Below, one piece after another: positions 1-64,000 of a DNA stretch of 64,000 bases (positions are counted from its first letter, which is position 1; each line of letters begins with the position of its first letter). A program made the translations under genes and the position numbers. The stretch comes from Haloarcula pelagica (lineage in GTDB: Archaea; Halobacteriota; Halobacteria; Halobacteriales; Haloarculaceae). The stretch covers positions 434,001 through 498,000 of the forward strand of contig NZ_CP126161.1 of NCBI RefSeq assembly GCF_030127105.1. Direction: 5' to 3'. The notes beneath the pieces are model-generated. The model made no database searches, had not been told where the DNA came from, and was given only the letters and a program-made list of their open reading frames with translations.

Positions 1-608
1 ACCGTGTTCTGCCGGCCCAGCACGTCGAACAGGAGCCACCGCGAGAGCGTGTCACTGACCGAGAGCGCGACCTGTGGCGCCGCCGTCGAGTACAGCGCCG
101 CCACGACCGGCGGGAGGAAGATAGCGGTGACGGCGAAGGGGTAGGCGAACAGCACCGTCGTCGCCCGGCCGCCCACTGAGCGCGCACCGACGGCGAGCGC
201 CGCGGAGACGGTCGCGACACCCCCGGCGGCGGCGACGGCCGCCAGTTCGCCGGTCCCGAGATCGAGCTGGAAGCGAGCCAGCGCGGTCAACAGCCCCCAG
301 ACGAGCAGCGAGAGCAAGACGACCCCGAGCACACCCAGGCGGGTCGCGGTGCCGTCGATGCGTCGGGCCTGGTAGCGGACGACGACACCGAACAGTACGA
401 GCGGGTACAGCAGTGCGATGACCGGGACACCCAGTCCCGACCAGAGTCGGTACAGCGCCATCCCGAACTGTGAGTCGGGGGTCCAGGTGCCAAGCACCGT
501 ATCGCCGGCGTCGCGCTGTCGCGGATAGACGAGCTCCATCCACGTCTCGTGTAGCCGCTTCAGGTCGATACGGATCCCCCCGACGACCCCCTGACTGCCG
601 ACGGACAT
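1..608 (-). CDS. Membrane protein, 3' end cut off by window edge
   Basis: An ATG at 608 opens a reading frame that stays open to base 1, giving the first 202 residues. The first ~60 residues are soluble (start MSVGSQGVVGGIRIDLK). At least four or five hydrophobic segments follow, separated by short loops (for example VPVIALLYPLVLFGVVV and GVLGVVLLSLLVWGLL). The layout resembles a permease or other integral membrane component, but I recognise no family motif. It is transcribed leftwards, divergent from nothing in the window and with its own promoter region at 609-640. Function is not assigned; the missing C-terminus may hold the diagnostic part. Confidence 0.8.
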   Translation of the reverse strand, partial: MSVGSQGVVGGIRIDLKRLHETWMELVYPRQRDAGDTVLGTWTPDSQFGMALYRLWSGLGVPVIALLYPLVLFGVVVRYQARRIDGTATRLGVLGVVLLSLLVWGLLTALARFQLDLGTGELAAVAAAGGVATVSAALAVGARSVGGRATTVLFAYPFAVTAIFLPPVVAALYSTAAPQVALSVSDTLSRWLLFDVLGRQNT

Positions 609-692
609 ACGGAGTGGTTTCGCCCCTCTATCGTTAAAGTTTTGAGGCCCATTATCCGTCAGCACAGCGACAGACTGCGGGCGATTCCGGGG

Positions 693-1532
693 TCAGTCCC
701 AGGCGGCCGGGCCGAAGTCGGGATCGATCCGCCGGTCGGTCCGTTCGATCCCGTCGATCCGGTCGATGTCGGCGTCGGTCAGTTCCAGCCCGGTGCTCCC
801 GAGGTTGTCGGTGATGTGCTCCCGGCCCGTCGCCTTCGGGATCGCGGTCACGCCCTTCTCGCGGAGCCATGCGAGGCTGACCTGGGCCTCGCTGGCGTCG
901 TGGGCGTCGGCGATGTCGGCGAGCACGTCGTGGCCGAACACCTCGCCGCGGGCCAGCGGCGAGTACGCCACCAGTTCGTAGCCGTGTTCGTTCGCGTGGG
1001 CCCGCAACTCCTCTTGCTGGAGGAACGGATGCATCTCGACCTGGTTGGCGAAAAGCGGCGCGTCCAGGTGATCCATCGCCGTCTCGACGTGGTGAGGTTC
1101 GAAGTTCGAGACGCCGACACGGTCGATGGCACCCTGTTCGTACAGTTCGTCGAACGCGGCCAGCGTCGATTCGGGGTCGTAGGCGCCCGAGGGCCAGTGG
1201 ACGTACAACAGATCGACGGAGTCGACGCCCAGATCGTCGAGACTGTCCTCGACGGTCGAGAGAACGTCGTCGTGCGCGAGGTTCGAGATCCAGACTTTCG
1301 TCGCGAGGAAAACGTCGTCCCGAGCCACGTCCGCGGCGGCGATCCCGGCGCCGACGGCGTCCTCGTTGCCGTAGGCCTGTGCGGTGTCGACGTGTCGGTA
1401 CCCCACGTCGAGGGCAGTCGTGACGCTGTCGGTACACTGGTCGGGGTCGTCGTTCTGCCAGGTGCCCAGCCCGAGCATCGGCATCCCCTGTGAGCGTACC
1501 ACTGCGTCGGTCGTGTGGTCCTGCCGTGTCAT
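693..1532 (-). CDS. Aldo/keto reductase
   Basis: NAD(P)H-dependent oxidoreductase of the aldo/keto reductase superfamily (TIM barrel, 2,5-diketogluconate-reductase-like subgroup), reducing carbonyl substrates in the cytoplasm. The catalytic tetrad is visible: D49 in RHVDTA, Y54 in AQAYGNE, K79 in FLATKVW and H112 in LLYVHWPSG. At 279 residues it has normal family length. The frame is open well upstream, but the ATG at 1532 (or the one directly before it, 1535) follows the spacing expected for a short leader; the upstream extension has no homologous look. Its neighbours are unrelated, so the physiological substrate cannot be inferred. Confidence 0.93.
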   Translation of the reverse strand: MTRQDHTTDAVVRSQGMPMLGLGTWQNDDPDQCTDSVTTALDVGYRHVDTAQAYGNEDAVGAGIAAADVARDDVFLATKVWISNLAHDDVLSTVEDSLDDLGVDSVDLLYVHWPSGAYDPESTLAAFDELYEQGAIDRVGVSNFEPHHVETAMDHLDAPLFANQVEMHPFLQQEELRAHANEHGYELVAYSPLARGEVFGHDVLADIADAHDASEAQVSLAWLREKGVTAIPKATGREHITDNLGSTGLELTDADIDRIDGIERTDRRIDPDFGPAAWD

Positions 1533-1635
1533 CATCACGGTTATGCATCCAGTGTGAAAAACAGTTGCGAAACCGGGCGCCGGGGGCGACTCGAAACCGA
1601 CATATTCAGGACGGGGTGTGCCTAACCCTCCGGGT

Positions 1636-2298
1636 ATGACAGACGGTAGTGCAGACGTGTCTCGTCGGGCCTTCCTGCAGACGGCCGCGGGGGCGACGGC
1701 GGCGTCGGCCGCTGCAGGAACCGCTGTTGCACAGGAAGAGGGCACCGACAGCGGCGGTGGCGGCGGTGGCGGCGGTCCGCCGGACTTCGGCGGCTACCTC
1801 GACTCCGTCGGGAACTTCAACGGGTCGGTCACCGACGCGACCGGCCAGGACACGGCGACGGTCGAGGTCGGCGTCGAGGCCAACGGCGGCGCCTACGGGT
1901 TCGGCCCGGCGGCGATCCACGTCGACAACGGCGCGACGGTCCAGTGGGAGTGGACCGGCAACGGCGGCGGTCACAACGTCGTCCAGGCCAACGGCGACAC
2001 GCTCGACTCCGGGAGTTCGGTCGCGTCCAGCGGCGTCAACTACGAGCACACCTTCGAGACGGACGGCATCTACAACTACTACTGCTCCCCCCACGAGGGG
2101 CTCCAGATGAAGGGGTCGATCGTGGTCGGGACCGACTATCCGACCCAGAGCAGCGGTGGCGGCGGCTCCTCCGGACCGCCCGAGGTCCCCGGCAGCGCGA
2201 AGATGCTCGGTGTCGCGACCTCGTCCGTACTGGTCGCGACGCTGGGGATGGCGTACTTCTTCATGCGCTACGGCGGGAACTACGAGACGCCCGAGTAG
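1636..2298 (+). CDS. Halocyanin-like blue copper protein
   Basis: Small plastocyanin-like electron carrier acting outside the membrane. It has a Tat signal (SRRAFLQTAAGA, residues 9-20), a Gly-rich linker, a cupredoxin domain (~75-165) and a C-terminal transmembrane segment (~195-215), so it is probably anchored at both ends or at the C-terminus after Tat export. The type I copper ligands are present: H113 in GGGHNVV, then C150, H153 and M158 in YYCSPHEGLQMKG. It would shuttle electrons in the respiratory chain. The start at 1636 is preferred because it places the twin-arginine motif near the N-terminus; a TATA-like acatattcag lies ~30 nt upstream. Confidence 0.95.
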   Translation: MTDGSADVSRRAFLQTAAGATAASAAAGTAVAQEEGTDSGGGGGGGGPPDFGGYLDSVGNFNGSVTDATGQDTATVEVGVEANGGAYGFGPAAIHVDNGATVQWEWTGNGGGHNVVQANGDTLDSGSSVASSGVNYEHTFETDGIYNYYCSPHEGLQMKGSIVVGTDYPTQSSGGGGSSGPPEVPGSAKMLGVATSSVLVATLGMAYFFMRYGGNYETPE

Positions 2299-2299
2299 T

Positions 2300-2830
2300 C
2301 TACACGGAACTCGGTCCGGTTCGGATCTCCAGGTCCACGTCCCGGCGCTGTCCTTCGATGTCCGCGACGACGCGCTCGACGATCCGCTGTGCTTCTTTCT
2401 TGATGAGCGGTTTCACCTTCTCGATGACCCACTCCATCGACACCAGTCGGGGGAGATCGACGGCGTCCGAAGACGCCGAGTCCGGGTCGAACGTGATCCG
2501 GAGGACGACGCGTGCGGCGTCGTCGATGTCCGCGGGCACGTCGTCGGGATCGGGGTCGACGGCCCAGTAGCCCGACGCGTCGATGTCTTTGACGATCTGC
2601 CAGTCGATACGGGTCGGTCGCTCGACGGCGGTCACCTCCGAACGGGCGGTGTAGGAGAGCTTCCACCAGGAGAACACGAGATCGTATCGCGTGCCCGGAG
2701 TCCCGTCGCCGTCCTGTTCGACGCGGTCGATGTACTCGGAGTACCGCGCGTAGCCCGGGAAATCCAGGAGGAACTCGTAGATCTCCTCCGCCGGCACGTA
2801 GACGACCGTGCTGACCTCGACTTCGTCCAC
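2300..2830 (-). CDS. SRPBCC (START-like) family protein
   Basis: 176-residue protein of the SRPBCC/polyketide-cyclase superfamily, the helix-grip fold that holds hydrophobic ligands. It shows the typical opening (VYVPAEEIYEFLLDFPGYAR), a central strand region and a long C-terminal helix (SMEWVIEKVKPLIKKEA). The family includes CoxG-like and ubiquinone-chaperone-like proteins, but nothing here defines the ligand. It converges on the halocyanin gene with a single base between the two stop codons. The start is a GTG at 2830, with tttacgaac as a possible TATA element about 30 nt upstream. Confidence 0.88.
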   Translation of the reverse strand: MDEVEVSTVVYVPAEEIYEFLLDFPGYARYSEYIDRVEQDGDGTPGTRYDLVFSWWKLSYTARSEVTAVERPTRIDWQIVKDIDASGYWAVDPDPDDVPADIDDAARVVLRITFDPDSASSDAVDLPRLVSMEWVIEKVKPLIKKEAQRIVERVVADIEGQRRDVDLEIRTGPSSV

Positions 2831-2962
2831 ACCTCATACAGCGGGGGTCGCGTTCGTAAACCTTCGGGGCGAGCCGGTCGGGCAGCAATTGCCGATAGAT
2901 GCCCGTAGGGCATAAAATAGAACAGCAAATATTATCATGCTGTATCCGATAGGGACGGTATC

Positions 2963-3256
2963 ATGAGTGCACCAGACGCGGCACAGCCGGAGGTCGCCGA
3001 GGAGACCGAACAGACGGGCTGGGACGCCGTCCACGAACTCCCGCCGAGCGCGAAGCTCGTCGCGAAAGTCCTGGAGTACAACGGAACGCTGACCCAGAGC
3101 CAACTCGCCGAGGAGACGATGCTGCCACCGCGAACCGTCAGATACGCCCTCAATCGGCTCGAAGAGGCCGACGTGGTTCACTCGCGGTTCTCGTTCTCGG
3201 ACGCGCGAAAGCGCATCTACGCGCTCGCGGTCGAGTCGGCGGATGGACAACGTTGA
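2963..3256 (+). CDS. Small winged-helix (MarR/TrmB-like) protein
   Basis: 97 residues with one winged helix-turn-helix: SAKLVAKVLEYNGTLTQSQL, then AEETMLPPRTVRYALNRLEE as the recognition helix, and a wing near DARKRIYAL. The first ~25 residues are acidic and probably disordered. Haloarchaeal genes of this size are annotated as MarR- or TrmB-like transcription regulators. It lies 26 nt ahead of cetZ on the same strand, so the two are likely co-transcribed. A TATA-like stretch (cataaaatagaa) sits about 40 nt upstream. Targets are unknown; regulation of the neighbouring tubulin gene is only a possibility. Confidence 0.85.
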   Translation: MSAPDAAQPEVAEETEQTGWDAVHELPPSAKLVAKVLEYNGTLTQSQLAEETMLPPRTVRYALNRLEEADVVHSRFSFSDARKRIYALAVESADGQR

Positions 3257-3282
3257 TTAGTTGGCCTGCCGACTGATCCGGT

Positions 3283-4356
3283 ATGAGAGTCGCCCTGATA
3301 GGCGTCGGCCAGGCTGGCGGGAAACTCAGCCAGGCCCTCGCCGAATTCGACCACCAGATGGGGTTCGACGCCGTCTCCGGCGCGCTCGCGGTCAACACCG
3401 CGCGTGCCGACCTCCAGAACCTCGACATCGACACGATGCTGATCGGCCAGGACCGCGTGAAAGGCCACGGCGTCGGCGGTGACAACGAACTCGGCGCACA
3501 GATCATGCAAGAGAACGCGACCGAGGTCATGGACGACCTCGGCGGCCGTCTGACCACCGAGGCCGAAGCCATCTTCATCGTCGCCGGGCTCGGCGGCGGT
3601 ACCGGCTCGGGCGGCGCGCCGATGCTAGCCCGGGAACTCAAGCGCATCTACGACATCCCCGTCTACGTCCTCGGTATCCTCCCCGGCCGGGACGAAGGCG
3701 GCCTCTACCAGGCCAACGCCGGCCGCTCGCTGAAGACCGCCGTCCGCGAGGCCGACTCCCTCCTCCTCGTGGACAACGACGCCTGGCGGGCCAGTGGCGA
3801 CAGCGTCGCCGCGGGGTACGAACGCATCAACGACGCCATCGCACAGCGGGTCGGAATCCTCCTCGCTGCGGGCGAGGCCGTCGAGGGCGTCGGCGAGAGC
3901 GTCGTCGACTCCTCGGAGATCATCAACACGCTCCGCGGCGGCGGCATCTCGGCGCTCGGTTACGCCAGCGCCCCGGCCAGCGAGGACACGACCGAGAACG
4001 TCAACACGATCACCAGCGCCACCCGCTCGGCGCTGCTGACGAGCATGAGTCTGCCCGACGCCGTCTCGGCCGAGTCGGCGCTGCTCGTGATCGCCGGCGA
4101 CCCCGAACGGCTGACCAGGAAAGGGGTCGAGCGGGCCCGCCGCTGGGTCGAAGGCGAGACCGGGAGCATGGAGGTCCGGGGCGGTGACTTCCCGATGGAC
4201 TCCGAGAAGATCGCTGCGCTCGTCTTGCTGTCGGGCGTCGAGCGCTCCAGCCGCGTCGACGAGTTCATGGAACGAGCCAGCGAGGCCGCATCCACGGAGT
4301 CAAACACCACCGATGTCGAGGAGTACGCGTCCGACGACCTCGACAGTCTGCTGTAG
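3283..4356 (+). CDS. cetZ: CetZ-type tubulin/FtsZ family GTPase
   Basis: 357-residue cytoskeletal GTPase of the archaeal CetZ branch, between FtsZ and tubulin. The N-terminus has the nucleotide-binding start GVGQAGGKLSQAL; the tubulin signature GLGGGTGSGG lies near residue 105, followed by the PVYVLGILPGRDEGG region typical of CetZ. The C-terminus is acidic (DVEEYASDDLDSLL). CetZ proteins form polymers that affect cell shape and motility in haloarchaea; which paralogue this is (CetZ1, CetZ2 or other) is not decided here. It follows a small winged-helix gene by 26 nt and converges on radB. Confidence 0.93.
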   Translation: MRVALIGVGQAGGKLSQALAEFDHQMGFDAVSGALAVNTARADLQNLDIDTMLIGQDRVKGHGVGGDNELGAQIMQENATEVMDDLGGRLTTEAEAIFIVAGLGGGTGSGGAPMLARELKRIYDIPVYVLGILPGRDEGGLYQANAGRSLKTAVREADSLLLVDNDAWRASGDSVAAGYERINDAIAQRVGILLAAGEAVEGVGESVVDSSEIINTLRGGGISALGYASAPASEDTTENVNTITSATRSALLTSMSLPDAVSAESALLVIAGDPERLTRKGVERARRWVEGETGSMEVRGGDFPMDSEKIAALVLLSGVERSSRVDEFMERASEAASTESNTTDVEEYASDDLDSLL

Positions 4357-4373
4357 CGACGCGACGGCCCGAC

Positions 4374-5090
4374 CTACCGCAGTGTCTCCGCGCTCGCGTC
4401 GTCGGTCCCGACCAGTCCCGCGTCCGTGATGCGGAACTGCGCCGTCTCGCCGGCGGGCTTCGCGCGGTGTTTCTCCAGGGTCGCTCGGCGGTTCCCACCA
4501 CGGAACCGTTCGAGTCGGACGATTGCGCCCGACCAGTGGTTCAGCGTGTGGCCTCCGAGCGCCGTCGAGCGGTCGCTGTCGGGGTCGGTGAACACCTGGT
4601 TGGTAAAGAGCACCGCCAGGTCGTGTTTGCGGGCCAACGAGAGCAGATGCGTGATCTGGCGGGCCACGTCGCGCAACGCTTCGCCGCCATCGGCGTCGTC
4701 CCGGCGGAGCCGGTAGAACCCCGTCGCGCTGTCGAGGACGATCAGTTCGACCTCGTCGGCGAACTCGGCGGCGTCCTGGACTGCTTCGCTCTGCTCGTCG
4801 TAGTCGAGCGCCTCGGAGACGATCAGTCGCCCGGCCAGGTCGTCGACGGTCTGGTCGGTGCCGTCGGTGCGTCCGGCGGCGATCTGTTCCATGCGGTCTG
4901 CGGAGAGTCCCTCGGTGTCGATGTACAGCGCGACGCCACCACTCGCCGCGACCTCCAGCGCCGCCGACAGCCCCAGGTTCGTCTTTCCGGCGGCCGACGG
5001 GCCGTACACCTGTGTAACGGCACCCCGCTCTACCCCCCCGTCCAGTAGCTCGTCGACCGGCTCGCACCCGGTCGAGACGTGGTCACTCAC
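4374..5090 (-). CDS. radB: DNA repair and recombination protein RadB
   Basis: RecA-fold ATPase, the archaeal RadA paralogue that assists recombinational repair as a mediator. Walker A GPSAAGKT is near residue 31 and Walker B-like LIVLDSATGFY near 115. There is no N-terminal helix-hairpin-helix domain, as expected for RadB. The GTG at 5090 (VSDHVSTGCEPVDELLDGG) matches the usual RadB start; an upstream TTG at 5129 would add 13 residues unlike the family and would place the tttttaccc promoter-like run inside the gene. With the GTG start it has 238-239 residues. It converges on cetZ. Confidence 0.93.
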   Translation of the reverse strand: MSDHVSTGCEPVDELLDGGVERGAVTQVYGPSAAGKTNLGLSAALEVAASGGVALYIDTEGLSADRMEQIAAGRTDGTDQTVDDLAGRLIVSEALDYDEQSEAVQDAAEFADEVELIVLDSATGFYRLRRDDADGGEALRDVARQITHLLSLARKHDLAVLFTNQVFTDPDSDRSTALGGHTLNHWSGAIVRLERFRGGNRRATLEKHRAKPAGETAQFRITDAGLVGTDDASAETLR

Positions 5091-5132
5091 GGACGGAGGT
5101 TGGTCGGCCCCGGGTAAAAACGCTCGCAACGC

Positions 5133-5972
5133 TCAGTCCCGCCGGGGGAGGAAGCGATCGATCGTCGTCAGGACGGTCTCGGGGTCGTCAATCTGGTCGC
5201 GTGCGAACCGTGCGTCGAGGTCCCAGTGCCTGTGGAGCACGATGGCCTCGTCGGTGCTGCTGTAGCCGTCGAAGCGATCCCAGGTGGCGACCGTCTTCCC
5301 GAACGGGATCGATCGCACGATGCCGGCGTCGCTGAGGGAGTAGGTGTGTGCCTGGGTTCTGTTGAACGGCATCGTCGCGGCCGGGAGCAGGAACTGACCG
5401 ATCGACCAGAGCCACGTGTCGTGCTCGAACCAGAACGCTGCAGCCATGCTCGCACAGCCGGTGGCAAACACCGGGAGGAGGGCCAGTACCAGTCGGTTGC
5501 GCGCCCGGTCGGGCCACCCGGCAGTAAACGACTCGTACTCGGTCGTGCCGGCCAGCACCACGTCGGTGTACCGCGACCGTGCGGCGAACGCCATCGCCGG
5601 ACCCGGAACGACAGCGGCGAGCAGTCCGAAGAAGAACGCGACGAGCGCGAGCACGCCGAACGCCGGCGCCGCCAAGATCGCGGCGATCCCGAATCCCCCA
5701 GCCAGGAGCGCCGGGAACCATCGAGCACGGGATCGCCCGAGCGCGACCGCGAGACCCGGCCGGCGCCAGGTCCCCAGCCATCCCAGGCCGGTGACGACCG
5801 CGACTGTCAGGAGCGACACCACGTAGAGGACGGCATCGTCGCCGAGACCGAGCCAGAGCGCCGTCGCCGCGACGACCGGCCCGACGGCCAGTAACGCGAG
5901 ATACAGGCCCAGAACCAGGGCGAACGTGCTGTCGGTGTCCCGATCGGCCCGCTCGCCGGCGATGGTCGACAT
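5133..5972 (-). CDS. Uncharacterized membrane protein
   Basis: 279 residues starting at ATG 5972. After a short polar N-terminus there are about six hydrophobic segments in two blocks: residues ~15-120 (LVLGLYLALLAVGPVVAATA and others) and ~165-215 around LVLALLPVFATGCASMAAAF. The C-terminal ~75 residues are soluble and include NRTQAHTYSLSDAGIVRSIPFG, which has the look of a small PH-like or substrate-sensing domain, though this is only an impression. It is upstream of radB on the same strand with ~40 nt between them. No function is assigned. Confidence 0.85.
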   Translation of the reverse strand: MSTIAGERADRDTDSTFALVLGLYLALLAVGPVVAATALWLGLGDDAVLYVVSLLTVAVVTGLGWLGTWRRPGLAVALGRSRARWFPALLAGGFGIAAILAAPAFGVLALVAFFFGLLAAVVPGPAMAFAARSRYTDVVLAGTTEYESFTAGWPDRARNRLVLALLPVFATGCASMAAAFWFEHDTWLWSIGQFLLPAATMPFNRTQAHTYSLSDAGIVRSIPFGKTVATWDRFDGYSSTDEAIVLHRHWDLDARFARDQIDDPETVLTTIDRFLPRRD

Positions 5973-6062
5973 GCTCGGGAACCACTCACGAGAGAGATAA
6001 AAGTCGGTCGCCCTGTCGCGACGCGCCGGCACGCGTAAGTGGGTTCCCGGGTAACTACGGTC

Positions 6063-6797
6063 GTGATCGTCGTCGCGACCGAGGACTTCGAAGTGTACCA
6101 CGGCGTCGTCAACGAGCTCCGCGACCGTGGGACGGAGTTTACGACTATCGAACCCGGCGAGGAGTGGCCCGCCGACACGTCGATCGTCGTCGTCGCGGCC
6201 GGCGAGCACGTCGAGATCCCCGACGGCGTTCCGGTGGTCCAGGCCGATCCCGAGGCGCCGCGTCGGGCGATCGAGGAGGTGATGGCGACACTCCGGGGCG
6301 AGGGCGGGCGGACCGTCGTCGGGATCGACCCCGGGGAGCGGCCCGGCATCGCCGTCCTCCACGGCGAGACGGTCGTCGCGGCGTTCCAGGTCCCCGCCGC
6401 GGAGGCCCCGGCAGTGGTCGCCCAGGAGGTCACAGACGCCGTCGAGCCCGTGGTCCGGATCGGTGACGGCGCCCGCCTCGTGGGCTCGCGGTTGATCGAC
6501 GACATCGAGGACGTGCCGATCGAACTCGTCGACGAGACGGGGACGACGCCGTATCTCGGCACCGGCGCCCGCGGGATGGGCGACGTGTTGGCGGCGGTCA
6601 ACATCGCCCGCCTGGAGGGCGAAGAGATACAGAGCCGCGACATCGATCCGACCGCGGGCGAACTCCAGCGTATCAAGGACCGCTCGCGCGAGGAGAGCGA
6701 CACTAACCGCGCGATCGGCGACTCGCTCGCGCGGCGGGTCGCCGCCGGCGACCTGACTATCGACGAGGCGCTGGCGAAACACCGCGAGGACGCCTGA
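6063..6797 (+). CDS. RuvC/YqgF-fold protein, uncharacterized
   Basis: About 244 residues. The N-terminal ~80 residues form an alternating alpha/beta domain (VIVVATEDFEVYHGVVNELR). A second domain opens with VVGIDPGERPGIAVLHGETV near residue 93, the beta-strand/Asp pattern of the RNase H-like fold seen in RuvC and YqgF. The last ~50 residues are charged and helical (DRSREESDTNRAIGDSLARR). A nuclease or Holliday-junction role would follow from the fold, but the remaining acidic residues cannot be verified by eye. The GTG at 6063 is preferred over the in-frame GTG at 6039, since the latter adds only MGSRVTTV. It converges on larC with adjoining stops. Confidence 0.8.
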   Translation: MIVVATEDFEVYHGVVNELRDRGTEFTTIEPGEEWPADTSIVVVAAGEHVEIPDGVPVVQADPEAPRRAIEEVMATLRGEGGRTVVGIDPGERPGIAVLHGETVVAAFQVPAAEAPAVVAQEVTDAVEPVVRIGDGARLVGSRLIDDIEDVPIELVDETGTTPYLGTGARGMGDVLAAVNIARLEGEEIQSRDIDPTAGELQRIKDRSREESDTNRAIGDSLARRVAAGDLTIDEALAKHREDA

Positions 6798-8063
6798 CTA
6801 CGCCTCGGCGGCGCGTTCGGCGCGGTCCAGCACCGCCCGGACCGACAGCCCGGTCGCCTCGGCGACGGCGACGGCGTCGTCGAACTCCGCGCTCACGTCG
6901 TAGACCGTGCCGTCGCTGTCGCTGGCGACCTTCACGTCGACGGCGTACTCCTCGCCCTCGACCGTGACCGTCGCGGTGACGATCTCCCTGTCGGCCACCC
7001 AGCGGTGGCCGGCACCGTGTTCACGGACCCCCAGTGTCCCGGTCGCCTCGGCGAGACGCCGGGCGACTCGCTGGGCGTCGTCGGGCTTGCAGATCACCTT
7101 CACGAGGTGGCCGGGACGGGATTTCTTCATCGTCGCCGGGAGGATCGACACGTCCCGGGCGCCGACTTCGGCCAGCGACCGCTGGAGGTCTCCGAGCACT
7201 TCCGGGGCCACGTCGTCGACGTTCGTCTCCAAGACGGTGATCTCGTCACGGCGGAGCCGTCCCTCGTCCGCACCGACGGTCGCTCGGAGGACGTTGGGAC
7301 GGTCGGCGAGATCGCGACCGCCCGCCCCGTAGCCCGACGCTTCGACCCGCACGGCGGGCAGCGACGGGACGCCCTCGGCGACGTGTGCGAGGATGGCCGC
7401 ACCGGTCGGCGTCAGGAGTTCCGCGTCGACGGGGCCGCCCTGGAGCGACCAGTCGGCACGCTCGGCGATCTCGACGACCGCCGGCGTCGGCACGGGGTAG
7501 GTGCCGTGGCTCATCTCGACGGTGCCGCCGCCGGCCGACACCGGCGTCGTCACGACCCGCTCGACATCGAGGTCGTCGAGGAGCAGACAACTCCCCACCA
7601 CGTCGGCGATGGCGTCGTCGGCGCCGACCTCGTGGAAGTGCGTCTCGGCCAGGTCGGTGCCGTGGACGGCTGCCTCGGCCTCGCCGAGGATCTCGAAGAT
7701 CGCGAGCGCGTCCGCCTCGACGGCCGACGGGAGTCCCATCCCCTCGACGATGTCGACGACTTCCCGGTAACTCCGGTGTGGTCCGTGGCCCTCGGCGTGG
7801 GGGCGACTGTCTCCGCTGTGGTGCCCGTGGTCACCGTCGTGACCCTGGTCGGTGTCGTGGTGCTCGTCGTCGCCGTCGGTCCGAAGCACGTCGACCCTGG
7901 TCGCGCTGACGCCCGCGCGATCGACCGTCGAGACGGCGTACCCGATGTCCAGCGTGGACTCGACCGAGTCGAGCACCGACCGGTCGGCACCGGCCGCAAG
8001 CAGGGCGCCAAGCAGCATGTCGCCGGCGGCGCCGGTCCGGCCGTCGAAAGCGAGTGTTCGCAT
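6798..8063 (-). CDS. larC: Nickel-insertion protein LarC (NPN cofactor nickel chelatase)
   Basis: 421 residues with the LarC start MRTLAFDGRTGAAGDMLLGALLAAG. LarC inserts nickel into pyridinium-3,5-bisthiocarboxylate mononucleotide to give the pincer cofactor of LarA-type racemases and epimerases. Residues ~66-97 are a His/Asp-rich loop (DEHHDTDQGHDGDHGHH) suited to metal binding and typical of the family, though often shorter. Conserved ETNVDDVAPEVLG and MKKSRPGHLVKVICKP follow. No larA, larB or larE lies next to it in this window. The C-terminal stop adjoins that of the convergent RuvC-fold gene. Confidence 0.93.
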   Translation of the reverse strand: MRTLAFDGRTGAAGDMLLGALLAAGADRSVLDSVESTLDIGYAVSTVDRAGVSATRVDVLRTDGDDEHHDTDQGHDGDHGHHSGDSRPHAEGHGPHRSYREVVDIVEGMGLPSAVEADALAIFEILGEAEAAVHGTDLAETHFHEVGADDAIADVVGSCLLLDDLDVERVVTTPVSAGGGTVEMSHGTYPVPTPAVVEIAERADWSLQGGPVDAELLTPTGAAILAHVAEGVPSLPAVRVEASGYGAGGRDLADRPNVLRATVGADEGRLRRDEITVLETNVDDVAPEVLGDLQRSLAEVGARDVSILPATMKKSRPGHLVKVICKPDDAQRVARRLAEATGTLGVREHGAGHRWVADREIVTATVTVEGEEYAVDVKVASDSDGTVYDVSAEFDDAVAVAEATGLSVRAVLDRAERAAEA

Positions 8064-8095
8064 ACCCAGACGTGGCTCCGGGCCGTAAAAAGCCC

Positions 8096-8512
8096 TCAGG
8101 AACGCCGGACGATATGCACGTCGTAGGTGTCGCCGGCCGCGGCCTCTCCGATGGGGACAACGATGTCGTCGGCGTCGTCGCTGCCGAGGAAGACGACAGT
8201 CGCATCAACGTCGCGGGCGACCCGTTTCACCATCTCGGAGAGTTCGCTGGCCGACTGGGCGCTCGCGTCCTCGTAGCGCAGTTCGGCGTCGTCGGTCGTC
8301 TCCTCGATCTTCCGGCGGAGGTCGCTGGCGGCGTTCTCGACGGCGAAGTCCTCGTGTGGGTCGACCCGTCGACGGCGCTCGGCGTAGTCCGCCCCGGTCG
8401 GGACGAAACTGACCGCGACGACATCGGTGTCCATGGCGGCGGCGTAGGTGACTGCGCGGTCGAGTGCTGCCTCTGCGAGCGGCGATCCGTCGAAGGGGAC
8501 GAGAAAGACCAT
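8096..8512 (-). CDS. Universal stress protein (UspA) family
   Basis: 138-residue single-domain UspA protein: MVFLVPFDGSPLAEAALDRA at the N-terminus, a variable middle, and VFLGSDDADDIVVPIGEAAA where the ATP-binding GxxG-x9-GS motif would lie. The glycine pattern here is loose, so ATP binding is uncertain. Usually a cytoplasmic stress-linked protein. The ATG at 8512 is chosen; an upstream in-frame ATG at 8545 adds 11 residues without family resemblance. It lies upstream of larC on the same strand with 32 nt between them. Confidence 0.88.
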   Translation of the reverse strand: MVFLVPFDGSPLAEAALDRAVTYAAAMDTDVVAVSFVPTGADYAERRRRVDPHEDFAVENAASDLRRKIEETTDDAELRYEDASAQSASELSEMVKRVARDVDATVVFLGSDDADDIVVPIGEAAAGDTYDVHIVRRS

Positions 8513-8640
8513 ACCTGCGGTATCGCATCCAGCCTTATCAATCACGGCGGTGGCGGCAGCCGTCGGTGGCTTTCGGAGGGTATGCGGGTCGATGGCACGC
8601 CATCGGAACCGACATCACGGTCGGCCGAGGAGCGGAGCGT

Positions 8641-9294
8641 ATGACGACGGAGGTTCTGGACCCGACGACGGCGGCTGTCGAAACCGTCGCGGACTGTCTC
8701 GCGGACGGCGGTGTCGTCGTCGCGCCCAGCGACACGAACATGGCACTGACCGTCGACCCCGGGCACGCGGCGGCCATCGAGCGGGTCTACGAGATCAAGG
8801 ATCGCCCCGCGCACAAGCCGCTGACGCTGTTCGTGCGCGATCCCGACGACTGGCGGCGGTTCGGGACCCATCCCGACCCCGCAGTCGTCGACACGCTGGT
8901 CGAGGCGTTCTGGCCCGGCCCGCTGAACCTCGTGCTGGAACAGGCCGACACAGGACAGCACGACCGGCTCTCGATGGACGGGACCGTCTCGGTCGGCTGT
9001 CTCTCGAACCCTGTCTGGCGGGACCTCGCGGCGGCCGTCGACGGCCCGCTGGCGATGACCTCGGCCAACCAGTCGGGAACCGTCGACGACGACACGCTCG
9101 TCACCGTCGACCGGGCGGTCGAGCACGTCGGTGACGCGGCCGACTACGTGCTCGCCGGGGAGCCACAGGGGACCACGCGAGCCTCGGCCATCCTCTCACT
9201 GGCTGCCGGGGACCGGGGAGACGCGACGCCCCTCAGGCGGGGTGACATCGACGCCGAAGCGATCGAGAGCGCCGCGCCGTTGCGCGTCGACTGA
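8641..9294 (+). CDS. Sua5/YciO/YrdC family protein
   Basis: 217 residues with the YrdC fold, the family that makes L-threonylcarbamoyl-AMP for the t6A modification of tRNA. Recognisable parts are YEIKDRPAHKPLTLFV (nucleotide-binding KxRP..KPL) and MTSANQSG near residue 140. The usual PT-D/E-T-x-YGL opening is replaced by APSDTNMAL, and the strand that normally carries a conserved Arg reads VSVGCLSNP. It may therefore be a divergent paralogue rather than the t6A enzyme. Divergent from the UspA gene; ATG at 8641. Confidence 0.85.
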   Translation: MTTEVLDPTTAAVETVADCLADGGVVVAPSDTNMALTVDPGHAAAIERVYEIKDRPAHKPLTLFVRDPDDWRRFGTHPDPAVVDTLVEAFWPGPLNLVLEQADTGQHDRLSMDGTVSVGCLSNPVWRDLAAAVDGPLAMTSANQSGTVDDDTLVTVDRAVEHVGDAADYVLAGEPQGTTRASAILSLAAGDRGDATPLRRGDIDAEAIESAAPLRVD

Positions 9295-9400
9295 TCTGTG
9301 GTAGCACGTCACATAAAAACCCGTCGCCACGCGATTTGCCCGCCGGTAGCATAAAGCATATCTCCCGGGATACCCGAGTTCTCTCTACCTTCACTCTACT

Positions 9401-11629
9401 ATGAACGAAGTTCAACTGGAAGTGGCGAAGGCGTACCCGAACGACTCGGGGCGCGGGATCGCCAGGCTGGACCCCGACACGCTGTTGCATCTCAAGCTCT
9501 CGCCCGGCGACATCATCGAGATCGAGGGCAGCGACACGACCGCCGCGAAGGTGTGGCGCGCCGACCGGCAGGACTGGAACACCGACACCGTCCGGATCGA
9601 CGGCTTCACGCGCCAGAATGCCGACGTGGGCATCGGCGAGCGCGTGACCATCCGGAAGGCCGACGCCGAGAAGGCCGACAAACTCGTCCTGGCCCCACCG
9701 GAGGAGGCGTCGGTCCAGTTCGGCTCGGACGCGGCCGGCATGGTCAAACGCCAGATCCTCAAGCGCCCTGTCGTCGAACGCGACATTGTCCCGGTGATGT
9801 CCTCGACGAACCACCCGTTCATGCGCTCGCCCGGTCAGGCGATCCCGCTGATCGCCGTCGAAACCGAGCCCGACGGCGTCTGTCTCATCACCGAGGACAC
9901 CGAGGTCGAACTCCGGGAGGAACCCATCTCGGGCTTCGAGAAGACCGGCGGCGGCATCACCTACGAGGACATCGGCGGGCTCCAGAACGAGATCCAGCGG
10001 GTCCGCGAGATGGTCGAGTTGCCGATGAAACACCCCCAGATCTTCAAGAAACTCGGCATCGAGCCGCCCCAGGGGGTCCTGCTACACGGTCCGCCGGGCA
10101 CCGGGAAGACCCTGCTCGCGAAGGCCGTCGCCAACGAGACCTCCGCCAGTTTCTTCTCTATCGCCGGGCCGGAGATCATCTCGAAGTACTACGGGGAGTC
10201 CGAACAGCAGTTACGTGAGATCTTCGAGGACGCCAGCGAGGAGGCGCCCTCGATCATCTTCATCGACGAACTGGACTCGATCGCGCCCAAGCGCGAGGAC
10301 GTGACCGGCGAGGTCGAGCGCCGCGTCGTCGCCCAGTTGCTGACGATGATGGACGGCCTCGAATCGCGGGGCCAGGTCATCGTCATCGCCGCGACCAACC
10401 GCGTCGACAGCGTCGACCCGGCGCTGCGCCGTCCCGGCCGGTTCGACCGCGAGATCGAGATCGGCGTCCCGGACGAGGTCGGCCGCGAGGAGATTCTCCA
10501 GATCCACACCCGCGGGATGCCCCTCTCGGACGACGTGAACCTCGCGAAGATGGCGACCGAGACCCACGGCTTCGTCGGCGCCGACATCGAGAGCCTCACG
10601 AAAGAGGCCGCGATGAAGGCCCTGCGCCGGTACCTCCCCGAGATCGATCTCGACGAGGAGGACATCCCGCCGAGCCTGATCGACCGCATGATCATCAAAC
10701 GCGAGGACTTCAAGGGAGCCCTCAACGAGGTGAGTCCGAGCGCCATGCGGGAGGTCCTCGTCGAGTTGCCGAAGGTCTCCTGGGACAGCGTCGGCGGCCT
10801 CGAATCGGCCAAACAGGAGGTCCAGGAAGCCGTCGAGTGGCCGATGAACTCCCCCGAGAAGTTCGAACGCATGGGCGTGACGCCGCCCTCCGGCGTCCTG
10901 CTGTACGGGCCGCCCGGCACCGGGAAGACGCTGATGGCCAAAGCCGTCGCCAACGAGACCGACGCCAACTTCATCAGCGTCCGCGGCCCGCAACTGCTCA
11001 GCAAGTGGGTCGGCGAATCGGAGAAAGCCATCAGGCAGACCTTCCGGAAGGCCCGGCAGGTCGCGCCGACGGTGATCTTCTTCGACGAACTCGACTCGCT
11101 GGCGCCCGGTCGGGGCGGCGACATGGGGTCGAACGTCTCCGAGCGCGTGGTCAACCAACTGCTGACCGAACTCGACGGTCTCGAAGAGATGGAGGACGTG
11201 ATGGTCATCGGTGCCACCAACCGGCCGGACATGATCGACCCGGCGCTGATCCGCTCGGGACGGTTCGATCGGCTCGTGATGATCGGCGAACCCGACATCG
11301 AGGGCCGCGAGCAGATCCTCAAGATCCACACCGACGACACGCCGCTGTCGCCTGACGTGAGCCTGCGCGAACTGGCCGAGATCAGCGACGGATTCGTCGG
11401 CTCGGATCTGGAGTCGATCGCCCGCGAAGCGGCTATCGAGGCCCTGCGGGAGTCCGACGACGCCGAGGAAGTCGAGATGCGCCACTTCCGGCAGGCGATG
11501 GACAACGTCCGCCCGACGGTGACCGACGACATCCGCGAGTACTACGAGCGCATGGAGGAAGACTTCAAAGGCGGGGGCTCCAGCCCACAGCAGCGCCGCG
11601 GTGGCAGCGGCCGGATCGGCTTCCAGTAA
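9401..11629 (+). CDS. CDC48/VCP-type AAA+ ATPase
   Basis: 742-residue double-ring unfoldase of the CDC48/p97 family. It has the N-domain (~1-185, [19 protein letters not shown]), D1 (~190-455) with Walker A GPPGTGKT and Walker [11 protein letters not shown], and D2 (~460-715) with a second GPPGTGKT and [10 protein letters not shown]. Both modules carry the arginine-finger region (RRPGRFDRE and RSGRFDR). The tail ([19 protein letters not shown]) is flexible. The enzyme extracts and unfolds proteins, feeding the proteasome. A TATA-like gcataaagca lies ~45 nt before the ATG. No proteasome gene adjoins it. Confidence 0.97.
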
Positions 11630-11720
11630 CCCCGTTTCGCAGTCGTATCGCCCCTTCCGGCCAGTCTCGTTCGACTCCGACGAGTGCCTACGCTGTTAGT
11701 GGACGTTACGTAAGCAGTGA

Positions 11721-11987
11721 CGGAACCACCCTCGCACGGAGACCCAGGAGTACCTGGGCGAGCAGTGGTCGAAGAACGGCGAGTACACGGGAGTCGACAG
11801 GATCGGGTTCGTCTCCGACGGGACGACGGCGATGGCGGTCAAATCACAGGTCGACGTGCCGGATGCTGTGATCGAGAGCTTCAGCGACCTCGAGACGGCC
11901 GTCGAGCGGACGCAGGGCCGAGAGCGGTCGGCTTCCCGACACAGTGACACCTTGTGTTTCCTGTCGATACCGAACGAAGCTTTTTGA
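11721..11987 (+). pseudogene. 5'-truncated protein-coding fragment
   Basis: The frame read from 11739 encodes ~83 residues (…EYLGEQWSKNGEYTGVDRI, then AVKSQVDVPDAVIESFSDLE) with strong GC3, so it looks coding, ending at TGA 11985-11987. The frame is closed on the left by TGA at 11718 and contains no ATG or GTG in a sensible place at its start. The last ~25 residues (RTQGRERSASRHSDTLCF) look less protein-like. I read this as the C-terminal remnant of a decayed gene. The rest of the 11630-12021 gap shows nothing else I can identify. Confidence 0.45.
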
Positions 11988-12021
11988 CGCGATAGCCGAA
12001 TGCCGGGATAGACTCACCCGC

Positions 12022-12993
12022 ATGAGCGACTCCATCGAACGCGCCCTCCAGCGCGCCCTCCCCGACCAGACCGTCGAGACGATCAGCCCACAGACGACCC
12101 GTCCGGGCAACGAGACGGCGTTCGTGACGTTCGCCGACAGCGACCCCGTCTACGTGAAGACTGTGACGGGATCGCCGAGACGACTCCGACGCGAGATCGC
12201 GGCGGTCCGCTACGCGGGGGCTCACTGTCCGGTCGGGACGCCGGCGGTGGTGGCCGCCGACTCCGCGGGTGACCCGCCGTATCTGGTCACCGAACCGCTG
12301 CCCGGGACGCTGTTCAACGACAGGTGGACCGGGGACGGCGACCGGGAGCAGTCACTCCACCGCCTCGGGGCGGTCGTCGCCGATGTCAACCGCGCGACGT
12401 TCGACTCGCCGGGCGTCGTCACCGGTGGCGACGCCGACGGGCTGGAGTTGCACTCGGGCACCTGGACCGAGACGCTGTGTCGGACAATCGAGGCGCGAGC
12501 GGACGACTGGTTCCCCCAGCGGTTCGCGGACCTGCCCGAACGACTCGTCGAGACTGTCCGCGCGGTCGACCCCGTCCTCGAAGGCCCGCCGACACTCGTC
12601 CACGGGGACCCCAGTCGTATCAATCTCCATCTCGACCCCACAGGACTGCTCGACTGGGAGCGTGCCCTCGTCGGCGACCCGGCGTTCGGGCTGGTCGACG
12701 CGATGTTCCACCACACCGGTCAGCCCGACGTATCCGAAGCCGAGCAGCAGTCCTTCGACGATGCGCTGCTTTCGGGGTACCGGGACCAGGCCGGGGGACT
12801 TCCACCCGGTTTCGAGCGGTATGAACCCCTCTATCGGGCCGTCTCGTATCTTCTCGTCCCGCAGGCGTTCGACGATTGGTCGGACGACGCCGAGGCGCCG
12901 GCTGACGAACTGGCTGCCGACGTTCGGTCGGAGTTCGACACGCGACTCGCGGCCGCTCGCGAGACGGCGACGGCGGACCCGTCAGGGTCCTGA
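12022..12993 (+). CDS. APH-family phosphotransferase
   Basis: 323-residue protein with the aminoglycoside-phosphotransferase/choline-kinase-like fold. The catalytic loop LVHGDPSRINLHLD (HGDxxxxN) lies near residue 198 and the metal-binding Asp in GLLDWERALVGDPAFG follows. The N-terminal lobe has VYVKTV as the probable ATP-binding Lys strand. The substrate is unknown; haloarchaeal members are small-molecule kinases rather than proven resistance enzymes. The ATG at 12022 (MSDSIERALQRALP) matches family starts; the upstream extension overlaps the decayed fragment and is unlikely. Confidence 0.88.
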   Translation: MSDSIERALQRALPDQTVETISPQTTRPGNETAFVTFADSDPVYVKTVTGSPRRLRREIAAVRYAGAHCPVGTPAVVAADSAGDPPYLVTEPLPGTLFNDRWTGDGDREQSLHRLGAVVADVNRATFDSPGVVTGGDADGLELHSGTWTETLCRTIEARADDWFPQRFADLPERLVETVRAVDPVLEGPPTLVHGDPSRINLHLDPTGLLDWERALVGDPAFGLVDAMFHHTGQPDVSEAEQQSFDDALLSGYRDQAGGLPPGFERYEPLYRAVSYLLVPQAFDDWSDDAEAPADELAADVRSEFDTRLAAARETATADPSGS

Positions 12994-13020
12994 GTACAGC
13001 AAGCGGGGGAAGAAACGCCG

Positions 13021-14163
13021 TTACAACTCGCCGAGCTTCCGAAGTAGCTGCCCGCGGTACTCCTCGTCGGCTTGAACGCCCTTGAGTTCGAGGACGTTCC
13101 GTTCGAGCTTGTCGAGCGCGACGTTGAACGCCGTCTCGGCGCCGTACCCCTCACCGGAGCCGGCGGCCTGGCCCTTGTTGGTCCGGAGGCGGATCTGACA
13201 CTGGATGAGCGGGGTCCCGCGGAGCTTCTCCTTGTGTTCGTGGAAGCGCACGTGGGCGTGCTGGACCTGCATCGCCTGGTACTTGTCCGCGACTTCCTGG
13301 ATGGACTGTCGGATGTCCTCGCGGCTGATCGTGTCCAGGAGGGTGATGTTGGTGATCTGTACGTCCATATGCTCTTCCTCGGTGTAGGTCAGCGCCCGGA
13401 GGACATCCGTCTTGGTGACGATGCCGGCGACCTCGCTGTCGTCGTCGGCCGGCGTGACGACGAGGCCGGCGTAGTCGTGTTCCAGCATCCGGCCGACGGC
13501 GTCCCGGACGGACTCGTCGAGATTGGCGGTCGCGACCGGGCTGGACATCACGTCGTACACCGGGAGGTCGAGGATCCGCTCGATCTCGCCCGAGCGGTCG
13601 CCCCTGGTCGCCTTGTTCATGTCCCGGACGACCACGTCGACGATGTCGTGGCGGGTCGCCATTCCGGTCAACCGGTCGTCGCTGTCGAGCACCGGAAGCC
13701 GGGAGATCCCGTTCTTCCGGAGGAGATTGACGACCTGCCCGACGTTGGTCTCTTCCGACACCGTGATGACATCCTGGGTGTAGATCTGCTCGACGGTCAG
13801 GGCGTCGAGGTTCTCCAGCACCGCTTCGAGGATCGCGTCCTCGGTGATGATCCCCCACAGGGAGTCGCCCTCGAAGACCGGGGCGAGTTTCGTCCCGCCC
13901 TCGACGAGCACGCGGGCGACCTTCCGCACGTCGTCGGTCAGTTCGACCTTGGGTGCGGAACTCGTCATCGCCCCCGCCTTCGCGTTGTCCTCGACGTGGG
14001 ACTGGACCAACTGTTTCTGCGTGATGACGCCAGCGTAGGCACCGTCCTCGGTGACGATGATGCCTTTCGGGTTCTCGCGCTCGAAGATCGACCGGACCTT
14101 CCCGAGGCGCTTGTTGGCGTCGACCTCGACAAACTCTCTGGTGGCGATGTCAGCAATGTCCAT
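13021..14163 (-). CDS. Four-CBS domain protein fused to HPF/RaiA-like domain
   Basis: 380 residues. Four CBS motifs fill residues ~1-265 (for example FVEVDANKRLGKVRSIF, VSEETNVGQVVNLLRKNG and LPVYDVMSSPVATAN), the fold that senses adenine nucleotides. The C-terminal ~110 residues (MDVQITNITLLDTISREDIR to ECR-like LRTNKGQAAG) resemble the ribosome-hibernation factor HPF/RaiA domain. Archaeal CBS-HPF fusions have been described as ribosome-inactivating or dimerising factors; the link between nucleotide sensing and ribosome binding is inferred here. Single gene with its own start at ATG 14163, divergent from the lycopene-cyclase-domain gene. Confidence 0.9.
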   Translation of the reverse strand: MDIADIATREFVEVDANKRLGKVRSIFERENPKGIIVTEDGAYAGVITQKQLVQSHVEDNAKAGAMTSSAPKVELTDDVRKVARVLVEGGTKLAPVFEGDSLWGIITEDAILEAVLENLDALTVEQIYTQDVITVSEETNVGQVVNLLRKNGISRLPVLDSDDRLTGMATRHDIVDVVVRDMNKATRGDRSGEIERILDLPVYDVMSSPVATANLDESVRDAVGRMLEHDYAGLVVTPADDDSEVAGIVTKTDVLRALTYTEEEHMDVQITNITLLDTISREDIRQSIQEVADKYQAMQVQHAHVRFHEHKEKLRGTPLIQCQIRLRTNKGQAAGSGEGYGAETAFNVALDKLERNVLELKGVQADEEYRGQLLRKLGEL

Positions 14164-14271
14164 CGTGCTTCACACCGCGGAGGTTCGACGTGAAGGGTTA
14201 TCAAGCTTGGTTTGGTTCCCGGCAAAGGAGACCCCGGACAGGTTTTAGGAGCGGCGCTTCGTCCATCGAAT

Positions 14272-14586
14272 ATGCTTCCCGACATCGGGGTCTTTGGCCC
14301 CTACACCTACCTCGTCACGGAGGTGCTGTGGGGCGGTGTCGCGCTGGGTCTGCTGTGGCGGGCCGGGGCACTCCGGAAGGCGGCCCGGACCATCGTCGTC
14401 CTGTACCCGATCGCATACGTCTGGGACTGGTACACACTGACCGTCGGCGTGTTCGAGATCCGCCTCCGGACGGGCATCGACCTCCTGGGTATCCCCGTCG
14501 AAGAACACATCTTCATGATCGTCGTGCCGGCGCTTGTCATCGGTCTCCACGAGACGATCCACCACCGGAACGATCGTGATATATAA
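14272..14586 (+). CDS. Lycopene cyclase domain-containing membrane protein
   Basis: 104 residues with three hydrophobic segments: GPYTYLVTEVLWGGVALGLL, RTIVVLYPIAYVWDWYTLTV and IFMIVVPALVIGLHETI. The motif GIPVEEHIF is the P-x-E-E signature of the CrtY-c/d-type lycopene beta-cyclase domain. Full archaeal cyclases have two such repeats (~230-250 residues); this gene has one, so it might pair with another half, or act otherwise. ATG at 14272 is preceded by the divergent promoter region shared with the CBS gene. Role in carotenoid or retinal synthesis is inferred only from the domain. Confidence 0.85.
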   Translation: MLPDIGVFGPYTYLVTEVLWGGVALGLLWRAGALRKAARTIVVLYPIAYVWDWYTLTVGVFEIRLRTGIDLLGIPVEEHIFMIVVPALVIGLHETIHHRNDRDI

Positions 14587-14764
14587 CCACCTCGACACTG
14601 GTCTTTCAGTTGGTAAACCGACCCGAGGTGTCGGATAACGATGGAAACAGCACCGGCGGAATCGACGGACGTAGTCGGGTACAAGGAGTATATACAGTTC
14701 CGTGCTGTGCATACATTACCCACGGAATCTATTTGTAGTCCCGCCTGTATGACTCAAAACAGAC

Positions 14765-15256
14765 ATGACTCAGGACGCTCCCGCACCCCATATCGAACTG
14801 TACGTCCGATCGATGCTCCCCGACGGCGCCCACGAACGACAGGAAGCCGTGCTCGACCGCCTCGACCGCCTCGACCGCGAGGACGAGATCGAAGGCTTCA
14901 ACGTCGTCGTCTGGGGCAAGCAGATCGCTCCGGAGTCGGCCGCCGCCAACACCGAAGAAGGCAAGTACATCCTGAACCGCGTCGCGGAGTTCAAACAGTG
15001 GGCCCTCTCGAACAACGTCTCCCTGGAGTCGTTCTATCAGTCCGGCGAGGTCGAGTCCGAAGTCACCGACGAAGCCTACGACGCGATGGTGCTCCCGGTC
15101 ATGGGCCTTGCCGAGTACCGCGACGGCGAACTCTCACACGTCGCCCCCTGTACCGAGGGCGACGTAGTCCACACGATCATGGACCGCCTCGAAGCCATCG
15201 AGGACGGCCGCGAGAGTGCCGTCAGCCGCGACGCCGCCGACGTGAGCATCGTCTGA
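14765..15256 (+). CDS. Conserved haloarchaeal protein, unknown function
   Basis: 163-residue soluble acidic protein. It has an N-terminal strand-like LYVRSMLPDGAHERQEAVLD, a central GFNVVVWGKQIAPES, and a helix-rich region EGKYILNRVAEFKQWALSNN that could be part of a helix-turn-helix. I do not recognise an enzymatic motif. It is expressed alone; a TATA-like gagtatatacag lies ~70 nt upstream, with a further AT-rich patch closer to the start. The 14587-14764 interval is AT-richer than its surroundings and holds only these promoter elements. Confidence 0.82.
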   Translation: MTQDAPAPHIELYVRSMLPDGAHERQEAVLDRLDRLDREDEIEGFNVVVWGKQIAPESAAANTEEGKYILNRVAEFKQWALSNNVSLESFYQSGEVESEVTDEAYDAMVLPVMGLAEYRDGELSHVAPCTEGDVVHTIMDRLEAIEDGRESAVSRDAADVSIV

Positions 15257-15412
15257 GGCCCGTCCCCGCCGGCTAGTTTTACTTCCTGTAGGCCTCGCCG
15301 ATTAGCACCGACCACTCCGTCGAAAGACACGGTTCTCTGGCTCGATCAGACACTGAACAGCGAATCCTCATATCGATACCAGCCGCTTCAGGATCGGTCG
15401 CGACAGAAGGAG

Positions 15413-15487
15413 TGGGTTCGGGCGGATTTGAACCGCCGGCCTCCTCCATGTCAAGGAGGTGTCATAACCGACCTAGACCACGAACCC
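15413..15487 (-). tRNA. tRNA-Val (GAC)
   Basis: Read on the minus strand, a full cloverleaf folds: acceptor GGGUUCG pairs with CGAACCC, the anticodon stem is CCUCC/GGAGG around loop UUGACAU with anticodon GAC, and the T arm is GCGGUUCAAAUCCGC. A discriminator A is present and no CCA is encoded. No intron. It lies alone between the uncharacterized gene ending at 15256 and the trp operon. Confidence 0.96.
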
Positions 15488-15605
15488 TCGCTGCCTCGTA
15501 CACTTCTCTGTTGCCGGGGGGTATAATTGAAGGTTTCGGATTCGGTATCCGTGCGTCGTCTGTTGATTCGACTCACACCGGCCACGAACGGGGTCAGCCC
15601 GACAA

Positions 15606-15632
15606 CGTTAAGTCAGTGTACGGATTTGTACA
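15606..15632 (+). promoter_or_regulatory. trp operon promoter with palindromic operator
   Basis: A perfect palindrome TGTAC-N6-GTACA occupies 15617-15632, 31 nt before the trpD ATG. A TATA-like cgttaagt at 15606-15613 would place transcription start near 15635, so the palindrome sits between TATA box and start site, a classical repressor position. TGTACA-type boxes are known targets of the archaeal trp repressor TrpY in Methanothermobacter; use of a similar site here is inferred. Confidence 0.6.
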
Positions 15633-15663
15633 TTACAACACGAAATAGTTCATTGGTGATCCC

Positions 15664-16659
15664 ATGCAGGAGTACATCGAACGCGTCACGGACGGCGAAG
15701 ACTTGACACAGGACGAGGCCCGCGAGGTCGCTGCGCTCGTCTTCGAAGAAGCGACGGAAGCACAGATCGGTGCGCTCCTGACCGCGCTCCGGGCAAAAGG
15801 CGAGACGGAGGCCGAGATCGCCGGCTTCGCGCAGGGGATGCGCGACGCCGCACGCACGATCGAGCCACAGCAGGAGACGCTCGTCGACACCTGTGGGACG
15901 GGCGGCGACGACTACGACACGATCAACGTCTCGACGACGAGCGCGATCGTGGCGGCGGGCGCCGGCGTCCCGATCGCCAAGCACGGGAACTACTCCGTGT
16001 CCTCGTCGTCGGGGAGTGCCGACGTGCTGGAGGTCGCCGGCGTGGACGTGGAGGCCGAACCCCCGGCCGTCGAGGACGCCATCGAGGAGGAGGGGATCGG
16101 GTTCATGCTCGCCCCCGTCTTCCACCCGGCGATGAAGGCCGTCATCGGCCCGCGCAAGGAACTGGGGATGCGGACCGTCTTCAACATCCTCGGGCCGCTG
16201 ACCAACCCGGCCGGGGCGGACGCACAGGTGCTGGGCGTCTACGATCCAGAACTCGTTCCGATCGTCGCCGAGGCGCTGGCCCGGATGGAAGTCGAGCGGG
16301 CACTGGTCGTCCACGGGGCCGGCCTGGACGAGATCGGCATCCACGGCGAGACGACGGTCGCGGAGGTCACCGGCGACCGGATCGAGGAGTACACCATCGT
16401 CCCCGAGGACATCGGCCTGGAGACCGCCGACATCGAGGCCGTCTCCGGCGGGACGCCCGAGGAGAACGCCGAGGACCTCCGAGGGATCGTCGAGGGGACC
16501 GTCGACGGCGCCAAACGTGACATCATCCTCGCGAACGCCGGCGCGGCCATCTACGTCGCCGGCGTCGCCGACACCCACAGCGAGGGAGTCGAACTGGCCC
16601 GGGAGGCCATCGACTCGGGCGACGCCGCGGCGAAGCTGGAGGATCTGGTCGGGGTATGA
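15664..16659 (+). CDS. trpD: Anthranilate phosphoribosyltransferase
   Basis: 331 residues; transfers phosphoribose from PRPP to anthranilate, the second committed step of tryptophan synthesis. The family signature is clear: DTCGTGGDDYDTINVST near residue 79 (PRPP/anthranilate binding), KHGNYSVSSSSGSADVLE, and NILGPLTNPAG. First gene of the trpDFEG operon; its stop overlaps the trpF start (ATGA at 16656-16659), implying translational coupling. ATG at 15664. Confidence 0.97.
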   Translation: MQEYIERVTDGEDLTQDEAREVAALVFEEATEAQIGALLTALRAKGETEAEIAGFAQGMRDAARTIEPQQETLVDTCGTGGDDYDTINVSTTSAIVAAGAGVPIAKHGNYSVSSSSGSADVLEVAGVDVEAEPPAVEDAIEEEGIGFMLAPVFHPAMKAVIGPRKELGMRTVFNILGPLTNPAGADAQVLGVYDPELVPIVAEALARMEVERALVVHGAGLDEIGIHGETTVAEVTGDRIEEYTIVPEDIGLETADIEAVSGGTPEENAEDLRGIVEGTVDGAKRDIILANAGAAIYVAGVADTHSEGVELAREAIDSGDAAAKLEDLVGV

Positions 16660-17297
16660 CGCGGGTCAAGATCTGTGGTGTGACATCCGCCGAGGACCGC
16701 GACGCCGTCGTCGCGGCCGGAGCCGACGCCGTCGGTGTCATCCACGGCGTCCCCGTCGACACCCCGCGGGAAGTCGGCGAGGAGACCGCCAAGCACCTCG
16801 TCGACGGCGTCCCGCCGTTCGTGACGAGCGTCCTCGTGACGATGCCGACGACGGTCCAGGCGGCCGTCCGTCGCGTCGACGCGATCGAACCCGGTGCGGT
16901 CCAGATCCACGACGGCCTCTCGCCGGCGGAACTGGGCGCACTGCGCAGACGCGTCTCCCAGCAGGTCGTCGCGGTCGTCGACGCCGCGGCCGACGATCTG
17001 GCCGAGTACGCCAGTCGCGCCGACGCGGTACTGGTCGACTCCGTCGACGCGGACGGGGCCGGCGGCACCGGCGAGACGCACGACTGGGAGCGGACCCGTG
17101 AACTGGTCGGCTCGCTCGACGTTCCGGTGGTACTCGCAGGCGGATTGACACCCGACAACGTCGGGCAGGCCGTCGAGACCGTCCGTCCCTTCGCCGTCGA
17201 TGTCGCGAGCGGCGTCGAAGCGAGCGGAGGCGTCAAAGACCACGACGCCGTCGAACGGTTCGTCGCCGAGGCAACGAGCGCGGAGGTGCCGGCGTGA
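16656..17297 (+). CDS. trpF: Phosphoribosylanthranilate isomerase
   Basis: 213-residue TIM barrel that performs the Amadori rearrangement of phosphoribosylanthranilate. Catalytic Cys is in VKICGVTSAED near residue 7 and the general acid Asp in AVLVDSVDADG near 126; the phosphate-binding loops LAGGLTPDNV and VDVASGVEASGGVKD close the barrel. Starts inside the trpD stop and overlaps the trpE GTG start by 4 nt. Confidence 0.96.
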   Translation: MTRVKICGVTSAEDRDAVVAAGADAVGVIHGVPVDTPREVGEETAKHLVDGVPPFVTSVLVTMPTTVQAAVRRVDAIEPGAVQIHDGLSPAELGALRRRVSQQVVAVVDAAADDLAEYASRADAVLVDSVDADGAGGTGETHDWERTRELVGSLDVPVVLAGGLTPDNVGQAVETVRPFAVDVASGVEASGGVKDHDAVERFVAEATSAEVPA

Positions 17298-18898
17298 CGC
17301 TGGACCGCTCGCGCGAGCAGTTCGTCGCCGACGCGGAAGCCGACCGTCCGGTCGTCGTCCGCGCCGCCGCGGAACTGGACGTTGCCGTCGAACCGCTGAC
17401 GGCCTACGCCGCACTGACCGGCCGGACGACCGATGTCGACGCCGGGGCGTACACGTTCCTGCTGGAGAGCGCCGAGAAGGTCGCCTCCAGCGACCCCGAC
17501 GGCGCGTTCGCCCCGGAGACGGACGACCGCCACGCCCGTTTTTCCTTCGTGGGCTACGACCCGCGAGCCGTCGTCACGGTCACCGGTGCCGACAGCGAGG
17601 TCGAGGTCTTCGACGACCGGTACGCCGACCTGGTCACGACCGACGGCGGCGACGTGGTCGACGACCTCCGTGCGGCGATGCCGGATGTCGAACTCCGCGG
17701 GTTCCCCGAGACGGACCGCCAGCGCCTCGACGGCGGCCTGGTCGGCTTTCTGGCCTACGACGCGGTGTACGACCTCTGGCTCGACGAGGTCGGGCTGGAG
17801 CGGCCCGACTCCCGCTTTCCGGACGCCCAGTTCGTCCTGACGACGGCGACGGTCCGGTTCGACCACGTCGAGGAGCGCGTCGAACTGGTGTTCACGCCGG
17901 TCGTCCGCGCGGACGAGGACGCTGGCGCTCGATACGACGAACTCGTCGCCGAGGCCGAGCGCGTCGAGTCGGTCCTCTCGGACCTCGACCCGCTGACTAC
18001 CGGCGGCTTCACCCAGGTCGACGAGGTGGCCGGCCCACAGGACGACTACGAGGACGCCGTCGAGCGGGCGAAAGAGTACGTCCTCTCGGGGGACATCTAT
18101 CAGGGCGTCGTCTCCCGGACCCGTGAGCTGTACGGCGACGTGGACCCGCTGGGGCTGTACGAGTCGCTGCGCGCGGTCAACCCCTCGCCGTACATGTATC
18201 TGCTCGGGTACGACGACCTGAGCATCGTCGGTGCGAGCCCGGAGACGCTGGTCTCGGTGGCCGGCGACCGTGTCGTCTCGAACCCCATCGCGGGTACCTG
18301 CCCCCGGGGGAACTCGCCCGTCGAGGACCGCCGCCTGGCCGGCGAGATGCTCGCCGACGACAAGGAACGGGCCGAACATACGATGCTCGTCGACCTGGCG
18401 CGCAACGACGTACGCCGGGTCTCGGAACCGGGCTCGGTCCGGGTCGACGAGTTCATGAACGTCCTGAAGTACAGTCACGTCCAGCACATCGAGTCGACGG
18501 TGACCGGGACGCTCGACGACACCGCCGATGCCTTCGACGCCGCGCGGGCGACGTTCCCCGCGGGCACGCTCTCGGGCGCGCCGAAGATCCGTGCCATGGA
18601 GATCATCGACGAACTCGAACGCTCCCCACGCGGCCCCTACGGCGGCGGTGTGGGCTACTTCGACTGGGGCGGGGACACCGACTTCGCCATCGTCATCCGC
18701 TCGGCGACCGTCGAGACCGACGCGCCGCTGCCCGCCACAGACGGGACCGCCGACCGCGTGACCGTCCAGGCCGGCGCCGGCATCGTCGCCGACTCCGATC
18801 CGACCAGCGAGTACGAGGAGACCGAACAGAAGATGGACGGCGTACTGGTCGCGTTGGACGAGATCCGGACCGAAGTGGCTCCGGAGGGGGGCCGATGA
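17294..18898 (+). CDS. trpE: Anthranilate synthase component I
   Basis: 534 residues; makes anthranilate from chorismate with ammonia supplied by TrpG. The N-terminal LLES element (FLLESAEKVASS), known to contact feedback tryptophan in TrpE proteins, is intact, which suggests allosteric inhibition. The chorismate-binding domain shows GDIYQGVVSRTRE, NPIAGTCPRG and FPAGTLSGAPKIRAM. GTG start at 17294 overlaps trpF; the stop overlaps the trpG ATG by 4 nt. Confidence 0.97.
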   Translation: MTLDRSREQFVADAEADRPVVVRAAAELDVAVEPLTAYAALTGRTTDVDAGAYTFLLESAEKVASSDPDGAFAPETDDRHARFSFVGYDPRAVVTVTGADSEVEVFDDRYADLVTTDGGDVVDDLRAAMPDVELRGFPETDRQRLDGGLVGFLAYDAVYDLWLDEVGLERPDSRFPDAQFVLTTATVRFDHVEERVELVFTPVVRADEDAGARYDELVAEAERVESVLSDLDPLTTGGFTQVDEVAGPQDDYEDAVERAKEYVLSGDIYQGVVSRTRELYGDVDPLGLYESLRAVNPSPYMYLLGYDDLSIVGASPETLVSVAGDRVVSNPIAGTCPRGNSPVEDRRLAGEMLADDKERAEHTMLVDLARNDVRRVSEPGSVRVDEFMNVLKYSHVQHIESTVTGTLDDTADAFDAARATFPAGTLSGAPKIRAMEIIDELERSPRGPYGGGVGYFDWGGDTDFAIVIRSATVETDAPLPATDGTADRVTVQAGAGIVADSDPTSEYEETEQKMDGVLVALDEIRTEVAPEGGR

Positions 18899-19533
18899 GT
18901 TCGTCACGGCCGACCGGCCAGGACGCGGTCCCCGAAGGGATGCGCGTGCTGTTCGTCGACAACTTCGACTCCTTTACCTACAACCTCGTCGAGTACGTCT
19001 CCGAACACGCCGAGACCGAGGTGGTCCGCAACACGGCCTCACTGGACGACGTAACGGCGTTCGATCCGGACGCGATCGTCCTCTCGCCGGGACCGGGCCA
19101 CCCCGAGAACGACCGGGATGTCGGCGTGACGATGGACGTGCTTCGGGAGATCAGCCCCGACGTGCCGACGCTTGGCGTCTGTCTCGGCCTGGAGTCGGCG
19201 GTGTACGCCTACGGGGGAAGCGTCGGCCGTGCTCCCGATCCGATCCACGGCAAGGCCTCGCCGATCGATCACGACGGGAAAGGCGTCTTCCGCGGCCTCG
19301 AACAGGGGTTTCAGGGCGGGCGCTACCACTCGCTGATCGCCGAGTCGGTCCCCGAAGCGTTCGCCGTCTCGGCCACCACGACCGAGGCGACCGGCGACGG
19401 GCCGACCGACCTCGTGATGGGTGTCCGCCACCGCGAGTACCCGATCGAAGCGGTCCAGTTCCACCCCGAATCGGTCCTGACCGCGGTGGGCCACGACATC
19501 ATCCGGAACTTCCTGCGCTCGGCCGAGGACTGA
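18895..19533 (+). CDS. trpG: Anthranilate synthase component II (glutamine amidotransferase)
   Basis: 212 residues, class I glutamine amidotransferase that supplies ammonia to TrpE. Triad C96 (GVCLG), H190 and E192 (QFHPES) are present, as are HGKASPIDHDGKGVFRGL and RYHSL of TrpG proteins. Unusually the two residues after C-L-G, normally His-Gln, are L99-E100 (GVCLGLESA). The first 15 residues may be an extension, since Met16 (MRVLFVDNFDSFTYN) is where most TrpG proteins begin, but the ATGA overlap with trpE favours 18895. Confidence 0.95.
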   Translation: MSSSRPTGQDAVPEGMRVLFVDNFDSFTYNLVEYVSEHAETEVVRNTASLDDVTAFDPDAIVLSPGPGHPENDRDVGVTMDVLREISPDVPTLGVCLGLESAVYAYGGSVGRAPDPIHGKASPIDHDGKGVFRGLEQGFQGGRYHSLIAESVPEAFAVSATTTEATGDGPTDLVMGVRHREYPIEAVQFHPESVLTAVGHDIIRNFLRSAED

Positions 19534-19571
19534 CCCCCGCGCCGAGCTATCGGGGCACGGCGACCCCGTTC

Positions 19572-19760
19572 TCAGAGGAACTGGAACCCCAGGATGCCGA
19601 GGATCCAGACGGTCGCGACGACGATGATCGCGATGACGACGAGGCGCCAGGCGACTTTCATCACGACCCGCCCGACGAGTAACACGAGCGCGATCGCGAC
19701 GAGGCCGGCGAGCAGCGCCGGCAGGCCGGGCAACCCACCGAGTTGTAAGACGGGGAGCAT
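19572..19760 (-). CDS. Small two-segment membrane protein
   Basis: 62 residues at most, starting at ATG 19760 (MLPVLQLGGLPGLPALLAG). Two hydrophobic segments make up nearly the whole protein: ALLAGLVAIALVLLVGRVV and WRLVVIAIIVVATVWILGIL. Conserved small proteins of this kind are common in haloarchaea. It converges on trpG. An in-frame GTG at 19784 would add eight residues. No function is assigned. Confidence 0.78.
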   Translation of the reverse strand: MLPVLQLGGLPGLPALLAGLVAIALVLLVGRVVMKVAWRLVVIAIIVVATVWILGILGFQFL

Positions 19761-20252
19761 ACTAGGACCATGCCGTTCTGCCACAAATACTTCCTGGCTG
19801 TCGCCCGAGAGATCGGTGCGTCAACCGGCCCAGAGACGGGCCACAGCGCGGTCGCTCCCGACCCCGACGACACCGGCCGCGTGATCGCCCCCGGTGGGAC
19901 AGATCGGTAATCTCCAGTCGAAACCCCCGTTCGTTTCCACTGGATTTCCCCGGCCCGTCTCGTGGTTGGGTGGGGCCCGGTTTCACTTTCACTGTGGTCT
20001 GGTCAGTATTAAGAAGCGACCGACGTTGCTAGTGTTCGTACACGCCGGCATCGCGACGCCGCGCCGTGGCACTGCCTGACGACCACCGTAGTGACGACTG
20101 CGAATAGCTACGGAGTCCGACAGAATCCGCAGACAGAAGGGTTATACGACATCCATGAGTACAGATGTGCCGCCAGAAATGACAGGAACTGGGTCAGCCG
20201 TAGATCGGGGTATCGACCGACAGACGACCGCTGTCGGGGAGACGATGGACAG
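19761..20252. other. Intergenic region upstream of nrdJ
   Basis: 492 nt with no convincing gene. It holds the origin-recognition-box-like palindrome at 19913-19944, an AT-rich patch cagtattaagaag near 20005-20018, and a TATA-like gggttatacg near 20134-20143. The latter may serve nrdJ through a leader of about 90 nt. The large open frame beginning at 20091 upstream of the nrdJ ATG does not resemble ribonucleotide reductases. Confidence 0.6.
19913..19944. promoter_or_regulatory. Origin-recognition-box-like inverted repeat
   Basis: Two 12-nt arms, TCCAGTCGAAAC (19913-19924) and GTTTCCACTGGA (19933-19944), are inverted with one mismatch around 8 nt. On the minus strand the second arm reads TCCAGTGGAAAC followed by GAAC and a run of five G, which fits my recollection of haloarchaeal Orc1/Cdc6 binding boxes with their G-string. 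No orc1/cdc6 gene is in this window and I see no extended AT-rich unwinding element. Confidence 0.5.
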
Positions 20253-23200
20253 ATGAGCGACGCCGACCTCTCCGCCGACGAGATTTCGCTGCCGATCAAG
20301 CGCACCGAGGGAGACACGCTCGCCGATCGGCTCACCGACAACGCCTATCACAACATCCTGCCGGCTCGCTATCTCCGGAAGGACGCCGACGGCGACCTCG
20401 TCGAGCAACAGGAGGACCTGTTCGAACGGGTCGCCAAGAACATCGCACTGGCCGAGGCGGTGTTCGAGGCCCGCAAGCAAGACATCGACGTGACGGTGAC
20501 GCCGGACCAGCTCAAGCCCGACCACCCCCGTCGCGACGAGCTCGCCGAAGAGGTCTTCGGGAAAGGGACGAGCGTCGACGACGACACGGAAACCGAACTC
20601 TCCGAATACAACGTCAACAAGTTCGCCTACGACACCGTCGTCCCGGACCTCCCCGAGCCGGTCCGCGAACACGTCGAGGAGACGGCCGCGGAGTTCCAGG
20701 ACTCGATGGAACGGCTCTCCTTTATGCCGAATTCGCCGACGCTGATGAACGCCGGCGACGAACTCCAGCAGCTCTCTGCCTGTTTCGTCGACTCGCCCGA
20801 AGACGATATCGACGACATCCACCAGACGGCCAAGGAGGCCGCCCAGGTGTTCCAGTCCGGTGGCGGGATGGGCTATGCGTTCTGGCGCCTGCGCCCGTAC
20901 GGCGACCAGGTCGGCTCGACGGGCGGGATCGCCTCCGGCCCGATCACGTTCATGCGGACCTACGACCAGATGTGTGAGACCATCGCCCAGGGTGGCGCCC
21001 GCCGCGGCGCCCAGATGGGCGTCATGCGCGTCTCACACCCCGATGTCATCCAGTTCATCCACGCCAAGAACAAGGACGTTTCACTCGCACACACCCTGCG
21101 GCTCAACGACCCCGACGACTTCACTCACAACTCCTTCGCCGACGCCTTAGAGGAGGCCCGGGACCTCATCGACGAGGACGGCAAGGTTCCAAAGCACCTC
21201 CGGAACGCCGTCGAAGGCCACCTCTCGAATTTCAACATCTCCGTCGGGATCACCGACGCCTTCATGGACGCACTGAAAGCCGGTGAGGAGTTCACGTTCA
21301 CCAACCCCCGGACGGACGAGCCCCACGTCGCCACCGAGCAGACCGAAGAGCTGTACGAGATGTTCGACCTCGGCGAGTACGTCGAGGCCGGCGAGATCCT
21401 CTCTGTGCCCGCCGACAAACTGTGGGAGCGGATCGTCGAGGGCGCCCACGAGAACGGCGAACCCGGCGTCATCTATCTCGAACGGGTCAACAAACAGCAC
21501 AGCTTCGACGTGGACGAACATCCGGATCACCGCATCCTGGCCACGAATCCCTGCGGCGAGCAGCCCCTCGAAGAGTACGAAGCGTGCAACCTCGGTCACA
21601 TCAACCTCTCGACGCTGGCCGCCGAGGACGCCCCGGACTGGCGAGTCTGGGAGGCCGCCCACGCCGACGAGTACGACACCGAGGCCGAGGCCGTCGAAGC
21701 CTTCCTCGAAGACGCGATCGACTGGGCGGAGTTCGACCGCCGCATCGAGATGGGCACCCGCTTCCTAGAGAACGTCGTCACCATGTCGGACTTCCCGGTC
21801 GACGAGATCGAGCGGAAAGTCCGGGAGATGCGCAAGATCGGGCTGGGCATCATGGGCCTGGCACAGCTGTACATCCAGCTCGGCATGCGGTACGGCTCGG
21901 AGACCTCGAACGAGGTCGCCAGCCAGCTGATGACCCACATCAACCACCACTCCAAGCGGACCTCCCACGAACTCGCCGAAGACCGGGGGTCCTTCGAGGA
22001 GTGGGACAGCTCCAAGTTCGCCGACCCGACCGAGTACGCCGAGTGGTTCGAACACCACACCGGCGAGGACGCCGAGGAGTGGGCAGAGGGCTACCCGATC
22101 CGGAACCACAACACGACGACCATCGCCCCGACCGGGACGACCTCGATGATCGGCAACACCACAGGCGGCTGTGAGCCGATCTACAACGTCGCCTACTACA
22201 AGAACGTCTCCGGCGACGTGCAGGGTGACGAGATGCTCGTCGAGTTCGACGACTACTTCCTCCGGGCGCTGGAGGAGAACGACCTCGACGTTGAAGCGGT
22301 CAAACAGGAGGCCCAGGAACAGATGGCCACGAACGAGTTCGACGGTATCGACGGGCTCTCGACGGTCCCCGACGCGATCGGCGAGCTGTTCGTCACGACC
22401 GGCGACCTGCCCGCGAAGGGCCACGCCGGCATCCAGGTCGCCTGTCAGCAGGGCGTCGACTCGGCCATCTCGAAGACGGTCAACGCGCCCAACGACTCCA
22501 CCGTGGCGGACGCCGCCGAGGTGTTCGAGTACATCTACGACCACGGCGGGAAGGGCGTCACCTACTACCGGGACGGTACCCGGTCCAAGCAGGTCCTGAC
22601 CACGCGCGCCCAGAACACCGAGTTCGCCGACATGGACGCCGAGGAGATCGTCGCCCAGATCGAAGAGGTCTTCGGCGGCATCGAGGGCTTCCTCGACGAC
22701 GAGGCGGTCCAGGCGGCCATCGACGACTCCGTCGAGTCGCTGCTTGAGACCGCCGACGGCGAGGGCGAGTTCGCCAAGAAGCGTTCGCGGCCGGACGTGC
22801 TCCACGGCGTCACCCAGCGCATCGACACCGGCTACGGGAAGCTGTACGTCAATATCAACGAGGACCCCGAGGCCGAGCGGCCGTTCGAACTGTTCGCCAA
22901 CATCGGCAACTCCGGCGGGTTCACCGCCTCCTTCACCGAGGCCCTGGCGAAGACCATCTCGACGGCGCTGCGTTCGGGCGTGGACCCGCGCGAGATCGCC
23001 GACGAACTCCAGGGCATCCGCTCGCCGAAGGTCGCCTGGGACAAAGGCGAACAGATCCAGTCGATCCCCGACGCCATCGGTACCGCCCTCCGGCGGTACC
23101 TCGACGGCGAGGTCGACAAGGCCTACCCGCAGCAGGCCACGCTCGAAGAGACCGCAGAAGACGAGGACGATCCGGAACAGCCGACCGCCGACGCCGCCAC

Positions 23201-23384
23201 GGAGACCGACGGCGGTCCCGGCGCGACGGCGACACAGCCGACCGCAGACGCAGGCGCGTCCGGCGACCAGCAGGAGATCATCGACGCCGGCGAGAGCCCG
23301 GAGTGTCCCGAATGTAGCTCGCTGTCGCTGTACTACTCGGAAGGCTGCAAGACCTGCGAGTCCTGTGGCTGGTCCGAGTGCTGA
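20253..23384 (+). CDS. nrdJ: Adenosylcobalamin-dependent (class II) ribonucleotide reductase
   Basis: 1043 residues; reduces ribonucleotides to deoxyribonucleotides using a cobalamin-generated thiyl radical. Core motifs include LSACFVDSPEDD (first redox Cys), NPCGEQPLEEYEACNLGHIN (radical Cys and catalytic Asn/Glu) and APTGTTSMIGNTTGG. The C-terminal third contains a vitamin-B12-type RNR extension, and the tail has a CxxC array (SPECPECSSLSL, CKTCESCGWSEC) that would bind metal or re-reduce the active site. No intein is present. ATG at 20253 is preferred; residues encoded upstream are not RNR-like. Confidence 0.96.
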   Translation: MSDADLSADEISLPIKRTEGDTLADRLTDNAYHNILPARYLRKDADGDLVEQQEDLFERVAKNIALAEAVFEARKQDIDVTVTPDQLKPDHPRRDELAEEVFGKGTSVDDDTETELSEYNVNKFAYDTVVPDLPEPVREHVEETAAEFQDSMERLSFMPNSPTLMNAGDELQQLSACFVDSPEDDIDDIHQTAKEAAQVFQSGGGMGYAFWRLRPYGDQVGSTGGIASGPITFMRTYDQMCETIAQGGARRGAQMGVMRVSHPDVIQFIHAKNKDVSLAHTLRLNDPDDFTHNSFADALEEARDLIDEDGKVPKHLRNAVEGHLSNFNISVGITDAFMDALKAGEEFTFTNPRTDEPHVATEQTEELYEMFDLGEYVEAGEILSVPADKLWERIVEGAHENGEPGVIYLERVNKQHSFDVDEHPDHRILATNPCGEQPLEEYEACNLGHINLSTLAAEDAPDWRVWEAAHADEYDTEAEAVEAFLEDAIDWAEFDRRIEMGTRFLENVVTMSDFPVDEIERKVREMRKIGLGIMGLAQLYIQLGMRYGSETSNEVASQLMTHINHHSKRTSHELAEDRGSFEEWDSSKFADPTEYAEWFEHHTGEDAEEWAEGYPIRNHNTTTIAPTGTTSMIGNTTGGCEPIYNVAYYKNVSGDVQGDEMLVEFDDYFLRALEENDLDVEAVKQEAQEQMATNEFDGIDGLSTVPDAIGELFVTTGDLPAKGHAGIQVACQQGVDSAISKTVNAPNDSTVADAAEVFEYIYDHGGKGVTYYRDGTRSKQVLTTRAQNTEFADMDAEEIVAQIEEVFGGIEGFLDDEAVQAAIDDSVESLLETADGEGEFAKKRSRPDVLHGVTQRIDTGYGKLYVNINEDPEAERPFELFANIGNSGGFTASFTEALAKTISTALRSGVDPREIADELQGIRSPKVAWDKGEQIQSIPDAIGTALRRYLDGEVDKAYPQQATLEETAEDEDDPEQPTADAATETDGGPGATATQPTADAGASGDQQEIIDAGESPECPECSSLSLYYSEGCKTCESCGWSEC

Positions 23385-23456
23385 CCGGAGTCCCGAACTG
23401 AGACGCTGGAGCGTGTGACAACGGAGCCGTCGTGTACCGCCGCCCGCAGTCCGTTT

Positions 23457-23606
23457 TTACCGTGGAACGTCGACCCAGCCGCTGATCCAGGCCTCGCCGT
23501 CGCCGGGGACGTACGCCACTCTGATCCCGCCGAACTCGGTCACCTCGACCGACGGGTCCGGCTGGTAGTCGGGATCAGCGGCGTCCCGGGCCGGCCCGCT
23601 GCTCAC
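23457..23606 (-). CDS. Micro-protein, 49 residues, conserved-looking
   Basis: A GTG start at 23606 opens a 49-codon frame ending in TAA at 23457-23459 with consistent GC3. The peptide begins VSSGPARDAADPDYQPDPSV, continues EVTEFGGIRVAYVPGDGEAW and ends ISGWVDVPR. An acidic/proline N-terminus followed by a beta-rich half ending in Trp is characteristic of small haloarchaeal domain-of-unknown-function proteins. It lies between nrdJ (convergent) and the molybdopterin oxidoreductase on the same strand. Confidence 0.6.
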   Translation of the reverse strand: MSSGPARDAADPDYQPDPSVEVTEFGGIRVAYVPGDGEAWISGWVDVPR

Positions 23607-23713
23607 GGGGACCGCCCCCGTCGACTGAACGAACGCATGGCACAGCCGGCAGTGGGTGCCCGACCGTTCTCGTTATCGTGTCGGTACCACCGAATAGGGA
23701 CTCACTACGGCGG

Positions 23714-25213
23714 TCAGGCGAACTCCCTGGTGACCCAGCCGCTCGGCCCGCTCGGGAACCTCCCGGTCTCCTCGCTGGGCTGGACAGTACCGTCCTCGTC
23801 GACCATCCGGACGACGACGGTGTGGGCGTCCGCGGGCGGGTCGTAGGTGTAGGTCCACTGGCGCCAGACATCGTCGTCCGGCAGGGGCTCGGACAGCGTC
23901 GCCGCGGACCACGTCTCGCCGCCGTCGGTCGAGACTTCGACCGCTGAGACGCCCCGCGTCCCGGCGTAGGCGTGCCCGCCCAGTTCCCGCCGACCGTCGT
24001 CGAGCAGTTCGGCGTGGTGGAGTTTGGCGACCGCTTTGACCGGGCCGGTGCCGTGCCAGCCGCGTTTCTCCCAGTACCCCTGGGCCTCCTGTTCGAGCAC
24101 TTCGATCTCCGTGAGCCACTTGACGTTGATCTCCCCCCAGTGGCCGGGCACCAGCGCCCGGACGGGATAGCCGTGACTCCGGGGGAGGAGCTTCCCGTTC
24201 ATCCCGTAGACGAGCAGGCCGTCCCGGAGCGCGTCGATCGGGAACTCCTCGAAGTAGTCGTCGTCGGCCCGGAGCATCACGCACTCACAGCCGCTCTGGA
24301 CGCCGGCTTCGTCGAGGAACTGATCGACCGGGACGCCGGTCCACAGCGCGTTGTCCATCTTCTTGCCGTTGAGCGTCTCGCCGACACAGCGCAACGTCGA
24401 GAACTGGTTTCGAGCCGCCATCGCCTGAAGGTCGTCGTAGTCGAGGGTGATCTCCTCCTCGACTGCGCCAGTGATCGTCAGCGACCAGTCGGCGGCGTCG
24501 ACCGAGGGGTCGATCGAGTTGATGTCGACCTCGAAGAACTGCTCGCTGACCAGCGGTTCGATACCGTCGACGGCCAACCCGTTCGCCTCGGCGGTGTCGA
24601 GTTTCGCCTGTGCGTCCTCCAGATCGGCTCCGGGCGCCTGGAGGGGGGGTGCCTCGTCGCCGGTCGCGGCGGGCGTCCGACCGCGGCCGACGGAGAACCC
24701 CAGTGCGCTGGCACCCAGCGCGAGGCCGACGGTCCCCAGGGCACGCCGTCGCTTCGCCGAGATCGGATCGCTCCCGTCGCTGGCGGCGTCGAGTACCTGT
24801 GCGACGACGACCACGCCGGCCGCCGACAGCGCCCCACCGGCCGAGAGGACCACCTCGTCGGTCAGGACGACGGCGCCGACCCAGACGATGAGCGCGGTAC
24901 CGACGGCTGGCACGATCCGGTTGTTCGCCGCCTCGCCGAAGATCAGCGCCGCTCGGGCAGCGAGCGCGACGAACAGCGCGGTCAGTCCGATCGCGGTCAC
25001 GAAGTTCAGTTGCTGGCCGAGACTCCCCAGCGTCGTGATCGCAAAGGAGACGATCGCCCCGGGCATCGTCCGGGTGAGAGTCCGTTCGACCGGCGACGCG
25101 AGGAACGCCGGCGAAGCACCAGTCAGCGCGTACGAACCGGCGACGCCAGCGATCCCGGCGGCGCCACTGACGAGCAAGCGCCCCCAGCGAGTGTCCAGTA
25201 GGTCGTCGGCCAT
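23714..25213 (-). CDS. Membrane-anchored molybdopterin-dependent oxidoreductase (sulfite oxidase family)
   Basis: 499 residues. The N-terminal ~190 residues carry about five membrane segments; after a linker the C-terminal ~290 residues form a sulfite-oxidase/YedY-type Moco domain. The Mo-ligating Cys is in STLRCVGETLNG, with downstream LLVYGMNGKLLPRSHGYPVR and the VKWLTEIEVLE strand, then the dimerisation domain (SAVEVSTDGGETWS). A redox enzyme facing the cell exterior is likely, with unknown substrate. Start at ATG 25213; an upstream extension encoded up to 25366 is the antisense of the zinc-finger gene. Confidence 0.92.
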   Translation of the reverse strand: MADDLLDTRWGRLLVSGAAGIAGVAGSYALTGASPAFLASPVERTLTRTMPGAIVSFAITTLGSLGQQLNFVTAIGLTALFVALAARAALIFGEAANNRIVPAVGTALIVWVGAVVLTDEVVLSAGGALSAAGVVVVAQVLDAASDGSDPISAKRRRALGTVGLALGASALGFSVGRGRTPAATGDEAPPLQAPGADLEDAQAKLDTAEANGLAVDGIEPLVSEQFFEVDINSIDPSVDAADWSLTITGAVEEEITLDYDDLQAMAARNQFSTLRCVGETLNGKKMDNALWTGVPVDQFLDEAGVQSGCECVMLRADDDYFEEFPIDALRDGLLVYGMNGKLLPRSHGYPVRALVPGHWGEINVKWLTEIEVLEQEAQGYWEKRGWHGTGPVKAVAKLHHAELLDDGRRELGGHAYAGTRGVSAVEVSTDGGETWSAATLSEPLPDDDVWRQWTYTYDPPADAHTVVVRMVDEDGTVQPSEETGRFPSGPSGWVTREFA

Positions 25214-25298
25214 ATCTGGTCCAGGCAGTCTCCACCAAAAGGTGTTGTTCCAAATTCCTTCCCAAAGAGCGATACTGCAGCCGTGGGTTGTCCCCTGT

Positions 25299-25421
25299 AT
25301 GGGTGACGACCCCACCGGACGACCCTGCCCGCGCTGTGATCGCCAGATGTACCACCGCCACTGCAAGTACGTCTGTCCCGAGCACGGCGTGGTCTACGAC
25401 TGCGCGGACACGTTCTACTAG
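25299..25421 (+). CDS. HVO_2523-like zinc-finger micro-protein
   Basis: 40 residues, with metal-ligand candidates C10, C13, C22, C26, H29 and C35 (RPCPRCDRQMYHRHCKYVCP then EHGVVYDCADTFY). This matches the pattern of the small haloarchaeal zinc-finger family named after HVO_2523, whose members are mostly functionally uncharacterized. Divergent from the molybdopterin oxidoreductase; ATG 25299. Probably a nucleic-acid- or protein-binding adaptor, inferred from size only. Confidence 0.82.
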   Translation: MGDDPTGRPCPRCDRQMYHRHCKYVCPEHGVVYDCADTFY

Positions 25422-25509
25422 GCGGCGCGGGCCACTGGTCGTGAGCGAGTGGCCTCTGAGTGGTCATCTGATGACGGATTTATAATGATGGCCACACAGA
25501 TGTGGGGTA

Positions 25510-28401
25510 ATGAGTAGCGGGGCCGGCGAGATCCGCGTGTTGCACGTGGACGACGAACAGGACTTCGGCGAGATCGTCGCCATGCATCTCGAACGGATCC
25601 ACGACGAGATCACCGTCACCCACGTCGGGTCGGCACAGGCTGGCCTCAATCGGCTCGAAGCGGAGTCGTTCGACTGTGTGGTCAGCGACCACGACATGCC
25701 CACCATGGACGGGCTGGAGTTCCTGCGCCGTGTCCGTACGGAGTACGCCGATCTGCCGTTCGTCCTGTTTACGGGCAAAGGCAACGAGGAGATCGCCAGC
25801 GACGCGATCTCGGCCGGCGTCACCGAATACCTCCAGAAAGATGTCGGGACCGACCAGTACACCGTGCTGGCGAACCGCATCGAGCGGGCGGTCAGCGAGC
25901 GGCGGGCGAAGACCGCGCTCGAAGAGTCCGAGCGGATGCTCTCGACGCTCATCTCGAACCTCCCGGGGATGGTCTACCGAGCGCGAAACGAGCCCGGGTG
26001 GCCGATGGAGTTCGTCAGCGACGGCGCGGACGACCTCGTCGGCTACGACGCCGACGCCATCGAGAACGGCGCGGTGTCGTGGGGGTCGGTCATCTGTGAC
26101 GACGAGAACGACCGGCTCTGGAATCAGGTCCAGACCTGTATCAGGGCCGGAGAGCCGTTCGAGGTGAGCTATCGTGTCACAACCGCGGAGGGCGACACAC
26201 GGTGGCTCTGGGAGCGCGGTCGGGTCGTCGACGAGCGAGGTGACGGGATCGAGGTCCTCGAAGGGTTCATCACCGACATCACCGCGCGGAAGCAACGCGA
26301 GCAGGAACTGGAACGCGAACGCGAGTTCACCGAGGACCTCATCGACGCCATCGACGACGCCTTCTACCTCATCGGGACCGACGGCCATCTCATCCGCTGG
26401 AACGACACGCTCGCGTCAGTGACCGGCTACAGCCATCAGGAGCTCTCGGGGATGCACGGCGCCGACTTACTGCCCGACGCGTACAACGACACGTTCGAGG
26501 ACGCACTCGATCCGGACAGCGACACGGACGAGAACGCCTTCCAGGCGCCGCTGCTGACGACCGACGGTCGTGAGATCCCCTACGAGTTCCGGGGCTCGAT
26601 CATCAAAGACCGGGACGGCGCGGTCGTCGGGATCGCCGGGATCGGCCGGGACATCACCGAGCGACGCGAACGTGAGCGGAAACTCGAACAGTACGAGACG
26701 CTGGTCGAGAACGTCGGCGATCCGATGTTCATTCTCGACGCCGACGGCCGGATCCGGACGGCAAACCGGGCGATGGCGGAGTACCTGAACGAGGATCGGG
26801 ACGACGTTGTCGGGAGCCTGGCACGGTCGTACATCCACGACGAGGACCACTCGGAGGGACTGGAACTGACGAAGGAACTGCTCGGGACGGGCGGGAAAGA
26901 CTGGGGGACCTACGAGATGCGGGTCACGACTGCCGACGGCGAGACGCGGGTAGCCGAGAACAACATGGCTGTCCTGACAGACGACGGGCAGTTCATCGGG
27001 ACTGTCGGCGTCGTCCGGGATATCACCGAGCGAAAGCGACGGCAGCGAAAGCTCAAACAGTACGAGACGCTGGTCGAGAACGTCGGTGACGCCATGTACG
27101 TCCTCGACGAGACCGGGACGATCCAGATGGTGAACGAAGCGATGGCGGATCACCTCGGGTACGACCGCGCGGAGATCACCGGTGCCGACCCGACGAAGTT
27201 CATGCCCGAATCGGATGTCAAACAGGGGACCGAGATCATCCAGTCGCTGCTCGACGACGACCGGATCTGGGAGACCTTCGAGATGGAGACGATCGACGCC
27301 GCGGGACAGCGGACGATCAACGAGGACAAGGTCGCGCCGCTGGTCGACGACGGCTCGTTCGCCGGCTCCGTCGGCGTCATCCGGGACATCTCCGACCGCA
27401 AGGAACGCGAACGGGAGCTCGAACGGTACGAGACGATCGTCCAGGCGGTCGGCGATCCGGTCTACACGCTCGACGACGACGGCGTGTTCACGTTCGTCAA
27501 CGACGCCATCGAACCCCTGACCGGCTATCCGCCCGAGGAGCTGATCGGCGAGCACATCGGCACGATCATGACGGCCGAGGACCTCCAGCGCGGCCAGGAG
27601 CGGATTCAGGACCTCCTGTCCGAACCGGAGCGCGACCACGCTACGCTGGAGATGGACGTGGTGACCCGCTGGGGCGAGCACGTCCCGTGTGAGAACAACA
27701 TCGCGCTCCTCCCGACGGAGGACGAGTCGTTCGCCGGGAGTGCGGGCGTCATCAGGAACGTGGCCGACCGCGTCGAGCGGGAACGACGGCTCTCGGAGTT
27801 CGCCAGCGTCGTCAGCCACGACCTCCGAAACCCGCTCAACGTCGTCCAGGGCCGGCTCTCGCTGGCAGTCGAGACCGGTGACCTCTCCCACCTCGACGAC
27901 GCGATCGACTCCGCCGACCGGATGGAACAGCTCATCGAGGAACTGCTCACGCTGGCTCGGGAGGGCGAGACGGTCGGAGAGACGAGCCCGGTCGAGATCG
28001 ATCCGGTCGCCCAGCAGGCCTGGGAAACCGTCGACGCCCCCCTCGCGTCGCTCTCGGTCACCGACTCGGCGACGATCGAGGCCGACGCGGCGCGGCTCCG
28101 GGAACTGCTGGGGAACCTGTTCCGCAACGCCCTCGAACACGGTTCCGACGGCGCGCTCGTCACTGTCGGTCCCCTGGACGGGGCCGAGGGGTTCTACGTC
28201 GCGGACGACGGCCCCGGCGTGCCCGAGTCGGAGCGCGAGCAGGTGTTCGAGCGCGGCTACACGACGAGTTCCAGGGGGACCGGCTTCGGGCTAACGATCG
28301 TCGAGGACATCGCACACGCTCACGGCTGGAGCGTCGCGCTCACCGAGAGCGAGGCCGGCGGCGCGCGGTTCGAGTTCACGACGACCCCGGACGACCGCTG
28401 A
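25510..28401 (+). CDS. Hybrid sensor: receiver, multiple PAS domains, histidine kinase
   Basis: 963 residues, soluble. A receiver domain (1-~125; phospho-acceptor D60 in VVSDHDMP, preceded by HVDDEQ) is followed by about five PAS/PAC units between ~140 and 755, each ending in a VRDITER-type PAC strand. Next come HisKA with H770 (SVVSHDLRNPLN) and an HATPase domain (NLFRNALEHG, VADDGPGVPESER, GTGFGLTIVED). There are no membrane segments, so signals are cytoplasmic (redox, light or small molecules). The PAS units from ~390 to 640 are near-repeats of each other. A TATA-like ggatttataatg lies ~28 nt upstream of ATG 25510, consistent with leaderless transcription. Confidence 0.94.
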   Translation: MSSGAGEIRVLHVDDEQDFGEIVAMHLERIHDEITVTHVGSAQAGLNRLEAESFDCVVSDHDMPTMDGLEFLRRVRTEYADLPFVLFTGKGNEEIASDAISAGVTEYLQKDVGTDQYTVLANRIERAVSERRAKTALEESERMLSTLISNLPGMVYRARNEPGWPMEFVSDGADDLVGYDADAIENGAVSWGSVICDDENDRLWNQVQTCIRAGEPFEVSYRVTTAEGDTRWLWERGRVVDERGDGIEVLEGFITDITARKQREQELEREREFTEDLIDAIDDAFYLIGTDGHLIRWNDTLASVTGYSHQELSGMHGADLLPDAYNDTFEDALDPDSDTDENAFQAPLLTTDGREIPYEFRGSIIKDRDGAVVGIAGIGRDITERRERERKLEQYETLVENVGDPMFILDADGRIRTANRAMAEYLNEDRDDVVGSLARSYIHDEDHSEGLELTKELLGTGGKDWGTYEMRVTTADGETRVAENNMAVLTDDGQFIGTVGVVRDITERKRRQRKLKQYETLVENVGDAMYVLDETGTIQMVNEAMADHLGYDRAEITGADPTKFMPESDVKQGTEIIQSLLDDDRIWETFEMETIDAAGQRTINEDKVAPLVDDGSFAGSVGVIRDISDRKERERELERYETIVQAVGDPVYTLDDDGVFTFVNDAIEPLTGYPPEELIGEHIGTIMTAEDLQRGQERIQDLLSEPERDHATLEMDVVTRWGEHVPCENNIALLPTEDESFAGSAGVIRNVADRVERERRLSEFASVVSHDLRNPLNVVQGRLSLAVETGDLSHLDDAIDSADRMEQLIEELLTLAREGETVGETSPVEIDPVAQQAWETVDAPLASLSVTDSATIEADAARLRELLGNLFRNALEHGSDGALVTVGPLDGAEGFYVADDGPGVPESEREQVFERGYTTSSRGTGFGLTIVEDIAHAHGWSVALTESEAGGARFEFTTTPDDR

Positions 28402-29038
28402 CGTGGCGGTAGGCCGGCCCGGCCACCAGCAGCACCGCCAGCACGCCCCCGAGGACCAGAACGTGTGGGAGCGCGTCGATCGAGAGCCCGGTGAGCGCGA
28501 GCGACCGCATCGACGCGCCGGCGATCACCTCGACGACGACCCAGGGAATCTCGCCCAGGAACGTCCCGACGACGAACGCGCGGCTCGACACGCCGGCAAA
28601 GCCCGCGCCGTAGGAAACCGGGTCCGCCGGAACCGGGGAGAGTCGAGCCGCCAGGACGCCTCTGGTTTCGCCAGTCACCTCGATTATCTGTCGGCCGGAA
28701 TCGCCGAGCCAGCCGAACATGCCGCCCTGTTCGCCGGCCTCCAGCGCGAAGCGGTACGGGATGAGACAGGTGACGAGTGCGCCCATCAGCGCCACTGGGA
28801 TGCCGTACTCGATGCCCAGAACGAAGCCGACGAACGCCGACAGCGGCATCGTCGGCCACGCGAACAGCGGGCGGATCAGATACAGACCGACGATCACGCC
28901 CGCGAGGTAGACCGGGTGGTCCGCCAGGTGCATCACCTCGGCGACGACCCGGGCGGGCGAGAGCACCAGCGTCGCCAGCGCGACCACCGCCACCAGTCCG
29001 GCACTCCCGACCAGTTGTCGCCGCGCGAGACGATCCAT
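28376..29038 (-). CDS. TVP38/TMEM64 (VTT) family membrane protein
   Basis: 220 residues with about six hydrophobic segments. The VTT/SNARE-associated domain is visible: PLSAFVGFVLGIEYGIPVAL, then TRGVLAARLSPVPADPVSYG and GVSSRAFVVGTFLGEIPWVV. Family members are DedA-related and thought to act in lipid or ion movement. Its 3' end overlaps that of the convergent sensor kinase gene by 26 nt. ATG at 29038. Confidence 0.9.
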   Translation of the reverse strand: MDRLARRQLVGSAGLVAVVALATLVLSPARVVAEVMHLADHPVYLAGVIVGLYLIRPLFAWPTMPLSAFVGFVLGIEYGIPVALMGALVTCLIPYRFALEAGEQGGMFGWLGDSGRQIIEVTGETRGVLAARLSPVPADPVSYGAGFAGVSSRAFVVGTFLGEIPWVVVEVIAGASMRSLALTGLSIDALPHVLVLGGVLAVLLVAGPAYRHVSGRPGSS

Positions 29039-29113
29039 CTACTCTCTGTACTGATTGGGATCGGCAAACCTCTTGTGGTAAGGATTAACCGCTCGCCGCT
29101 CCCACGGGCGGAC

Positions 29114-29485
29114 GTGCCAGCCGACGACGGGGACCCCGTCGAACTCGGGGTCGAACTGCTCGCACACCTCGAAGACGCGGAGCTGTCGGTCGCGGACGCC
29201 ATCGACCGTATCGAGACGGTGACGACGAACCCACAGCTCCAGCGAGAGATCCTCGACACGGCGGTGATGCGCGAGATCGTCGACCGCGAGGGCGGGCTCG
29301 TCCGCCCGCGATCGCAGGGAACCTACGTGAACTTCGACGCCGACGTGGTCGTCCGGGAGGGATCGTTCTCGTGTGAACGCTGCGGTGCGTCGATCGGTAC
29401 CGGCCACTTCGTGCAGTTCGACGGGGGCGAACTCGGCCCGTTCGGCTCGACGTGTATCAGGAAGGTCCTGGGCCGCGAGGGGTAG
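29114..29485 (+). CDS. DUF5830-like protein with C-terminal zinc-ribbon
   Basis: 123 residues, GTG start at 29114 (VPADDGDPVELGVELLAHLE). A helical N-terminal half (DAIDRIETVTTNPQLQREIL) is followed by GLVRPRSQGTYVNF and a Cys-containing C-terminus: FSCERCGASIGTGHF, then GPFGSTCIRKV, giving three or four possible metal ligands. This matches my recollection of the haloarchaeal DUF5830 family. A TATA-like ggtaaggatt lies ~40 nt upstream. Stop at 29483-29485 adjoins the convergent gene at 29486. Confidence 0.78.
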   Translation: MPADDGDPVELGVELLAHLEDAELSVADAIDRIETVTTNPQLQREILDTAVMREIVDREGGLVRPRSQGTYVNFDADVVVREGSFSCERCGASIGTGHFVQFDGGELGPFGSTCIRKVLGREG

Positions 29486-30418
29486 TCAGCGGCCCTGTCG
29501 GAGCTCGGCGATGAGCTGTTTGATGACCTTCTCCTGGCGCTGGAGCTGTTCGTTTTGCTGCTCGACGAGTTCGGTCAGTTCCTCGACCTGTGACTCCAGT
29601 GCGGCGAGGTCCCCGTCGACCGCGGGCCCGGACCCGAGGTCCGGTTCGGCCGTCTCCCAGCCGTCGTCGGTGTCTGCCGTCGGTCCCTCGGGCTCCTGTT
29701 CGCTGTCATCGTCGTCGCTCACCAGTGGGTCGATCCCGGCGTCGAGCCCCAGCCCCGACGCGTCCGGCGCCGGTTCCTCGTCGTCACCGACCGCGTCGTT
29801 GAGCGCCTCAAGCGACGACACGTCGTGGTAGGCAAACAGCGCCTGCTGGAGCGTGCGCCGCAGCGACGGGGCCTTGTCCGAGGGCGCCTTGATCCGCTCG
29901 GGGCGGCCGTCGACCGAGAGGACGATCGCGGTCGCGACGCTGCCCTCCTCGAACTCCAGGCCGGTCACGTCCCCGAAGGCGAACTGCTCGAAGTCGCCGT
30001 CCCAGGTGACGCTGCCGACGTGTTTGAGCAGTTGTTCGGAGGTGACCACGAGCGTGAGTTCGCTGAACCGGAACACGCCCGCGACCGTCTCGCCCTCGTC
30101 GAGGACGCCAGTGGCTCTGAGTGAACTCTCCAGTAGCTGTTCGAGCACGGCGTCGCTGCGCTTGACCGGGACCGAGAGTTCGCGTTTCGTGTCGACGTAG
30201 GCCAGCGAGAACGTTGCTTTCCGGCGTCCTTCCGAGACGGAGAGCCGCTCGAACTCGTGGGGGAACACCTCGACCCCCTCGTCGCTCAACAACCCCTCGC
30301 CTCGGTAGACGAGCGTCCGGGACGGCGTGAAACAGACCATGTCCTCGTCGCCGAGGGCAACGCCGGCCTGGACCTCCTCGTCCCCGAGTTCTCCCCGGAC
30401 GAGGTCTGGTATCTCCAT
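29486..30418 (-). CDS. PH-like/DUF7115-like protein with C-terminal coiled coil
   Basis: 310 residues. Residues ~1-205 form two similar beta-rich repeats (CFTPSRTLVYRGEGLLSDEG and LVVTSEQLLKHVGSVTWDGD), the pattern of haloarchaeal PH-like domains. An acidic, disordered linker follows (~210-265). The last ~45 residues are a coiled coil (LESQVEELTELVEQQNEQLQ) suited to oligomerisation. Family naming (DUF7115) is from memory. It starts at ATG 30418, 113 nt from and divergent to tRNA-Met. Confidence 0.8.
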   Translation of the reverse strand: MEIPDLVRGELGDEEVQAGVALGDEDMVCFTPSRTLVYRGEGLLSDEGVEVFPHEFERLSVSEGRRKATFSLAYVDTKRELSVPVKRSDAVLEQLLESSLRATGVLDEGETVAGVFRFSELTLVVTSEQLLKHVGSVTWDGDFEQFAFGDVTGLEFEEGSVATAIVLSVDGRPERIKAPSDKAPSLRRTLQQALFAYHDVSSLEALNDAVGDDEEPAPDASGLGLDAGIDPLVSDDDDSEQEPEGPTADTDDGWETAEPDLGSGPAVDGDLAALESQVEELTELVEQQNEQLQRQEKVIKQLIAELRQGR

Positions 30419-30530
30419 GGTCAGTACGTGCCAGTCCGGTGGCTTAAATCCGCGGGTGAGAGTGATCCACAGGACCGGCGGAGATGGGAACCTTCAAGAC
30501 GGAAAGCGGCCAAGCCTGGATTGCACCCGA

Positions 30531-30673
30531 GCCCGGGTGGCTTAGCTGGACATAGCGCCGCACTCATAGGGTCTTTCGACTCATGCGGTACCAACCGGCA
30601 TGACCCAGGGGTGCTCGTCACACCCCGGACCTGGGCCATGCGGAGATCGAGGGTTCGGAGCCCTCCCCGGGCA
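30531..30673 (+). tRNA. tRNA-Met (CAT), with intron at 30569-30637
   Basis: Exons 30531-30568 and 30638-30673 make a 74-nt cloverleaf: acceptor GCCCGGG/CCCGGGC, D stem GCU/AGC, anticodon stem CCGCA/UGCGG with CAU, and T arm GAGGG-UUCGGAG-CCCUC, discriminator A, no CCA. The intron starts after position 37, the canonical archaeal site, and is 69 nt long; it can fold into the bulge-helix-bulge recognised by the splicing endonuclease. Haloarchaeal elongator tRNA-Met is known to carry an intron here, which favours elongator over initiator. Confidence 0.92.
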
Positions 30674-30741
30674 CTTCTACAAAACTTCACATACCCACCG
30701 GACAGCGGCCAGCCTTGCCGTCAATCGCGGGGGTATCTTGC

Positions 30742-30985
30742 GTGACGATTAGCCGGTCTGAACTCCGGCGCCGGAAGAACACCGCCCCGGTGCCGACGAA
30801 GCCCCACGAACGGCGCTGTCCGGCCTGTCACGTCCGTCTTTCTGTGTCGCCGGCGCACGGCCTCGAATACGGCCACAAACGCGACTGTGACCGTCGTCCC
30901 GAGCACCTCGACGCCCCATCGACCCGGACGGCAGAGCGGCACCCGATCCCGTCTTCCAAGGAGGTGGCCGATGCAGCGGGAGTTC
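30742..30985 (+). CDS. Zinc-finger-like ORF, 3' end uncertain
   Basis: From GTG 30742 the frame encodes VTISRSELRRRKNTAPVPTK and then a Cys/His cluster (RRCPACHVRLSVSPAHGLEY, GHKRDCDRRPE) with GC-rich third positions, so it looks genuinely coding up to about 30975. Beyond that the frame stays open to 31194 but codon use turns random while another frame becomes coding. Either this gene is frameshifted into the next one, or it overlaps it. The end given is where coding character fades, not a stop codon. Confidence 0.45.
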
Positions 30986-31135
30986 GTCTCATGGAACGTG
31001 TGGATCACCCCGAAGCCCGAGGACGCGCCGAAGTCCCGTCCGAGTCGGCGGCGATATCTTCGGCACCTGGGCCGGTACGACCTCATCGAAACCGAGGGGA
31101 TCGGGTCCGCGACCGTCTACCGGTCACTGCCCTGA
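30971..31135 (+). CDS. Small basic protein overlapping the upstream ORF
   Basis: 54 residues from ATG 30971 to TGA 31135: MQREFVSWNVWITPKPEDAP, then SRRRYLRHLGRYDLIETEGI and SATVYRSLP. The C-terminal half has the helix-strand look of a small winged helix (YLRHLGRYDLIETEGIGSA). A strong Shine-Dalgarno GGAGGTG at 30960-30966, rare among leaderless haloarchaeal genes, stands at ideal spacing from the ATG and supports this start and a coupled upstream cistron. Function unknown. Confidence 0.6.
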   Translation: MQREFVSWNVWITPKPEDAPKSRPSRRRYLRHLGRYDLIETEGIGSATVYRSLP

Positions 31136-31253
31136 CTGGCCTGGGGGTATCCTCCCGGTTCGCTCTTCTCAGTTGCGGCCGCAAGCAGGCCTAATAGCGG
31201 CCGTAACTGAAGCAACCAAAGAATATTTTATCAAAGTGACTATACCGAGGGTT

Positions 31254-32141
31254 GTGATAGATCTCGCGAATATTCTGAAGTCGATATTGCTGTTCCATAT
31301 GCTCCCGTTTGGATTCATTGTTGCCGGAATCAAGACGGACCTCCCTGTCGGCGTGAAAGCCTACTTTTTCGGACAGGTCGTTGTGGCCGGACTCATCCTC
31401 GATATGATTTTTTCCTCGGTGACCTCGATCACGGGTGCTGTCGGTGCGTTTCTGGCACTCGCTCACGAGGCGCTTATGCTGCTTTTTGTCGTGGTATGCG
31501 GGGTCGTGTTCTGGGCACGCTTTGAATTCGTCTCGGCCCGGGAGCAAAGCTCCACGACGGGCGGCTCGCTCACCGACGGTCTCGACACAGATCGGTTCTA
31601 TCGCAGTTCTCGATCCGATTTCAACCGTCTCGTTCGTGTTCGTGGTGAGGTAATCATCGGGCTGTTTATCTGCTCGCTCATCTTGGCCCGGGTCGTAGCG
31701 ATTACGTTCCCAACGCTTCCCTCCTCGGGGGCGTCTCTGCTCTCGACGCCGGAGGTGTCGGTGTACTGGTCGGGGTTGTTCGGCGATGACTACAAACTCG
31801 TTGTGCAGCTGATCAAAGTCGTTCGGCTGGATCTGTACCTCGTCGTCGGGCTTATCGGGGTTCTGGCGATGTTTCCATTCGGGAACGGGATCTCGCCCAA
31901 GCGGATGAAATACAGCTATCTCGTCACGGGAACACTCGCACAGATCGTGATTCTGCCAGCCGTCCTGCTTGCCGTGTTCGGGCTCTCGGTTTTCGGCGTG
32001 ACCATCATCTCGCCGAACGCACCGGCCGATCTGGTGGGGAACTTCTCGGCGCTCGCGGCCCCGATCTTCCTCCTGTTGCTGGTCGGTGGTGCAGTGACGA
32101 GAGAGTTCCTGCGGAAAGCGGAGCACACGTATGGTTCTTGA
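31254..32141 (+). CDS. Multi-pass membrane protein of unknown family, cassette gene 1
   Basis: 295 residues with about seven to eight hydrophobic segments and a polar loop near residues 95-135 (SSTTGGSLTDGLDTDRFYRS). The GTG at 31254 (VIDLANILKSILLFHMLPFG) fits a leaderless transcript, because an AT-rich box gaatattttatc is centred ~26 nt upstream; earlier starts would lie before that box. Base composition is clearly less GC-rich than the surroundings, with codons such as ata and ttt, suggesting transfer. It overlaps the next membrane gene by 11 nt. Confidence 0.8.
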   Translation: MIDLANILKSILLFHMLPFGFIVAGIKTDLPVGVKAYFFGQVVVAGLILDMIFSSVTSITGAVGAFLALAHEALMLLFVVVCGVVFWARFEFVSAREQSSTTGGSLTDGLDTDRFYRSSRSDFNRLVRVRGEVIIGLFICSLILARVVAITFPTLPSSGASLLSTPEVSVYWSGLFGDDYKLVVQLIKVVRLDLYLVVGLIGVLAMFPFGNGISPKRMKYSYLVTGTLAQIVILPAVLLAVFGLSVFGVTIISPNAPADLVGNFSALAAPIFLLLLVGGAVTREFLRKAEHTYGS

Positions 32142-32883
32142 GTGGGCTATCGAGTTCCTGCCAGGGTGGCTCGGACCGACGGTGATCGTCATCGGACTGT
32201 TCGTCTGTTCCATCGGACTGCTCCGGAGCGGGCTCGATCAGTTGTTTATCGGTGTGGAGTCGAACTTCGAGTACATCGTGCCGGCGCTGGCTGGGCTCGT
32301 CTACGTCTGGGCGGTGACTAACGTCCTGGCGTTGCCGGGCTTCGTCATCCGACATCCCACGACCTTTGCCGTGCTCTTCGCGTTCGGTGCCAAGTGGATC
32401 GAGGGCGTCGCGGCCGTCATCATCTTCCCCAAGTTGGCGTACATCGCGACCAATTTTTCCGAGGTCTGGGAAACGAAGTCCACGCCGAGCCAGACGACCC
32501 TGACACAGAAGCTCGTCCGACGGCTGATTCTGTTTCTCTTCGCGATACTTGCCTTCTATGCGTTCGTCGGAGCCTTGTTGTTCGTCAACGGCATCTCGAT
32601 TCCTGGCGGCCAGCTCTTGGTCGTCGTCTGGACAGTGTTGACGTTCCTTATCTCGCTGCTCGGCCTGTTCTGGAAGGTCTCGTCGATCGACCTGCCGGCG
32701 TACCTGCTCTATGGCACGGTGCTCATTCTGAGCGGTGCCGAAGTCGTCAATCTCTCGTCTATCGGCGGCGACATCACCGTCTATCTCGCTGGTGGGATCG
32801 GGTACACGCTCGGGTACGTGACACTGCTCCTCCTGTTAGTGGTTCCCAACGAGACCCTCACTACCAGTCCGACAGGCCGGTAG
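32131..32883 (+). CDS. Multi-pass membrane protein of unknown family, cassette gene 2
   Basis: 250 residues, about seven hydrophobic segments (GPTVIVIGLFVCSIGLL at the N-terminus, YVTLLLLLVVPNE at the C-terminus) with short loops and one charged loop near WETKSTPSQTTLTQKL. ATG 32131 lies inside the end of the preceding membrane gene, so the two are co-translated and may form a two-subunit complex. No motif links either to a known transporter. The 208 nt that follow (32884-33091) hold nothing I can identify. Confidence 0.82.
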   Translation: MVLEWAIEFLPGWLGPTVIVIGLFVCSIGLLRSGLDQLFIGVESNFEYIVPALAGLVYVWAVTNVLALPGFVIRHPTTFAVLFAFGAKWIEGVAAVIIFPKLAYIATNFSEVWETKSTPSQTTLTQKLVRRLILFLFAILAFYAFVGALLFVNGISIPGGQLLVVVWTVLTFLISLLGLFWKVSSIDLPAYLLYGTVLILSGAEVVNLSSIGGDITVYLAGGIGYTLGYVTLLLLLVVPNETLTTSPTGR

Positions 32884-33091
32884 TCCGGCTCGATCTCAGC
32901 TCGTATCCGGACACCCGGAAGCATTTCCTGCTCCCGGTCACGCCCGTAACCGCTAGACGGCACCGACACACGCCTCGCGTGTTCTGTGACTGTCGACTAT
33001 GCTGGCCTGTGCCACGGGCCGACGGCGAGACGAATCATGGCGCTACTGCGCAGGCACGCACGGCGCGCCCCGCGCGGTATCGCCGGCTGTG

Positions 33092-33214
33092 TTAGTCGAT
33101 CGCGACGTGTTCGTGACACACTGGGCAGACCTGCCCATCGCTGCGCTGCTGAAGGTCTGACTGTGCTCCCGTCCATCCACAACTGGGGCACTGCACTGGG
33201 GTAGTTCCGGACAC
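33092..33214 (-). CDS. Zinc-ribbon micro-protein, 40 residues
   Basis: GTG 33214 to TAA 33092 encodes VSGTTPVQCPSCGWTGAQSD then LQQRSDGQVCPVCHEHVAID. Two CPxC knuckles (C9/C12 and C30/C33) define a rubredoxin-like zinc ribbon, a frequent form of haloarchaeal micro-protein. A T-run/TATA-like ttttttaca lies ~30 nt upstream on the same strand (33241-33249), which fits a leaderless start at this GTG. It stands alone between the membrane cassette and a sensor kinase. Confidence 0.7.
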   Translation of the reverse strand: MSGTTPVQCPSCGWTGAQSDLQQRSDGQVCPVCHEHVAID

Positions 33215-33336
33215 GGAACGCTAGGATCAATCGACGCTGTGTAAAAAAGCGTGGTGCCTGGACCGAGCAGTTCACGCGGTCGCCGGACCAGCTCGGTACG
33301 ACCGGCCACCGTCGGGTCGCTCACTGTCCGACATCC

Positions 33337-34770
33337 TCACAGTAGACTGGTCTTGATTTCGAACGTGGCACCGCCGGTTTCGGCCTCCCGCGCGGTGATC
33401 GACCAGTCGTGTCGCTCACTGATCTCCTTGACGACGGAGAGTCCGATGCCGGAGTTTCCTCCAGTCCCGGTTATGCCGATCTCGAATAGCTCGTCCGGAT
33501 CGGTCTGTTCGAACCCGTCTCCGTCGTCTTCGATGTAGAAGCCGTCGAAATGATCGCCCATGTACTGCGGCCCGACCACGATCTCTGTGGCCGAGGAGTG
33601 CATCAACGTGTTTTCGAACAGCTTCTCGAAGACAGTCTGTAGGAGCGACCTATTAGCGGGGACCCGCTCCATCGATTCGGTTCGAAGGGTGACGGACTCC
33701 GTCCCGACGGTTTCCCACGCGTCGAGCGCCACCGATGAGACATCGACCATCGACATCTCGGCGACGCTGTTGTTTTCGGTAACTAACCACGTCATGTCGT
33801 CGATAACGGCTTCGAGTCGATCGACGTTGCGCTCGACGGTATCGAGGTGTGCGCGACCACCAGAATCGTGGTACAACTCCAGGTGGCCGTAAATCGCTGT
33901 CAACGGGTTCCGCAGTTCGTGCGAAAGGACTCTCGACAGCCGCTTGAGCCGGGCCTTTTCTTCCCGGAGCTGCTCACGCAGTCTCTCCGTCTCCATTCGC
34001 TGTTCGACGAGCCCGGTAACGTCCTGTACGACGCCACGCGTCTTTTGTACCTGGCCGTTGCGAACGTCGGCGTCTCCACGGACGCGGACCCACCTGACGT
34101 TTCCCCTCGCGGTCACGAGCCGGACCTGCACGCTGAACGGGTCCCCGGTCTCGAATAGCGTCTCCAGTTTCTCCCGCAGTTGCGGACGGTCCTTCTCGTG
34201 GTAGAAATCCAGTGCGTCATCCACGCTCAGTTCGTATTCGTGCGGGAGTTCGTGGATCTCGTAGACGTGTTCCGTCCACCGCAACTCCTCGCTGTCGAGG
34301 TCGTACTCCCAGCCCCCGATATCGCCCAGCTCTTCCGTTCGCCTGAGAAAATCACGATGGCGATGGAGCTCCGTCCGAGCCCGTGAGTTCTCGATCGTCG
34401 AGAGAACGCGGTGTTTGAGGACCGTCCGTGGCATCTTTTCGGCCCCGTCGAAGAGGTAGTCGTCGGCCTTCGCGAGGACAGCCTCGCCGGGTGGCTGGTC
34501 CTCCTGGTCAGTGAGCACCAGTATGACGGGCGTGCCTGGCGCTCGGTTTCGAGCGATCAGGACGCCTCTCTCGATGGTCGCGTCGTCGAATCTCCCCGAG
34601 AGCAAGAGACAGTCGACACGCTCCAGGAGAGTCGTCTCCGTCTCGTCCGTGAGCTCGGGTATCGTCTCTACCGTGAACTGGGGAATCGCCGTGAGCTCAG
34701 GGCCGATGGCAGCGTTCTGACTGCCAGGCTTTGTGACAAAAAGCAACCTGAACCGGTTCGTGGTAGACAC
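33337..34770 (-). CDS. PAS histidine kinase with degenerate receiver domain
   Basis: 477 residues. The N-terminal ~125 residues have a receiver-like fold (NRFRLLFVTKPGSQ, then VDCLLLSGRF where the phospho-Asp would be), but the acceptor Asp appears replaced. A PAS/PAC module follows (GDIGGWEYDLDSEELRWTEH to TRGVVQDVTGL), then HisKA with H284 (VLSHELRNPLTAIY) and HATPase (FEKLFENTLMHS, IEDDGDGFEQ, GGNSGIGLSVVKEI). GTG 34770 is preferred because tttattgtagg lies ~30 nt upstream; an in-frame GTG at 34836 would include that box. Confidence 0.9.
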   Translation of the reverse strand: MSTTNRFRLLFVTKPGSQNAAIGPELTAIPQFTVETIPELTDETETTLLERVDCLLLSGRFDDATIERGVLIARNRAPGTPVILVLTDQEDQPPGEAVLAKADDYLFDGAEKMPRTVLKHRVLSTIENSRARTELHRHRDFLRRTEELGDIGGWEYDLDSEELRWTEHVYEIHELPHEYELSVDDALDFYHEKDRPQLREKLETLFETGDPFSVQVRLVTARGNVRWVRVRGDADVRNGQVQKTRGVVQDVTGLVEQRMETERLREQLREEKARLKRLSRVLSHELRNPLTAIYGHLELYHDSGGRAHLDTVERNVDRLEAVIDDMTWLVTENNSVAEMSMVDVSSVALDAWETVGTESVTLRTESMERVPANRSLLQTVFEKLFENTLMHSSATEIVVGPQYMGDHFDGFYIEDDGDGFEQTDPDELFEIGITGTGGNSGIGLSVVKEISERHDWSITAREAETGGATFEIKTSLL

Positions 34771-35336
34771 TTCGGTGGAAAACCTGTCGCTACCTACAAT
34801 AAATCTACCTCTCAGAATCTCATCCGTGATACCCACCGCGAGGGTTGGAGTAGTAATTCGTCACCTCTCTCGTGGGATGCATGGGTGGCCTCGTGTAACT
34901 CGACCTCGCGTGCGTCTCGGGAGAAATCCGTCGGGACGCCGGCCCCACCTGGCGAGGGTGAAGCGCGACTCCCAGAGAGGAAGCGTGTGGCCTCGTGTGG
35001 GCCACACACGGCGATCGAACAGATGGCTGTCAGGGGGTGGGCCCCGGGTGACAGGATGGGGCGCTCAGGAGGGGGAATCGGAGCGGGAACCGGGACCCAT
35101 CTGTGCGGTGCGGGCAGGTCGACAATAAGTTTTCTGAACCCCGCAGAGGATGACGGTTCACGCTACCCGTGGCCTCGAAGCGACTGTGGCGGTGCCGGAG
35201 TGCTGTATATCGGGTCCGACGCCACTGTGTGTCGTCGGGAGTGCCTCCCGGCCGGCGGTAAAAGCGGTGCGCCCCGATCGCGTCGGCTGCTCGGGCGCTG
35301 CACTCGGTTCGAGAAAGCCGAAAAACGGTGCGTCAG
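34771..35336. other. Gap between sensor kinase and pilin
   Basis: 566 nt without a convincing gene. A perfect 8-nt inverted repeat GTGTGGCC-N7-GGCCACAC lies at 34985-35007. A TATA-like caataagttttc near 35122-35133 precedes an ATG at 35150, but the frame from that ATG encodes low-complexity Arg/Pro-rich sequence and runs into the antisense of the pilin, so I do not call it a gene. Confidence 0.5.
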
Positions 35337-35822
35337 TTACGCTTCGGGACCGGAGTCCTGGCCGAGCGTCGCCGAGGAGTCGCCTTCGGCGGATTCGTAG
35401 ACGACGCGGACCTCGTAGTCGTCGTTCAGACTGGCGATAACTGACTGACCGGCACTGATGTCACTATTTGAACCATATGCTGCACCAGATGAATTACCCC
35501 AAGCCCCACCGCTGGTCTTGAAGTCGGCATCACCAACAACGTCACTACTGCTGGTAAATCCACTCCCGCGAAGGTACAATTCGCTTGCAGTAATTGTGTC
35601 CCCACCATCGTGCGTGATGGTTAATTGGCCTCTGTCGGTTTCATTCTCATTGTAATCGAACGAGAAACTGGCCTGCGGCGTCGTGCTCTGTGTCTGGTCT
35701 CCGAGTCCGAGGACGAACGATGCGATGACTGCGGCGAGGATCACCGTAATCGCGACCATCAGGATGACACCGATGACCGGCGAGACGGCGTCGTCGTCGT
35801 TGAACAGTTGCTTCAGATCCAT
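35337..35822 (-). CDS. Archaeal type IV pilin
   Basis: 161 residues with the class III (type IV pilin-like) N-terminus: positively and negatively charged MDLKQLFNDDDAVSPVIGVI followed by the hydrophobic helix LMVAITVILAAVIASFVLG. The prepilin peptidase would cut before the helix and the subunits assemble through it, giving adhesion pili. The C-terminal domain is Ser/Thr/Gly-rich and contains unusually AT-rich codons (gca ata, act agt) near 35460-35620 compared with its neighbours. ATG 35822; a TATA-like actttatacta lies ~31 nt upstream. Confidence 0.92.
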   Translation of the reverse strand: MDLKQLFNDDDAVSPVIGVILMVAITVILAAVIASFVLGLGDQTQSTTPQASFSFDYNENETDRGQLTITHDGGDTITASELYLRGSGFTSSSDVVGDADFKTSGGAWGNSSGAAYGSNSDISAGQSVIASLNDDYEVRVVYESAEGDSSATLGQDSGPEA

Positions 35823-35879
35823 TACACTCCTTCGGTAAGCCGGGATTAGTATAAAGTAATAACACGTTTTACGCGAAAC

Positions 35880-36045
35880 GGCCGTCTCAAGCCCGTGTTG
35901 GCCGGTTTCAACACCGGCTTGAAGGATTTGGAGCGGACGGTGTGTCCGCCCAACAATGGACGGGGCCTGTTCAGAGCCCGGTTTGGAGGCCGTATTATCC
36001 GGAATACGGGGACTACCCGCGTTTGGCAGTTCGAACAGCCACGGT
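35880..36045. other. Hairpin-rich intergenic region upstream of the pilin
   Basis: Several consecutive inverted repeats can be drawn: 35887-35922 (14-nt arms, one mismatch, loop GCCGGTTT), 35933-35949 (GCGGAC/GTCCGC), 35963-35979 (GGGC/GCCC), 35990-36009 (CCGTATT/AATACGG, perfect) and 36025-36040 (GGC-A-GTTCGAAC-A-GCC). A TATA-like tagtataaag at 35848-35857 could drive rightward transcription into it, as well as the pilin leftwards. This may be a structured RNA or a protein-binding region. The rest of 35823-36360 holds no gene I can support. Confidence 0.45.
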
Positions 36046-36314
36046 TGTAAGCTCTGTGCCGTTGTCTGCGGTGTTATGGACCTTCTAAGCCGTCGAGGCG
36101 GGCGTGAAACTCTGTCGAGACAGGTCCGGAAGGCGGTTTGAAGAGGTATGACCGAGCGACATACGAGACGGTCGGGAGCACCGGGCCGGTGGGAGCGAGG
36201 CCGTCGGTCGGGGCATGCCCGACGGGCGGTCGGAGCGGACCAGTCGTCGGGAGGGCGACTCCGGAGGACGGTCGCTCGAACGGCAGCGCCAGAACGGCTT
36301 GCACGGGACACGAG

Positions 36315-36336
36315 CGGGTAACTATCGGGTAACTAT
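36315..36336 (+). repeat. Tandem 11-bp repeat overlapping a promoter
   Basis: CGGGTAACTAT occurs twice without a spacer, directly ahead of the membrane-protein gene at 36361. The second copy, with the following bases (aactatacg), supplies a TATA-like box at the right distance (~26 nt) for a leaderless start at 36361. The first copy could be a regulator site or a slipped duplication. Confidence 0.6.
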
Positions 36337-36360
36337 ACGCTGGTCAGGTGACAGACGACT

Positions 36361-37383
36361 ATGGCGTTGTACGCGCTCGAAGACATCGACGACGCGGTGA
36401 GCGCCACACGGTCGCTCCTGTGGCCGGTCGACCGCACGCTGTGGATCAAGCTCGCGGTCGTCGTGTTCTTCGTCGGCGGTCCGGGAGCGAGTTTCAACTC
36501 GGTCCAGTACAACGTTCCGGCCAACGGTGACACGCCACCGGGCGACGTACCGCTCCCGCCGGAGATCGGGGCGAACATCCTGCTCGTGGTCGGCTCGCTC
36601 GTCCTGATCGGGCTCCTGATCGGCCTCCTGTTCCTGTTGGTCGGCTCGGTGATGGAGTTCGTCCTCGTCGAATCGCTCCGCCGGGAGACCGTCACCATCC
36701 GCCAGTACTGGGGGGAGCGCTGGCGGCAGGGGATTCGGCTGTTCTCCTTCCGATTCGTCGTCGGGCTCCTCGTCGTCGGCAGTGCGGTGGTCGTCGCTGC
36801 CTTAGTGTTCCTGCCGCTGTTCGTCGGGGCGGGACCCGGCCCCGGGAACCCGCTGGCAGGGTTCTCGGTAGTCGGATTCCTGTTGTTGCTCCCGGTCGCT
36901 GTCGTCCTCGCACTCGTCGTCGGCCTGGTCAACGGCTTTACCACCGTCTTCGTCGTCCCGGTCATGATCGTCGAAGACTGTGGCGTCGTCGCGGGGTGGC
37001 GACGGCTCTGGCCGACGATCACCGCCAGCGTCTGGCAGTACCTCGCCTACGCTGTCGCCGGGTTCGTCCTCAACATTCTCGGCGGGATTCTCGCCGCCAT
37101 CGCTATCGGGGTCGCCGTCCTCGTACTGCTCATCCCGTTCGGTGTCCTCGGCGTGCTCGGCGTCGCACTGCTCGCGGCCGCCCCGCCGTTCGGGATCGGT
37201 GTGCTCGTTCTGGTCGGGCTCCTGTTTGGCCTGTCGGTGCTCGTCGTCGCGGCGCTCGTCCAGGTGCCGATAGTGGCGTACCTTCGCTACTACGCGCTGT
37301 TCGTCCTCGGGGACATCGATCCCGAACTCGATCTGATCCCCGACCGTCGGGCTGCGGTCCGCGAGCAGGGCGACGCGGAGTGA
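36361..37383 (+). CDS. DUF7544-like multi-pass membrane protein
   Basis: 340 residues starting MALYALEDIDDAVSATRSLL. About seven to eight hydrophobic segments, with a large cytoplasmic or exterior loop near residues 47-70 and a charged loop ESLRRETVTIRQYWGERWRQ. The run of segments around LNILGGILAAIAIGVAVLVL is very Leu/Val/Ile-rich. This fits the haloarchaeal family I recall as DUF7544, of unknown function. Leaderless start at ATG 36361 from a TATA-like element in the tandem repeat. Confidence 0.82.
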   Translation: MALYALEDIDDAVSATRSLLWPVDRTLWIKLAVVVFFVGGPGASFNSVQYNVPANGDTPPGDVPLPPEIGANILLVVGSLVLIGLLIGLLFLLVGSVMEFVLVESLRRETVTIRQYWGERWRQGIRLFSFRFVVGLLVVGSAVVVAALVFLPLFVGAGPGPGNPLAGFSVVGFLLLLPVAVVLALVVGLVNGFTTVFVVPVMIVEDCGVVAGWRRLWPTITASVWQYLAYAVAGFVLNILGGILAAIAIGVAVLVLLIPFGVLGVLGVALLAAAPPFGIGVLVLVGLLFGLSVLVVAALVQVPIVAYLRYYALFVLGDIDPELDLIPDRRAAVREQGDAE

Positions 37384-37468
37384 CGACCAGACGCGCCGAT
37401 AGCGTTCGCAGGCGTCGCCGGGGAGCGTTCGACGGGACGTTTATCAGACTCCTCCGCGGAATGACCGT

Positions 37469-37954
37469 ATGGCTATCGACGACGGGGACGGCGTCACCAT
37501 CGAGTACGTCGGGCGGTTCGAGGACGGGACCATCTTCGACACGTCCCGGTACGAGGTCGCGGCCGACCACGGACTCGCCGAGGCACAGGACGCCGGCCCG
37601 GACAACTACAAAGCGCTCTCGTTCCGGGTCGGCAACCGCGACGTGATCGCCGGCCTCGACGACGCGCTCGTGGGCCGCAGCGAGGGCGAGGAGGCGACGA
37701 TCACGGTCGAACCGGACGACGCCTACGGTCCGGTCGAACCCGAGAAGATCAGGGAGTACGACCCCGAGACGTTCGAGGCGATGGTCGGGACCGAACCCGA
37801 AGTCGGGATGCACGTCCACGCCGAGAACGACCTCCACGGCGACGTGACCGCCGTCCGGGAGGACACCGTCGAAGTCGACTTCAACCACGAACTCGCCGGC
37901 AAGACGCTCGTCTTCGAGGTCGAAGTGATCGACGTGTGGGGGAAAAACGAGTGA
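37469..37954 (+). CDS. FKBP-type peptidyl-prolyl cis-trans isomerase (SlyD-like)
   Basis: 161 residues with the two-domain SlyD layout: FKBP strands DGVTIEYVGRFEDGTIFDTS and LDDALVGRSEGEEATITVEP, an insert-in-flap chaperone domain around PEKIREYDPETFEAMVGTEP, then the return of the FKBP fold (FNHELAGKTLVFEVEVIDV). Catalyses prolyl isomerisation and assists folding in the cytoplasm. There is no His-rich metal tail as in bacterial SlyD. ATG 37469; convergent with the GNAT gene with a 1-nt gap. Confidence 0.93.
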   Translation: MAIDDGDGVTIEYVGRFEDGTIFDTSRYEVAADHGLAEAQDAGPDNYKALSFRVGNRDVIAGLDDALVGRSEGEEATITVEPDDAYGPVEPEKIREYDPETFEAMVGTEPEVGMHVHAENDLHGDVTAVREDTVEVDFNHELAGKTLVFEVEVIDVWGKNE

Positions 37955-37955
37955 G

Positions 37956-38537
37956 TCAGCCGGTGTCGTACTTGTAGGTCGCCTCGTCGGGGTCGATCCC
38001 GAAGTCCTCCGCGGACTCGTCGGGCTCCGACTCGACCGTCTCCTCGGCCGACGCGGCCTTGAACCGGGTTCTGAACCGGTCTGGCATCCGGAAGCGCTCG
38101 ACCTGGAGGCGAAGCGGGACGGAATCGGGCTGGATGTTCTCCTGTTTGGTCACCAGCCGGTCGCGCAGTTTCTCGGGCAGTTGCTCGGGCTCGATGCGCT
38201 CGAAGCCGAACTGCGCGAGGTAGTCGGCCGCGTTGGTCAGCGAGTACACCACGTCGAACCCCTCGTCGGCGGCGTACTCGGCGAGTCGTTCGATGATGTG
38301 TGCACCGACACCCTGGCCGCGCCACTCCTCCAGGACGCCGATACTCGTCAGTTCGCAGTACTCGCCGTCGTCGGTCTTGTGGATACGGATGCGGCCGAAG
38401 CCGGCCTTCTCGTGGCTCTGTTCGTCGATGGCGACGACGTAGTCGCGGGAACGGAACGCTGTCTCGTCGAGCCCCATCGCTTCGATGTGGTCCAGCAGCC
38501 AGACCTCCTCACGGTTTTTCGCGTCCCGGACGTACAT
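37956..38537 (-). CDS. GNAT family N-acetyltransferase
   Basis: 193 residues; the acetyl-CoA binding motif A reads TSIGVLEEWRGQGVGAHIIE (Q/R-x-x-G-x-G/A). The acceptor side starts MYVRDAKNREEVWLLDHIEA. The C-terminal ~45 residues (SAEETVESEPDESAEDFGID) are acidic and probably disordered. Substrate unknown. ATG 38537 is chosen over the upstream in-frame start at 38612, whose extra residues are low complexity and overlap the divergent promoter. Confidence 0.9.
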   Translation of the reverse strand: MYVRDAKNREEVWLLDHIEAMGLDETAFRSRDYVVAIDEQSHEKAGFGRIRIHKTDDGEYCELTSIGVLEEWRGQGVGAHIIERLAEYAADEGFDVVYSLTNAADYLAQFGFERIEPEQLPEKLRDRLVTKQENIQPDSVPLRLQVERFRMPDRFRTRFKAASAEETVESEPDESAEDFGIDPDEATYKYDTG

Positions 38538-38643
38538 ACCACGGCCTTGGCCGTCCACGGCAAAAGGGTTTGCCGGTAGATCGGTCGGGTCCGACGGCGC
38601 CCCCGCGCACAACTACTTTGAGTCGTGTCATCGAGAACCACGT

Positions 38644-40683
38644 ATGAGCAGCGACGACGACTACCGACACGTACCGTCCCGCGAGTTCGTCGAGTCGACG
38701 AACGTCCGGGAGTTCATGCGGGCTTACGACATCGGGGACTCCGAGGAACTCATCGACCGGACGACCACCGAACTGCCGGCCGAACCCGACTCGGGTGTCG
38801 AGTGGTTCTGGGACGAACTCGTCGACTACCTCGGGATCGAGTTCTTCGAGCCGTACGACGCGGTCCGGGAACGCCACTCCCGAGTGGTCGACGGCGAGAC
38901 CTACGACGGGCCACAGTTCACCGAGTGGTACCCCGGCGGCCGCATCAACGCCGCCCACAACGCGCTCGACAGACACGCCGCCCGCGACAGCGGGACGCGA
39001 AACCACGCCGCGCTCGTCTGGGAGGGCGAACCCGGCGACGTACGGGAGGTCACGTTCCACGCGCTGAACAGACAGGCCAGCCAGGTCGCCAACTACCTCG
39101 AATCGGTCGGCGTCGGGACCGGCGACACCGTCGCCCTCTACATGCCGATGGTCCCCGAGGTCGCGGCCATCCTCTATGGCTGTCTGAAGGTCGGCGCGAT
39201 CGCGGTACCGATCTTCTCGGGCTTCGGCGTCGACGCGACGGCGACGCGGCTGGCCGACGCAGACCCAGCCGTGTTGTTCACCGCCGACGGCTTCTACCGC
39301 CGCGGCTCGGTGGTCGGGCTCAAAGAGACGGCCGACGAGGCAGTCGACGACGCCGCCGACCGCGTCGAGGGCGACGGCGTCGAACACACTGTCGTCTACG
39401 AGCGAGTCGGGACTGCCGACGACCCCGACCGGACCCTCCAGTGGACCCGCCGCGACGAGTGGTGGGCCGACGCCGTCGGCAGCCAGCCCGACAGCTACGC
39501 CGCGAAGTCTCTCCCCAGCGGCCAGGAGTCGATGTTGCTGTACTCCTCGGGGACGACCGGCGAGCCCAAGGGGATCGTCCACACCCACGCCGGCGCGCTG
39601 TTGCAGGCGGCCAAGGAGGTGTACTTCGGGTTCGATCACAAGCCTGCCGACCGCTTTTTCTGGGTCAGCGACATCGGCTGGATGATGGGGCCCTGGACGC
39701 TACTCGGGAACCACACCTTCGGCGGCACCGTCTTCATGTACGAGGGCGCCCCCGACCATCCGGAGCCGGACCGCTTCTGGGCGATGATCGACCGCCACGA
39801 CCTCACCGTCTTCGGCGTCTCGCCGACGGCGATCCGAGCGCTCCGCAAACGGGGCGAGGAGTGGCTCGACGGCCACGACCTCTCCAGTCTGCGGCTGTTG
39901 GGGTCGACCGGCGAACCCTGGGACGAGGAGAGCTGGGAGTGGTTCTACGAGCACGTCGGGAACGGCTCGTGCCCGATCATCAACATCTCCGGCGGGACCG
40001 AGATCATGGGCTGCTTTCTCATGCCGCTGCCGACCCAGCCGCTCAACCCCTGTACGCTGGGCGGTCCCGGCCTGGGAATGGACATCGACATCGTCGACGA
40101 GGCGGGCGAGTCGATCCGTGACAGCCACGAGCGGGGGTATCTGGTCGCGCGGGACTCCTGCCCGTCGATGACGAAATCGCTGTGGGCCGGCGACGACCGG
40201 TATATCGAGGAGTACTGGTCGACTTGGCCCGACGTATGGGACCACGGCGACTGGGCCCAGCGGGCCGAAGACCGACTCTGGTACCTCCACGGGCGCGCCG
40301 ACGACACGCTCAACGTCGCCGGCCGGAAGGTCGGCCCGGCGGAGGTCGAAGGGGCCGCGATCGAGCACCCGGCGGTCACCCAGGCCGCCGCCGTCGGCGC
40401 ACCCGACGAAACGACCGGGACCGCGGTCGTCCTCTACGTCGTGCTCCACCCCGAGTACGAACCCAACGACGACCTGGCCGAGGCGATCCGCGAGACCGTC
40501 GGCGCGGAGTTGGGCAAGCCGTTCCGCCCTCGCGAGGTGCTGTTCGTCGACGCCTTCCCCAAGACCCAGAGCGGGAAGATCGTCCGCCGTGCGATCGCGG
40601 CCGCCTACCGGGGCGAGGACCTCGGTGACCTCTCCAGCGTCGAGAACCCCGGCGTGCTGGCGGCGATCGAGGACGCGTCGTAG
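38644..40683 (+). CDS. AMP-forming acyl-CoA synthetase (acetyl/acetoacetyl-CoA synthetase-like)
   Basis: 679 residues. ANL-superfamily adenylating enzyme that activates a carboxylate to its CoA thioester. The P-loop motif LLYSSGTTGEPKGIVHTHAG lies near residue 300, GGTEIMGCFLMPLP near 445, and the adenylation Lys in FPKTQSGKIVRRAI near the C-terminus. The N-terminal ~105 residues carry the acetyl-CoA-synthetase N-terminal domain (WYPGGRINAAHNALDRHA). Short-chain substrates are likely; acetate is not proven. ATG 38644. Confidence 0.92.
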   Translation: MSSDDDYRHVPSREFVESTNVREFMRAYDIGDSEELIDRTTTELPAEPDSGVEWFWDELVDYLGIEFFEPYDAVRERHSRVVDGETYDGPQFTEWYPGGRINAAHNALDRHAARDSGTRNHAALVWEGEPGDVREVTFHALNRQASQVANYLESVGVGTGDTVALYMPMVPEVAAILYGCLKVGAIAVPIFSGFGVDATATRLADADPAVLFTADGFYRRGSVVGLKETADEAVDDAADRVEGDGVEHTVVYERVGTADDPDRTLQWTRRDEWWADAVGSQPDSYAAKSLPSGQESMLLYSSGTTGEPKGIVHTHAGALLQAAKEVYFGFDHKPADRFFWVSDIGWMMGPWTLLGNHTFGGTVFMYEGAPDHPEPDRFWAMIDRHDLTVFGVSPTAIRALRKRGEEWLDGHDLSSLRLLGSTGEPWDEESWEWFYEHVGNGSCPIINISGGTEIMGCFLMPLPTQPLNPCTLGGPGLGMDIDIVDEAGESIRDSHERGYLVARDSCPSMTKSLWAGDDRYIEEYWSTWPDVWDHGDWAQRAEDRLWYLHGRADDTLNVAGRKVGPAEVEGAAIEHPAVTQAAAVGAPDETTGTAVVLYVVLHPEYEPNDDLAEAIRETVGAELGKPFRPREVLFVDAFPKTQSGKIVRRAIAAAYRGEDLGDLSSVENPGVLAAIEDAS

Positions 40684-40727
40684 CCGTCGCTGCCCGCGAC
40701 AACCGAGCGAAGTGAAAACCGAACGCC

Positions 40728-41573
40728 TCAGACCGTACCGGAGACGGCGTCGCCGCCGTGGTCAGCCTGGACCGAGTCCCGCCGGGCGTACTCGACGCCG
40801 GCGACGAACGCGAGAGCCCAGGCGATCGCGAGTGCCCCGCCAAGCACGCCGAGGCTGGACTCGATGGTGGGAAAGCCCACCGAGACGACGCCGAGCGTCG
40901 CGGCCAGTAGCCCGCTGCTCCAGGCGGCGAACCGCCAGTCGCGGCGGCGCAGGACCGCGAGTGCGCCCATGAGGACGACCAGTGCGGCCGTGATCGCCAT
41001 GGCGCCGTAGTGGACGAACAGGGCGTGTTCGTCGGCGATACCGAGCGGTTTGGTGGTCTCCAGCGTGGCAAAGGCCAGGAGCGGGACGGCGCCGACGACG
41101 AACAGACCGGCGAGCCGGCGATCGACGGCCTCGACGCGGTCGAACCGCAACAGGGACCGACCGGCCGGGTGGAGCGCGAGCGCGACCACGGCGAGCACGC
41201 TGGTGGTCAGGAACCCCGTAAACAGCGGCGACTCCGCCAGGAACGCGAACACCGCGACCACGCTCACGGCGAAGACGGGCGCCAGGATGGTGTTCACCCG
41301 GTCGCTAGGGTGATACAGCATGAGCGCGAACGGGAGCAAGACGGCGATCCAGAGCAGCCCCGAGATCACCATGTCGTGGACCTGGTGGATGCCGAAGCCG
41401 CCGCCCCAACTGAGAAACAGCGCTCCCAGTACTTCGACGGGCGTCAGCGCGACGTTGAGCGCGATGATCGCCAGGGCGACGAGCGAGAACGCCGCGAGCC
41501 GGGCCTTCTCGGCGAGGGAGAGCGACCCGACCCGCGACCCGCCGGAATCAGTAGTCGTGACTGTCGATGGCAT
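40728..41573 (-). CDS. Uncharacterized eight-segment membrane protein
   Basis: 281 residues with about seven or eight hydrophobic segments from residue 25 on (ARLAAFSLVALAIIALNVAL first, GGALAIAWALAFVAGVEYAR last). A conserved-looking WGGGFGIHQVHDMVISGLLW contains two histidines inside the membrane plane that could bind metal or heme, as in some copper or cytochrome-related proteins; this is only suggestive. ATG 41573. A TATA-like ctatattc is found ~38 nt upstream. Confidence 0.82.
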   Translation of the reverse strand: MPSTVTTTDSGGSRVGSLSLAEKARLAAFSLVALAIIALNVALTPVEVLGALFLSWGGGFGIHQVHDMVISGLLWIAVLLPFALMLYHPSDRVNTILAPVFAVSVVAVFAFLAESPLFTGFLTTSVLAVVALALHPAGRSLLRFDRVEAVDRRLAGLFVVGAVPLLAFATLETTKPLGIADEHALFVHYGAMAITAALVVLMGALAVLRRRDWRFAAWSSGLLAATLGVVSVGFPTIESSLGVLGGALAIAWALAFVAGVEYARRDSVQADHGGDAVSGTV

Positions 41574-41689
41574 GGTTGTTCGACTAGTCCTGTACGGCGT
41601 CTGAAAGAATATAGCTAGCGGGAGGATGGCTAGCACGCGTTCGTCGGATGAGAGTCAGTCGGCTGCTGGACGCTCTCGGTGCCGGCGGG

Positions 41690-42880
41690 TCAGTCCGCAG
41701 GGCGCTCCCGTAGCGCGGTATCGAGCGTCAACAGCCCCGGGAGCGCCGCGAGCGCCACCAGCAGTTCCGCGCCGCCGGCGACGACGAACGCCGCGAGGTA
41801 GCCGTACTCACCGGCGACGAACCCGCCGACCAGGATTCCGGTCAGGAAGCCGACACTTCCCAGGGCGTTGAACCCGGCCATCGCCCCGCCCCGCTCCGCG
41901 TCGCCGGCCAGATCGGAGACCAGCGCCATCGTCGCCGGTGCCATCAACGCGCCGATGACGCCGACGACGACCATCCCGACGCCGGCCGAACGCACCGTCG
42001 GAGCCAGGCCGACGCCGACGACGGCCAGCCCGTACAGCGAGGAGCCGACGGCGACGGGAAGTGTGCGGCCGACCCGATCCGAGAGGACGCCGAAGGGGTA
42101 CTGGAGGAGGGCGAAGGGGGCGAAAAACAGCGCGAGCATCAGACCCGTCTCGCCGGGCGTCAGCGAGAACGCCGTCCGGAAGTACAGCGTCCCGACGAGC
42201 GCGAAAAAGCCCGCTGTCAGCCGGTCGACGAAGCCGAACGTGTAGGGGATCGCCAGCGCCGGCGTCCCGCGGAGGCCCGCCAGCGCCTCTCGGACGTGCC
42301 CGCTATCGGCCGCCGGCGCACGATCCGTGACCAGCGTGGCCAGCGCGGCGACGACCAGCAAGAGCCCGCCGGCGACTGCCAGCGGCAGCGTCGGCGCGAC
42401 GCCGTACAACTGCCCGCCGAGCGGCGCGCCCAGCGCTGTCCCGGAGCCGATGGCGATCCCCGCCGCACCCATGTTCCGGCCGTGACCGCCCGAGAGGTCC
42501 ATCAGCATCGTCATCGACAGCGAGAACGGCGCGATGGTCGCGGCGCCCTGGAGCGCCCGGAGGAGCAGGACCGTCTCGAAGGAGACGCTCGTGACGCCCG
42601 GCAGCCAGGCGAGCAGGCCGTACAGCAGGCCGCCGACGACGGCTCCGCCGACGATGAACGGGAGTCGGCGGCCGGTCGCGTCGCTCAACACGCCCCAGAC
42701 GCCGGCGAAGGCGACGAAGGCGGCGAACTCGGCCGCGAGGAACCACATGCTCGCGTCGAGGTCGGTCTCCGCGCCGAGTGCCCGCACGAGCGTGTCGACC
42801 CCCGGATAGAGCAACACCTGCGCGAGCAGGACGACGAAGACGACCGCGGCGAGGACCATTCGCTCCCGGCGAACGCTCAC
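41690..42880 (-). CDS. MFS transporter
   Basis: 396 residues, twelve hydrophobic segments. MFS signatures are visible: VWGVLSDATGRRLPFIVGGA between segments 2 and 3 (GxxxDxxGRR) and the second-half equivalent FGVLSDRVGRTLPVAVGSSL. This indicates a drug or metabolite antiporter. The GTG at 42880 (VSVRRERMVLAAVVFVVLLA) is preferred; ATG 42859 is an alternative, and the long open frame further upstream is a shadow of the next gene. It forms the last gene of an apparent operon with the membrane protein and penicillin acylase upstream. Confidence 0.92.
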   Translation of the reverse strand: MSVRRERMVLAAVVFVVLLAQVLLYPGVDTLVRALGAETDLDASMWFLAAEFAAFVAFAGVWGVLSDATGRRLPFIVGGAVVGGLLYGLLAWLPGVTSVSFETVLLLRALQGAATIAPFSLSMTMLMDLSGGHGRNMGAAGIAIGSGTALGAPLGGQLYGVAPTLPLAVAGGLLLVVAALATLVTDRAPAADSGHVREALAGLRGTPALAIPYTFGFVDRLTAGFFALVGTLYFRTAFSLTPGETGLMLALFFAPFALLQYPFGVLSDRVGRTLPVAVGSSLYGLAVVGVGLAPTVRSAGVGMVVVGVIGALMAPATMALVSDLAGDAERGGAMAGFNALGSVGFLTGILVGGFVAGEYGYLAAFVVAGGAELLVALAALPGLLTLDTALRERPAD

Positions 42881-42954
42881 GACCGCGGTTACGCCCGGCG
42901 ACGGAAAATACGTGTCGGCGAACGGGTGGCGGGGCGACGGCGAGCGACAGCGGG

Positions 42955-43307
42955 CTACGGCGCCGCCGGAAAGAGCCCCGGACCGTCGCCCCCAGCGGCC
43001 CGGCCACGAGCGGGACGGCGACGGCGATCCCGACGAGCGGCCACATCCCGAGCGCGGCCCCGAGCGTGCCGGCCGCTGCGAGCCTCGCGAGGAAGACGGC
43101 GACAGCGACGAGTCCGAAACCGAATCCGGCAGCGACGGCCGACCGGAGCCGCGGCCAGCAGAGCCCGACGAACGCGCCGCCGGCAACCAGGCCGAGCCAG
43201 TGGCCGGCGGCGAGCGCGATCCCGACCGCGGCGGCGACGAGCGTCGCCACCCAGCGCCGGCGGCGATCGGTCTGGAACCCGTACAGCACGGACAGCGAGT
43301 CACTCAT
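42955..43307 (-). CDS. Small membrane protein, apparently frameshifted at its 3' end
   Basis: From ATG 43307 (MSDSLSVLYGFQTDRRRRWV) four hydrophobic segments follow (ATLVAAAVGIALAAGHWLGL to PLVGIAVAVPLVAGPLGATV). In this frame no stop occurs until deep inside the MFS gene, whereas a neighbouring frame closes with GLFPAAP and TAG at 42957. The coding character suggests a one-base change in the GC-rich run ahead of that TAG. The gene starts within the last codons of the penicillin acylase gene (8-nt overlap) and is probably co-translated with it. Confidence 0.6.
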
Positions 43308-45708
43308 CGCCGCCCTCCCGGAAGCGAATGTCGGGGTCGCCGTCGGTCGTGGGCCGCTGGACGCGATACTCGCCGTCGGCCCAGTCCCGGAGCTGGTCGT
43401 CGTAGTGTTCGGAGAACGGACTGCCCTCGTTGCCGCCGGGGATGATCGACAGCGACGGCGCGCTGTCCAGCCGAGCGAGCAGTCGGTAGCTGCTGCCGAC
43501 ACCGCTCTCGACCCGGACGTTCCGGACCGTCGCGGGCGAACCGTCGGTCGGGTAGCGCGGATAGTTGAGAAACGACTGGTCGAACGGGTGGTCGATCGCC
43601 GTCCGGTTGTAGTCGCCGTAGACCTCGTGGCCGGCCTCGTCGATGGCCGCCGCGGCGTCGGCCATGGCCGCGGCGATGGTCTGCGCTCTGCTCCGGGCGT
43701 CGCCCCCGGGCGGGTCGGTGAACCACAGGCTCTCGGCCGGTAGCGTCAACAGCACCCAGTCGTTGGGGTAGAACCGGTCGTCGAGGTCGTTGGCGGCGAA
43801 GGCGTCGTCGAACACCTGCGAGCGGTAGGCGTCGACGAAGAACGCGAACACGAGCGCGGCCCGGGAGTCGCGGTCCATCCGGTAGTCCCAGCCGTCGAGT
43901 TCGTCGGCGGCCCCGCGGGCACGCTCGCCCATCGCCGACCGCGCGTCGAGGATCGTCGGGACGAACGCCGCCGCCCGCTCGTCGCGGACATCCCGCTGAA
44001 CGCGACGCATGAAGGCCGGATCGATCGGGTCGTCGCTCAGCGCCCGTCGGTCGAGCAGGTTGTAGATCCGCTTGCCGCGCCAGGGGGCGCCGTAGGCCTC
44101 GGAGAGATAGTAGTCCAACTGGCTGTCGGCGACGATCCGCTGGTTCGCCGTCGCCACGTAGTCGGGGTCGATTACCTGGGGTTTGTCCGCGCTGTCGACG
44201 TAGGCGTCGTGGTCGGGGACATCGTAGGGCTCGTAGCCGAGCCACTCCCCCGCGCCGGCGGAGCCGTCGAACACCTGATCCCCGGGGACGGCCTCGCCGT
44301 CGGTCCGGCGTCGGGGCACCAGCCCGGTCATGTAGTAGCAGGTGTTGCCCTCCCGGTCGGCGTAGACGGCGTTCTGTGTCGGGTGGTCGAACCGCGAGAG
44401 CGCATCGAGCGCGCTGTCGCGGCCGTCGCTGTAGTTCAGGTCCCGGATGGCCCCCGCGGTGCGGGTGGCCTGGAGACCGACCCAGGCGACGCCGACCCGC
44501 TGGCCGAACCGCTCCAGGACCGGCCCGTGGACCGACTTCCGGACCGTCACCGTCTGATCGGGGGCGTCGGCGACCTCGATAGGGCGCTCCTCGACATCAA
44601 ACTCACGTGTCTCCCCGTCGTACCGGTAGGATTCGCCGTCGGTCTCGTACCGGTAGAAGTCGATGCAGTCGGCGTTAGCGTTCGTGAACCCCCAGGTGCC
44701 GGCGTCGTTCTCGCCGATGACGACGAAGGGAACCCCCGGGAAGGCGACACCGCCCACCTGGAGGTCCGGCGCCCGGAGGTGCTGGCGGTACCACACCGGT
44801 GGGGCGAACAGCGTCAGATGGGGGTCGTTGGCCAGCAGCGGTCGGCCGCTGGCGGTGTGCTCGCCGGAGACGACCCAGGAGTTCGAGCCGACGCCGTCGG
44901 GCCACTCGAAGGCCGACGCCCAGCGGGCGAACTCGGGGGCGATGCCACCGCGGTCGCCGCCCACTCTCACCTCGCTCGCACCCGCATCGACCCGTTCGCT
45001 CTCGTCACCGCCGATCTCGGCGGCCGGGAGGATCGGGTAGTCGTGGTCGAGCCGGTTCGGGTACAGCGAGGCCGCGGCGTCGGCCCCCAGCGCGTCCGTG
45101 GCGGCCGCGACCCGGAGCGTCCGGAAGCTCCCGGTCAGTCCCCAGCCGATCTGTTTCTGGATCAACAGCGAGTCGACCGGCGTCCACTGGCGGGGTTCGT
45201 ACTCCAGGAGTTGAAACTCCGCCGGCAGCGCGCCGTCGCCGGTGGCCGCGTTCACCCCCTCGGCGAAGGCCGCCAGGTCCGCTCCGGTGTCGGTGTCCTC
45301 CAGGGCCGCCCAGTTGGCCTCGGCGGCGGCGGTGAAGTCCATCTGGGCGTGGAAGCGATCCGACTCGACGGCCTGCTGGCCGACAGCGGCCGCGAGTTCC
45401 CCGCGCATCCGGCGGGCGAACAGGTCCAACTGGAAGCGGCGGTCGGTCCCGTGGACGTACCCGACGGCGTAGGCCAGCGCGCGCGAGCCGTCGGCCTCGA
45501 TCGTCGGGACGCCGTCGTCGTCGTACCTGACCGTCGCCGACCCGAAGGGGCTCTCGACGCGCTCGGGCGTCTCGCGGCGAGCGGCCGCCCAGTAGTCGCC
45601 GTCCAGCGCCGCGAACCGGTCGAGAACGGACCCCGCAGGCGAGAGGGTCGCCCCGCCGACGCCGCCTGCGAGGACGGCCGACAGGAGGGCTCTGCGACTC
45701 CAGTCCAT
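43300..45708 (-). CDS. Penicillin acylase family (Ntn) hydrolase
   Basis: 802 residues. A Tat-type N-terminus (MDWSRRALLSAVLAGGVGGA) predicts export. An alpha-chain region is followed by the autoprocessing site: S277 in GVGSNSWVVSG is the N-terminal nucleophile of the beta chain, then the HLTLFAPPVWYRQH and NANADCIDFYRYET regions. Family members hydrolyse penicillins, acyl-homoserine lactones or other amides; quorum quenching is a possibility but not shown. First gene of an operon with the small membrane protein and MFS transporter. Confidence 0.92.
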   Translation of the reverse strand: MDWSRRALLSAVLAGGVGGATLSPAGSVLDRFAALDGDYWAAARRETPERVESPFGSATVRYDDDGVPTIEADGSRALAYAVGYVHGTDRRFQLDLFARRMRGELAAAVGQQAVESDRFHAQMDFTAAAEANWAALEDTDTGADLAAFAEGVNAATGDGALPAEFQLLEYEPRQWTPVDSLLIQKQIGWGLTGSFRTLRVAAATDALGADAAASLYPNRLDHDYPILPAAEIGGDESERVDAGASEVRVGGDRGGIAPEFARWASAFEWPDGVGSNSWVVSGEHTASGRPLLANDPHLTLFAPPVWYRQHLRAPDLQVGGVAFPGVPFVVIGENDAGTWGFTNANADCIDFYRYETDGESYRYDGETREFDVEERPIEVADAPDQTVTVRKSVHGPVLERFGQRVGVAWVGLQATRTAGAIRDLNYSDGRDSALDALSRFDHPTQNAVYADREGNTCYYMTGLVPRRRTDGEAVPGDQVFDGSAGAGEWLGYEPYDVPDHDAYVDSADKPQVIDPDYVATANQRIVADSQLDYYLSEAYGAPWRGKRIYNLLDRRALSDDPIDPAFMRRVQRDVRDERAAAFVPTILDARSAMGERARGAADELDGWDYRMDRDSRAALVFAFFVDAYRSQVFDDAFAANDLDDRFYPNDWVLLTLPAESLWFTDPPGGDARSRAQTIAAAMADAAAAIDEAGHEVYGDYNRTAIDHPFDQSFLNYPRYPTDGSPATVRNVRVESGVGSSYRLLARLDSAPSLSIIPGGNEGSPFSEHYDDQLRDWADGEYRVQRPTTDGDPDIRFREGGDE

Positions 45709-45791
45709 ACCGATATGGCGATCCGAGGATGCCTAAACGTTGGCCGGGGTCGAAGGAATCGTCAAGTGGGTCCCGGCCCCAGGGTCGGACG

Positions 45792-45992
45792 ATGCCGACC
45801 GACATCACGACCCGCGTCGTCGAAGCCGTCGAAGCGGGAACCGTCGACGGGTGGTGTTCGCGAGCACAGGTCGAGTCGCTCATGTCGGCGACGACGGTCG
45901 ACAAGCGCGAGGTCGACCGCGCGCTCAAGCGGGCGACTGCGGAGGGACGCCTGGAACGGTCCGGGGATCGGTACCGAGTCTCGGAGTCGTGA
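45792..45992 (+). CDS. Small winged-helix-like protein
   Basis: 66 residues from ATG 45792 (MPTDITTRVVEAVEAGTVDG). The sequence AQVESLMSATTVDKREVDRA with LKRATAEGRLERSGDRYRVS is a compact winged-helix pattern: two helices, a recognition helix, and a wing ending in RYRV. Possibly a DNA- or RNA-binding adaptor. Divergent from the penicillin acylase operon with 83 nt between, so it could regulate it; no evidence beyond position. Confidence 0.72.
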   Translation: MPTDITTRVVEAVEAGTVDGWCSRAQVESLMSATTVDKREVDRALKRATAEGRLERSGDRYRVSES

Positions 45993-46051
45993 CTCCGGTC
46001 CGAGCGTTTTTCACAGACCACGCACGAACTCACGGCAAGGATCACATCGAG

Positions 46052-46600
46052 ATGGGACGAAGCACCGAACGAGGGGTCTCTCCGGTCGTCTCGACCGTGC
46101 TGTTGGTCGCCGTCGTCGTCATCCTCGCCTCGACGGTGTCGGTCGTCGCCTTTGGCTTCACGAGCCAGGTCGACGAGCCGGCGCCGGTCGTCGCACAGTC
46201 GAGCGGCCAGCTCGTCCGGGACGTTACCGGCGGGACCGACCAGATCGTCAACATCACCCACGAAGCGGGCGACACCATCCAGGTCGCGAACATCGAGGTC
46301 GCCGTCGACGCCAGCGACGCCTGCGGCAAGCGCGGCCGGTTAGTCGACCTGCCGGACAACGCCGTCGGCTTCGGCAGCCCGGATCAGATCGAGGGCGACG
46401 ACATCTTCGACGACTACTCGCCCGACGGCGGCGCGCTCGATCCGACCACGGGGGACACCGAGTTCAGCGCCGGCGACACGATCCGCTTCCGGCTGACCAA
46501 CGGCGCGTGTCCGCTCGCCGACGGCGACCGGATCACCGTCCGGATCGTCCACACACCCTCGGGCGCCGTCGTCGTCGAGCAGACACTGACCGCGTCCTGA
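46052..46600 (+). CDS. Archaeal type IV pilin-like protein
   Basis: 182 residues with the pilin leader MGRSTERGVSPVVSTVLLVA, where the cleavage site precedes the hydrophobic helix VVVILASTVSVVAFG. The globular part is beta-rich and acidic with two Cys (SDACGKRGR and TNGACPLADG), which could form a disulfide. Single gene, ATG 46052, with the antisense remnant of another gene immediately after its stop. Confidence 0.9.
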   Translation: MGRSTERGVSPVVSTVLLVAVVVILASTVSVVAFGFTSQVDEPAPVVAQSSGQLVRDVTGGTDQIVNITHEAGDTIQVANIEVAVDASDACGKRGRLVDLPDNAVGFGSPDQIEGDDIFDDYSPDGGALDPTTGDTEFSAGDTIRFRLTNGACPLADGDRITVRIVHTPSGAVVVEQTLTAS

Positions 46601-46788
46601 TCACTCCGGGTCGACCAGCCGCCTGAGCCGCCAGACCTCGTCACGGACGGCCTGCCACTGTTCCGGCGTCCCGGGGAGGGCGTCGGTCGTCCCCTGCGCC
46701 CGGTTCACGTACATTCGCTGGCGGACTGGCCGGCACAGACGATCTTCTCGTCATCGTCCAGGGTGAGCCAGTCGTACTCGCTCGACAT
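46601..46788 (-). pseudogene. Decayed gene remnant
   Basis: From ATG 46788 a coding-looking start MSSEYDWLTLDDDEKIVCAG (similar to N-termini of haloarchaeal PH-domain proteins) breaks at a TGA after 26 codons. A second frame then encodes RMYVNRAQGTTDALPGTPEQ and WQAVRDEVWRLRRLVDPE before a TGA at 46601. Together they look like one short gene with a frameshift, or an internally deleted one. The 189 nt from 46789 to 46977 hold the promoter of the next gene. Confidence 0.5.
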
Positions 46789-46977
46789 GATTGGGGGCTG
46801 GCGCCGGACGTGTTCGAGTGGTTCCACCGCTATCGCCGGCCACACAGCGGAGGTTCGGCCCGTTCGGGCGCCCGATAGCGGGGAACACCGGTGAATTTAT
46901 TTCAAGTTATCTGTTCCCACACCTAACGTTGTTTGGACGGTTGGTTTATCTACCCCTCCTGTTTGTGGAAGCGCACG

Positions 46978-47922
46978 ATGACAGACCGACGATTCACACG
47001 ACGAACGGCGCTGAAAGGACTCGGTGCGCTCGCCGCCGGCACGGCCGTCTCGGCGACCGCATCGGCGAACGAGACGTGGGACACGATCGAGACCCCGCTG
47101 GACGGGACACTGTACGACGTGGTCCGGACCGCCGACGGCCCCTACGCAGTGGGTGCCGCGGGGACGATCCTCGAACGGACGGCCAACGGCTGGGAGACCG
47201 TCGTTCAGGGCGGGCCGACGGGGAACGGCAACACGCTGTACGGAGCCGGAACGACCTACTTCGGGGAGCGGTTGTGGGTCGTCGGCTCCTCGGGCGCCAT
47301 CGGCGAGTACAACGTCCGGACGGGGAACTTCAACGACTACTCGGCGCCAAACGACGTGACCAACAACTTCAACGACGTGGCCGTCACCGGGATGGCCGAC
47401 TACGCGAACGTCTACGTCGCCGGCGACTCCGGGAAGATCTACTCCAGCTTCGACAACGGCGCGACCGGGACCTGGGATTCGGTGACGCCCGGCAGCGGGT
47501 CGGCGATCAACGCCATCGACTTCCACGGCTCGCGCTCGGGCCACGCCGTCGACGGTAACAAGACGGTGTTCACGACCGACGACGGGTCTACCTACGATCA
47601 GTTGGGCATCGAGAACGCCAACGTCAACTTCCACGGCGTCGACTCCGACGGCGCCGACGACGTGACCGTCTCCGGCGGTGGCGGCGTCGTCTACACCTGG
47701 AACGGCAGCGAGTGGCGGACCGCCGACACCGGCGACGCGACGCTCCGTGACATCGAGACGGAGGGTGACGCCGGGCTGACCGTCGGCGGCGGCGGGAAGG
47801 TCTACCGGTACGACGGCCAGTGGGTGCAGGAGTCGACACCGACCGGCCAGAATCTCAAGTCTGTCGTCCGCGGGAGCACGGACATCGCCGTCGGTGCTGC
47901 CGGGGCCGTCATCGAGTACTGA
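46978..47922 (+). CDS. Tat-exported beta-propeller-like protein
   Basis: 314 residues. The Tat signal is TDRRFTRRTALKGLGALAAG with cleavage near ATASAN. Repeated ~45-residue units of the pattern AVGAAGTILERTANGWETV, VVGSSGAIGEYN, VAGDSGKIYSSFD and VGGGGKVYRYDGQWV suggest a seven-bladed propeller of the YCF48/HCF136-like kind. It is predicted to be extracellular or on the outer face of the membrane. Promoter: TATA-like ggtttatctacc ~28 nt upstream. Ligand or partner unknown. Confidence 0.86.
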   Translation: MTDRRFTRRTALKGLGALAAGTAVSATASANETWDTIETPLDGTLYDVVRTADGPYAVGAAGTILERTANGWETVVQGGPTGNGNTLYGAGTTYFGERLWVVGSSGAIGEYNVRTGNFNDYSAPNDVTNNFNDVAVTGMADYANVYVAGDSGKIYSSFDNGATGTWDSVTPGSGSAINAIDFHGSRSGHAVDGNKTVFTTDDGSTYDQLGIENANVNFHGVDSDGADDVTVSGGGGVVYTWNGSEWRTADTGDATLRDIETEGDAGLTVGGGGKVYRYDGQWVQESTPTGQNLKSVVRGSTDIAVGAAGAVIEY

Positions 47923-48467
47923 ACCGTTTCTGGGGTGGGGCTCACGTCGTCGCGACCTGCTGGAACAGCCCGAACAGACAGCGACGTCGAACAACTGGAG
48001 GGCTGTCGTTCGCACCATCGAAACCGACAGAGAGCGAGTTGAACGTCGCAGTGTGTGACAGGGGGAGAGCCCACGACGGCCGGGTGAGCACGACCGCACT
48101 GGACGACACGGGCCGACCAGCAAAGGCTCCGCGCCCGACTCGCGATGACGAGGCGAACACCGACCGGAACTGGCCGTTCTTTATCCACTGACGACACACG
48201 ATACCTATATCGAGGTGTTTCTGCTCGAATAACGTGGGATATAAGGTATTCTATCCCACTTAGTCGAAGGTTTCTTGTTCGAGGTCCGTGCTACGATATC
48301 TCATGGTAGGCACCTCGACAGCGACATCATAGGCCGTCGACCGACTGCTGCCGTCACCGACGAACGACCGCCGCCCGTCTCGTGGCCGCTCGCCACGGCA
48401 CTCGACAGGTGGCGGAACACACACGTCCCAGCGGACAGTGTGCTCGCGGCGACCGAACCAACAGACT
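47923..48467. other. Gap with inverted repeat upstream of a GCS2-family gene
   Basis: 545 nt without a convincing gene. A perfect 8-nt inverted repeat GTGGGATA-N10-TATCCCAC lies at 48234-48259 in an AT-rich patch with a TATA-like element (cctatatcg near 48205). On the minus strand a short frame ends AYDVAVEVPTMRYRSTDLEQ; it looks half-coding and may be a remnant. Confidence 0.55.
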
Positions 48468-49601
48468 GTGTTATCGAGCGACCCACTCCGACGGAGCATC
48501 GAGGTTGAATACTGGGTAGTAGACGGTGACGGGCGGCTCGTCGACCCGGAGGGACTGGTCGACGCCTCGCCGGGTGCGGAGCGTGAGTTCGTCCGACCGA
48601 TGCTGGAGGTGAAGACGACACCCTGCGAGACGACCGCGGAGCTTGAGGCAGAACTGTTCGAGCGGCTCCGACGCGTACTGGAGCGTGCTCACGAACTCGA
48701 CAAGCACCTGGTCCCGCTCGCGACACCGCTGCACGCAGAAGGGATCCGGGAACTCCCGAGCGACAGGACGCGGATCCAGAACGTCGTCGTCGGGGACGAC
48801 TTCGAGTACGTCCGCCACTGTGCGGGGACACATATCCACGTCGAGCAGCTCCCCGGCAGGGCGGTCGACCAGCTGAACACGCTCATCGCGCTGGACCCGG
48901 CCCTCTCGCTGGTCAACTCCGCCCGGCACTTCCGCGGTCGGATCGTCGCCGACGGCGCCCGGTCGAAACTCTACCGCTGGCTGGCCTACGACGACCTGCC
49001 CAACCAGGGGACACTTTGGCCGTACGTCCAGGACACCGCCGAGTGGGACGAGCGACTGGAGCGCTGTTACGAGGCGTTTCTGGAGGCGAGCATGGACGCG
49101 GGGCTCGACAGGGAGGCAGTCGAGTCGAGCTTCGACCCCGAGAGTGCGGTGTGGACCCCGGTGCAACTCCGAGGCGAGTTCGGGACCGTCGAGTGGCGGT
49201 CGCCCGATACGACTGTCCCGAGCCAGGTCGTCCGGCTGGCCGACGACATCGCGTCGGTCGTCGAAGCGCTCCGGGGGACCGACCTCGTGATACACGAGGA
49301 GACCGCGCCCGACATCGGCGCGGTCGGTCCGGGCGGCGACACTGTCACGTTACCTCCGTTCCGGACGGTCGTCGAACACGCCGACGCTGCCATCCGTGAC
49401 GGGCTCGACTCGCCGGCGCTCCGGTCGTATCTCAAGGCCTTCGGGTTCGACCTCTCTGCGTACGACCCCGTCTCGGGAGCCATCGACCAGGAGACGGTCA
49501 CGGTGACCGAAGCGCGGGAACATCGGCTGGAACACGCCGACCGACTGGAGCGTGACATCCGGCGCTCGGGTTCGGCGAACAAGGTGTCCGGGGGGCTGTG
49601 A
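48468..49601 (+). CDS. Glutamate-cysteine ligase family protein (GCS2-like)
   Basis: 377 residues from GTG 48468 (VLSSDPLRRSIEVEYWVVDG); an earlier GTG at 48438 is possible. The acidic metal-binding start SIEVEYWVVD, the LEVKTTPCETTAELE strand and CAGTHIHVEQLPGRAVDQLN match haloarchaeal GshA, which makes gamma-glutamylcysteine, the main thiol of these organisms. It is somewhat divergent, so a paralogue with another amine substrate is possible. Followed at 49699 by a class I amidotransferase. Confidence 0.87.
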   Translation: MLSSDPLRRSIEVEYWVVDGDGRLVDPEGLVDASPGAEREFVRPMLEVKTTPCETTAELEAELFERLRRVLERAHELDKHLVPLATPLHAEGIRELPSDRTRIQNVVVGDDFEYVRHCAGTHIHVEQLPGRAVDQLNTLIALDPALSLVNSARHFRGRIVADGARSKLYRWLAYDDLPNQGTLWPYVQDTAEWDERLERCYEAFLEASMDAGLDREAVESSFDPESAVWTPVQLRGEFGTVEWRSPDTTVPSQVVRLADDIASVVEALRGTDLVIHEETAPDIGAVGPGGDTVTLPPFRTVVEHADAAIRDGLDSPALRSYLKAFGFDLSAYDPVSGAIDQETVTVTEAREHRLEHADRLERDIRRSGSANKVSGGL

Positions 49602-49698
49602 TACGCGGTGATCGAGCGACGCCGTGACCTGCTCCACGGCGTGGCAAATCCTGACAGGATACCGGGCCATTTGTGCGGGGAACCTGTAGGGACGGGCA

Positions 49699-50415
49699 AT
49701 GGCCCGGACACGGCTCGCGCTGTTGAACGCCGCACACGCCGCCGAGGACACCCGTCGCAACTTCCGGCGCGAGCTCGACGCCGAACTCGTCGAGTTCCAC
49801 TGTCCCTCGGGCGAACTCCCCGAGACGTTCGCCTTCGACGGCTGTGTCGTCACCGGCTCGAAGGCCTCGGTCTACTGGGACGAACCCTGGATCGGCCGAC
49901 TGAAAGAGTGGGTCGGCGAGGCCATCGAGGCGGGGCTGCCGTTTCTGGGGGTCTGTTACGGCCACCAACTCCTCGCCAACGTCCTCGGGGGCCGTGTCGA
50001 GCCGATGGACGAGTACGAGATCGGCTACCGGACGGTCGAGCAGGACGGCCAGAACCGGCTGCTCGACGGCGTCGACGACGACTTCCTCGTCTTCACGACA
50101 CACTCGGACCAGGTCACGAAAGCGCCTCCGGGAGCGACGGTGTTCGCCCGGAACGACTACGGTATCCACGGCTTCCGGAAGGGACACGTCTTCGCCGTCC
50201 AGTTCCACCCCGAGTACGACACTGAGACCGCCCGGAACGTGACCGAGGGGAAAGACGAACTGTCCGACGAGCGGATCGGGGCGGTCCTAGAGGGGATCAC
50301 CGGAGAGAACTACCGGGACGCCTGCGAGGCGAAACAGCTGTTCGACAACTTTCTGGCGTACGTCGCGGAACACACCCCGGAACGGGTGGTTTCGGCGTCC
50401 GACCGCGCCGACTGA
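49699..50415 (+). CDS. Class I glutamine amidotransferase-like protein
   Basis: 238 residues with a complete triad: C86 (FLGVCYGHQLL), H170 and E172 (AVQFHPEYD). The protein is a stand-alone GATase domain resembling the GMP-synthase amidotransferase or gamma-glutamyl hydrolases. Its position 97 nt after a gamma-glutamylcysteine ligase homologue suggests a gamma-glutamyl-amide substrate, but this is inference. C-terminal ~45 residues are helical (EAKQLFDNFLAYVAEHTPER). Confidence 0.88.
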   Translation: MARTRLALLNAAHAAEDTRRNFRRELDAELVEFHCPSGELPETFAFDGCVVTGSKASVYWDEPWIGRLKEWVGEAIEAGLPFLGVCYGHQLLANVLGGRVEPMDEYEIGYRTVEQDGQNRLLDGVDDDFLVFTTHSDQVTKAPPGATVFARNDYGIHGFRKGHVFAVQFHPEYDTETARNVTEGKDELSDERIGAVLEGITGENYRDACEAKQLFDNFLAYVAEHTPERVVSASDRAD

Positions 50416-50452
50416 GCGCCGACGGGGTTCGACAGTCAGATCCGGACCGGCC

Positions 50453-51430
50453 TCACATGTAGCCCAGATCGCGCAGGCGCTCCATCAGGTCCTCTTTGTC
50501 CTGGGCGCGGCCGGCGCGTTCGGTCGTGTTCTCCATGTCCTGGAGCCACGCGGGTTCTTCGGCGGACTTGTCCGTGCTGACCTCGCTGCCCAGCGAGCGG
50601 AAGCCGGCGAAGTACTTCGGCGAGACGGGCACGTCTTCCTTCTCGATGCCCTCGGGCAGGTCGTCCTGCCCCTGCGGGACGTAGCCCTCGTCGGGGTAGC
50701 CCTCGACAGTGTCGGGCACGACGAAGTTCCAGAACGCCTCCCACACGTCGGCCTCGGCGAACTGCAGGATCGGCTGGATGCGGTCGTGGGGCGGGTAGAT
50801 GTCCGGATCGTGCCGCGGCGAGAAGAACGTCTCGTCGGCGCGGGACTCCTGTTCGTCCCAGCGGATCCCCGAGAGGATACCGTCGACATCGTGCTCCTCG
50901 ATGGTGTCGTTGAGCGCCACCGTCTTCAGGAGGTGGTTGCCGACGTAGGTGTCGAGCAGGAACGGGAACGTGTCCTCCTCGTATTCGAGGATGTTCCGGA
51001 TGTGGTGCTGGTTGTGCTCGGAGAGTTCGTCGACCGGGATGTCGTCACCGGGTTCGAGACCGTTCTCGTCGACGTAGTCGCCGACGTTCGTGTTGCGCGC
51101 CCAGATCACGTCGAGGTCCCACTCGTCGGCCCAGTGCTTGGTAAAGTCGATGAGTTCGTCGAAGTGCTGGTAGTGGTCGATGAAGACGACCGGCGGAACC
51201 TCCAGGTCGAAGCGGTCCGCCACTTCCTTGACGAAGTACAGCGTCAGCGTCGAGTCCTTGCCACCCGTCCACATCACGACGGGGTTCTCGTACTCTTCGA
51301 GACCCTGCTTCGTGACTTCGATCGCCTTCTCGATCTTGTGGTTGACCGTCGGGTAGTCTTCGGGCGTCTCGCCCTCGCCGTCGCTGTAGTCGACATCGAG
51401 GTAATCGGGGAACTCGGCTGTCTCTGACAT
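50453..51430 (-). CDS. PP-loop PAPS reductase/CysD-like protein
   Basis: 325 residues. The PP-loop ATP pyrophosphatase motif is VVMWTGGKDSTLTLYFVKEV near residue 52, followed by PPVVFIDHYQHFDELIDFTK. The C-terminal part (RWDEQESRADETFFSPRHDP, then SEEPAWLQDMENTTERAGRA) is reminiscent of the ATP-sulfurylase small subunit CysD and of PAPS reductases. No Fe-S Cys pair typical of APS reductase is seen. Probably sulfur assimilation; the exact reaction is undecided. ATG 51430; an AT-rich box lies ~25 nt upstream. Confidence 0.86.
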   Translation of the reverse strand: MSETAEFPDYLDVDYSDGEGETPEDYPTVNHKIEKAIEVTKQGLEEYENPVVMWTGGKDSTLTLYFVKEVADRFDLEVPPVVFIDHYQHFDELIDFTKHWADEWDLDVIWARNTNVGDYVDENGLEPGDDIPVDELSEHNQHHIRNILEYEEDTFPFLLDTYVGNHLLKTVALNDTIEEHDVDGILSGIRWDEQESRADETFFSPRHDPDIYPPHDRIQPILQFAEADVWEAFWNFVVPDTVEGYPDEGYVPQGQDDLPEGIEKEDVPVSPKYFAGFRSLGSEVSTDKSAEEPAWLQDMENTTERAGRAQDKEDLMERLRDLGYM

Positions 51431-51560
51431 CGTGTAATGAGATGTAATTAGAAGCTGTAAGTATTTTGTGTTCCGCCGACAGGTGTGTGAACCGGAACCA
51501 CACTCGGTGCGGCACTGTCGCCCCGGAATTAAAGCCGTTCACGGCCGTCCGTCGAGACGA

Positions 51561-52178
51561 ATGATCGGCCCCCCATCGTCGCTTCGCGGGATCGCCCGGC
51601 GGTGGCTGGCGCTGTACGTCCCCGTCGCCGCGTTGATCCTGGGTCTGAGTACGCTGGTAGGGTTCCTCCTGGGCGACGCGATTCCGGTCGACTCACTGCC
51701 CGCCGGGAGCGACGCCGGATCGAACCCGTTTCTCCCGTCGGAGATCACGACGGTCTCGATCGCCGTGAACAACCTGACCGCGATGGGGGTCATGCTGCTT
51801 GGGGCCGTCTCGCTCGGGCTCGTCACGGTGCTCGGTCTCGTGTTGAACGGGCTGCTCATCGGCGTCGTCGTCGGCCTCGCCGGTCAGGAGTTACCCTCCA
51901 TGGTGATCCTCGCGTTGTTGCTCCCCCACGGGATCGTCGAGATTCCGGCACTGCTGATCGTCGCCGCGATCGGACTCCGCTTTGGCCGCCTGACCGTCCG
52001 ATACCTCCGCGGCACGGAAGACCGGTTGGTCACCGAACAGGCGCTGCGAGAGGCGGGCTGGCTCGTCGGCGTCGCCTGTGTGCTCGTGCTAGTCGCCGCC
52101 TACATCGAGGCCAACGTCACACTAGCCATCGCCGAACGCGTCGCCGACGGGTCCCTGTCGGGACTCCCGTCAGCGTAG
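51561..52178 (+). CDS. SpoIIM-like (stage II sporulation M) membrane protein
   Basis: 205 residues with about five hydrophobic segments (LALYVPVAALILGLSTLVGF, MGVMLLGAVSLGLVTVLGLV, GLLIGVVVGLAG and others). The LLLPHGIVEIPALLIVAAIG motif is characteristic of SpoIIM/DUF95 proteins. Haloarchaeal members are not linked to sporulation; a role in membrane or ESCRT-type processes has been proposed for relatives. ATG 51561; upstream residues encoded in frame are not family-like. Confidence 0.87.
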   Translation: MIGPPSSLRGIARRWLALYVPVAALILGLSTLVGFLLGDAIPVDSLPAGSDAGSNPFLPSEITTVSIAVNNLTAMGVMLLGAVSLGLVTVLGLVLNGLLIGVVVGLAGQELPSMVILALLLPHGIVEIPALLIVAAIGLRFGRLTVRYLRGTEDRLVTEQALREAGWLVGVACVLVLVAAYIEANVTLAIAERVADGSLSGLPSA

Positions 52179-52287
52179 GTCAGCGGGAAGTTCGATCACG
52201 ACCGCGTCCGACAGCGGGCGCTGTTGCACGGAGCGTCGTGGAGGAACCGCCAGACAGCAGTACAGCGGGGAATCGACCGTGAAGCGA

Positions 52288-52890
52288 TCAGTTGATGAAC
52301 TCGTTGTCGCGCCAGTTGACGCCGTCTTTCTCCTCGTCGTCGCGGGGTTCTTCCGCGACGTTGATGACGGCGGGCCGCTCCTCGCCGTCGACGATCCGGA
52401 CCGCTTCCAGTTCCTCGTCGACGGCAGCGATCGCGGTCAGCGTCCCCTTCTCGGCGATCTTGGCGACCTCACAGAGGACCTCGAACATCTCGTACTGGAG
52501 TGCGGTGTTCTGGAGCACCGTCTCCCGGTCCCCCTTGAAGCAGGCGTACTCGACGAGTTCGGATTCGATCTCTTCTTCTTCCTCTTCGAGTGCTCCCCAC
52601 TGTGGTCCACCGCCGGCGCTCCCGGTGCTCGCGGCGCCGGGTGGTCCCATCTCGTCGGGGTCTTCCTCGTAGACTCGGTTCTCCGTGACGCTCGCTTTGA
52701 GCTGTGCAGTCGGAGTGTACTTGCTCATGCTGTCGTCGTCGGCGACAGCACTGACGATGAGCGTGTTGTTCCGCCGAGTGATGTCAACGTCAGCGACTGC
52801 GGGCGGAAGATCTGGGTCCTCGAAGAAATCGTAGGCGTCTTCGAGTGGCAGTTCGAGTGTCGAATGAAGTCTGTATACGCGGCTGGTCAT
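52288..52890 (-). CDS. DUF7110-like haloarchaeal protein
   Basis: 200 residues. Start MTSRVYRLHSTLELPLEDAY, an N-terminal small alpha/beta unit, a Gly/Pro-rich linker (EEDPDEMGPPGAASTGSAGG), then a helical middle ELVEYACFKGDRETVLQNTA and an acidic tail. The first part resembles a ferredoxin-like or SRPBCC-like module. Family name recalled, not searched. Function unknown. ATG 52890; the 199 nt upstream (52891-53089) hold only an AT-rich stretch and no gene. Confidence 0.8.
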   Translation of the reverse strand: MTSRVYRLHSTLELPLEDAYDFFEDPDLPPAVADVDITRRNNTLIVSAVADDDSMSKYTPTAQLKASVTENRVYEEDPDEMGPPGAASTGSAGGGPQWGALEEEEEEIESELVEYACFKGDRETVLQNTALQYEMFEVLCEVAKIAEKGTLTAIAAVDEELEAVRIVDGEERPAVINVAEEPRDDEEKDGVNWRDNEFIN

Positions 52891-53089
52891 AGTTGGGAAC
52901 GTGTGTCGGTGGTCGACGGCCGTCCGCTGACGCTACAGTCACCCTGATGTACGGGACACTCGCTTATATCATCTGTCCTTCGCCATTCGGCCGACAGCGG
53001 CGGAACGGAACTACACGAATACACTGGTTATCGTCCGAGTAACCGCCGCTTACACAGCGAAAGGCGACCAAACCGTGACGTTCGGCCAG

Positions 53090-53422
53090 TTAATCGTCGG
53101 CAGCGGCGGGCTCGGTATCGTCTGTCACACCGGCCGCTTCGATACTGGGCGGATACTCGCCGCGATCCAGGACGAGGTCCGACGCCGGACGCGCCATACA
53201 CGTCAGCGCGTACGACTCCCGTTCTTCCGCTGTGAGCCCCCGGGCGGCGGGCTGGACCACCTCGCCCTCCAGAATCTCGGCCGAACAGGCCAGACACATC
53301 CCCACGCGGCAGGAGTACTCCTGTGCGATGCCTTCCTCCAGGCACCGCGAGAGGATCGTCTCCGTGTCGGAGACGGTGATCTCCTCGCCCGTCCCCGCGA
53401 ACTCGACGGTGTAATCGGTCAT
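53090..53422 (-). CDS. 2Fe-2S ferredoxin
   Basis: 110 residues with ligands C38, C43, C46 and C75 (SCRVGMCLACSAEI and ALTCMARP), the plant-type C-x4-C-x2-C...C pattern. It lacks the ~30-residue acidic N-terminal insertion of the classical haloarchaeal ferredoxin, so it is a distinct paralogue. Electron carrier for cytoplasmic oxidoreductases. ATG 53422; gataaagag about 34 nt upstream may be the TATA box. Confidence 0.94.
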   Translation of the reverse strand: MTDYTVEFAGTGEEITVSDTETILSRCLEEGIAQEYSCRVGMCLACSAEILEGEVVQPAARGLTAEERESYALTCMARPASDLVLDRGEYPPSIEAAGVTDDTEPAAADD

Positions 53423-53524
53423 GAACGGGCGTTCGGAACCCCGGGACAAAACTCTTTATCGGTCGTCCGCCGCAGTTCCCGCCCCGGCACGGACCGGGTG
53501 GCAATACACTGGCTGTTCCGACGA

Positions 53525-54310
53525 TCAGACCGCCTCGACGCGCCGAAACAGCGCCGCCCCCAGGAGGACCATCAGGACGCTGGCGACGACCATCGCCGCG
53601 AAGTCCAGCGCCAGCGACCGCTGGGAGACGCCCACCAGCGCACCGCGGAGGCCGTCGACACCGTAGGTCAGCGGGTTCAGATAGCCGACGACCCGCAACG
53701 GCGCCGGGAGGTTCCCCAGCGGGTAGAACGCCCCCGAGAGGAACGCCAGCGGAAACAGCGCGAAGTTGACGATGAGGTTGTACCCCTGGGTGTCCTTGAA
53801 CTGCGAGGCGATCGCCAGCCCCATCCCGATGAACGTCGCGGCCACGAGCACGAGGAAGGCGACGGCGATGGCGACGCCGGTCACGGAGGCCGGTCGGAAC
53901 CCCAGCGGGAGCGCCAGCACGAGGATGAGCAGCGACTGCAACAGCGTCGTCGTCGCACCGCCGGCGATCCGGCCGACGACGATCCCGGTGCGGCTGACCG
54001 GCGCGACCAGGATCTCCTTCAGGAAGCCGACCTCCCGGTCCGAGAGCACCGCCAGGCCCGTGAACGACGCCGAAAAGAGCATCGTGAACCCGAGAATCCC
54101 GGGGACGAGATACTCCAGATAGCTCACGCCCGGTGGGATCGAGCCGAACTGCACGTCACGGAAGCCGAAGCCGAAAAAGACGAGGATGAAGAAGGGGCCG
54201 AGCAACAGCCCGACGACGCGGCTCTTGGCCCGCCAGAACCGCACGAGGTCCCGCCGCCAGAGCCCGTAGACGGCGACCGCCTCTCGGCGGAGTCGGCTCT
54301 CCTCAGTCAT
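53525..54310 (-). CDS. ABC-2 type transporter permease
   Basis: 261 residues with six hydrophobic segments. ABC-2 signatures: FFGFGFRDVQFG, LVPGILGFTMLFSASFTGLA and LFPLAFLSGAFYPLGNLPAP with LNPLTYGVDGLRG, the DrrB/NodJ subgroup. The start ATG 54310 overlaps the stop of the ATPase gene upstream, so the pair is translationally coupled. Likely an efflux pump for drugs or lipids. Confidence 0.94.
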   Translation of the reverse strand: MTEESRLRREAVAVYGLWRRDLVRFWRAKSRVVGLLLGPFFILVFFGFGFRDVQFGSIPPGVSYLEYLVPGILGFTMLFSASFTGLAVLSDREVGFLKEILVAPVSRTGIVVGRIAGGATTTLLQSLLILVLALPLGFRPASVTGVAIAVAFLVLVAATFIGMGLAIASQFKDTQGYNLIVNFALFPLAFLSGAFYPLGNLPAPLRVVGYLNPLTYGVDGLRGALVGVSQRSLALDFAAMVVASVLMVLLGAALFRRVEAV

Positions 54311-55295
54311 CGCCGCCACCCCGCGCTGTCGGCGCCGGCCGCTGGCCGTCCTCGGCCCCCGTTTCGGCCTCGGTGACCGTCCGGCCGGTCAGCGAGAGGA
54401 AGACCCGCTCCAGGGTCGGCCGATCGACCGAGACGGTCGTCACCGCGGCCACCTCGCTAGCGGCGGTGACCACTGCCGCGACGCGGCGTGCGCCGTCGTC
54501 GACACCGATGTCGAGCCCGTCGCTGTGGTCGGTCAGCGACCGGACCCACGGCTCCCCCTGGAGTACCTCGGCGACGGCCCCGGGGCGGTCGGTCCCCAGC
54601 CTGATCACGTCGCCGCCCAGATCGGCCTTCAACGCCTCGGGAGCGTCCAGCGCGACCACGCTTCCGTCGTCGACGATCGCCACCCGGTCACAGAGGGCGT
54701 CGGCCTCCTCCATGTAGTGGGTCGTCAGCACCACGGTGACGCCCGCGTCGCGGTTGAGCCGGTCGATGTACTCCCGCACCGTCTTTCGGGTGCCGGCGTC
54801 GAGTCCGACGGTGGGTTCGTCCAGAAAGAGGACCGCGGGCTCGTGGAGCAGGCCGCGCGCGAGTTCCAGCCGGCGGGCCATCCCCCCGGAGTACTCGCCG
54901 ACGCGCTTGTCGGCGTCCTCGGCGAGGTCGACCAGATCGAGGACCGTCCGAACCCGCTCGCGGCGGTACTCGCCGCCGATCCCGTAGAGCCGCGCGTGAA
55001 ACCGGAGGTTCTCGATCCCGGTCAGTTCCTCGTCCAGGGCCGGTTCCTGGAAGACGACGCCGATGTTCGAGCGGACGGCGTCCGGGTCGGTCGCCACGTC
55101 GTAGCCGGCGACGCGGGCGCTGCCCTCGCTCGGTCGAAGGAGTGTACAGAGCGTGTTGACGAGCGTGGACTTGCCGGCGCCGTTGGGGCCGAGCAAGCCG
55201 AGGATCTCGCCCTCGGAGACCGACAGCGACACCGCGTCGACGGCGACCAGATCGCCGTAGCGTCTGGTCAGCCCGTCGACCTCGATGGCGTTCAT
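54303..55295 (-). CDS. ABC transporter ATP-binding protein (DrrA-like)
   Basis: 330 residues. Walker A GLLGPNGAGKSTL, ABC signature EYSGGMARRLELARGLLHEP, Walker B AVLFLDEPTVGLD and the H-loop LTTHYMEEADALCDRV are complete. The ~100-residue C-terminal extension is typical of DrrA/NodI. ATG 55295 matches the start MNAIEVDGLTRRYGDLVAVD; an open frame continues upstream but overlaps the mcl gene end region and is not ABC-like. Confidence 0.95.
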   Translation of the reverse strand: MNAIEVDGLTRRYGDLVAVDAVSLSVSEGEILGLLGPNGAGKSTLVNTLCTLLRPSEGSARVAGYDVATDPDAVRSNIGVVFQEPALDEELTGIENLRFHARLYGIGGEYRRERVRTVLDLVDLAEDADKRVGEYSGGMARRLELARGLLHEPAVLFLDEPTVGLDAGTRKTVREYIDRLNRDAGVTVVLTTHYMEEADALCDRVAIVDDGSVVALDAPEALKADLGGDVIRLGTDRPGAVAEVLQGEPWVRSLTDHSDGLDIGVDDGARRVAAVVTAASEVAAVTTVSVDRPTLERVFLSLTGRTVTEAETGAEDGQRPAPTARGGGDD

Positions 55296-55336
55296 ACCGT
55301 CCCGTCGGGCCCGGACGGGCTTGAGGTTGGTCCCGC

Positions 55337-56383
55337 TCAGTTGAAGCGTAACTCGACCGACAGCGCCCGCTCCAGCAGCCCCGCCTCGTAGTACTGGGCG
55401 GTCTGTGTCGGGTGTGTCTCGTCGACCGCCCGAACAGTCTCGACGGTGTTGGCGAAGTTCTTGTAGGTCGCCTCGTCGACCATCTGGCCGTCGACGACGA
55501 CGGCGCCGGTCCCCTCGCGTTTGGCCTCGTTGAACGCCTCGACCTTCCCCAGGGCCTCGGTGAGTTCGTCGGTCCGGGGCATGTGGATGCGGTTGGCCTG
55601 GGAGGTCTGTTTGGGGTGGAGCGACCACGAGCCGTCGATACCGATGGTCGCCTCGTGTTCGACCTGGTCGGCGTACCCCGCGGCGTTGTAGTAGGTGACG
55701 CCGGCGCGCTCACAGAATAGTTGGTCGAACGGGCCGCCGATCGCGGCGACGCCCGCGGCGCTGGTCTCGTTCGAGAGCGCTTCCAGCAGGCCGTCCCAGC
55801 GCGGGCGCTCGCCGTCGAGCGCGCGGCCACCGAGTTCGGCGGTGTAGTCGACCGGGCCGAACACGAGTGCCGACAGCCGCGAGTCGGCCGCGAACGCACA
55901 GATCTCCCGCAGGTCAGAGCGGGCCGGCGCAGTCTCTAAGATGATCGCCATATCGAGCACGCCGTCCGCCAGGCCGGCGTCGCGTTCCGCCTCGGCGATC
56001 GCGCCCGCGGCGTCGCGCACGTCGTCGAGCCGCCCGACCTTCGGGACGACGAACCCGTCGAGGTGGTCGCCAACCTCGGTCGCGAGGCGATCGATCTGCT
56101 CGCGGCCCCGCTCGCGGAAGGTCGCGTCGTCGTAGGCCCACTCCACGCGCGGGAGGACGCGCCCGGCGAAGTCGGGGGCGTGTTCGGGGAGGTGCTCGAC
56201 GACGTTGTCGACGGCCTCGGCCTTCATCGAGGGGGCGGTGCCGTCTTCGATGTCGGGGACGAGCCAGTCGGGGGTCTGGAACCCCTCGCTCGTGAGCCCG
56301 GAGACGAGGAACTTCGCGCTGTCGTCGCGGGGGACGGCAGCGGGCGCGGTCTGGAACGTGCGGCAGAGTCGTGTGGCTGTCAT
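55337..56383 (-). CDS. Beta-methylmalyl-CoA lyase (CitE-like)
   Basis: 348 residues of the CitE/HpcH aldolase family. PDIEDGTAPSMKAEAVDNVV carries the metal/CoA-binding Asp-Glu, with LVFGPVDYTAELGG and SWSLHPKQTSQANRIH later in the barrel. In the methylaspartate cycle it cleaves beta-methylmalyl-CoA to glyoxylate and propionyl-CoA. It is the last gene of the glmS-glmE-mal-mch operon; its ATG overlaps the stop of the hydratase gene. That context makes this assignment more secure than the sequence alone. Confidence 0.9.
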   Translation of the reverse strand: MTATRLCRTFQTAPAAVPRDDSAKFLVSGLTSEGFQTPDWLVPDIEDGTAPSMKAEAVDNVVEHLPEHAPDFAGRVLPRVEWAYDDATFRERGREQIDRLATEVGDHLDGFVVPKVGRLDDVRDAAGAIAEAERDAGLADGVLDMAIILETAPARSDLREICAFAADSRLSALVFGPVDYTAELGGRALDGERPRWDGLLEALSNETSAAGVAAIGGPFDQLFCERAGVTYYNAAGYADQVEHEATIGIDGSWSLHPKQTSQANRIHMPRTDELTEALGKVEAFNEAKREGTGAVVVDGQMVDEATYKNFANTVETVRAVDETHPTQTAQYYEAGLLERALSVELRFN

Positions 56384-57516
56384 GGGTCGTGTCGCTGGAC
56401 GAGGGCGGTTCGCCGGCCGCTGTAGACCGGGGTGCGGTGCTGGTTGTACGCGACGTGTTCGAAGGTGACCGCGCCGGCCCGCTCGGGGCCGACCTCGGCG
56501 TCACAGTCGAGGACGCGGGTGAACCCGTAGATCGTGTCACCCAGCGTGACGAAGTCGTGGAACCGTTCCTCGTCGTAGCGCCACTCGCGGTAGGTCGCCT
56601 CGTCCGAGCGGGCGTGTGCCAGCGCGATGGAGCGGGTCACGTCGCCGTAGGCCACGATGTCACCGGACGGCGAGTCGGCCATCACGTCGCGGTTGTGGTG
56701 TTGCCGGGCGGTGTTGAGCGTCGACAGGGGGAGCCCGGAGACGAGGGCCTCGTCCATCGTCCGGCCGCGCTCGTGGGCGTAGGCGACCGCGGCGCCGTCG
56801 GCCTCCGCCCGGTCGAGCGCGGCCCGGAAGTCCTCGAAGTAGTCGCCCTCGGGGGCGACGAGTGTCTCGGGGACGGTCGGACCGTTGGGGTCGTCGCCGG
56901 CGTCTCGGTCGCTGGCGTCCGTCCCGTCGGTGTCCTCGCCGTCCGCCGAGTCGGCGACGGCCCCGCCCCCGTCCGTCGCGGTCGGCTCGCGGCGTGGGAT
57001 CATGTTGGTCCGCTCGTAGCTGACCAGACGGTCGCCGGTCTCGCGGTCCCGACCGACCGTCTCCCAGGTGACGATGCCGTAGGCTGGCCGGGAGGACGAC
57101 GCAGTCGTCTCGACGACGGTCGAGGTGACCGCCAGTTCCGTCCCAGGCGTCGGCGTCCGGTGGATCGTCACGTCGTCCCGGCCAAGGAAGTAGCCGCCCT
57201 TCTCCGAGAGGTCCTCGACGGTCACTCCCATCACGCAGGCGAGGACGTAGTCGGGGTGGACTGGAACGGTCTCGAACCCCTGGTTACGGGCCCGGTCCGG
57301 GCGCCAGTAGGCCGGGTCGTGGTTGAGTGTCTGGCCCATCCAGTCCTCGCTGCCCGACTGCGAGAGCACCAGGCCGGGGTCGTGAGTCAGTTCGTCGCCC
57401 GGGTCGAAGAAGTCGAAGTAGTGCCCCTTCTCCCGGGTCCGGGCGCGGTCCAGGAGCGTCTCGAACGTCTCCGCGTCCGAGAGGTCGACGGCGTCGGCCT
57501 CGCTCCAGTCGGTCAT
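56380..57516 (-). CDS. Mesaconyl-CoA hydratase (MaoC-type)
   Basis: 378 residues, two hotdog folds. The N-terminal half has YFDFFDPGDELTHDPGLVLS and a MaoC-like DWMGQTLNHDPAYWRPDRAR; the C-terminal half FVTLGDTIYGFTRVLDCDAE. A ~45-residue acidic insert (GAVADSADGEDTDGTDASDR) separates them. Hydrates mesaconyl-CoA to beta-methylmalyl-CoA in the methylaspartate cycle. Start ATG overlaps the stop of mal and its stop overlaps the start of the lyase gene. Confidence 0.9.
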   Translation of the reverse strand: MTDWSEADAVDLSDAETFETLLDRARTREKGHYFDFFDPGDELTHDPGLVLSQSGSEDWMGQTLNHDPAYWRPDRARNQGFETVPVHPDYVLACVMGVTVEDLSEKGGYFLGRDDVTIHRTPTPGTELAVTSTVVETTASSSRPAYGIVTWETVGRDRETGDRLVSYERTNMIPRREPTATDGGGAVADSADGEDTDGTDASDRDAGDDPNGPTVPETLVAPEGDYFEDFRAALDRAEADGAAVAYAHERGRTMDEALVSGLPLSTLNTARQHHNRDVMADSPSGDIVAYGDVTRSIALAHARSDEATYREWRYDEERFHDFVTLGDTIYGFTRVLDCDAEVGPERAGAVTFEHVAYNQHRTPVYSGRRTALVQRHDP

Positions 57517-58835
57517 CGCCGGGTCCCCCCGTCCGAGGCGGTCCGGCGGGTCCCGCTACGAGGGCCGTCGGCGTGTTCGCTATCGGCAGTATCGTCGCCC
57601 GTCCGGGCCAGTGTCCGGCGCATCTCGTTGGTCACGATCATGAACCCCTCGTCGAACCCCATCCCGGGCTTTGCGAGCACCTGGGCGGCGTCGGTCGCCA
57701 GCGCGACGTTCGCACAGGCCCGCGCGGAGGTGGCCGTCTCGTTGCAGGTGCCGCCCAGATACGCCCGGGTGTCGGTCCCCTCGCAGTACAGCACCGCTTC
57801 GGCCGAGCGGTGGATACCCCCCAGGTCCGGCGTCTTGATCTGGACCACGTCGGCCGCACCGACGTCGACGAACGCACGAACGTCCTCGAAAGTGTTGCAC
57901 CACTCGTCGGCGACGATGTCCACGTCGACGCCCGCATCGGCCAGTCCGTCGCGGAGTTGGGCCATCTGTCGGATCTGCTCCGCGCGGTCGCCGGCGTCCA
58001 TCGGTCCCTCGATCTGGAGCGGGTACGGCGCCGCGGCCGCCCGCAGCGATTCGAAGTAGTCGACGACCTCGGCCCGGTCGTAGGGCGGGCCGAACACCTC
58101 CCCGAGGATGCCGTACACGTCGAGATGGAAGCGCGGAGCGTAGGACGCCGGCCCCAGCTCCTCGGTCCGCTCGCGGAGCCAGGTGACGTACTCCCGGAGC
58201 CGTTCGCCGTCGGTCCCGACCTTCTCGACGCTGTTGAACAGGCCGTGCGGGAGGACGGGGACGCGCTTGACGAGCATCTTCTCGGCGTTCGTGTGGCGCT
58301 CGTCGCCGGACTGCCCGAACACCGGCACCGGTGTGGCGGCCATCTCGGTCCGGTAGGCCGACGAGACCACGCCGGCGGGCGTCTGGCCGGTCGCCCGAGC
58401 GGCGGCGTTCAGCAGGGCCTGGGAGACGCCGTAGCGCACCGCGGTGTGGAGCTGGTCGCCCTCGGAGCGGACCGGGTCCAGTCCCTCGACGACAGTCGCG
58501 TTCTGGCGGAACATCGTCGCGTCTCGGCCTCGGAGTTCGTCGGCGACGGCGCCCTCGACGACGGGGCGGTACTCAGTCGCCCGAAAGAGCGGGTCACGGC
58601 CCCCGGCCCCGGAGTACTGGACCGCCGCGCAGTCGCCCGTGACGACGGAGCCGTCGGCCAGTTCGAGTTCGACGAGCAGGGACTCGCCGGCCTCCCGGAT
58701 GCGGTCGAACCCGGCGGTCGTCGGCTGACCCTCGTAGTCGAACCCCGTCTGGGTGGCGCCGTCCTTGATCGCGCGCTGGTCGTCGAAGAAGAACCCGGAG
58801 AGGCCGGGCACGGCGCGGACAGCCTCAATCCGCAT
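57513..58835 (-). CDS. mal: Methylaspartate ammonia-lyase
   Basis: 440 residues of the enolase superfamily; eliminates ammonia from (2S,3S)-3-methylaspartate to form mesaconate. The probable catalytic lysine lies in VVQIKTPDLGGIHRSAEAVL, with metal ligands spread through PLQIEGPMD and VADEWCNTF. ATG 58835 is chosen because the Shine-Dalgarno GGAGGTG stands upstream of it; a GTG three codons earlier is possible. The start lies 11 nt inside the glutamate mutase epsilon gene. A ~35-residue C-terminal tail (SEHADGPRSGTRRTASDGGT) is non-conserved. Confidence 0.94.
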   Translation of the reverse strand: MRIEAVRAVPGLSGFFFDDQRAIKDGATQTGFDYEGQPTTAGFDRIREAGESLLVELELADGSVVTGDCAAVQYSGAGGRDPLFRATEYRPVVEGAVADELRGRDATMFRQNATVVEGLDPVRSEGDQLHTAVRYGVSQALLNAAARATGQTPAGVVSSAYRTEMAATPVPVFGQSGDERHTNAEKMLVKRVPVLPHGLFNSVEKVGTDGERLREYVTWLRERTEELGPASYAPRFHLDVYGILGEVFGPPYDRAEVVDYFESLRAAAAPYPLQIEGPMDAGDRAEQIRQMAQLRDGLADAGVDVDIVADEWCNTFEDVRAFVDVGAADVVQIKTPDLGGIHRSAEAVLYCEGTDTRAYLGGTCNETATSARACANVALATDAAQVLAKPGMGFDEGFMIVTNEMRRTLARTGDDTADSEHADGPRSGTRRTASDGGTRR

Positions 58836-60270
58836 CGCCGGCACCTCCTCGGGGCCGTCCGATGAGACGGCCGTCGCTGATCGCGTCTACGTCGTCTGCG
58901 ACCATCCGGAACGACTGGTCCCGACCCTCCGTCTCGGCGCGCTCGCCCAACCTGGCCGCGTGCATCTCCTTGAGTTCCTCGGGCAGCGCCAGGTCGCCGA
59001 ACTCGAAGATGCGGACTCGGCCGTCGTCGTCACGGGCCGGCAGGACCGCACCCCGTGCCGCGTCACTGGGCGCGAAGGGCACGTCAAGCGCACCGGAGTC
59101 GAAGGCGCGGATCACTCCCTTTGCCACGTCGCCGTCGCCGGCCTCGGAGACGGCGTCCACGAGCGCGCGGGTCGCCCGCTCGATGAGCCGCTGTTCGTCG
59201 TCGATACCGCCGAGGTCGATCTCCTGTTCGATGAGCATGTCGATGAGCTGTCGTGTCGTGCGGAGGCCGGCCGCGTTGGCCTCCTTGGTCGGCACCCCCT
59301 GGAACTCCTGGGGGGACTTCGTGATGACCTTGTCAGGCTGTGCAACGGCGGCCGTAGCGCCACCCAGACCGATCACGCCGCTGGCCCGGGCCTCGTCGGG
59401 CGGGAACCCGCCCATCCACTCGTGGAAGACGGTGGTGACCGTCACGGCGTCGGGGAAGTACGCCTCGCCCAGCGAGCGCAGGGCTCGCAGCGCGGCCACG
59501 TCCTGGACGAGGTTGCCGACCTGGCCGTAGCCCAGCGTCAGCGAGCGAACACCCTGTGTGGCCGCGAGTTTCCCCTCGATCAGCATGACCGCGATGGCGA
59601 TACACGGCGGGACCAGGGTCCCGGTCAGCGGGCCGAACGGCTCGCGGTTTATCGTCACCCCGCGCTCTGTGTAGGCGCCACAGAGCCGGTCGACGAACTG
59701 CCAGTGCTCGATGGTCGTCGCCAGGTCGTGCCGTTTGGTGTAGGGGATGTTGTACGAGATGGGGCCACCCTCGAAGGACTGGAACCCGCCGGCGAGGGTG
59801 ACCATCGCCAGCAGTCGCGCGTCCGGCGTCCCGTGGCGGACCTCGATGGGCGCGTCGAGCGCCCGGACGAGCCGCCGGCAGTCCTCGACGCCGTGGTTGA
59901 CCGCGGGGAAGCCGTTGAGTTCGTCGGCCTCGCCGTTGCGGGAGGCCGCGAGCCCCTCTTCGGCCTTCTCGTACTCGTTGTCACGGGTGTAGGAGTCGAT
60001 GGTCGTCGGGAGCAGGTCGGCGCTGCCCTCCTCGTGGAGGTACTCGAGCAGCGAGATCTGGTCCTCCAGACAGGGGACGCCGGCGCGTGGCTGGAGGAGC
60101 GGCTGGTCGGCCGACTCCAGCACACGGGCGAACCGCTTTTCGGGCGGCAGGGACTCGTGGAAGGCGACCGCCTCCTCGAAGTCGACCTGCCGACCGGTGT
60201 GCCAGTTGTCCCGCAACTCCGATGCGATGCGCTGTAGCTCGTCGGCTGCGAGCCGGCTGTCTGTGGGCAT
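58825..60270 (-). CDS. glmE: Glutamate mutase epsilon subunit
   Basis: 481 residues, catalytic subunit of the B12-dependent glutamate mutase that rearranges L-glutamate to (2S,3S)-3-methylaspartate. Signature stretches: RAGVPCLEDQISLLEYLHEE, AGGFQSFEGGPISYNIPYTK and LTLGYGQVGNLVQDVAALRA. Works with the sigma subunit encoded 3 nt upstream. ATG 60270; stop overlaps mal by 11 nt. Confidence 0.95.
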   Translation of the reverse strand: MPTDSRLAADELQRIASELRDNWHTGRQVDFEEAVAFHESLPPEKRFARVLESADQPLLQPRAGVPCLEDQISLLEYLHEEGSADLLPTTIDSYTRDNEYEKAEEGLAASRNGEADELNGFPAVNHGVEDCRRLVRALDAPIEVRHGTPDARLLAMVTLAGGFQSFEGGPISYNIPYTKRHDLATTIEHWQFVDRLCGAYTERGVTINREPFGPLTGTLVPPCIAIAVMLIEGKLAATQGVRSLTLGYGQVGNLVQDVAALRALRSLGEAYFPDAVTVTTVFHEWMGGFPPDEARASGVIGLGGATAAVAQPDKVITKSPQEFQGVPTKEANAAGLRTTRQLIDMLIEQEIDLGGIDDEQRLIERATRALVDAVSEAGDGDVAKGVIRAFDSGALDVPFAPSDAARGAVLPARDDDGRVRIFEFGDLALPEELKEMHAARLGERAETEGRDQSFRMVADDVDAISDGRLIGRPRGGAGDAD

Positions 60271-60273
60271 CGA

Positions 60274-60714
60274 TCAGCCCTCGACGCTGACGCGGTCTGT
60301 CTCGGCCGTCGTCAGCTCCAGATCCTGCCGGAGCGCCGCGATGGCCTCCTCGGGGTCGGTCTCGGCGTCGAAGACCCGGTCGAAGCCCATCCCGCGGAAC
60401 GTCCGCCGAGTCTCCTCGAAGTCGTCCTGGCCGACCGCGAGGTTGCCGCCGACGTAGGTCCAGACATCGAGTCCGGCCGCGTCGAGGCGGTCGTGGAAGC
60501 CCTCACAGTCCTGCCGGGCGTGCCCGTACAGCGAGGAGACCAGTACAGCCTCGGCGTCGTGCGCTTTCGCAGCGTCGACGAACTCGGCCTGTGAAGTCTG
60601 GACGCCGAGGTTGACGACCTCGAAGCCAGCGGCCGAAAGCGCCTGCTCGAGAATCGTGATACCGACGACGTGTGCGTCGGAGCCAATCACGCCGAGGATG
60701 ACGGTCCGGGGCAT
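60274..60714 (-). CDS. glmS: Glutamate mutase sigma (B12-binding) subunit
   Basis: 146 residues, cobalamin-binding Rossmann domain. The base-off/His-on motif DxHxxG is D13-A-H15-V-V-G18 in VIGSDAHVVGITI; LVSSLYGHARQ and the GGNLAVGQDDF loop complete the B12 pocket. First gene of the operon, ATG 60714, with promoter element aagtttatttcc ~30 nt upstream. Note that glmS here means the glutamate mutase gene, not glucosamine synthase. Confidence 0.95.
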   Translation of the reverse strand: MPRTVILGVIGSDAHVVGITILEQALSAAGFEVVNLGVQTSQAEFVDAAKAHDAEAVLVSSLYGHARQDCEGFHDRLDAAGLDVWTYVGGNLAVGQDDFEETRRTFRGMGFDRVFDAETDPEEAIAALRQDLELTTAETDRVSVEG

Positions 60715-60739
60715 GTACTCGGAGGTGGTGGAGGGGAGG

Positions 60740-60835
60740 AAATAAACTTAATGGTCTATAATGATAAAATGCCCTTAAACAATCTATAATGATTTATCAC
60801 CAAGATTTATCACAGCTACCCGCCTCGCCTCGTTC
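60740..60835. promoter_or_regulatory. Divergent promoter of the methylaspartate-cycle genes
   Basis: An AT-rich 121-nt interval separates glmS (left) from the CoA-transferase (right). TCTATAATGAT occurs twice (60755-60765 and 60783-60793). GATTTATCAC occurs twice (60791-60800 and 60804-60813), and its inverse TGATAAA at 60762-60768. The right-hand copy serves as the TATA box of the CoA-transferase, ~27 nt from its ATG; aagtttatttcc serves glmS. The repeats look like regulator sites shared by both directions. Confidence 0.65.
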
Positions 60836-62026
60836 ATGGGTGCGCTTGCCGACCTGCGGGTGCTCGACCTGACGCAGGTCCTAGCCGGACCGTACTGTAC
60901 GATGCTGCTCGCGGACATGGGCGCGGACGTGGTAAAGGTCGAGCGACCGGGTGGCGATCTGATCCGGTCGAACCCGCCGTACGTCGAGGACGCCGACTCC
61001 GAGGCCTACGGCGGCTACTTCCAGAGTGTCAACCGCGGCAAGCGCTCGCTGGAGCTGGACCTGCGGACCGACGAGGACCGCACAGCCTTCCTCTCGCTCG
61101 TCGAACGGGCGGATGTCGTCGTGGAGAACTTCAAAGCCGGGACGATGGGGCGGTTCGACTGTGGATACGAGACGTTGCGGGAACACAACCCGCAGCTGAT
61201 CTACTCCTCGATCCGTGGCTTCGGCGACCCGCGCACGGGCGAGACCGAGCGCCAGGGTCAGCCCTCCTTCGACCTCATCGCGCAGGCGCTGGGCGGCGTC
61301 ATGGAGATCACCGGCCAGGAAGACGGGCCGCCGACGAAGGTCGGGCCGGGGGTGGGCGACATCTTCACCGCCGCCCTCAACGCCGTCGGCATCCTCGCAG
61401 CGGTCCACCACCGCGAACGGACCGGCGACGGGCAGTACGTCGACACCGCGATGTACGACGCGATGGTCTCGCTCTGTGAGCGGACCGTCTATCAGTACTC
61501 CTGTGACGGGGAGGCCCCGACACGGCAGGGCAACTCCCACCCGACGCTGTTCCCGTACGACGCCTTCGAGACGGCCGACGGCTACGCCGTGATCGCGGCG
61601 TTCTCGGACGGTCACTGGCAGACGCTGTGTGAGGCGATTGACCGGCCTGCTCTCGCTGCCGATTACCCCGACGCCGCCTCACGGCGCGCGCACCGCGAGA
61701 AACTCCGGGCGGCCATCGCCGAGTGGACACGCACACACGACACCGACGCGATCGTCGACCTGCTGGACGGTCGCGTCCCGGCCGCCCCGGTCCAGACGAC
61801 CGCCGACATCTTCGACGACCCACACGTCCACGCACGGGAGATGCTGGCCGACGTGTCACAGCCGGGCACCGACGAGGAGATGACAGTCGCCGGCAGTCCG
61901 ATCAAGATGACCGAGACGAACCCCCGTCCCCGCGGCCGGGCACCGAAACTGGACGAACACCGGGCAGAACTGCTGGAAGGCCCCGCCACCGGAAACGACC
62001 GGTCGGCGGCCGAAAGCGACGATTAA
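60836..62026 (+). CDS. mct: Succinyl-CoA:mesaconate CoA-transferase (family III)
   Basis: 396 residues of the class III CoA-transferase family. Catalytic D146 lies in GQPSFDLIAQALGG; the N-terminus ADLRVLDLTQVLAGPYCTML and LELDLRTDEDRTAFLSLVER are typical. Assigned to mesaconate because it is divergent from the glutamate mutase operon and completes the methylaspartate cycle. The C-terminal ~20 residues are acidic. Leaderless start at ATG 60836. Confidence 0.88.
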   Translation: MGALADLRVLDLTQVLAGPYCTMLLADMGADVVKVERPGGDLIRSNPPYVEDADSEAYGGYFQSVNRGKRSLELDLRTDEDRTAFLSLVERADVVVENFKAGTMGRFDCGYETLREHNPQLIYSSIRGFGDPRTGETERQGQPSFDLIAQALGGVMEITGQEDGPPTKVGPGVGDIFTAALNAVGILAAVHHRERTGDGQYVDTAMYDAMVSLCERTVYQYSCDGEAPTRQGNSHPTLFPYDAFETADGYAVIAAFSDGHWQTLCEAIDRPALAADYPDAASRRAHREKLRAAIAEWTRTHDTDAIVDLLDGRVPAAPVQTTADIFDDPHVHAREMLADVSQPGTDEEMTVAGSPIKMTETNPRPRGRAPKLDEHRAELLEGPATGNDRSAAESDD

Positions 62027-62086
62027 CCGCCGTTGCCGGGTCACTTCGGCCGACTACTTTTACCGTCGCCGGGCGTCGCTCCACCG

Positions 62087-63007
62087 ATGCTCGTCGAGGT
62101 CGCGCTGTTCCTGGTCGGGTTAGCGGCGCTCGTCGGCGGCGCCGACCGGGCCGTCACCTCGGCCGGCGATCTAGCGCTGTACTACGGCGTCTCGCCCTTT
62201 TTCATCGGCGTCACGGTCGTCTCCGTCGGGACCTCGGTCCCGGAGATGGCCACCTCGATCTACGCCGCCTACTACGGCGCCGGCGACCTCGTCGTCGGCA
62301 ACATCGTCGGCTCGGAGACCGCTCAGATCACGCTCGCGATCGCCGTCGTCGCCTTCGTCGCCCCCTTCGTCGTCGAGCGCCGGTCCGTGCTGGTCTACGG
62401 GACCGCGATGATCCTGGCGATGATCATCATGATCCTCACCCTGGAGGACGGCGTCATCAACCGTTCGGAGGGGCTGCTCATGATGCTGGCGTACGTCCAG
62501 TTCATCTACACGCTGTACACCAACGAGGGCGGCGAGGAGATCACCGAGGAGGTCATCGAAGAGCCACGGACGCCACGCGAAACGCTCCCCTGGATCGTCG
62601 GCGGCCTCGCGCTCGTGGTCGTGGGCGGGCAACTGATGGTCACCAACGGCGTCGCCCTCGCACGACTGTTCGGGACGCCGGAGTTTCTCGTGGGCCTGCT
62701 GACCGGGCTCGGGACGACGATGCCGGAGATCGTCATCGCCGGGATCGCCGCCTACGAGGGCCGCAGCGGCATCTCCGTTGGGTCGATCCTCGGGAGCAAC
62801 ATCACCGACCCGGTCTTCTCGCTGGGTATCGGAGCGGTGTTTTTCGACGTGGTCGTCGCCGACCCCGCCGCGATCCGCCCGTCGCTGGGCTACATGCTCG
62901 CCGCCTCTATCGCCGTCCTCGGGCTGTTCTACTGGCGCCGCGGCATCGACCGCCGGGCCGCCGTGGTCTGTCTGCTTCTCTATCTCCCGAGTTTCGTCGT
63001 TTTGTGA
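62087..63007 (+). CDS. Sodium/calcium exchanger family (CaCA) protein
   Basis: 306 residues with ten hydrophobic segments in two inverted halves. The alpha repeats are visible: VGTSVPEMATSIYAAY with GNIVGSETAQ, and LGTTMPEIVIAGIAAY with GSILGSNITDPVFS. Exchanges Ca2+ or other cations for Na+ or H+. A short acidic cytoplasmic loop (EEITEEVIEEPRTPRE) joins the halves. ATG 62087 is chosen over an upstream start at 62033 that adds no membrane sequence. Confidence 0.92.
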   Translation: MLVEVALFLVGLAALVGGADRAVTSAGDLALYYGVSPFFIGVTVVSVGTSVPEMATSIYAAYYGAGDLVVGNIVGSETAQITLAIAVVAFVAPFVVERRSVLVYGTAMILAMIIMILTLEDGVINRSEGLLMMLAYVQFIYTLYTNEGGEEITEEVIEEPRTPRETLPWIVGGLALVVVGGQLMVTNGVALARLFGTPEFLVGLLTGLGTTMPEIVIAGIAAYEGRSGISVGSILGSNITDPVFSLGIGAVFFDVVVADPAAIRPSLGYMLAASIAVLGLFYWRRGIDRRAAVVCLLLYLPSFVVL

Positions 63008-63073
63008 CGACGCCGCTCTCCGGATCGAACGGGGGAGAAACAGCTATTCTAACAGCACGCCAATAGGACCGGG

Positions 63074-63733
63074 ATGAGTGTTGTTTTGGAGCTCTCGATC
63101 CCGGCGACGGACTTCCCGCTCGGTAACGTGCTGTCCGGAGCCCCCGATATACGGATCGAACTCGAACGGATAGTCCCGACCGGGGACATGATCATGCCCT
63201 TCGTGTGGGCTACCGGTGAGAGCCAGACAGCGTTTGCAGAGATGGTTCGGTCTCACGCCAGTGTCCGCGAGTTTCTCGAACTGGACCGTATCGGCGAGAG
63301 TCGGCTGTATCGGATCGAGTGGGAGGAACCACCGATCGACCTGCTCGAAGGGATCTCCAGAGCGGATGCGGTGGTCCTCGAAGCACACGGTAACGAAGAC
63401 TGGTCGTTCCGGCTACGGTTTCCGGACCACGAGAAGCTCTCCGCGTTCCACAACTACATCATCGAACACGACATCCCCGTCCACATCGATCGTACCTATA
63501 CGTTGAGTGAGACCACCGGACACGGCCATCGGTTCGACCTCTCGCCGGAACAACGCGAAGCACTCATGCTCGCTCTCCGGAGCGGCTACTTCGAGACACC
63601 GAGCGAAGCGAGCCTCGACGAGTTAGCAGCCGAACTCGACATCACCCGACAGGCGCTCTCGGACCGGATCCGTCGCGCTAACGAGAAGGTGCTTACCGGC
63701 GTCCTCCTGTCGTCGGGAGCGGAACGGGAGTAG
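63074..63733 (+). CDS. Bacterio-opsin activator-type HTH regulator
   Basis: 219 residues. The N-terminal ~150 residues form the ligand/BAT-like domain (start MSVVLELSIPATDFPLGNVL); the last ~60 carry the HTH_10 domain: LSPEQREALMLALRSGYFET, then ASLDELAAELDITRQALSDR. Family members regulate genes for purple membrane, DMSO reductase and others. Its target may be nearby, but nothing shows this. ATG 63074. Confidence 0.92.
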   Translation: MSVVLELSIPATDFPLGNVLSGAPDIRIELERIVPTGDMIMPFVWATGESQTAFAEMVRSHASVREFLELDRIGESRLYRIEWEEPPIDLLEGISRADAVVLEAHGNEDWSFRLRFPDHEKLSAFHNYIIEHDIPVHIDRTYTLSETTGHGHRFDLSPEQREALMLALRSGYFETPSEASLDELAAELDITRQALSDRIRRANEKVLTGVLLSSGAERE

Positions 63734-63798
63734 CGATGGAAAAAAGGGTTGACTGGTCAATAAAACATAGTTTTGAGCCGATGTTCGTACGGCCAGGC

Positions 63799-64000
63799 AT
63801 GAGCAACCGGCTGGCCGGCGATCACGTGTTCGAGGCACTCGCGAACCCGTATCGCAGACGGCTGTTGTTCGCGCTGTTCGACCAAAACTTACAGAGCGAC
63901 GAGCACCTCCACCCGCTGACGCTCCTGAGCGACGGAGAAGGCAGCGACGATCCCGAGGCCGTCCACGTCAAACTCGACCACTGCCACCTTCCGAAGCTCG
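63799..64000 (+). CDS. HTH protein (DUF7344-like), cut off by window edge
   Basis: From ATG 63799 the frame stays open to the end and encodes MSNRLAGDHVFEALANPYRR and RLLFALFDQNLQSDEHLHPL. The sentence ALANPYRRRLLFALF is the typical first helix of the haloarchaeal ArsR-like/DUF7344 winged-helix family. A TATA-like gtcaataaaac lies ~35 nt upstream. The C-terminus is outside the window. Confidence 0.75.
   Translation, partial: MSNRLAGDHVFEALANPYRRRLLFALFDQNLQSDEHLHPLTLLSDGEGSDDPEAVHVKLDHCHLPKL

Follow-up and report, generated by a model that had tools for sequence, protein, structure and literature searches.

Does a palindrome upstream of nrdJ in Haloarcula pelagica mark a site for the replication initiator, and if so, what might such a site do at a ribonucleotide reductase gene? 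To our knowledge, how archaea coordinate dNTP production with replication is an open question. Archaeal proteins of the Orc1/Cdc6 family are known to bind origins, and one in Sulfolobales to regulate the damage response; if such a protein acted on nrdJ, archaeal dNTP supply would be coupled to replication initiation, in parallel to the control of bacterial nrd genes by DnaA. A preliminary description of this DNA had likened the palindrome to an origin recognition box (ORB), and we followed up this likeness in the 64-kb stretch of DNA analyzed here (the window), in the rest of the genome, and in haloarchaeal relatives. We found no earlier publication of an ORB-like box at nrdJ in the literature searched, which excludes most subscription journals.

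The palindrome, read directly from the sequence, occupies positions 19913-19944 and consists of TCCAGTCGAAAC (19913-19924), an 8-nt spacer CCCCGTTC (19925-19932), and GTTTCCACTGGA (19933-19944), reading TCCAGTGGAAACGAACGGGGG on the minus strand. Its arms pair at 11 of 12 positions with a single C/C mismatch, and there is an adjoining C5 run at 19924-19928 (G5 on the minus strand), so that the near-perfect inverted arms and adjoining G5 run of the preliminary description are borne out. When both strands of the window were scanned, TCCASTSGAAAC had two perfect matches, which are the two palindrome arms. On the minus strand, one arm and the G-run make up an ORB-like box (Table 1) with its dyad side toward the nrdJ promoter and its G-run pointing away. 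The nrdJ start codon lies 309 bp downstream of the palindrome end, and the closest named relatives of its product belong to Haloarcula (86% protein identity). The 32-bp dyad, with up to 3 mismatches allowed, is unique in the 4.46-Mb genome. In 57 genomes from the window's family there are 10 such sites (none for the reversed-pattern control), of which eight precede nrdJ by 300-370 bp and one stands immediately beside orc1.

Table 1. Features upstream of nrdJ and the gene itself, in window coordinates
Feature	Coordinates	Strand	Remarks
Inverted second half-site TCCAGTCGAAAC	19913..19924	+	No G-run of its own; completes the 32-bp palindrome
ORB-like box ATCCAGTGGAAACGAACGGGGGTTT	19921..19945	-	Dyad core TCCAGTGGAAAC, 4-nt spacer (3 nt in the canonical ORB), G5 run
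Box B TTTCACTTTCACTGTGGTCT	19981..20000	+	Conserved; immediately precedes the presumed TATA box in the distal promoter of nrdJ
TATA-like element CAGTATTAAGAAG	20004..20016	+	Presumed distal nrdJ promoter, predicted from alignment
Second TATA-like element GGTTATACGA	20140..20149	+	Possible proximal promoter, predicted from alignments
Upstream ORF MTGTGSAVDRGIDRQTTAVGETMDR	20179..20256	+	Conserved, 25 codons; its stop codon and the start codon of nrdJ overlap in ATGA
nrdJ, adenosylcobalamin-dependent (class II) ribonucleotide reductase, 1043 aa	20253..23384	+	TIGR02504, 727 bits (cut-off 400)

How closely the box resembles an ORB depends on which part is considered. Like the ORBs of haloarchaeal oriC1, it combines the dyad TCCASYNGAAAC with a G-run, arranged in that order, its minus-strand core TCCAGTGGAAAC conforms to TCCA-SYN-GAAAC, and it is recovered by a matrix built from origin sites only. 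In the sampled genomes the oriC1 ORBs have a fixed form (TTCCASYNGAAAC-3 nt-GGGGT, with a second G-string after it in most cases), whereas the nrdJ box in the window's family mostly has a 4-nt spacer followed by GGGGGTTT. In the window itself the G-run begins 4 nt after GAAAC rather than 3 and lacks the T, and GGGGG is followed by TTTCG in place of the extended halophile-specific G-string, a feature that is essential at oriC1 of H. hispanica (PMC3936714). By strict ORB criteria the site is therefore weak, because its G-run is shifted by one base and the second G-string is missing. It differs from an oriC1 ORB also in standing singly, far from orc genes, with no AT-rich element, and in being tied to a promoter. 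Under the oriC1-only matrix it scores 14.2 of 35.3.

With up to 3 mismatches allowed, the strict oriC1-type pattern yields 53 genomic matches and its reversed control 14; the nrdJ site belongs to those with 3 mismatches. Score alone therefore does not single out this site; its shape and conservation do. It ranked as the best ORB of the genome only under a pattern that carried the shifted G-run, a ranking that the strict pattern contradicts. The nrdJ-type motif TCCANTNGAAANNNNNGGGGGTT has no other match in the genome at 0-1 mismatch. An abundance of equal or better matches had been named beforehand as grounds for abandoning the site, and with about 50 equal or better strict matches this objection is partly justified, although conservation still sets the site apart.

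To gauge this conservation, an iterated 44-bp matrix, trained on the nrdJ sites themselves, was run over 80 named nrdJ loci. It placed the box at -319 to -406 from nrdJ in Haloarcula, Halomicrobium, Halosimplex, Halapricum, Halovenus, Salinibaculum, Halorientalis, and Natronomonas, and at -288 to -291 in Halorubrum; real sites scored up to 54.8, and the top score among 468 Markov-shuffled regions was 7.6. Because that matrix had been trained on the sites it detects, we built an independent one from 115 distinct ORBs taken only from the oriC1 loci of 60 genomes. Applied to the sequence upstream of nrdJ in 101 genomes, which represent 11 families (working labels f1 to f11), and compared with 200 shuffles at p<=0.05, it beat the shuffles in 19/21 genomes of f1 (the window's family), 14/15 of f2, 10/13 of f3, 8/14 of f9, and 2/3 of f7, counts that are not independent since genomes within a family are related, so that the number of families is the better measure. 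None of the 35 genomes in f4, f5, f6, f8, f10, and f11 did so. Family f5 appears to include Natrinema and f11 Halorussus, f7 probably includes Salinarchaeum, and f2 appears from its matching sites to include Halorubrum. A same-strand ORB-like box lies upstream of nrdJ in most sampled genomes of four haloarchaeal families, two genomes of a fifth have a canonical ORB on the opposite strand, and none was found in Natrialbaceae or the other families sampled. Around the 80 nrdJ loci, 15 matrix matches scoring at least 10 fell in the stretch upstream of nrdJ and 2 in 982 kb of flanking sequence, an enrichment of about 280-fold.

The form of the box varies among these lineages. Its dyad-to-G-run spacing is the canonical 3 nt in f9 (e.g., TCCAGTGGAACCGAAGGGGG and ATCCACTCGAACGAAAGGGGT), in f7, in much of f2, and in part of f3. 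In f7, two genomes have canonical ORBs (TCCAGTCGAAGCGAAGGGGG) at about -403 and -414, here on the plus strand; with its different position and strand, the f7 site looks like an independent occurrence. Halorubrum nrdJ boxes have diverged (TTCCCACCGGAACAGAAGGGGGG, with the dyad drifted to TTCCCACCGGAAC), while the oriC1 ORBs of the same genomes are unchanged, and we saw no covariation of the nrdJ box with lineage-specific oriC1 ORBs. Halomicrobium, Halosimplex, Salinibaculum, and Halovenus retain the second inverted arm, which in several Haloarcula is degenerate; this arm is an elaboration within part of the window's family.

The position of the box is tied to the promoter. Box B (consensus ACTTTCACTCCGGTCT) is unusually conserved in several haloarchaeal families, with variants in Natrialbaceae, which themselves have no ORB-like box. 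In 48 of the 55 loci of f1, f2, and f3 that have Box B, the end of the G-run (a C-run on the plus strand) lies 54-58 bp before it, whereas the distance from Box B to the nrdJ ATG ranges from -217 to -292, a variation of 75 bp. Constant spacing to the promoter rather than to the gene is the hallmark of a site for a transcription factor, and points to transcription control and not to an origin. The upstream neighbors are trpE and trpG, both named from sequence, and an ORF for a 62-residue membrane protein on the other strand; the box is kept in loci without the trp neighbors (L015-L017, L019, L020, and L022) and hence goes with nrdJ. The preliminary description had held that absence of the site upstream of orthologous nrdJ genes would tell against it, and with its recurrence in several families at a fixed promoter spacing this condition does not refute it. 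The box is almost certainly a conserved cis-regulatory element of nrdJ, and as an initiator-type box at a fixed distance from a ribonucleotide reductase promoter it offers a concrete, mutable site for testing initiator-coupled dNTP synthesis in tractable species such as Haloarcula hispanica and Halobacterium salinarum.

Which protein reads this element is less certain. We consider it somewhat more likely than not that the box is bound by a protein of the Orc1 family, and we would give similar credence to the fuller proposal that it is a solitary ORB-like site of the nrdJ promoter, at which Orc1/Cdc6 binds at a fixed spacing and modulates transcription. The sequence data are best read as a solitary ORB through which nrdJ is regulated by Orc1/Cdc6 or by a factor whose specificity is almost identical. 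That the oriC1 initiator or a dedicated paralogue doubles as a ribonucleotide reductase regulator through a promoter-phased solitary ORB in much of the haloarchaea is about an even call. The suggestion that a solitary Orc1 site couples dNTP synthesis to replication remains the best-supported one, as ORB-like boxes recur before nrdJ at a fixed promoter spacing, with the qualification that the box in the window departs from the canonical ORB by its one-base-longer spacer and missing extended G-string. In form, the nrdJ box resembles either an ORB left free to drift, as would be expected of a regulatory site with no helicase to load, or the target of a factor with a very similar specificity.

Under this proposal, Orc1/Cdc6 would bind the box upstream of the nrdJ core promoter, most likely as the oriC1 initiator and otherwise as a paralogue, and would modulate nrdJ transcription when bound. 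Activation or co-activation seems more likely than a block, because the box stands well clear of the TATA box, upstream and without overlap. The synthesis of dNTPs may thereby follow initiator activity and replication, which would time it within the cell cycle. The first candidate is the oriC1 initiator (P0002, NF001625). The second is another Orc1/Cdc6 paralogue (NF001626; L103:3909-5045, minus strand), which is found at 66-85% identity in 104 of the 106 genomes of the order; no ORB lies near its gene in this genome, which is reminiscent of the non-initiator Orc1-2 of Saccharolobus (PMC9738581). Since the oriC1-type orc1 (55/57 genomes of the family and 30/30 in other families) and the second paralogue are both nearly universal, the presence of the box does not track either candidate, and a co-occurrence test is uninformative. 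In synchronized Halobacterium salinarum, 87 transcripts are cell-cycle-regulated; they include one cdc6 gene and a ribonucleoside-diphosphate reductase (OE4345R), whose cluster (cluster 1) peaks 1 h after release from a replication block (PMC1906763). This timing would agree with the proposal if OE4345R is the orthologue of nrdJ.

Known systems offer partial parallels. In E. coli, DnaA regulates nrdAB (PMC8203912), and the proposed logic there and here would be shared: in both cases a site for the replication initiator would stand before a gene for ribonucleotide reductase. The two cases differ in that the DNA-binding domains of the initiators are unrelated, the E. coli enzyme is class I and NrdJ class II, and the promoter here is archaeal. 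Among archaea, Orc1-2 is a transcription regulator in Saccharolobus (PMC9738581), an Orc1-family protein that acts in the Sulfolobales DNA damage response. That system differs from nrdJ in its motif (the ANTTTC element) and lineage, and no ribonucleotide reductase target is mentioned for it (PMC9738581). The ACTTTC of Box B fits ANTTTC, yet the motif is too short to carry weight.

A possible but rather doubtful alternative to control by Orc1/Cdc6 is that a factor dedicated to nrdJ binds the dyad as a dimer on inverted half-sites 20 bp apart, its likeness to an ORB being a matter of convergence. In its favor are the paired inverted half-sites of some members of the window's family, the constant departure of f1 from ORB spacing, the divergence of the Halorubrum box beside unchanged oriC1 ORBs, and the lack of a second near-exact nrdJ-type motif in the genome. 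Convergence would, however, have to account for both ORB parts in their proper order, with canonical spacing in f9, f2, and f7, and in Halorientalis and Natronomonas it is the ORB arm that is kept while the second arm is degenerate. NrdR, the known ribonucleotide reductase repressor, is excluded as that factor; its box resembles the nrdJ motif in being a cis-element for reductase-specific control but differs from it in being AT-rich. The nrdR gene (TIGR00244) has no match in this genome or in four others of the genus, and 16 of the 106 genomes of the order have one. The cell-cycle regulator CdrS is an unlikely candidate; nrdJ is not among the ChIP targets listed in the consulted passages of its report, which gives the motif as a figure only.

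It is improbable that the site is a dormant or relic origin, or a site for initiator titration comparable to datA or to the ORB-rich oriC2D of H. hispanica, with its placement at nrdJ incidental. The sequence is ORB-like, this genome has other solitary ORBs, and H. hispanica has ORB clusters without origin activity (PMC3936714). An origin is recognized by two inverted ORBs flanking an AT-rich element beside orc1/cdc6, and the nrdJ site has none of this arrangement: it is a single box with no inverted canonical partner, the oriC1-only matrix finds it as the sole match in the 64-kb window and hence no second canonical ORB there, local GC is 0.53-0.65, and no orc1/cdc6 gene was seen nearby, the oriC1/orc1 locus being 1.38 Mb away. 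The preliminary description was right that an orc1/cdc6 gene and a long AT-rich element are missing; its suggestion of a relic or edge of an origin is not supported, given these findings, the constant distance to the nrdJ promoter across several families, and the retention of the box where the trp neighbors are absent.

An RNA hairpin, terminator, or riboswitch-like element is very unlikely, for although the palindrome could by inspection fold on one strand, it has no Rfam match, lies upstream of the presumed TATA box, and shows no covariation (pairing equals that of shuffled controls, with 1 compensatory cell). A chance palindrome, as one of many 3-mismatch matches to the strict pattern, is equally remote given the position, strand, and promoter spacing conserved across families and the local enrichment noted above.

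Several further observations concern nrdJ and other ORBs of these genomes. Across Haloarculaceae, a basic upstream ORF of 21-26 codons (MTG...RGIDRQTAAVGRR) ends at or overlaps the nrdJ start codon, and similar short ORFs occur in some Natrialbaceae; it may encode a leader peptide or serve translational coupling. In many relatives (G003, G021, G025, G029, and others) the nrdJ reading frame is 1400-2760 codons long and the match is interrupted at a few recurring positions, a pattern typical of inteins. An extra ORB just upstream of the orc1 start in L264-L274 and in many of L116-L145 (e.g., GTCTCCACCTGAAACGGAGGGGTTCACATGGACGA) suggests autoregulation of the initiator gene. In this genome, an inverted ORB-like pair (G000:C1:1667096-1667224, L113) occupies a gap between convergent genes about 100 bp beyond radA on its 3' side, away from any orc gene, and is possibly a titration site or an unrecognized origin. 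Finally, solitary near-perfect and perfect ORBs occur at G000:C1:1932729 (L114) and C1:1920964 (L293), one of the two flanked by a uracil phosphoribosyltransferase-like gene and a gene convergent with it, and the other past the 3' end of a phytoene-desaturase-like gene.
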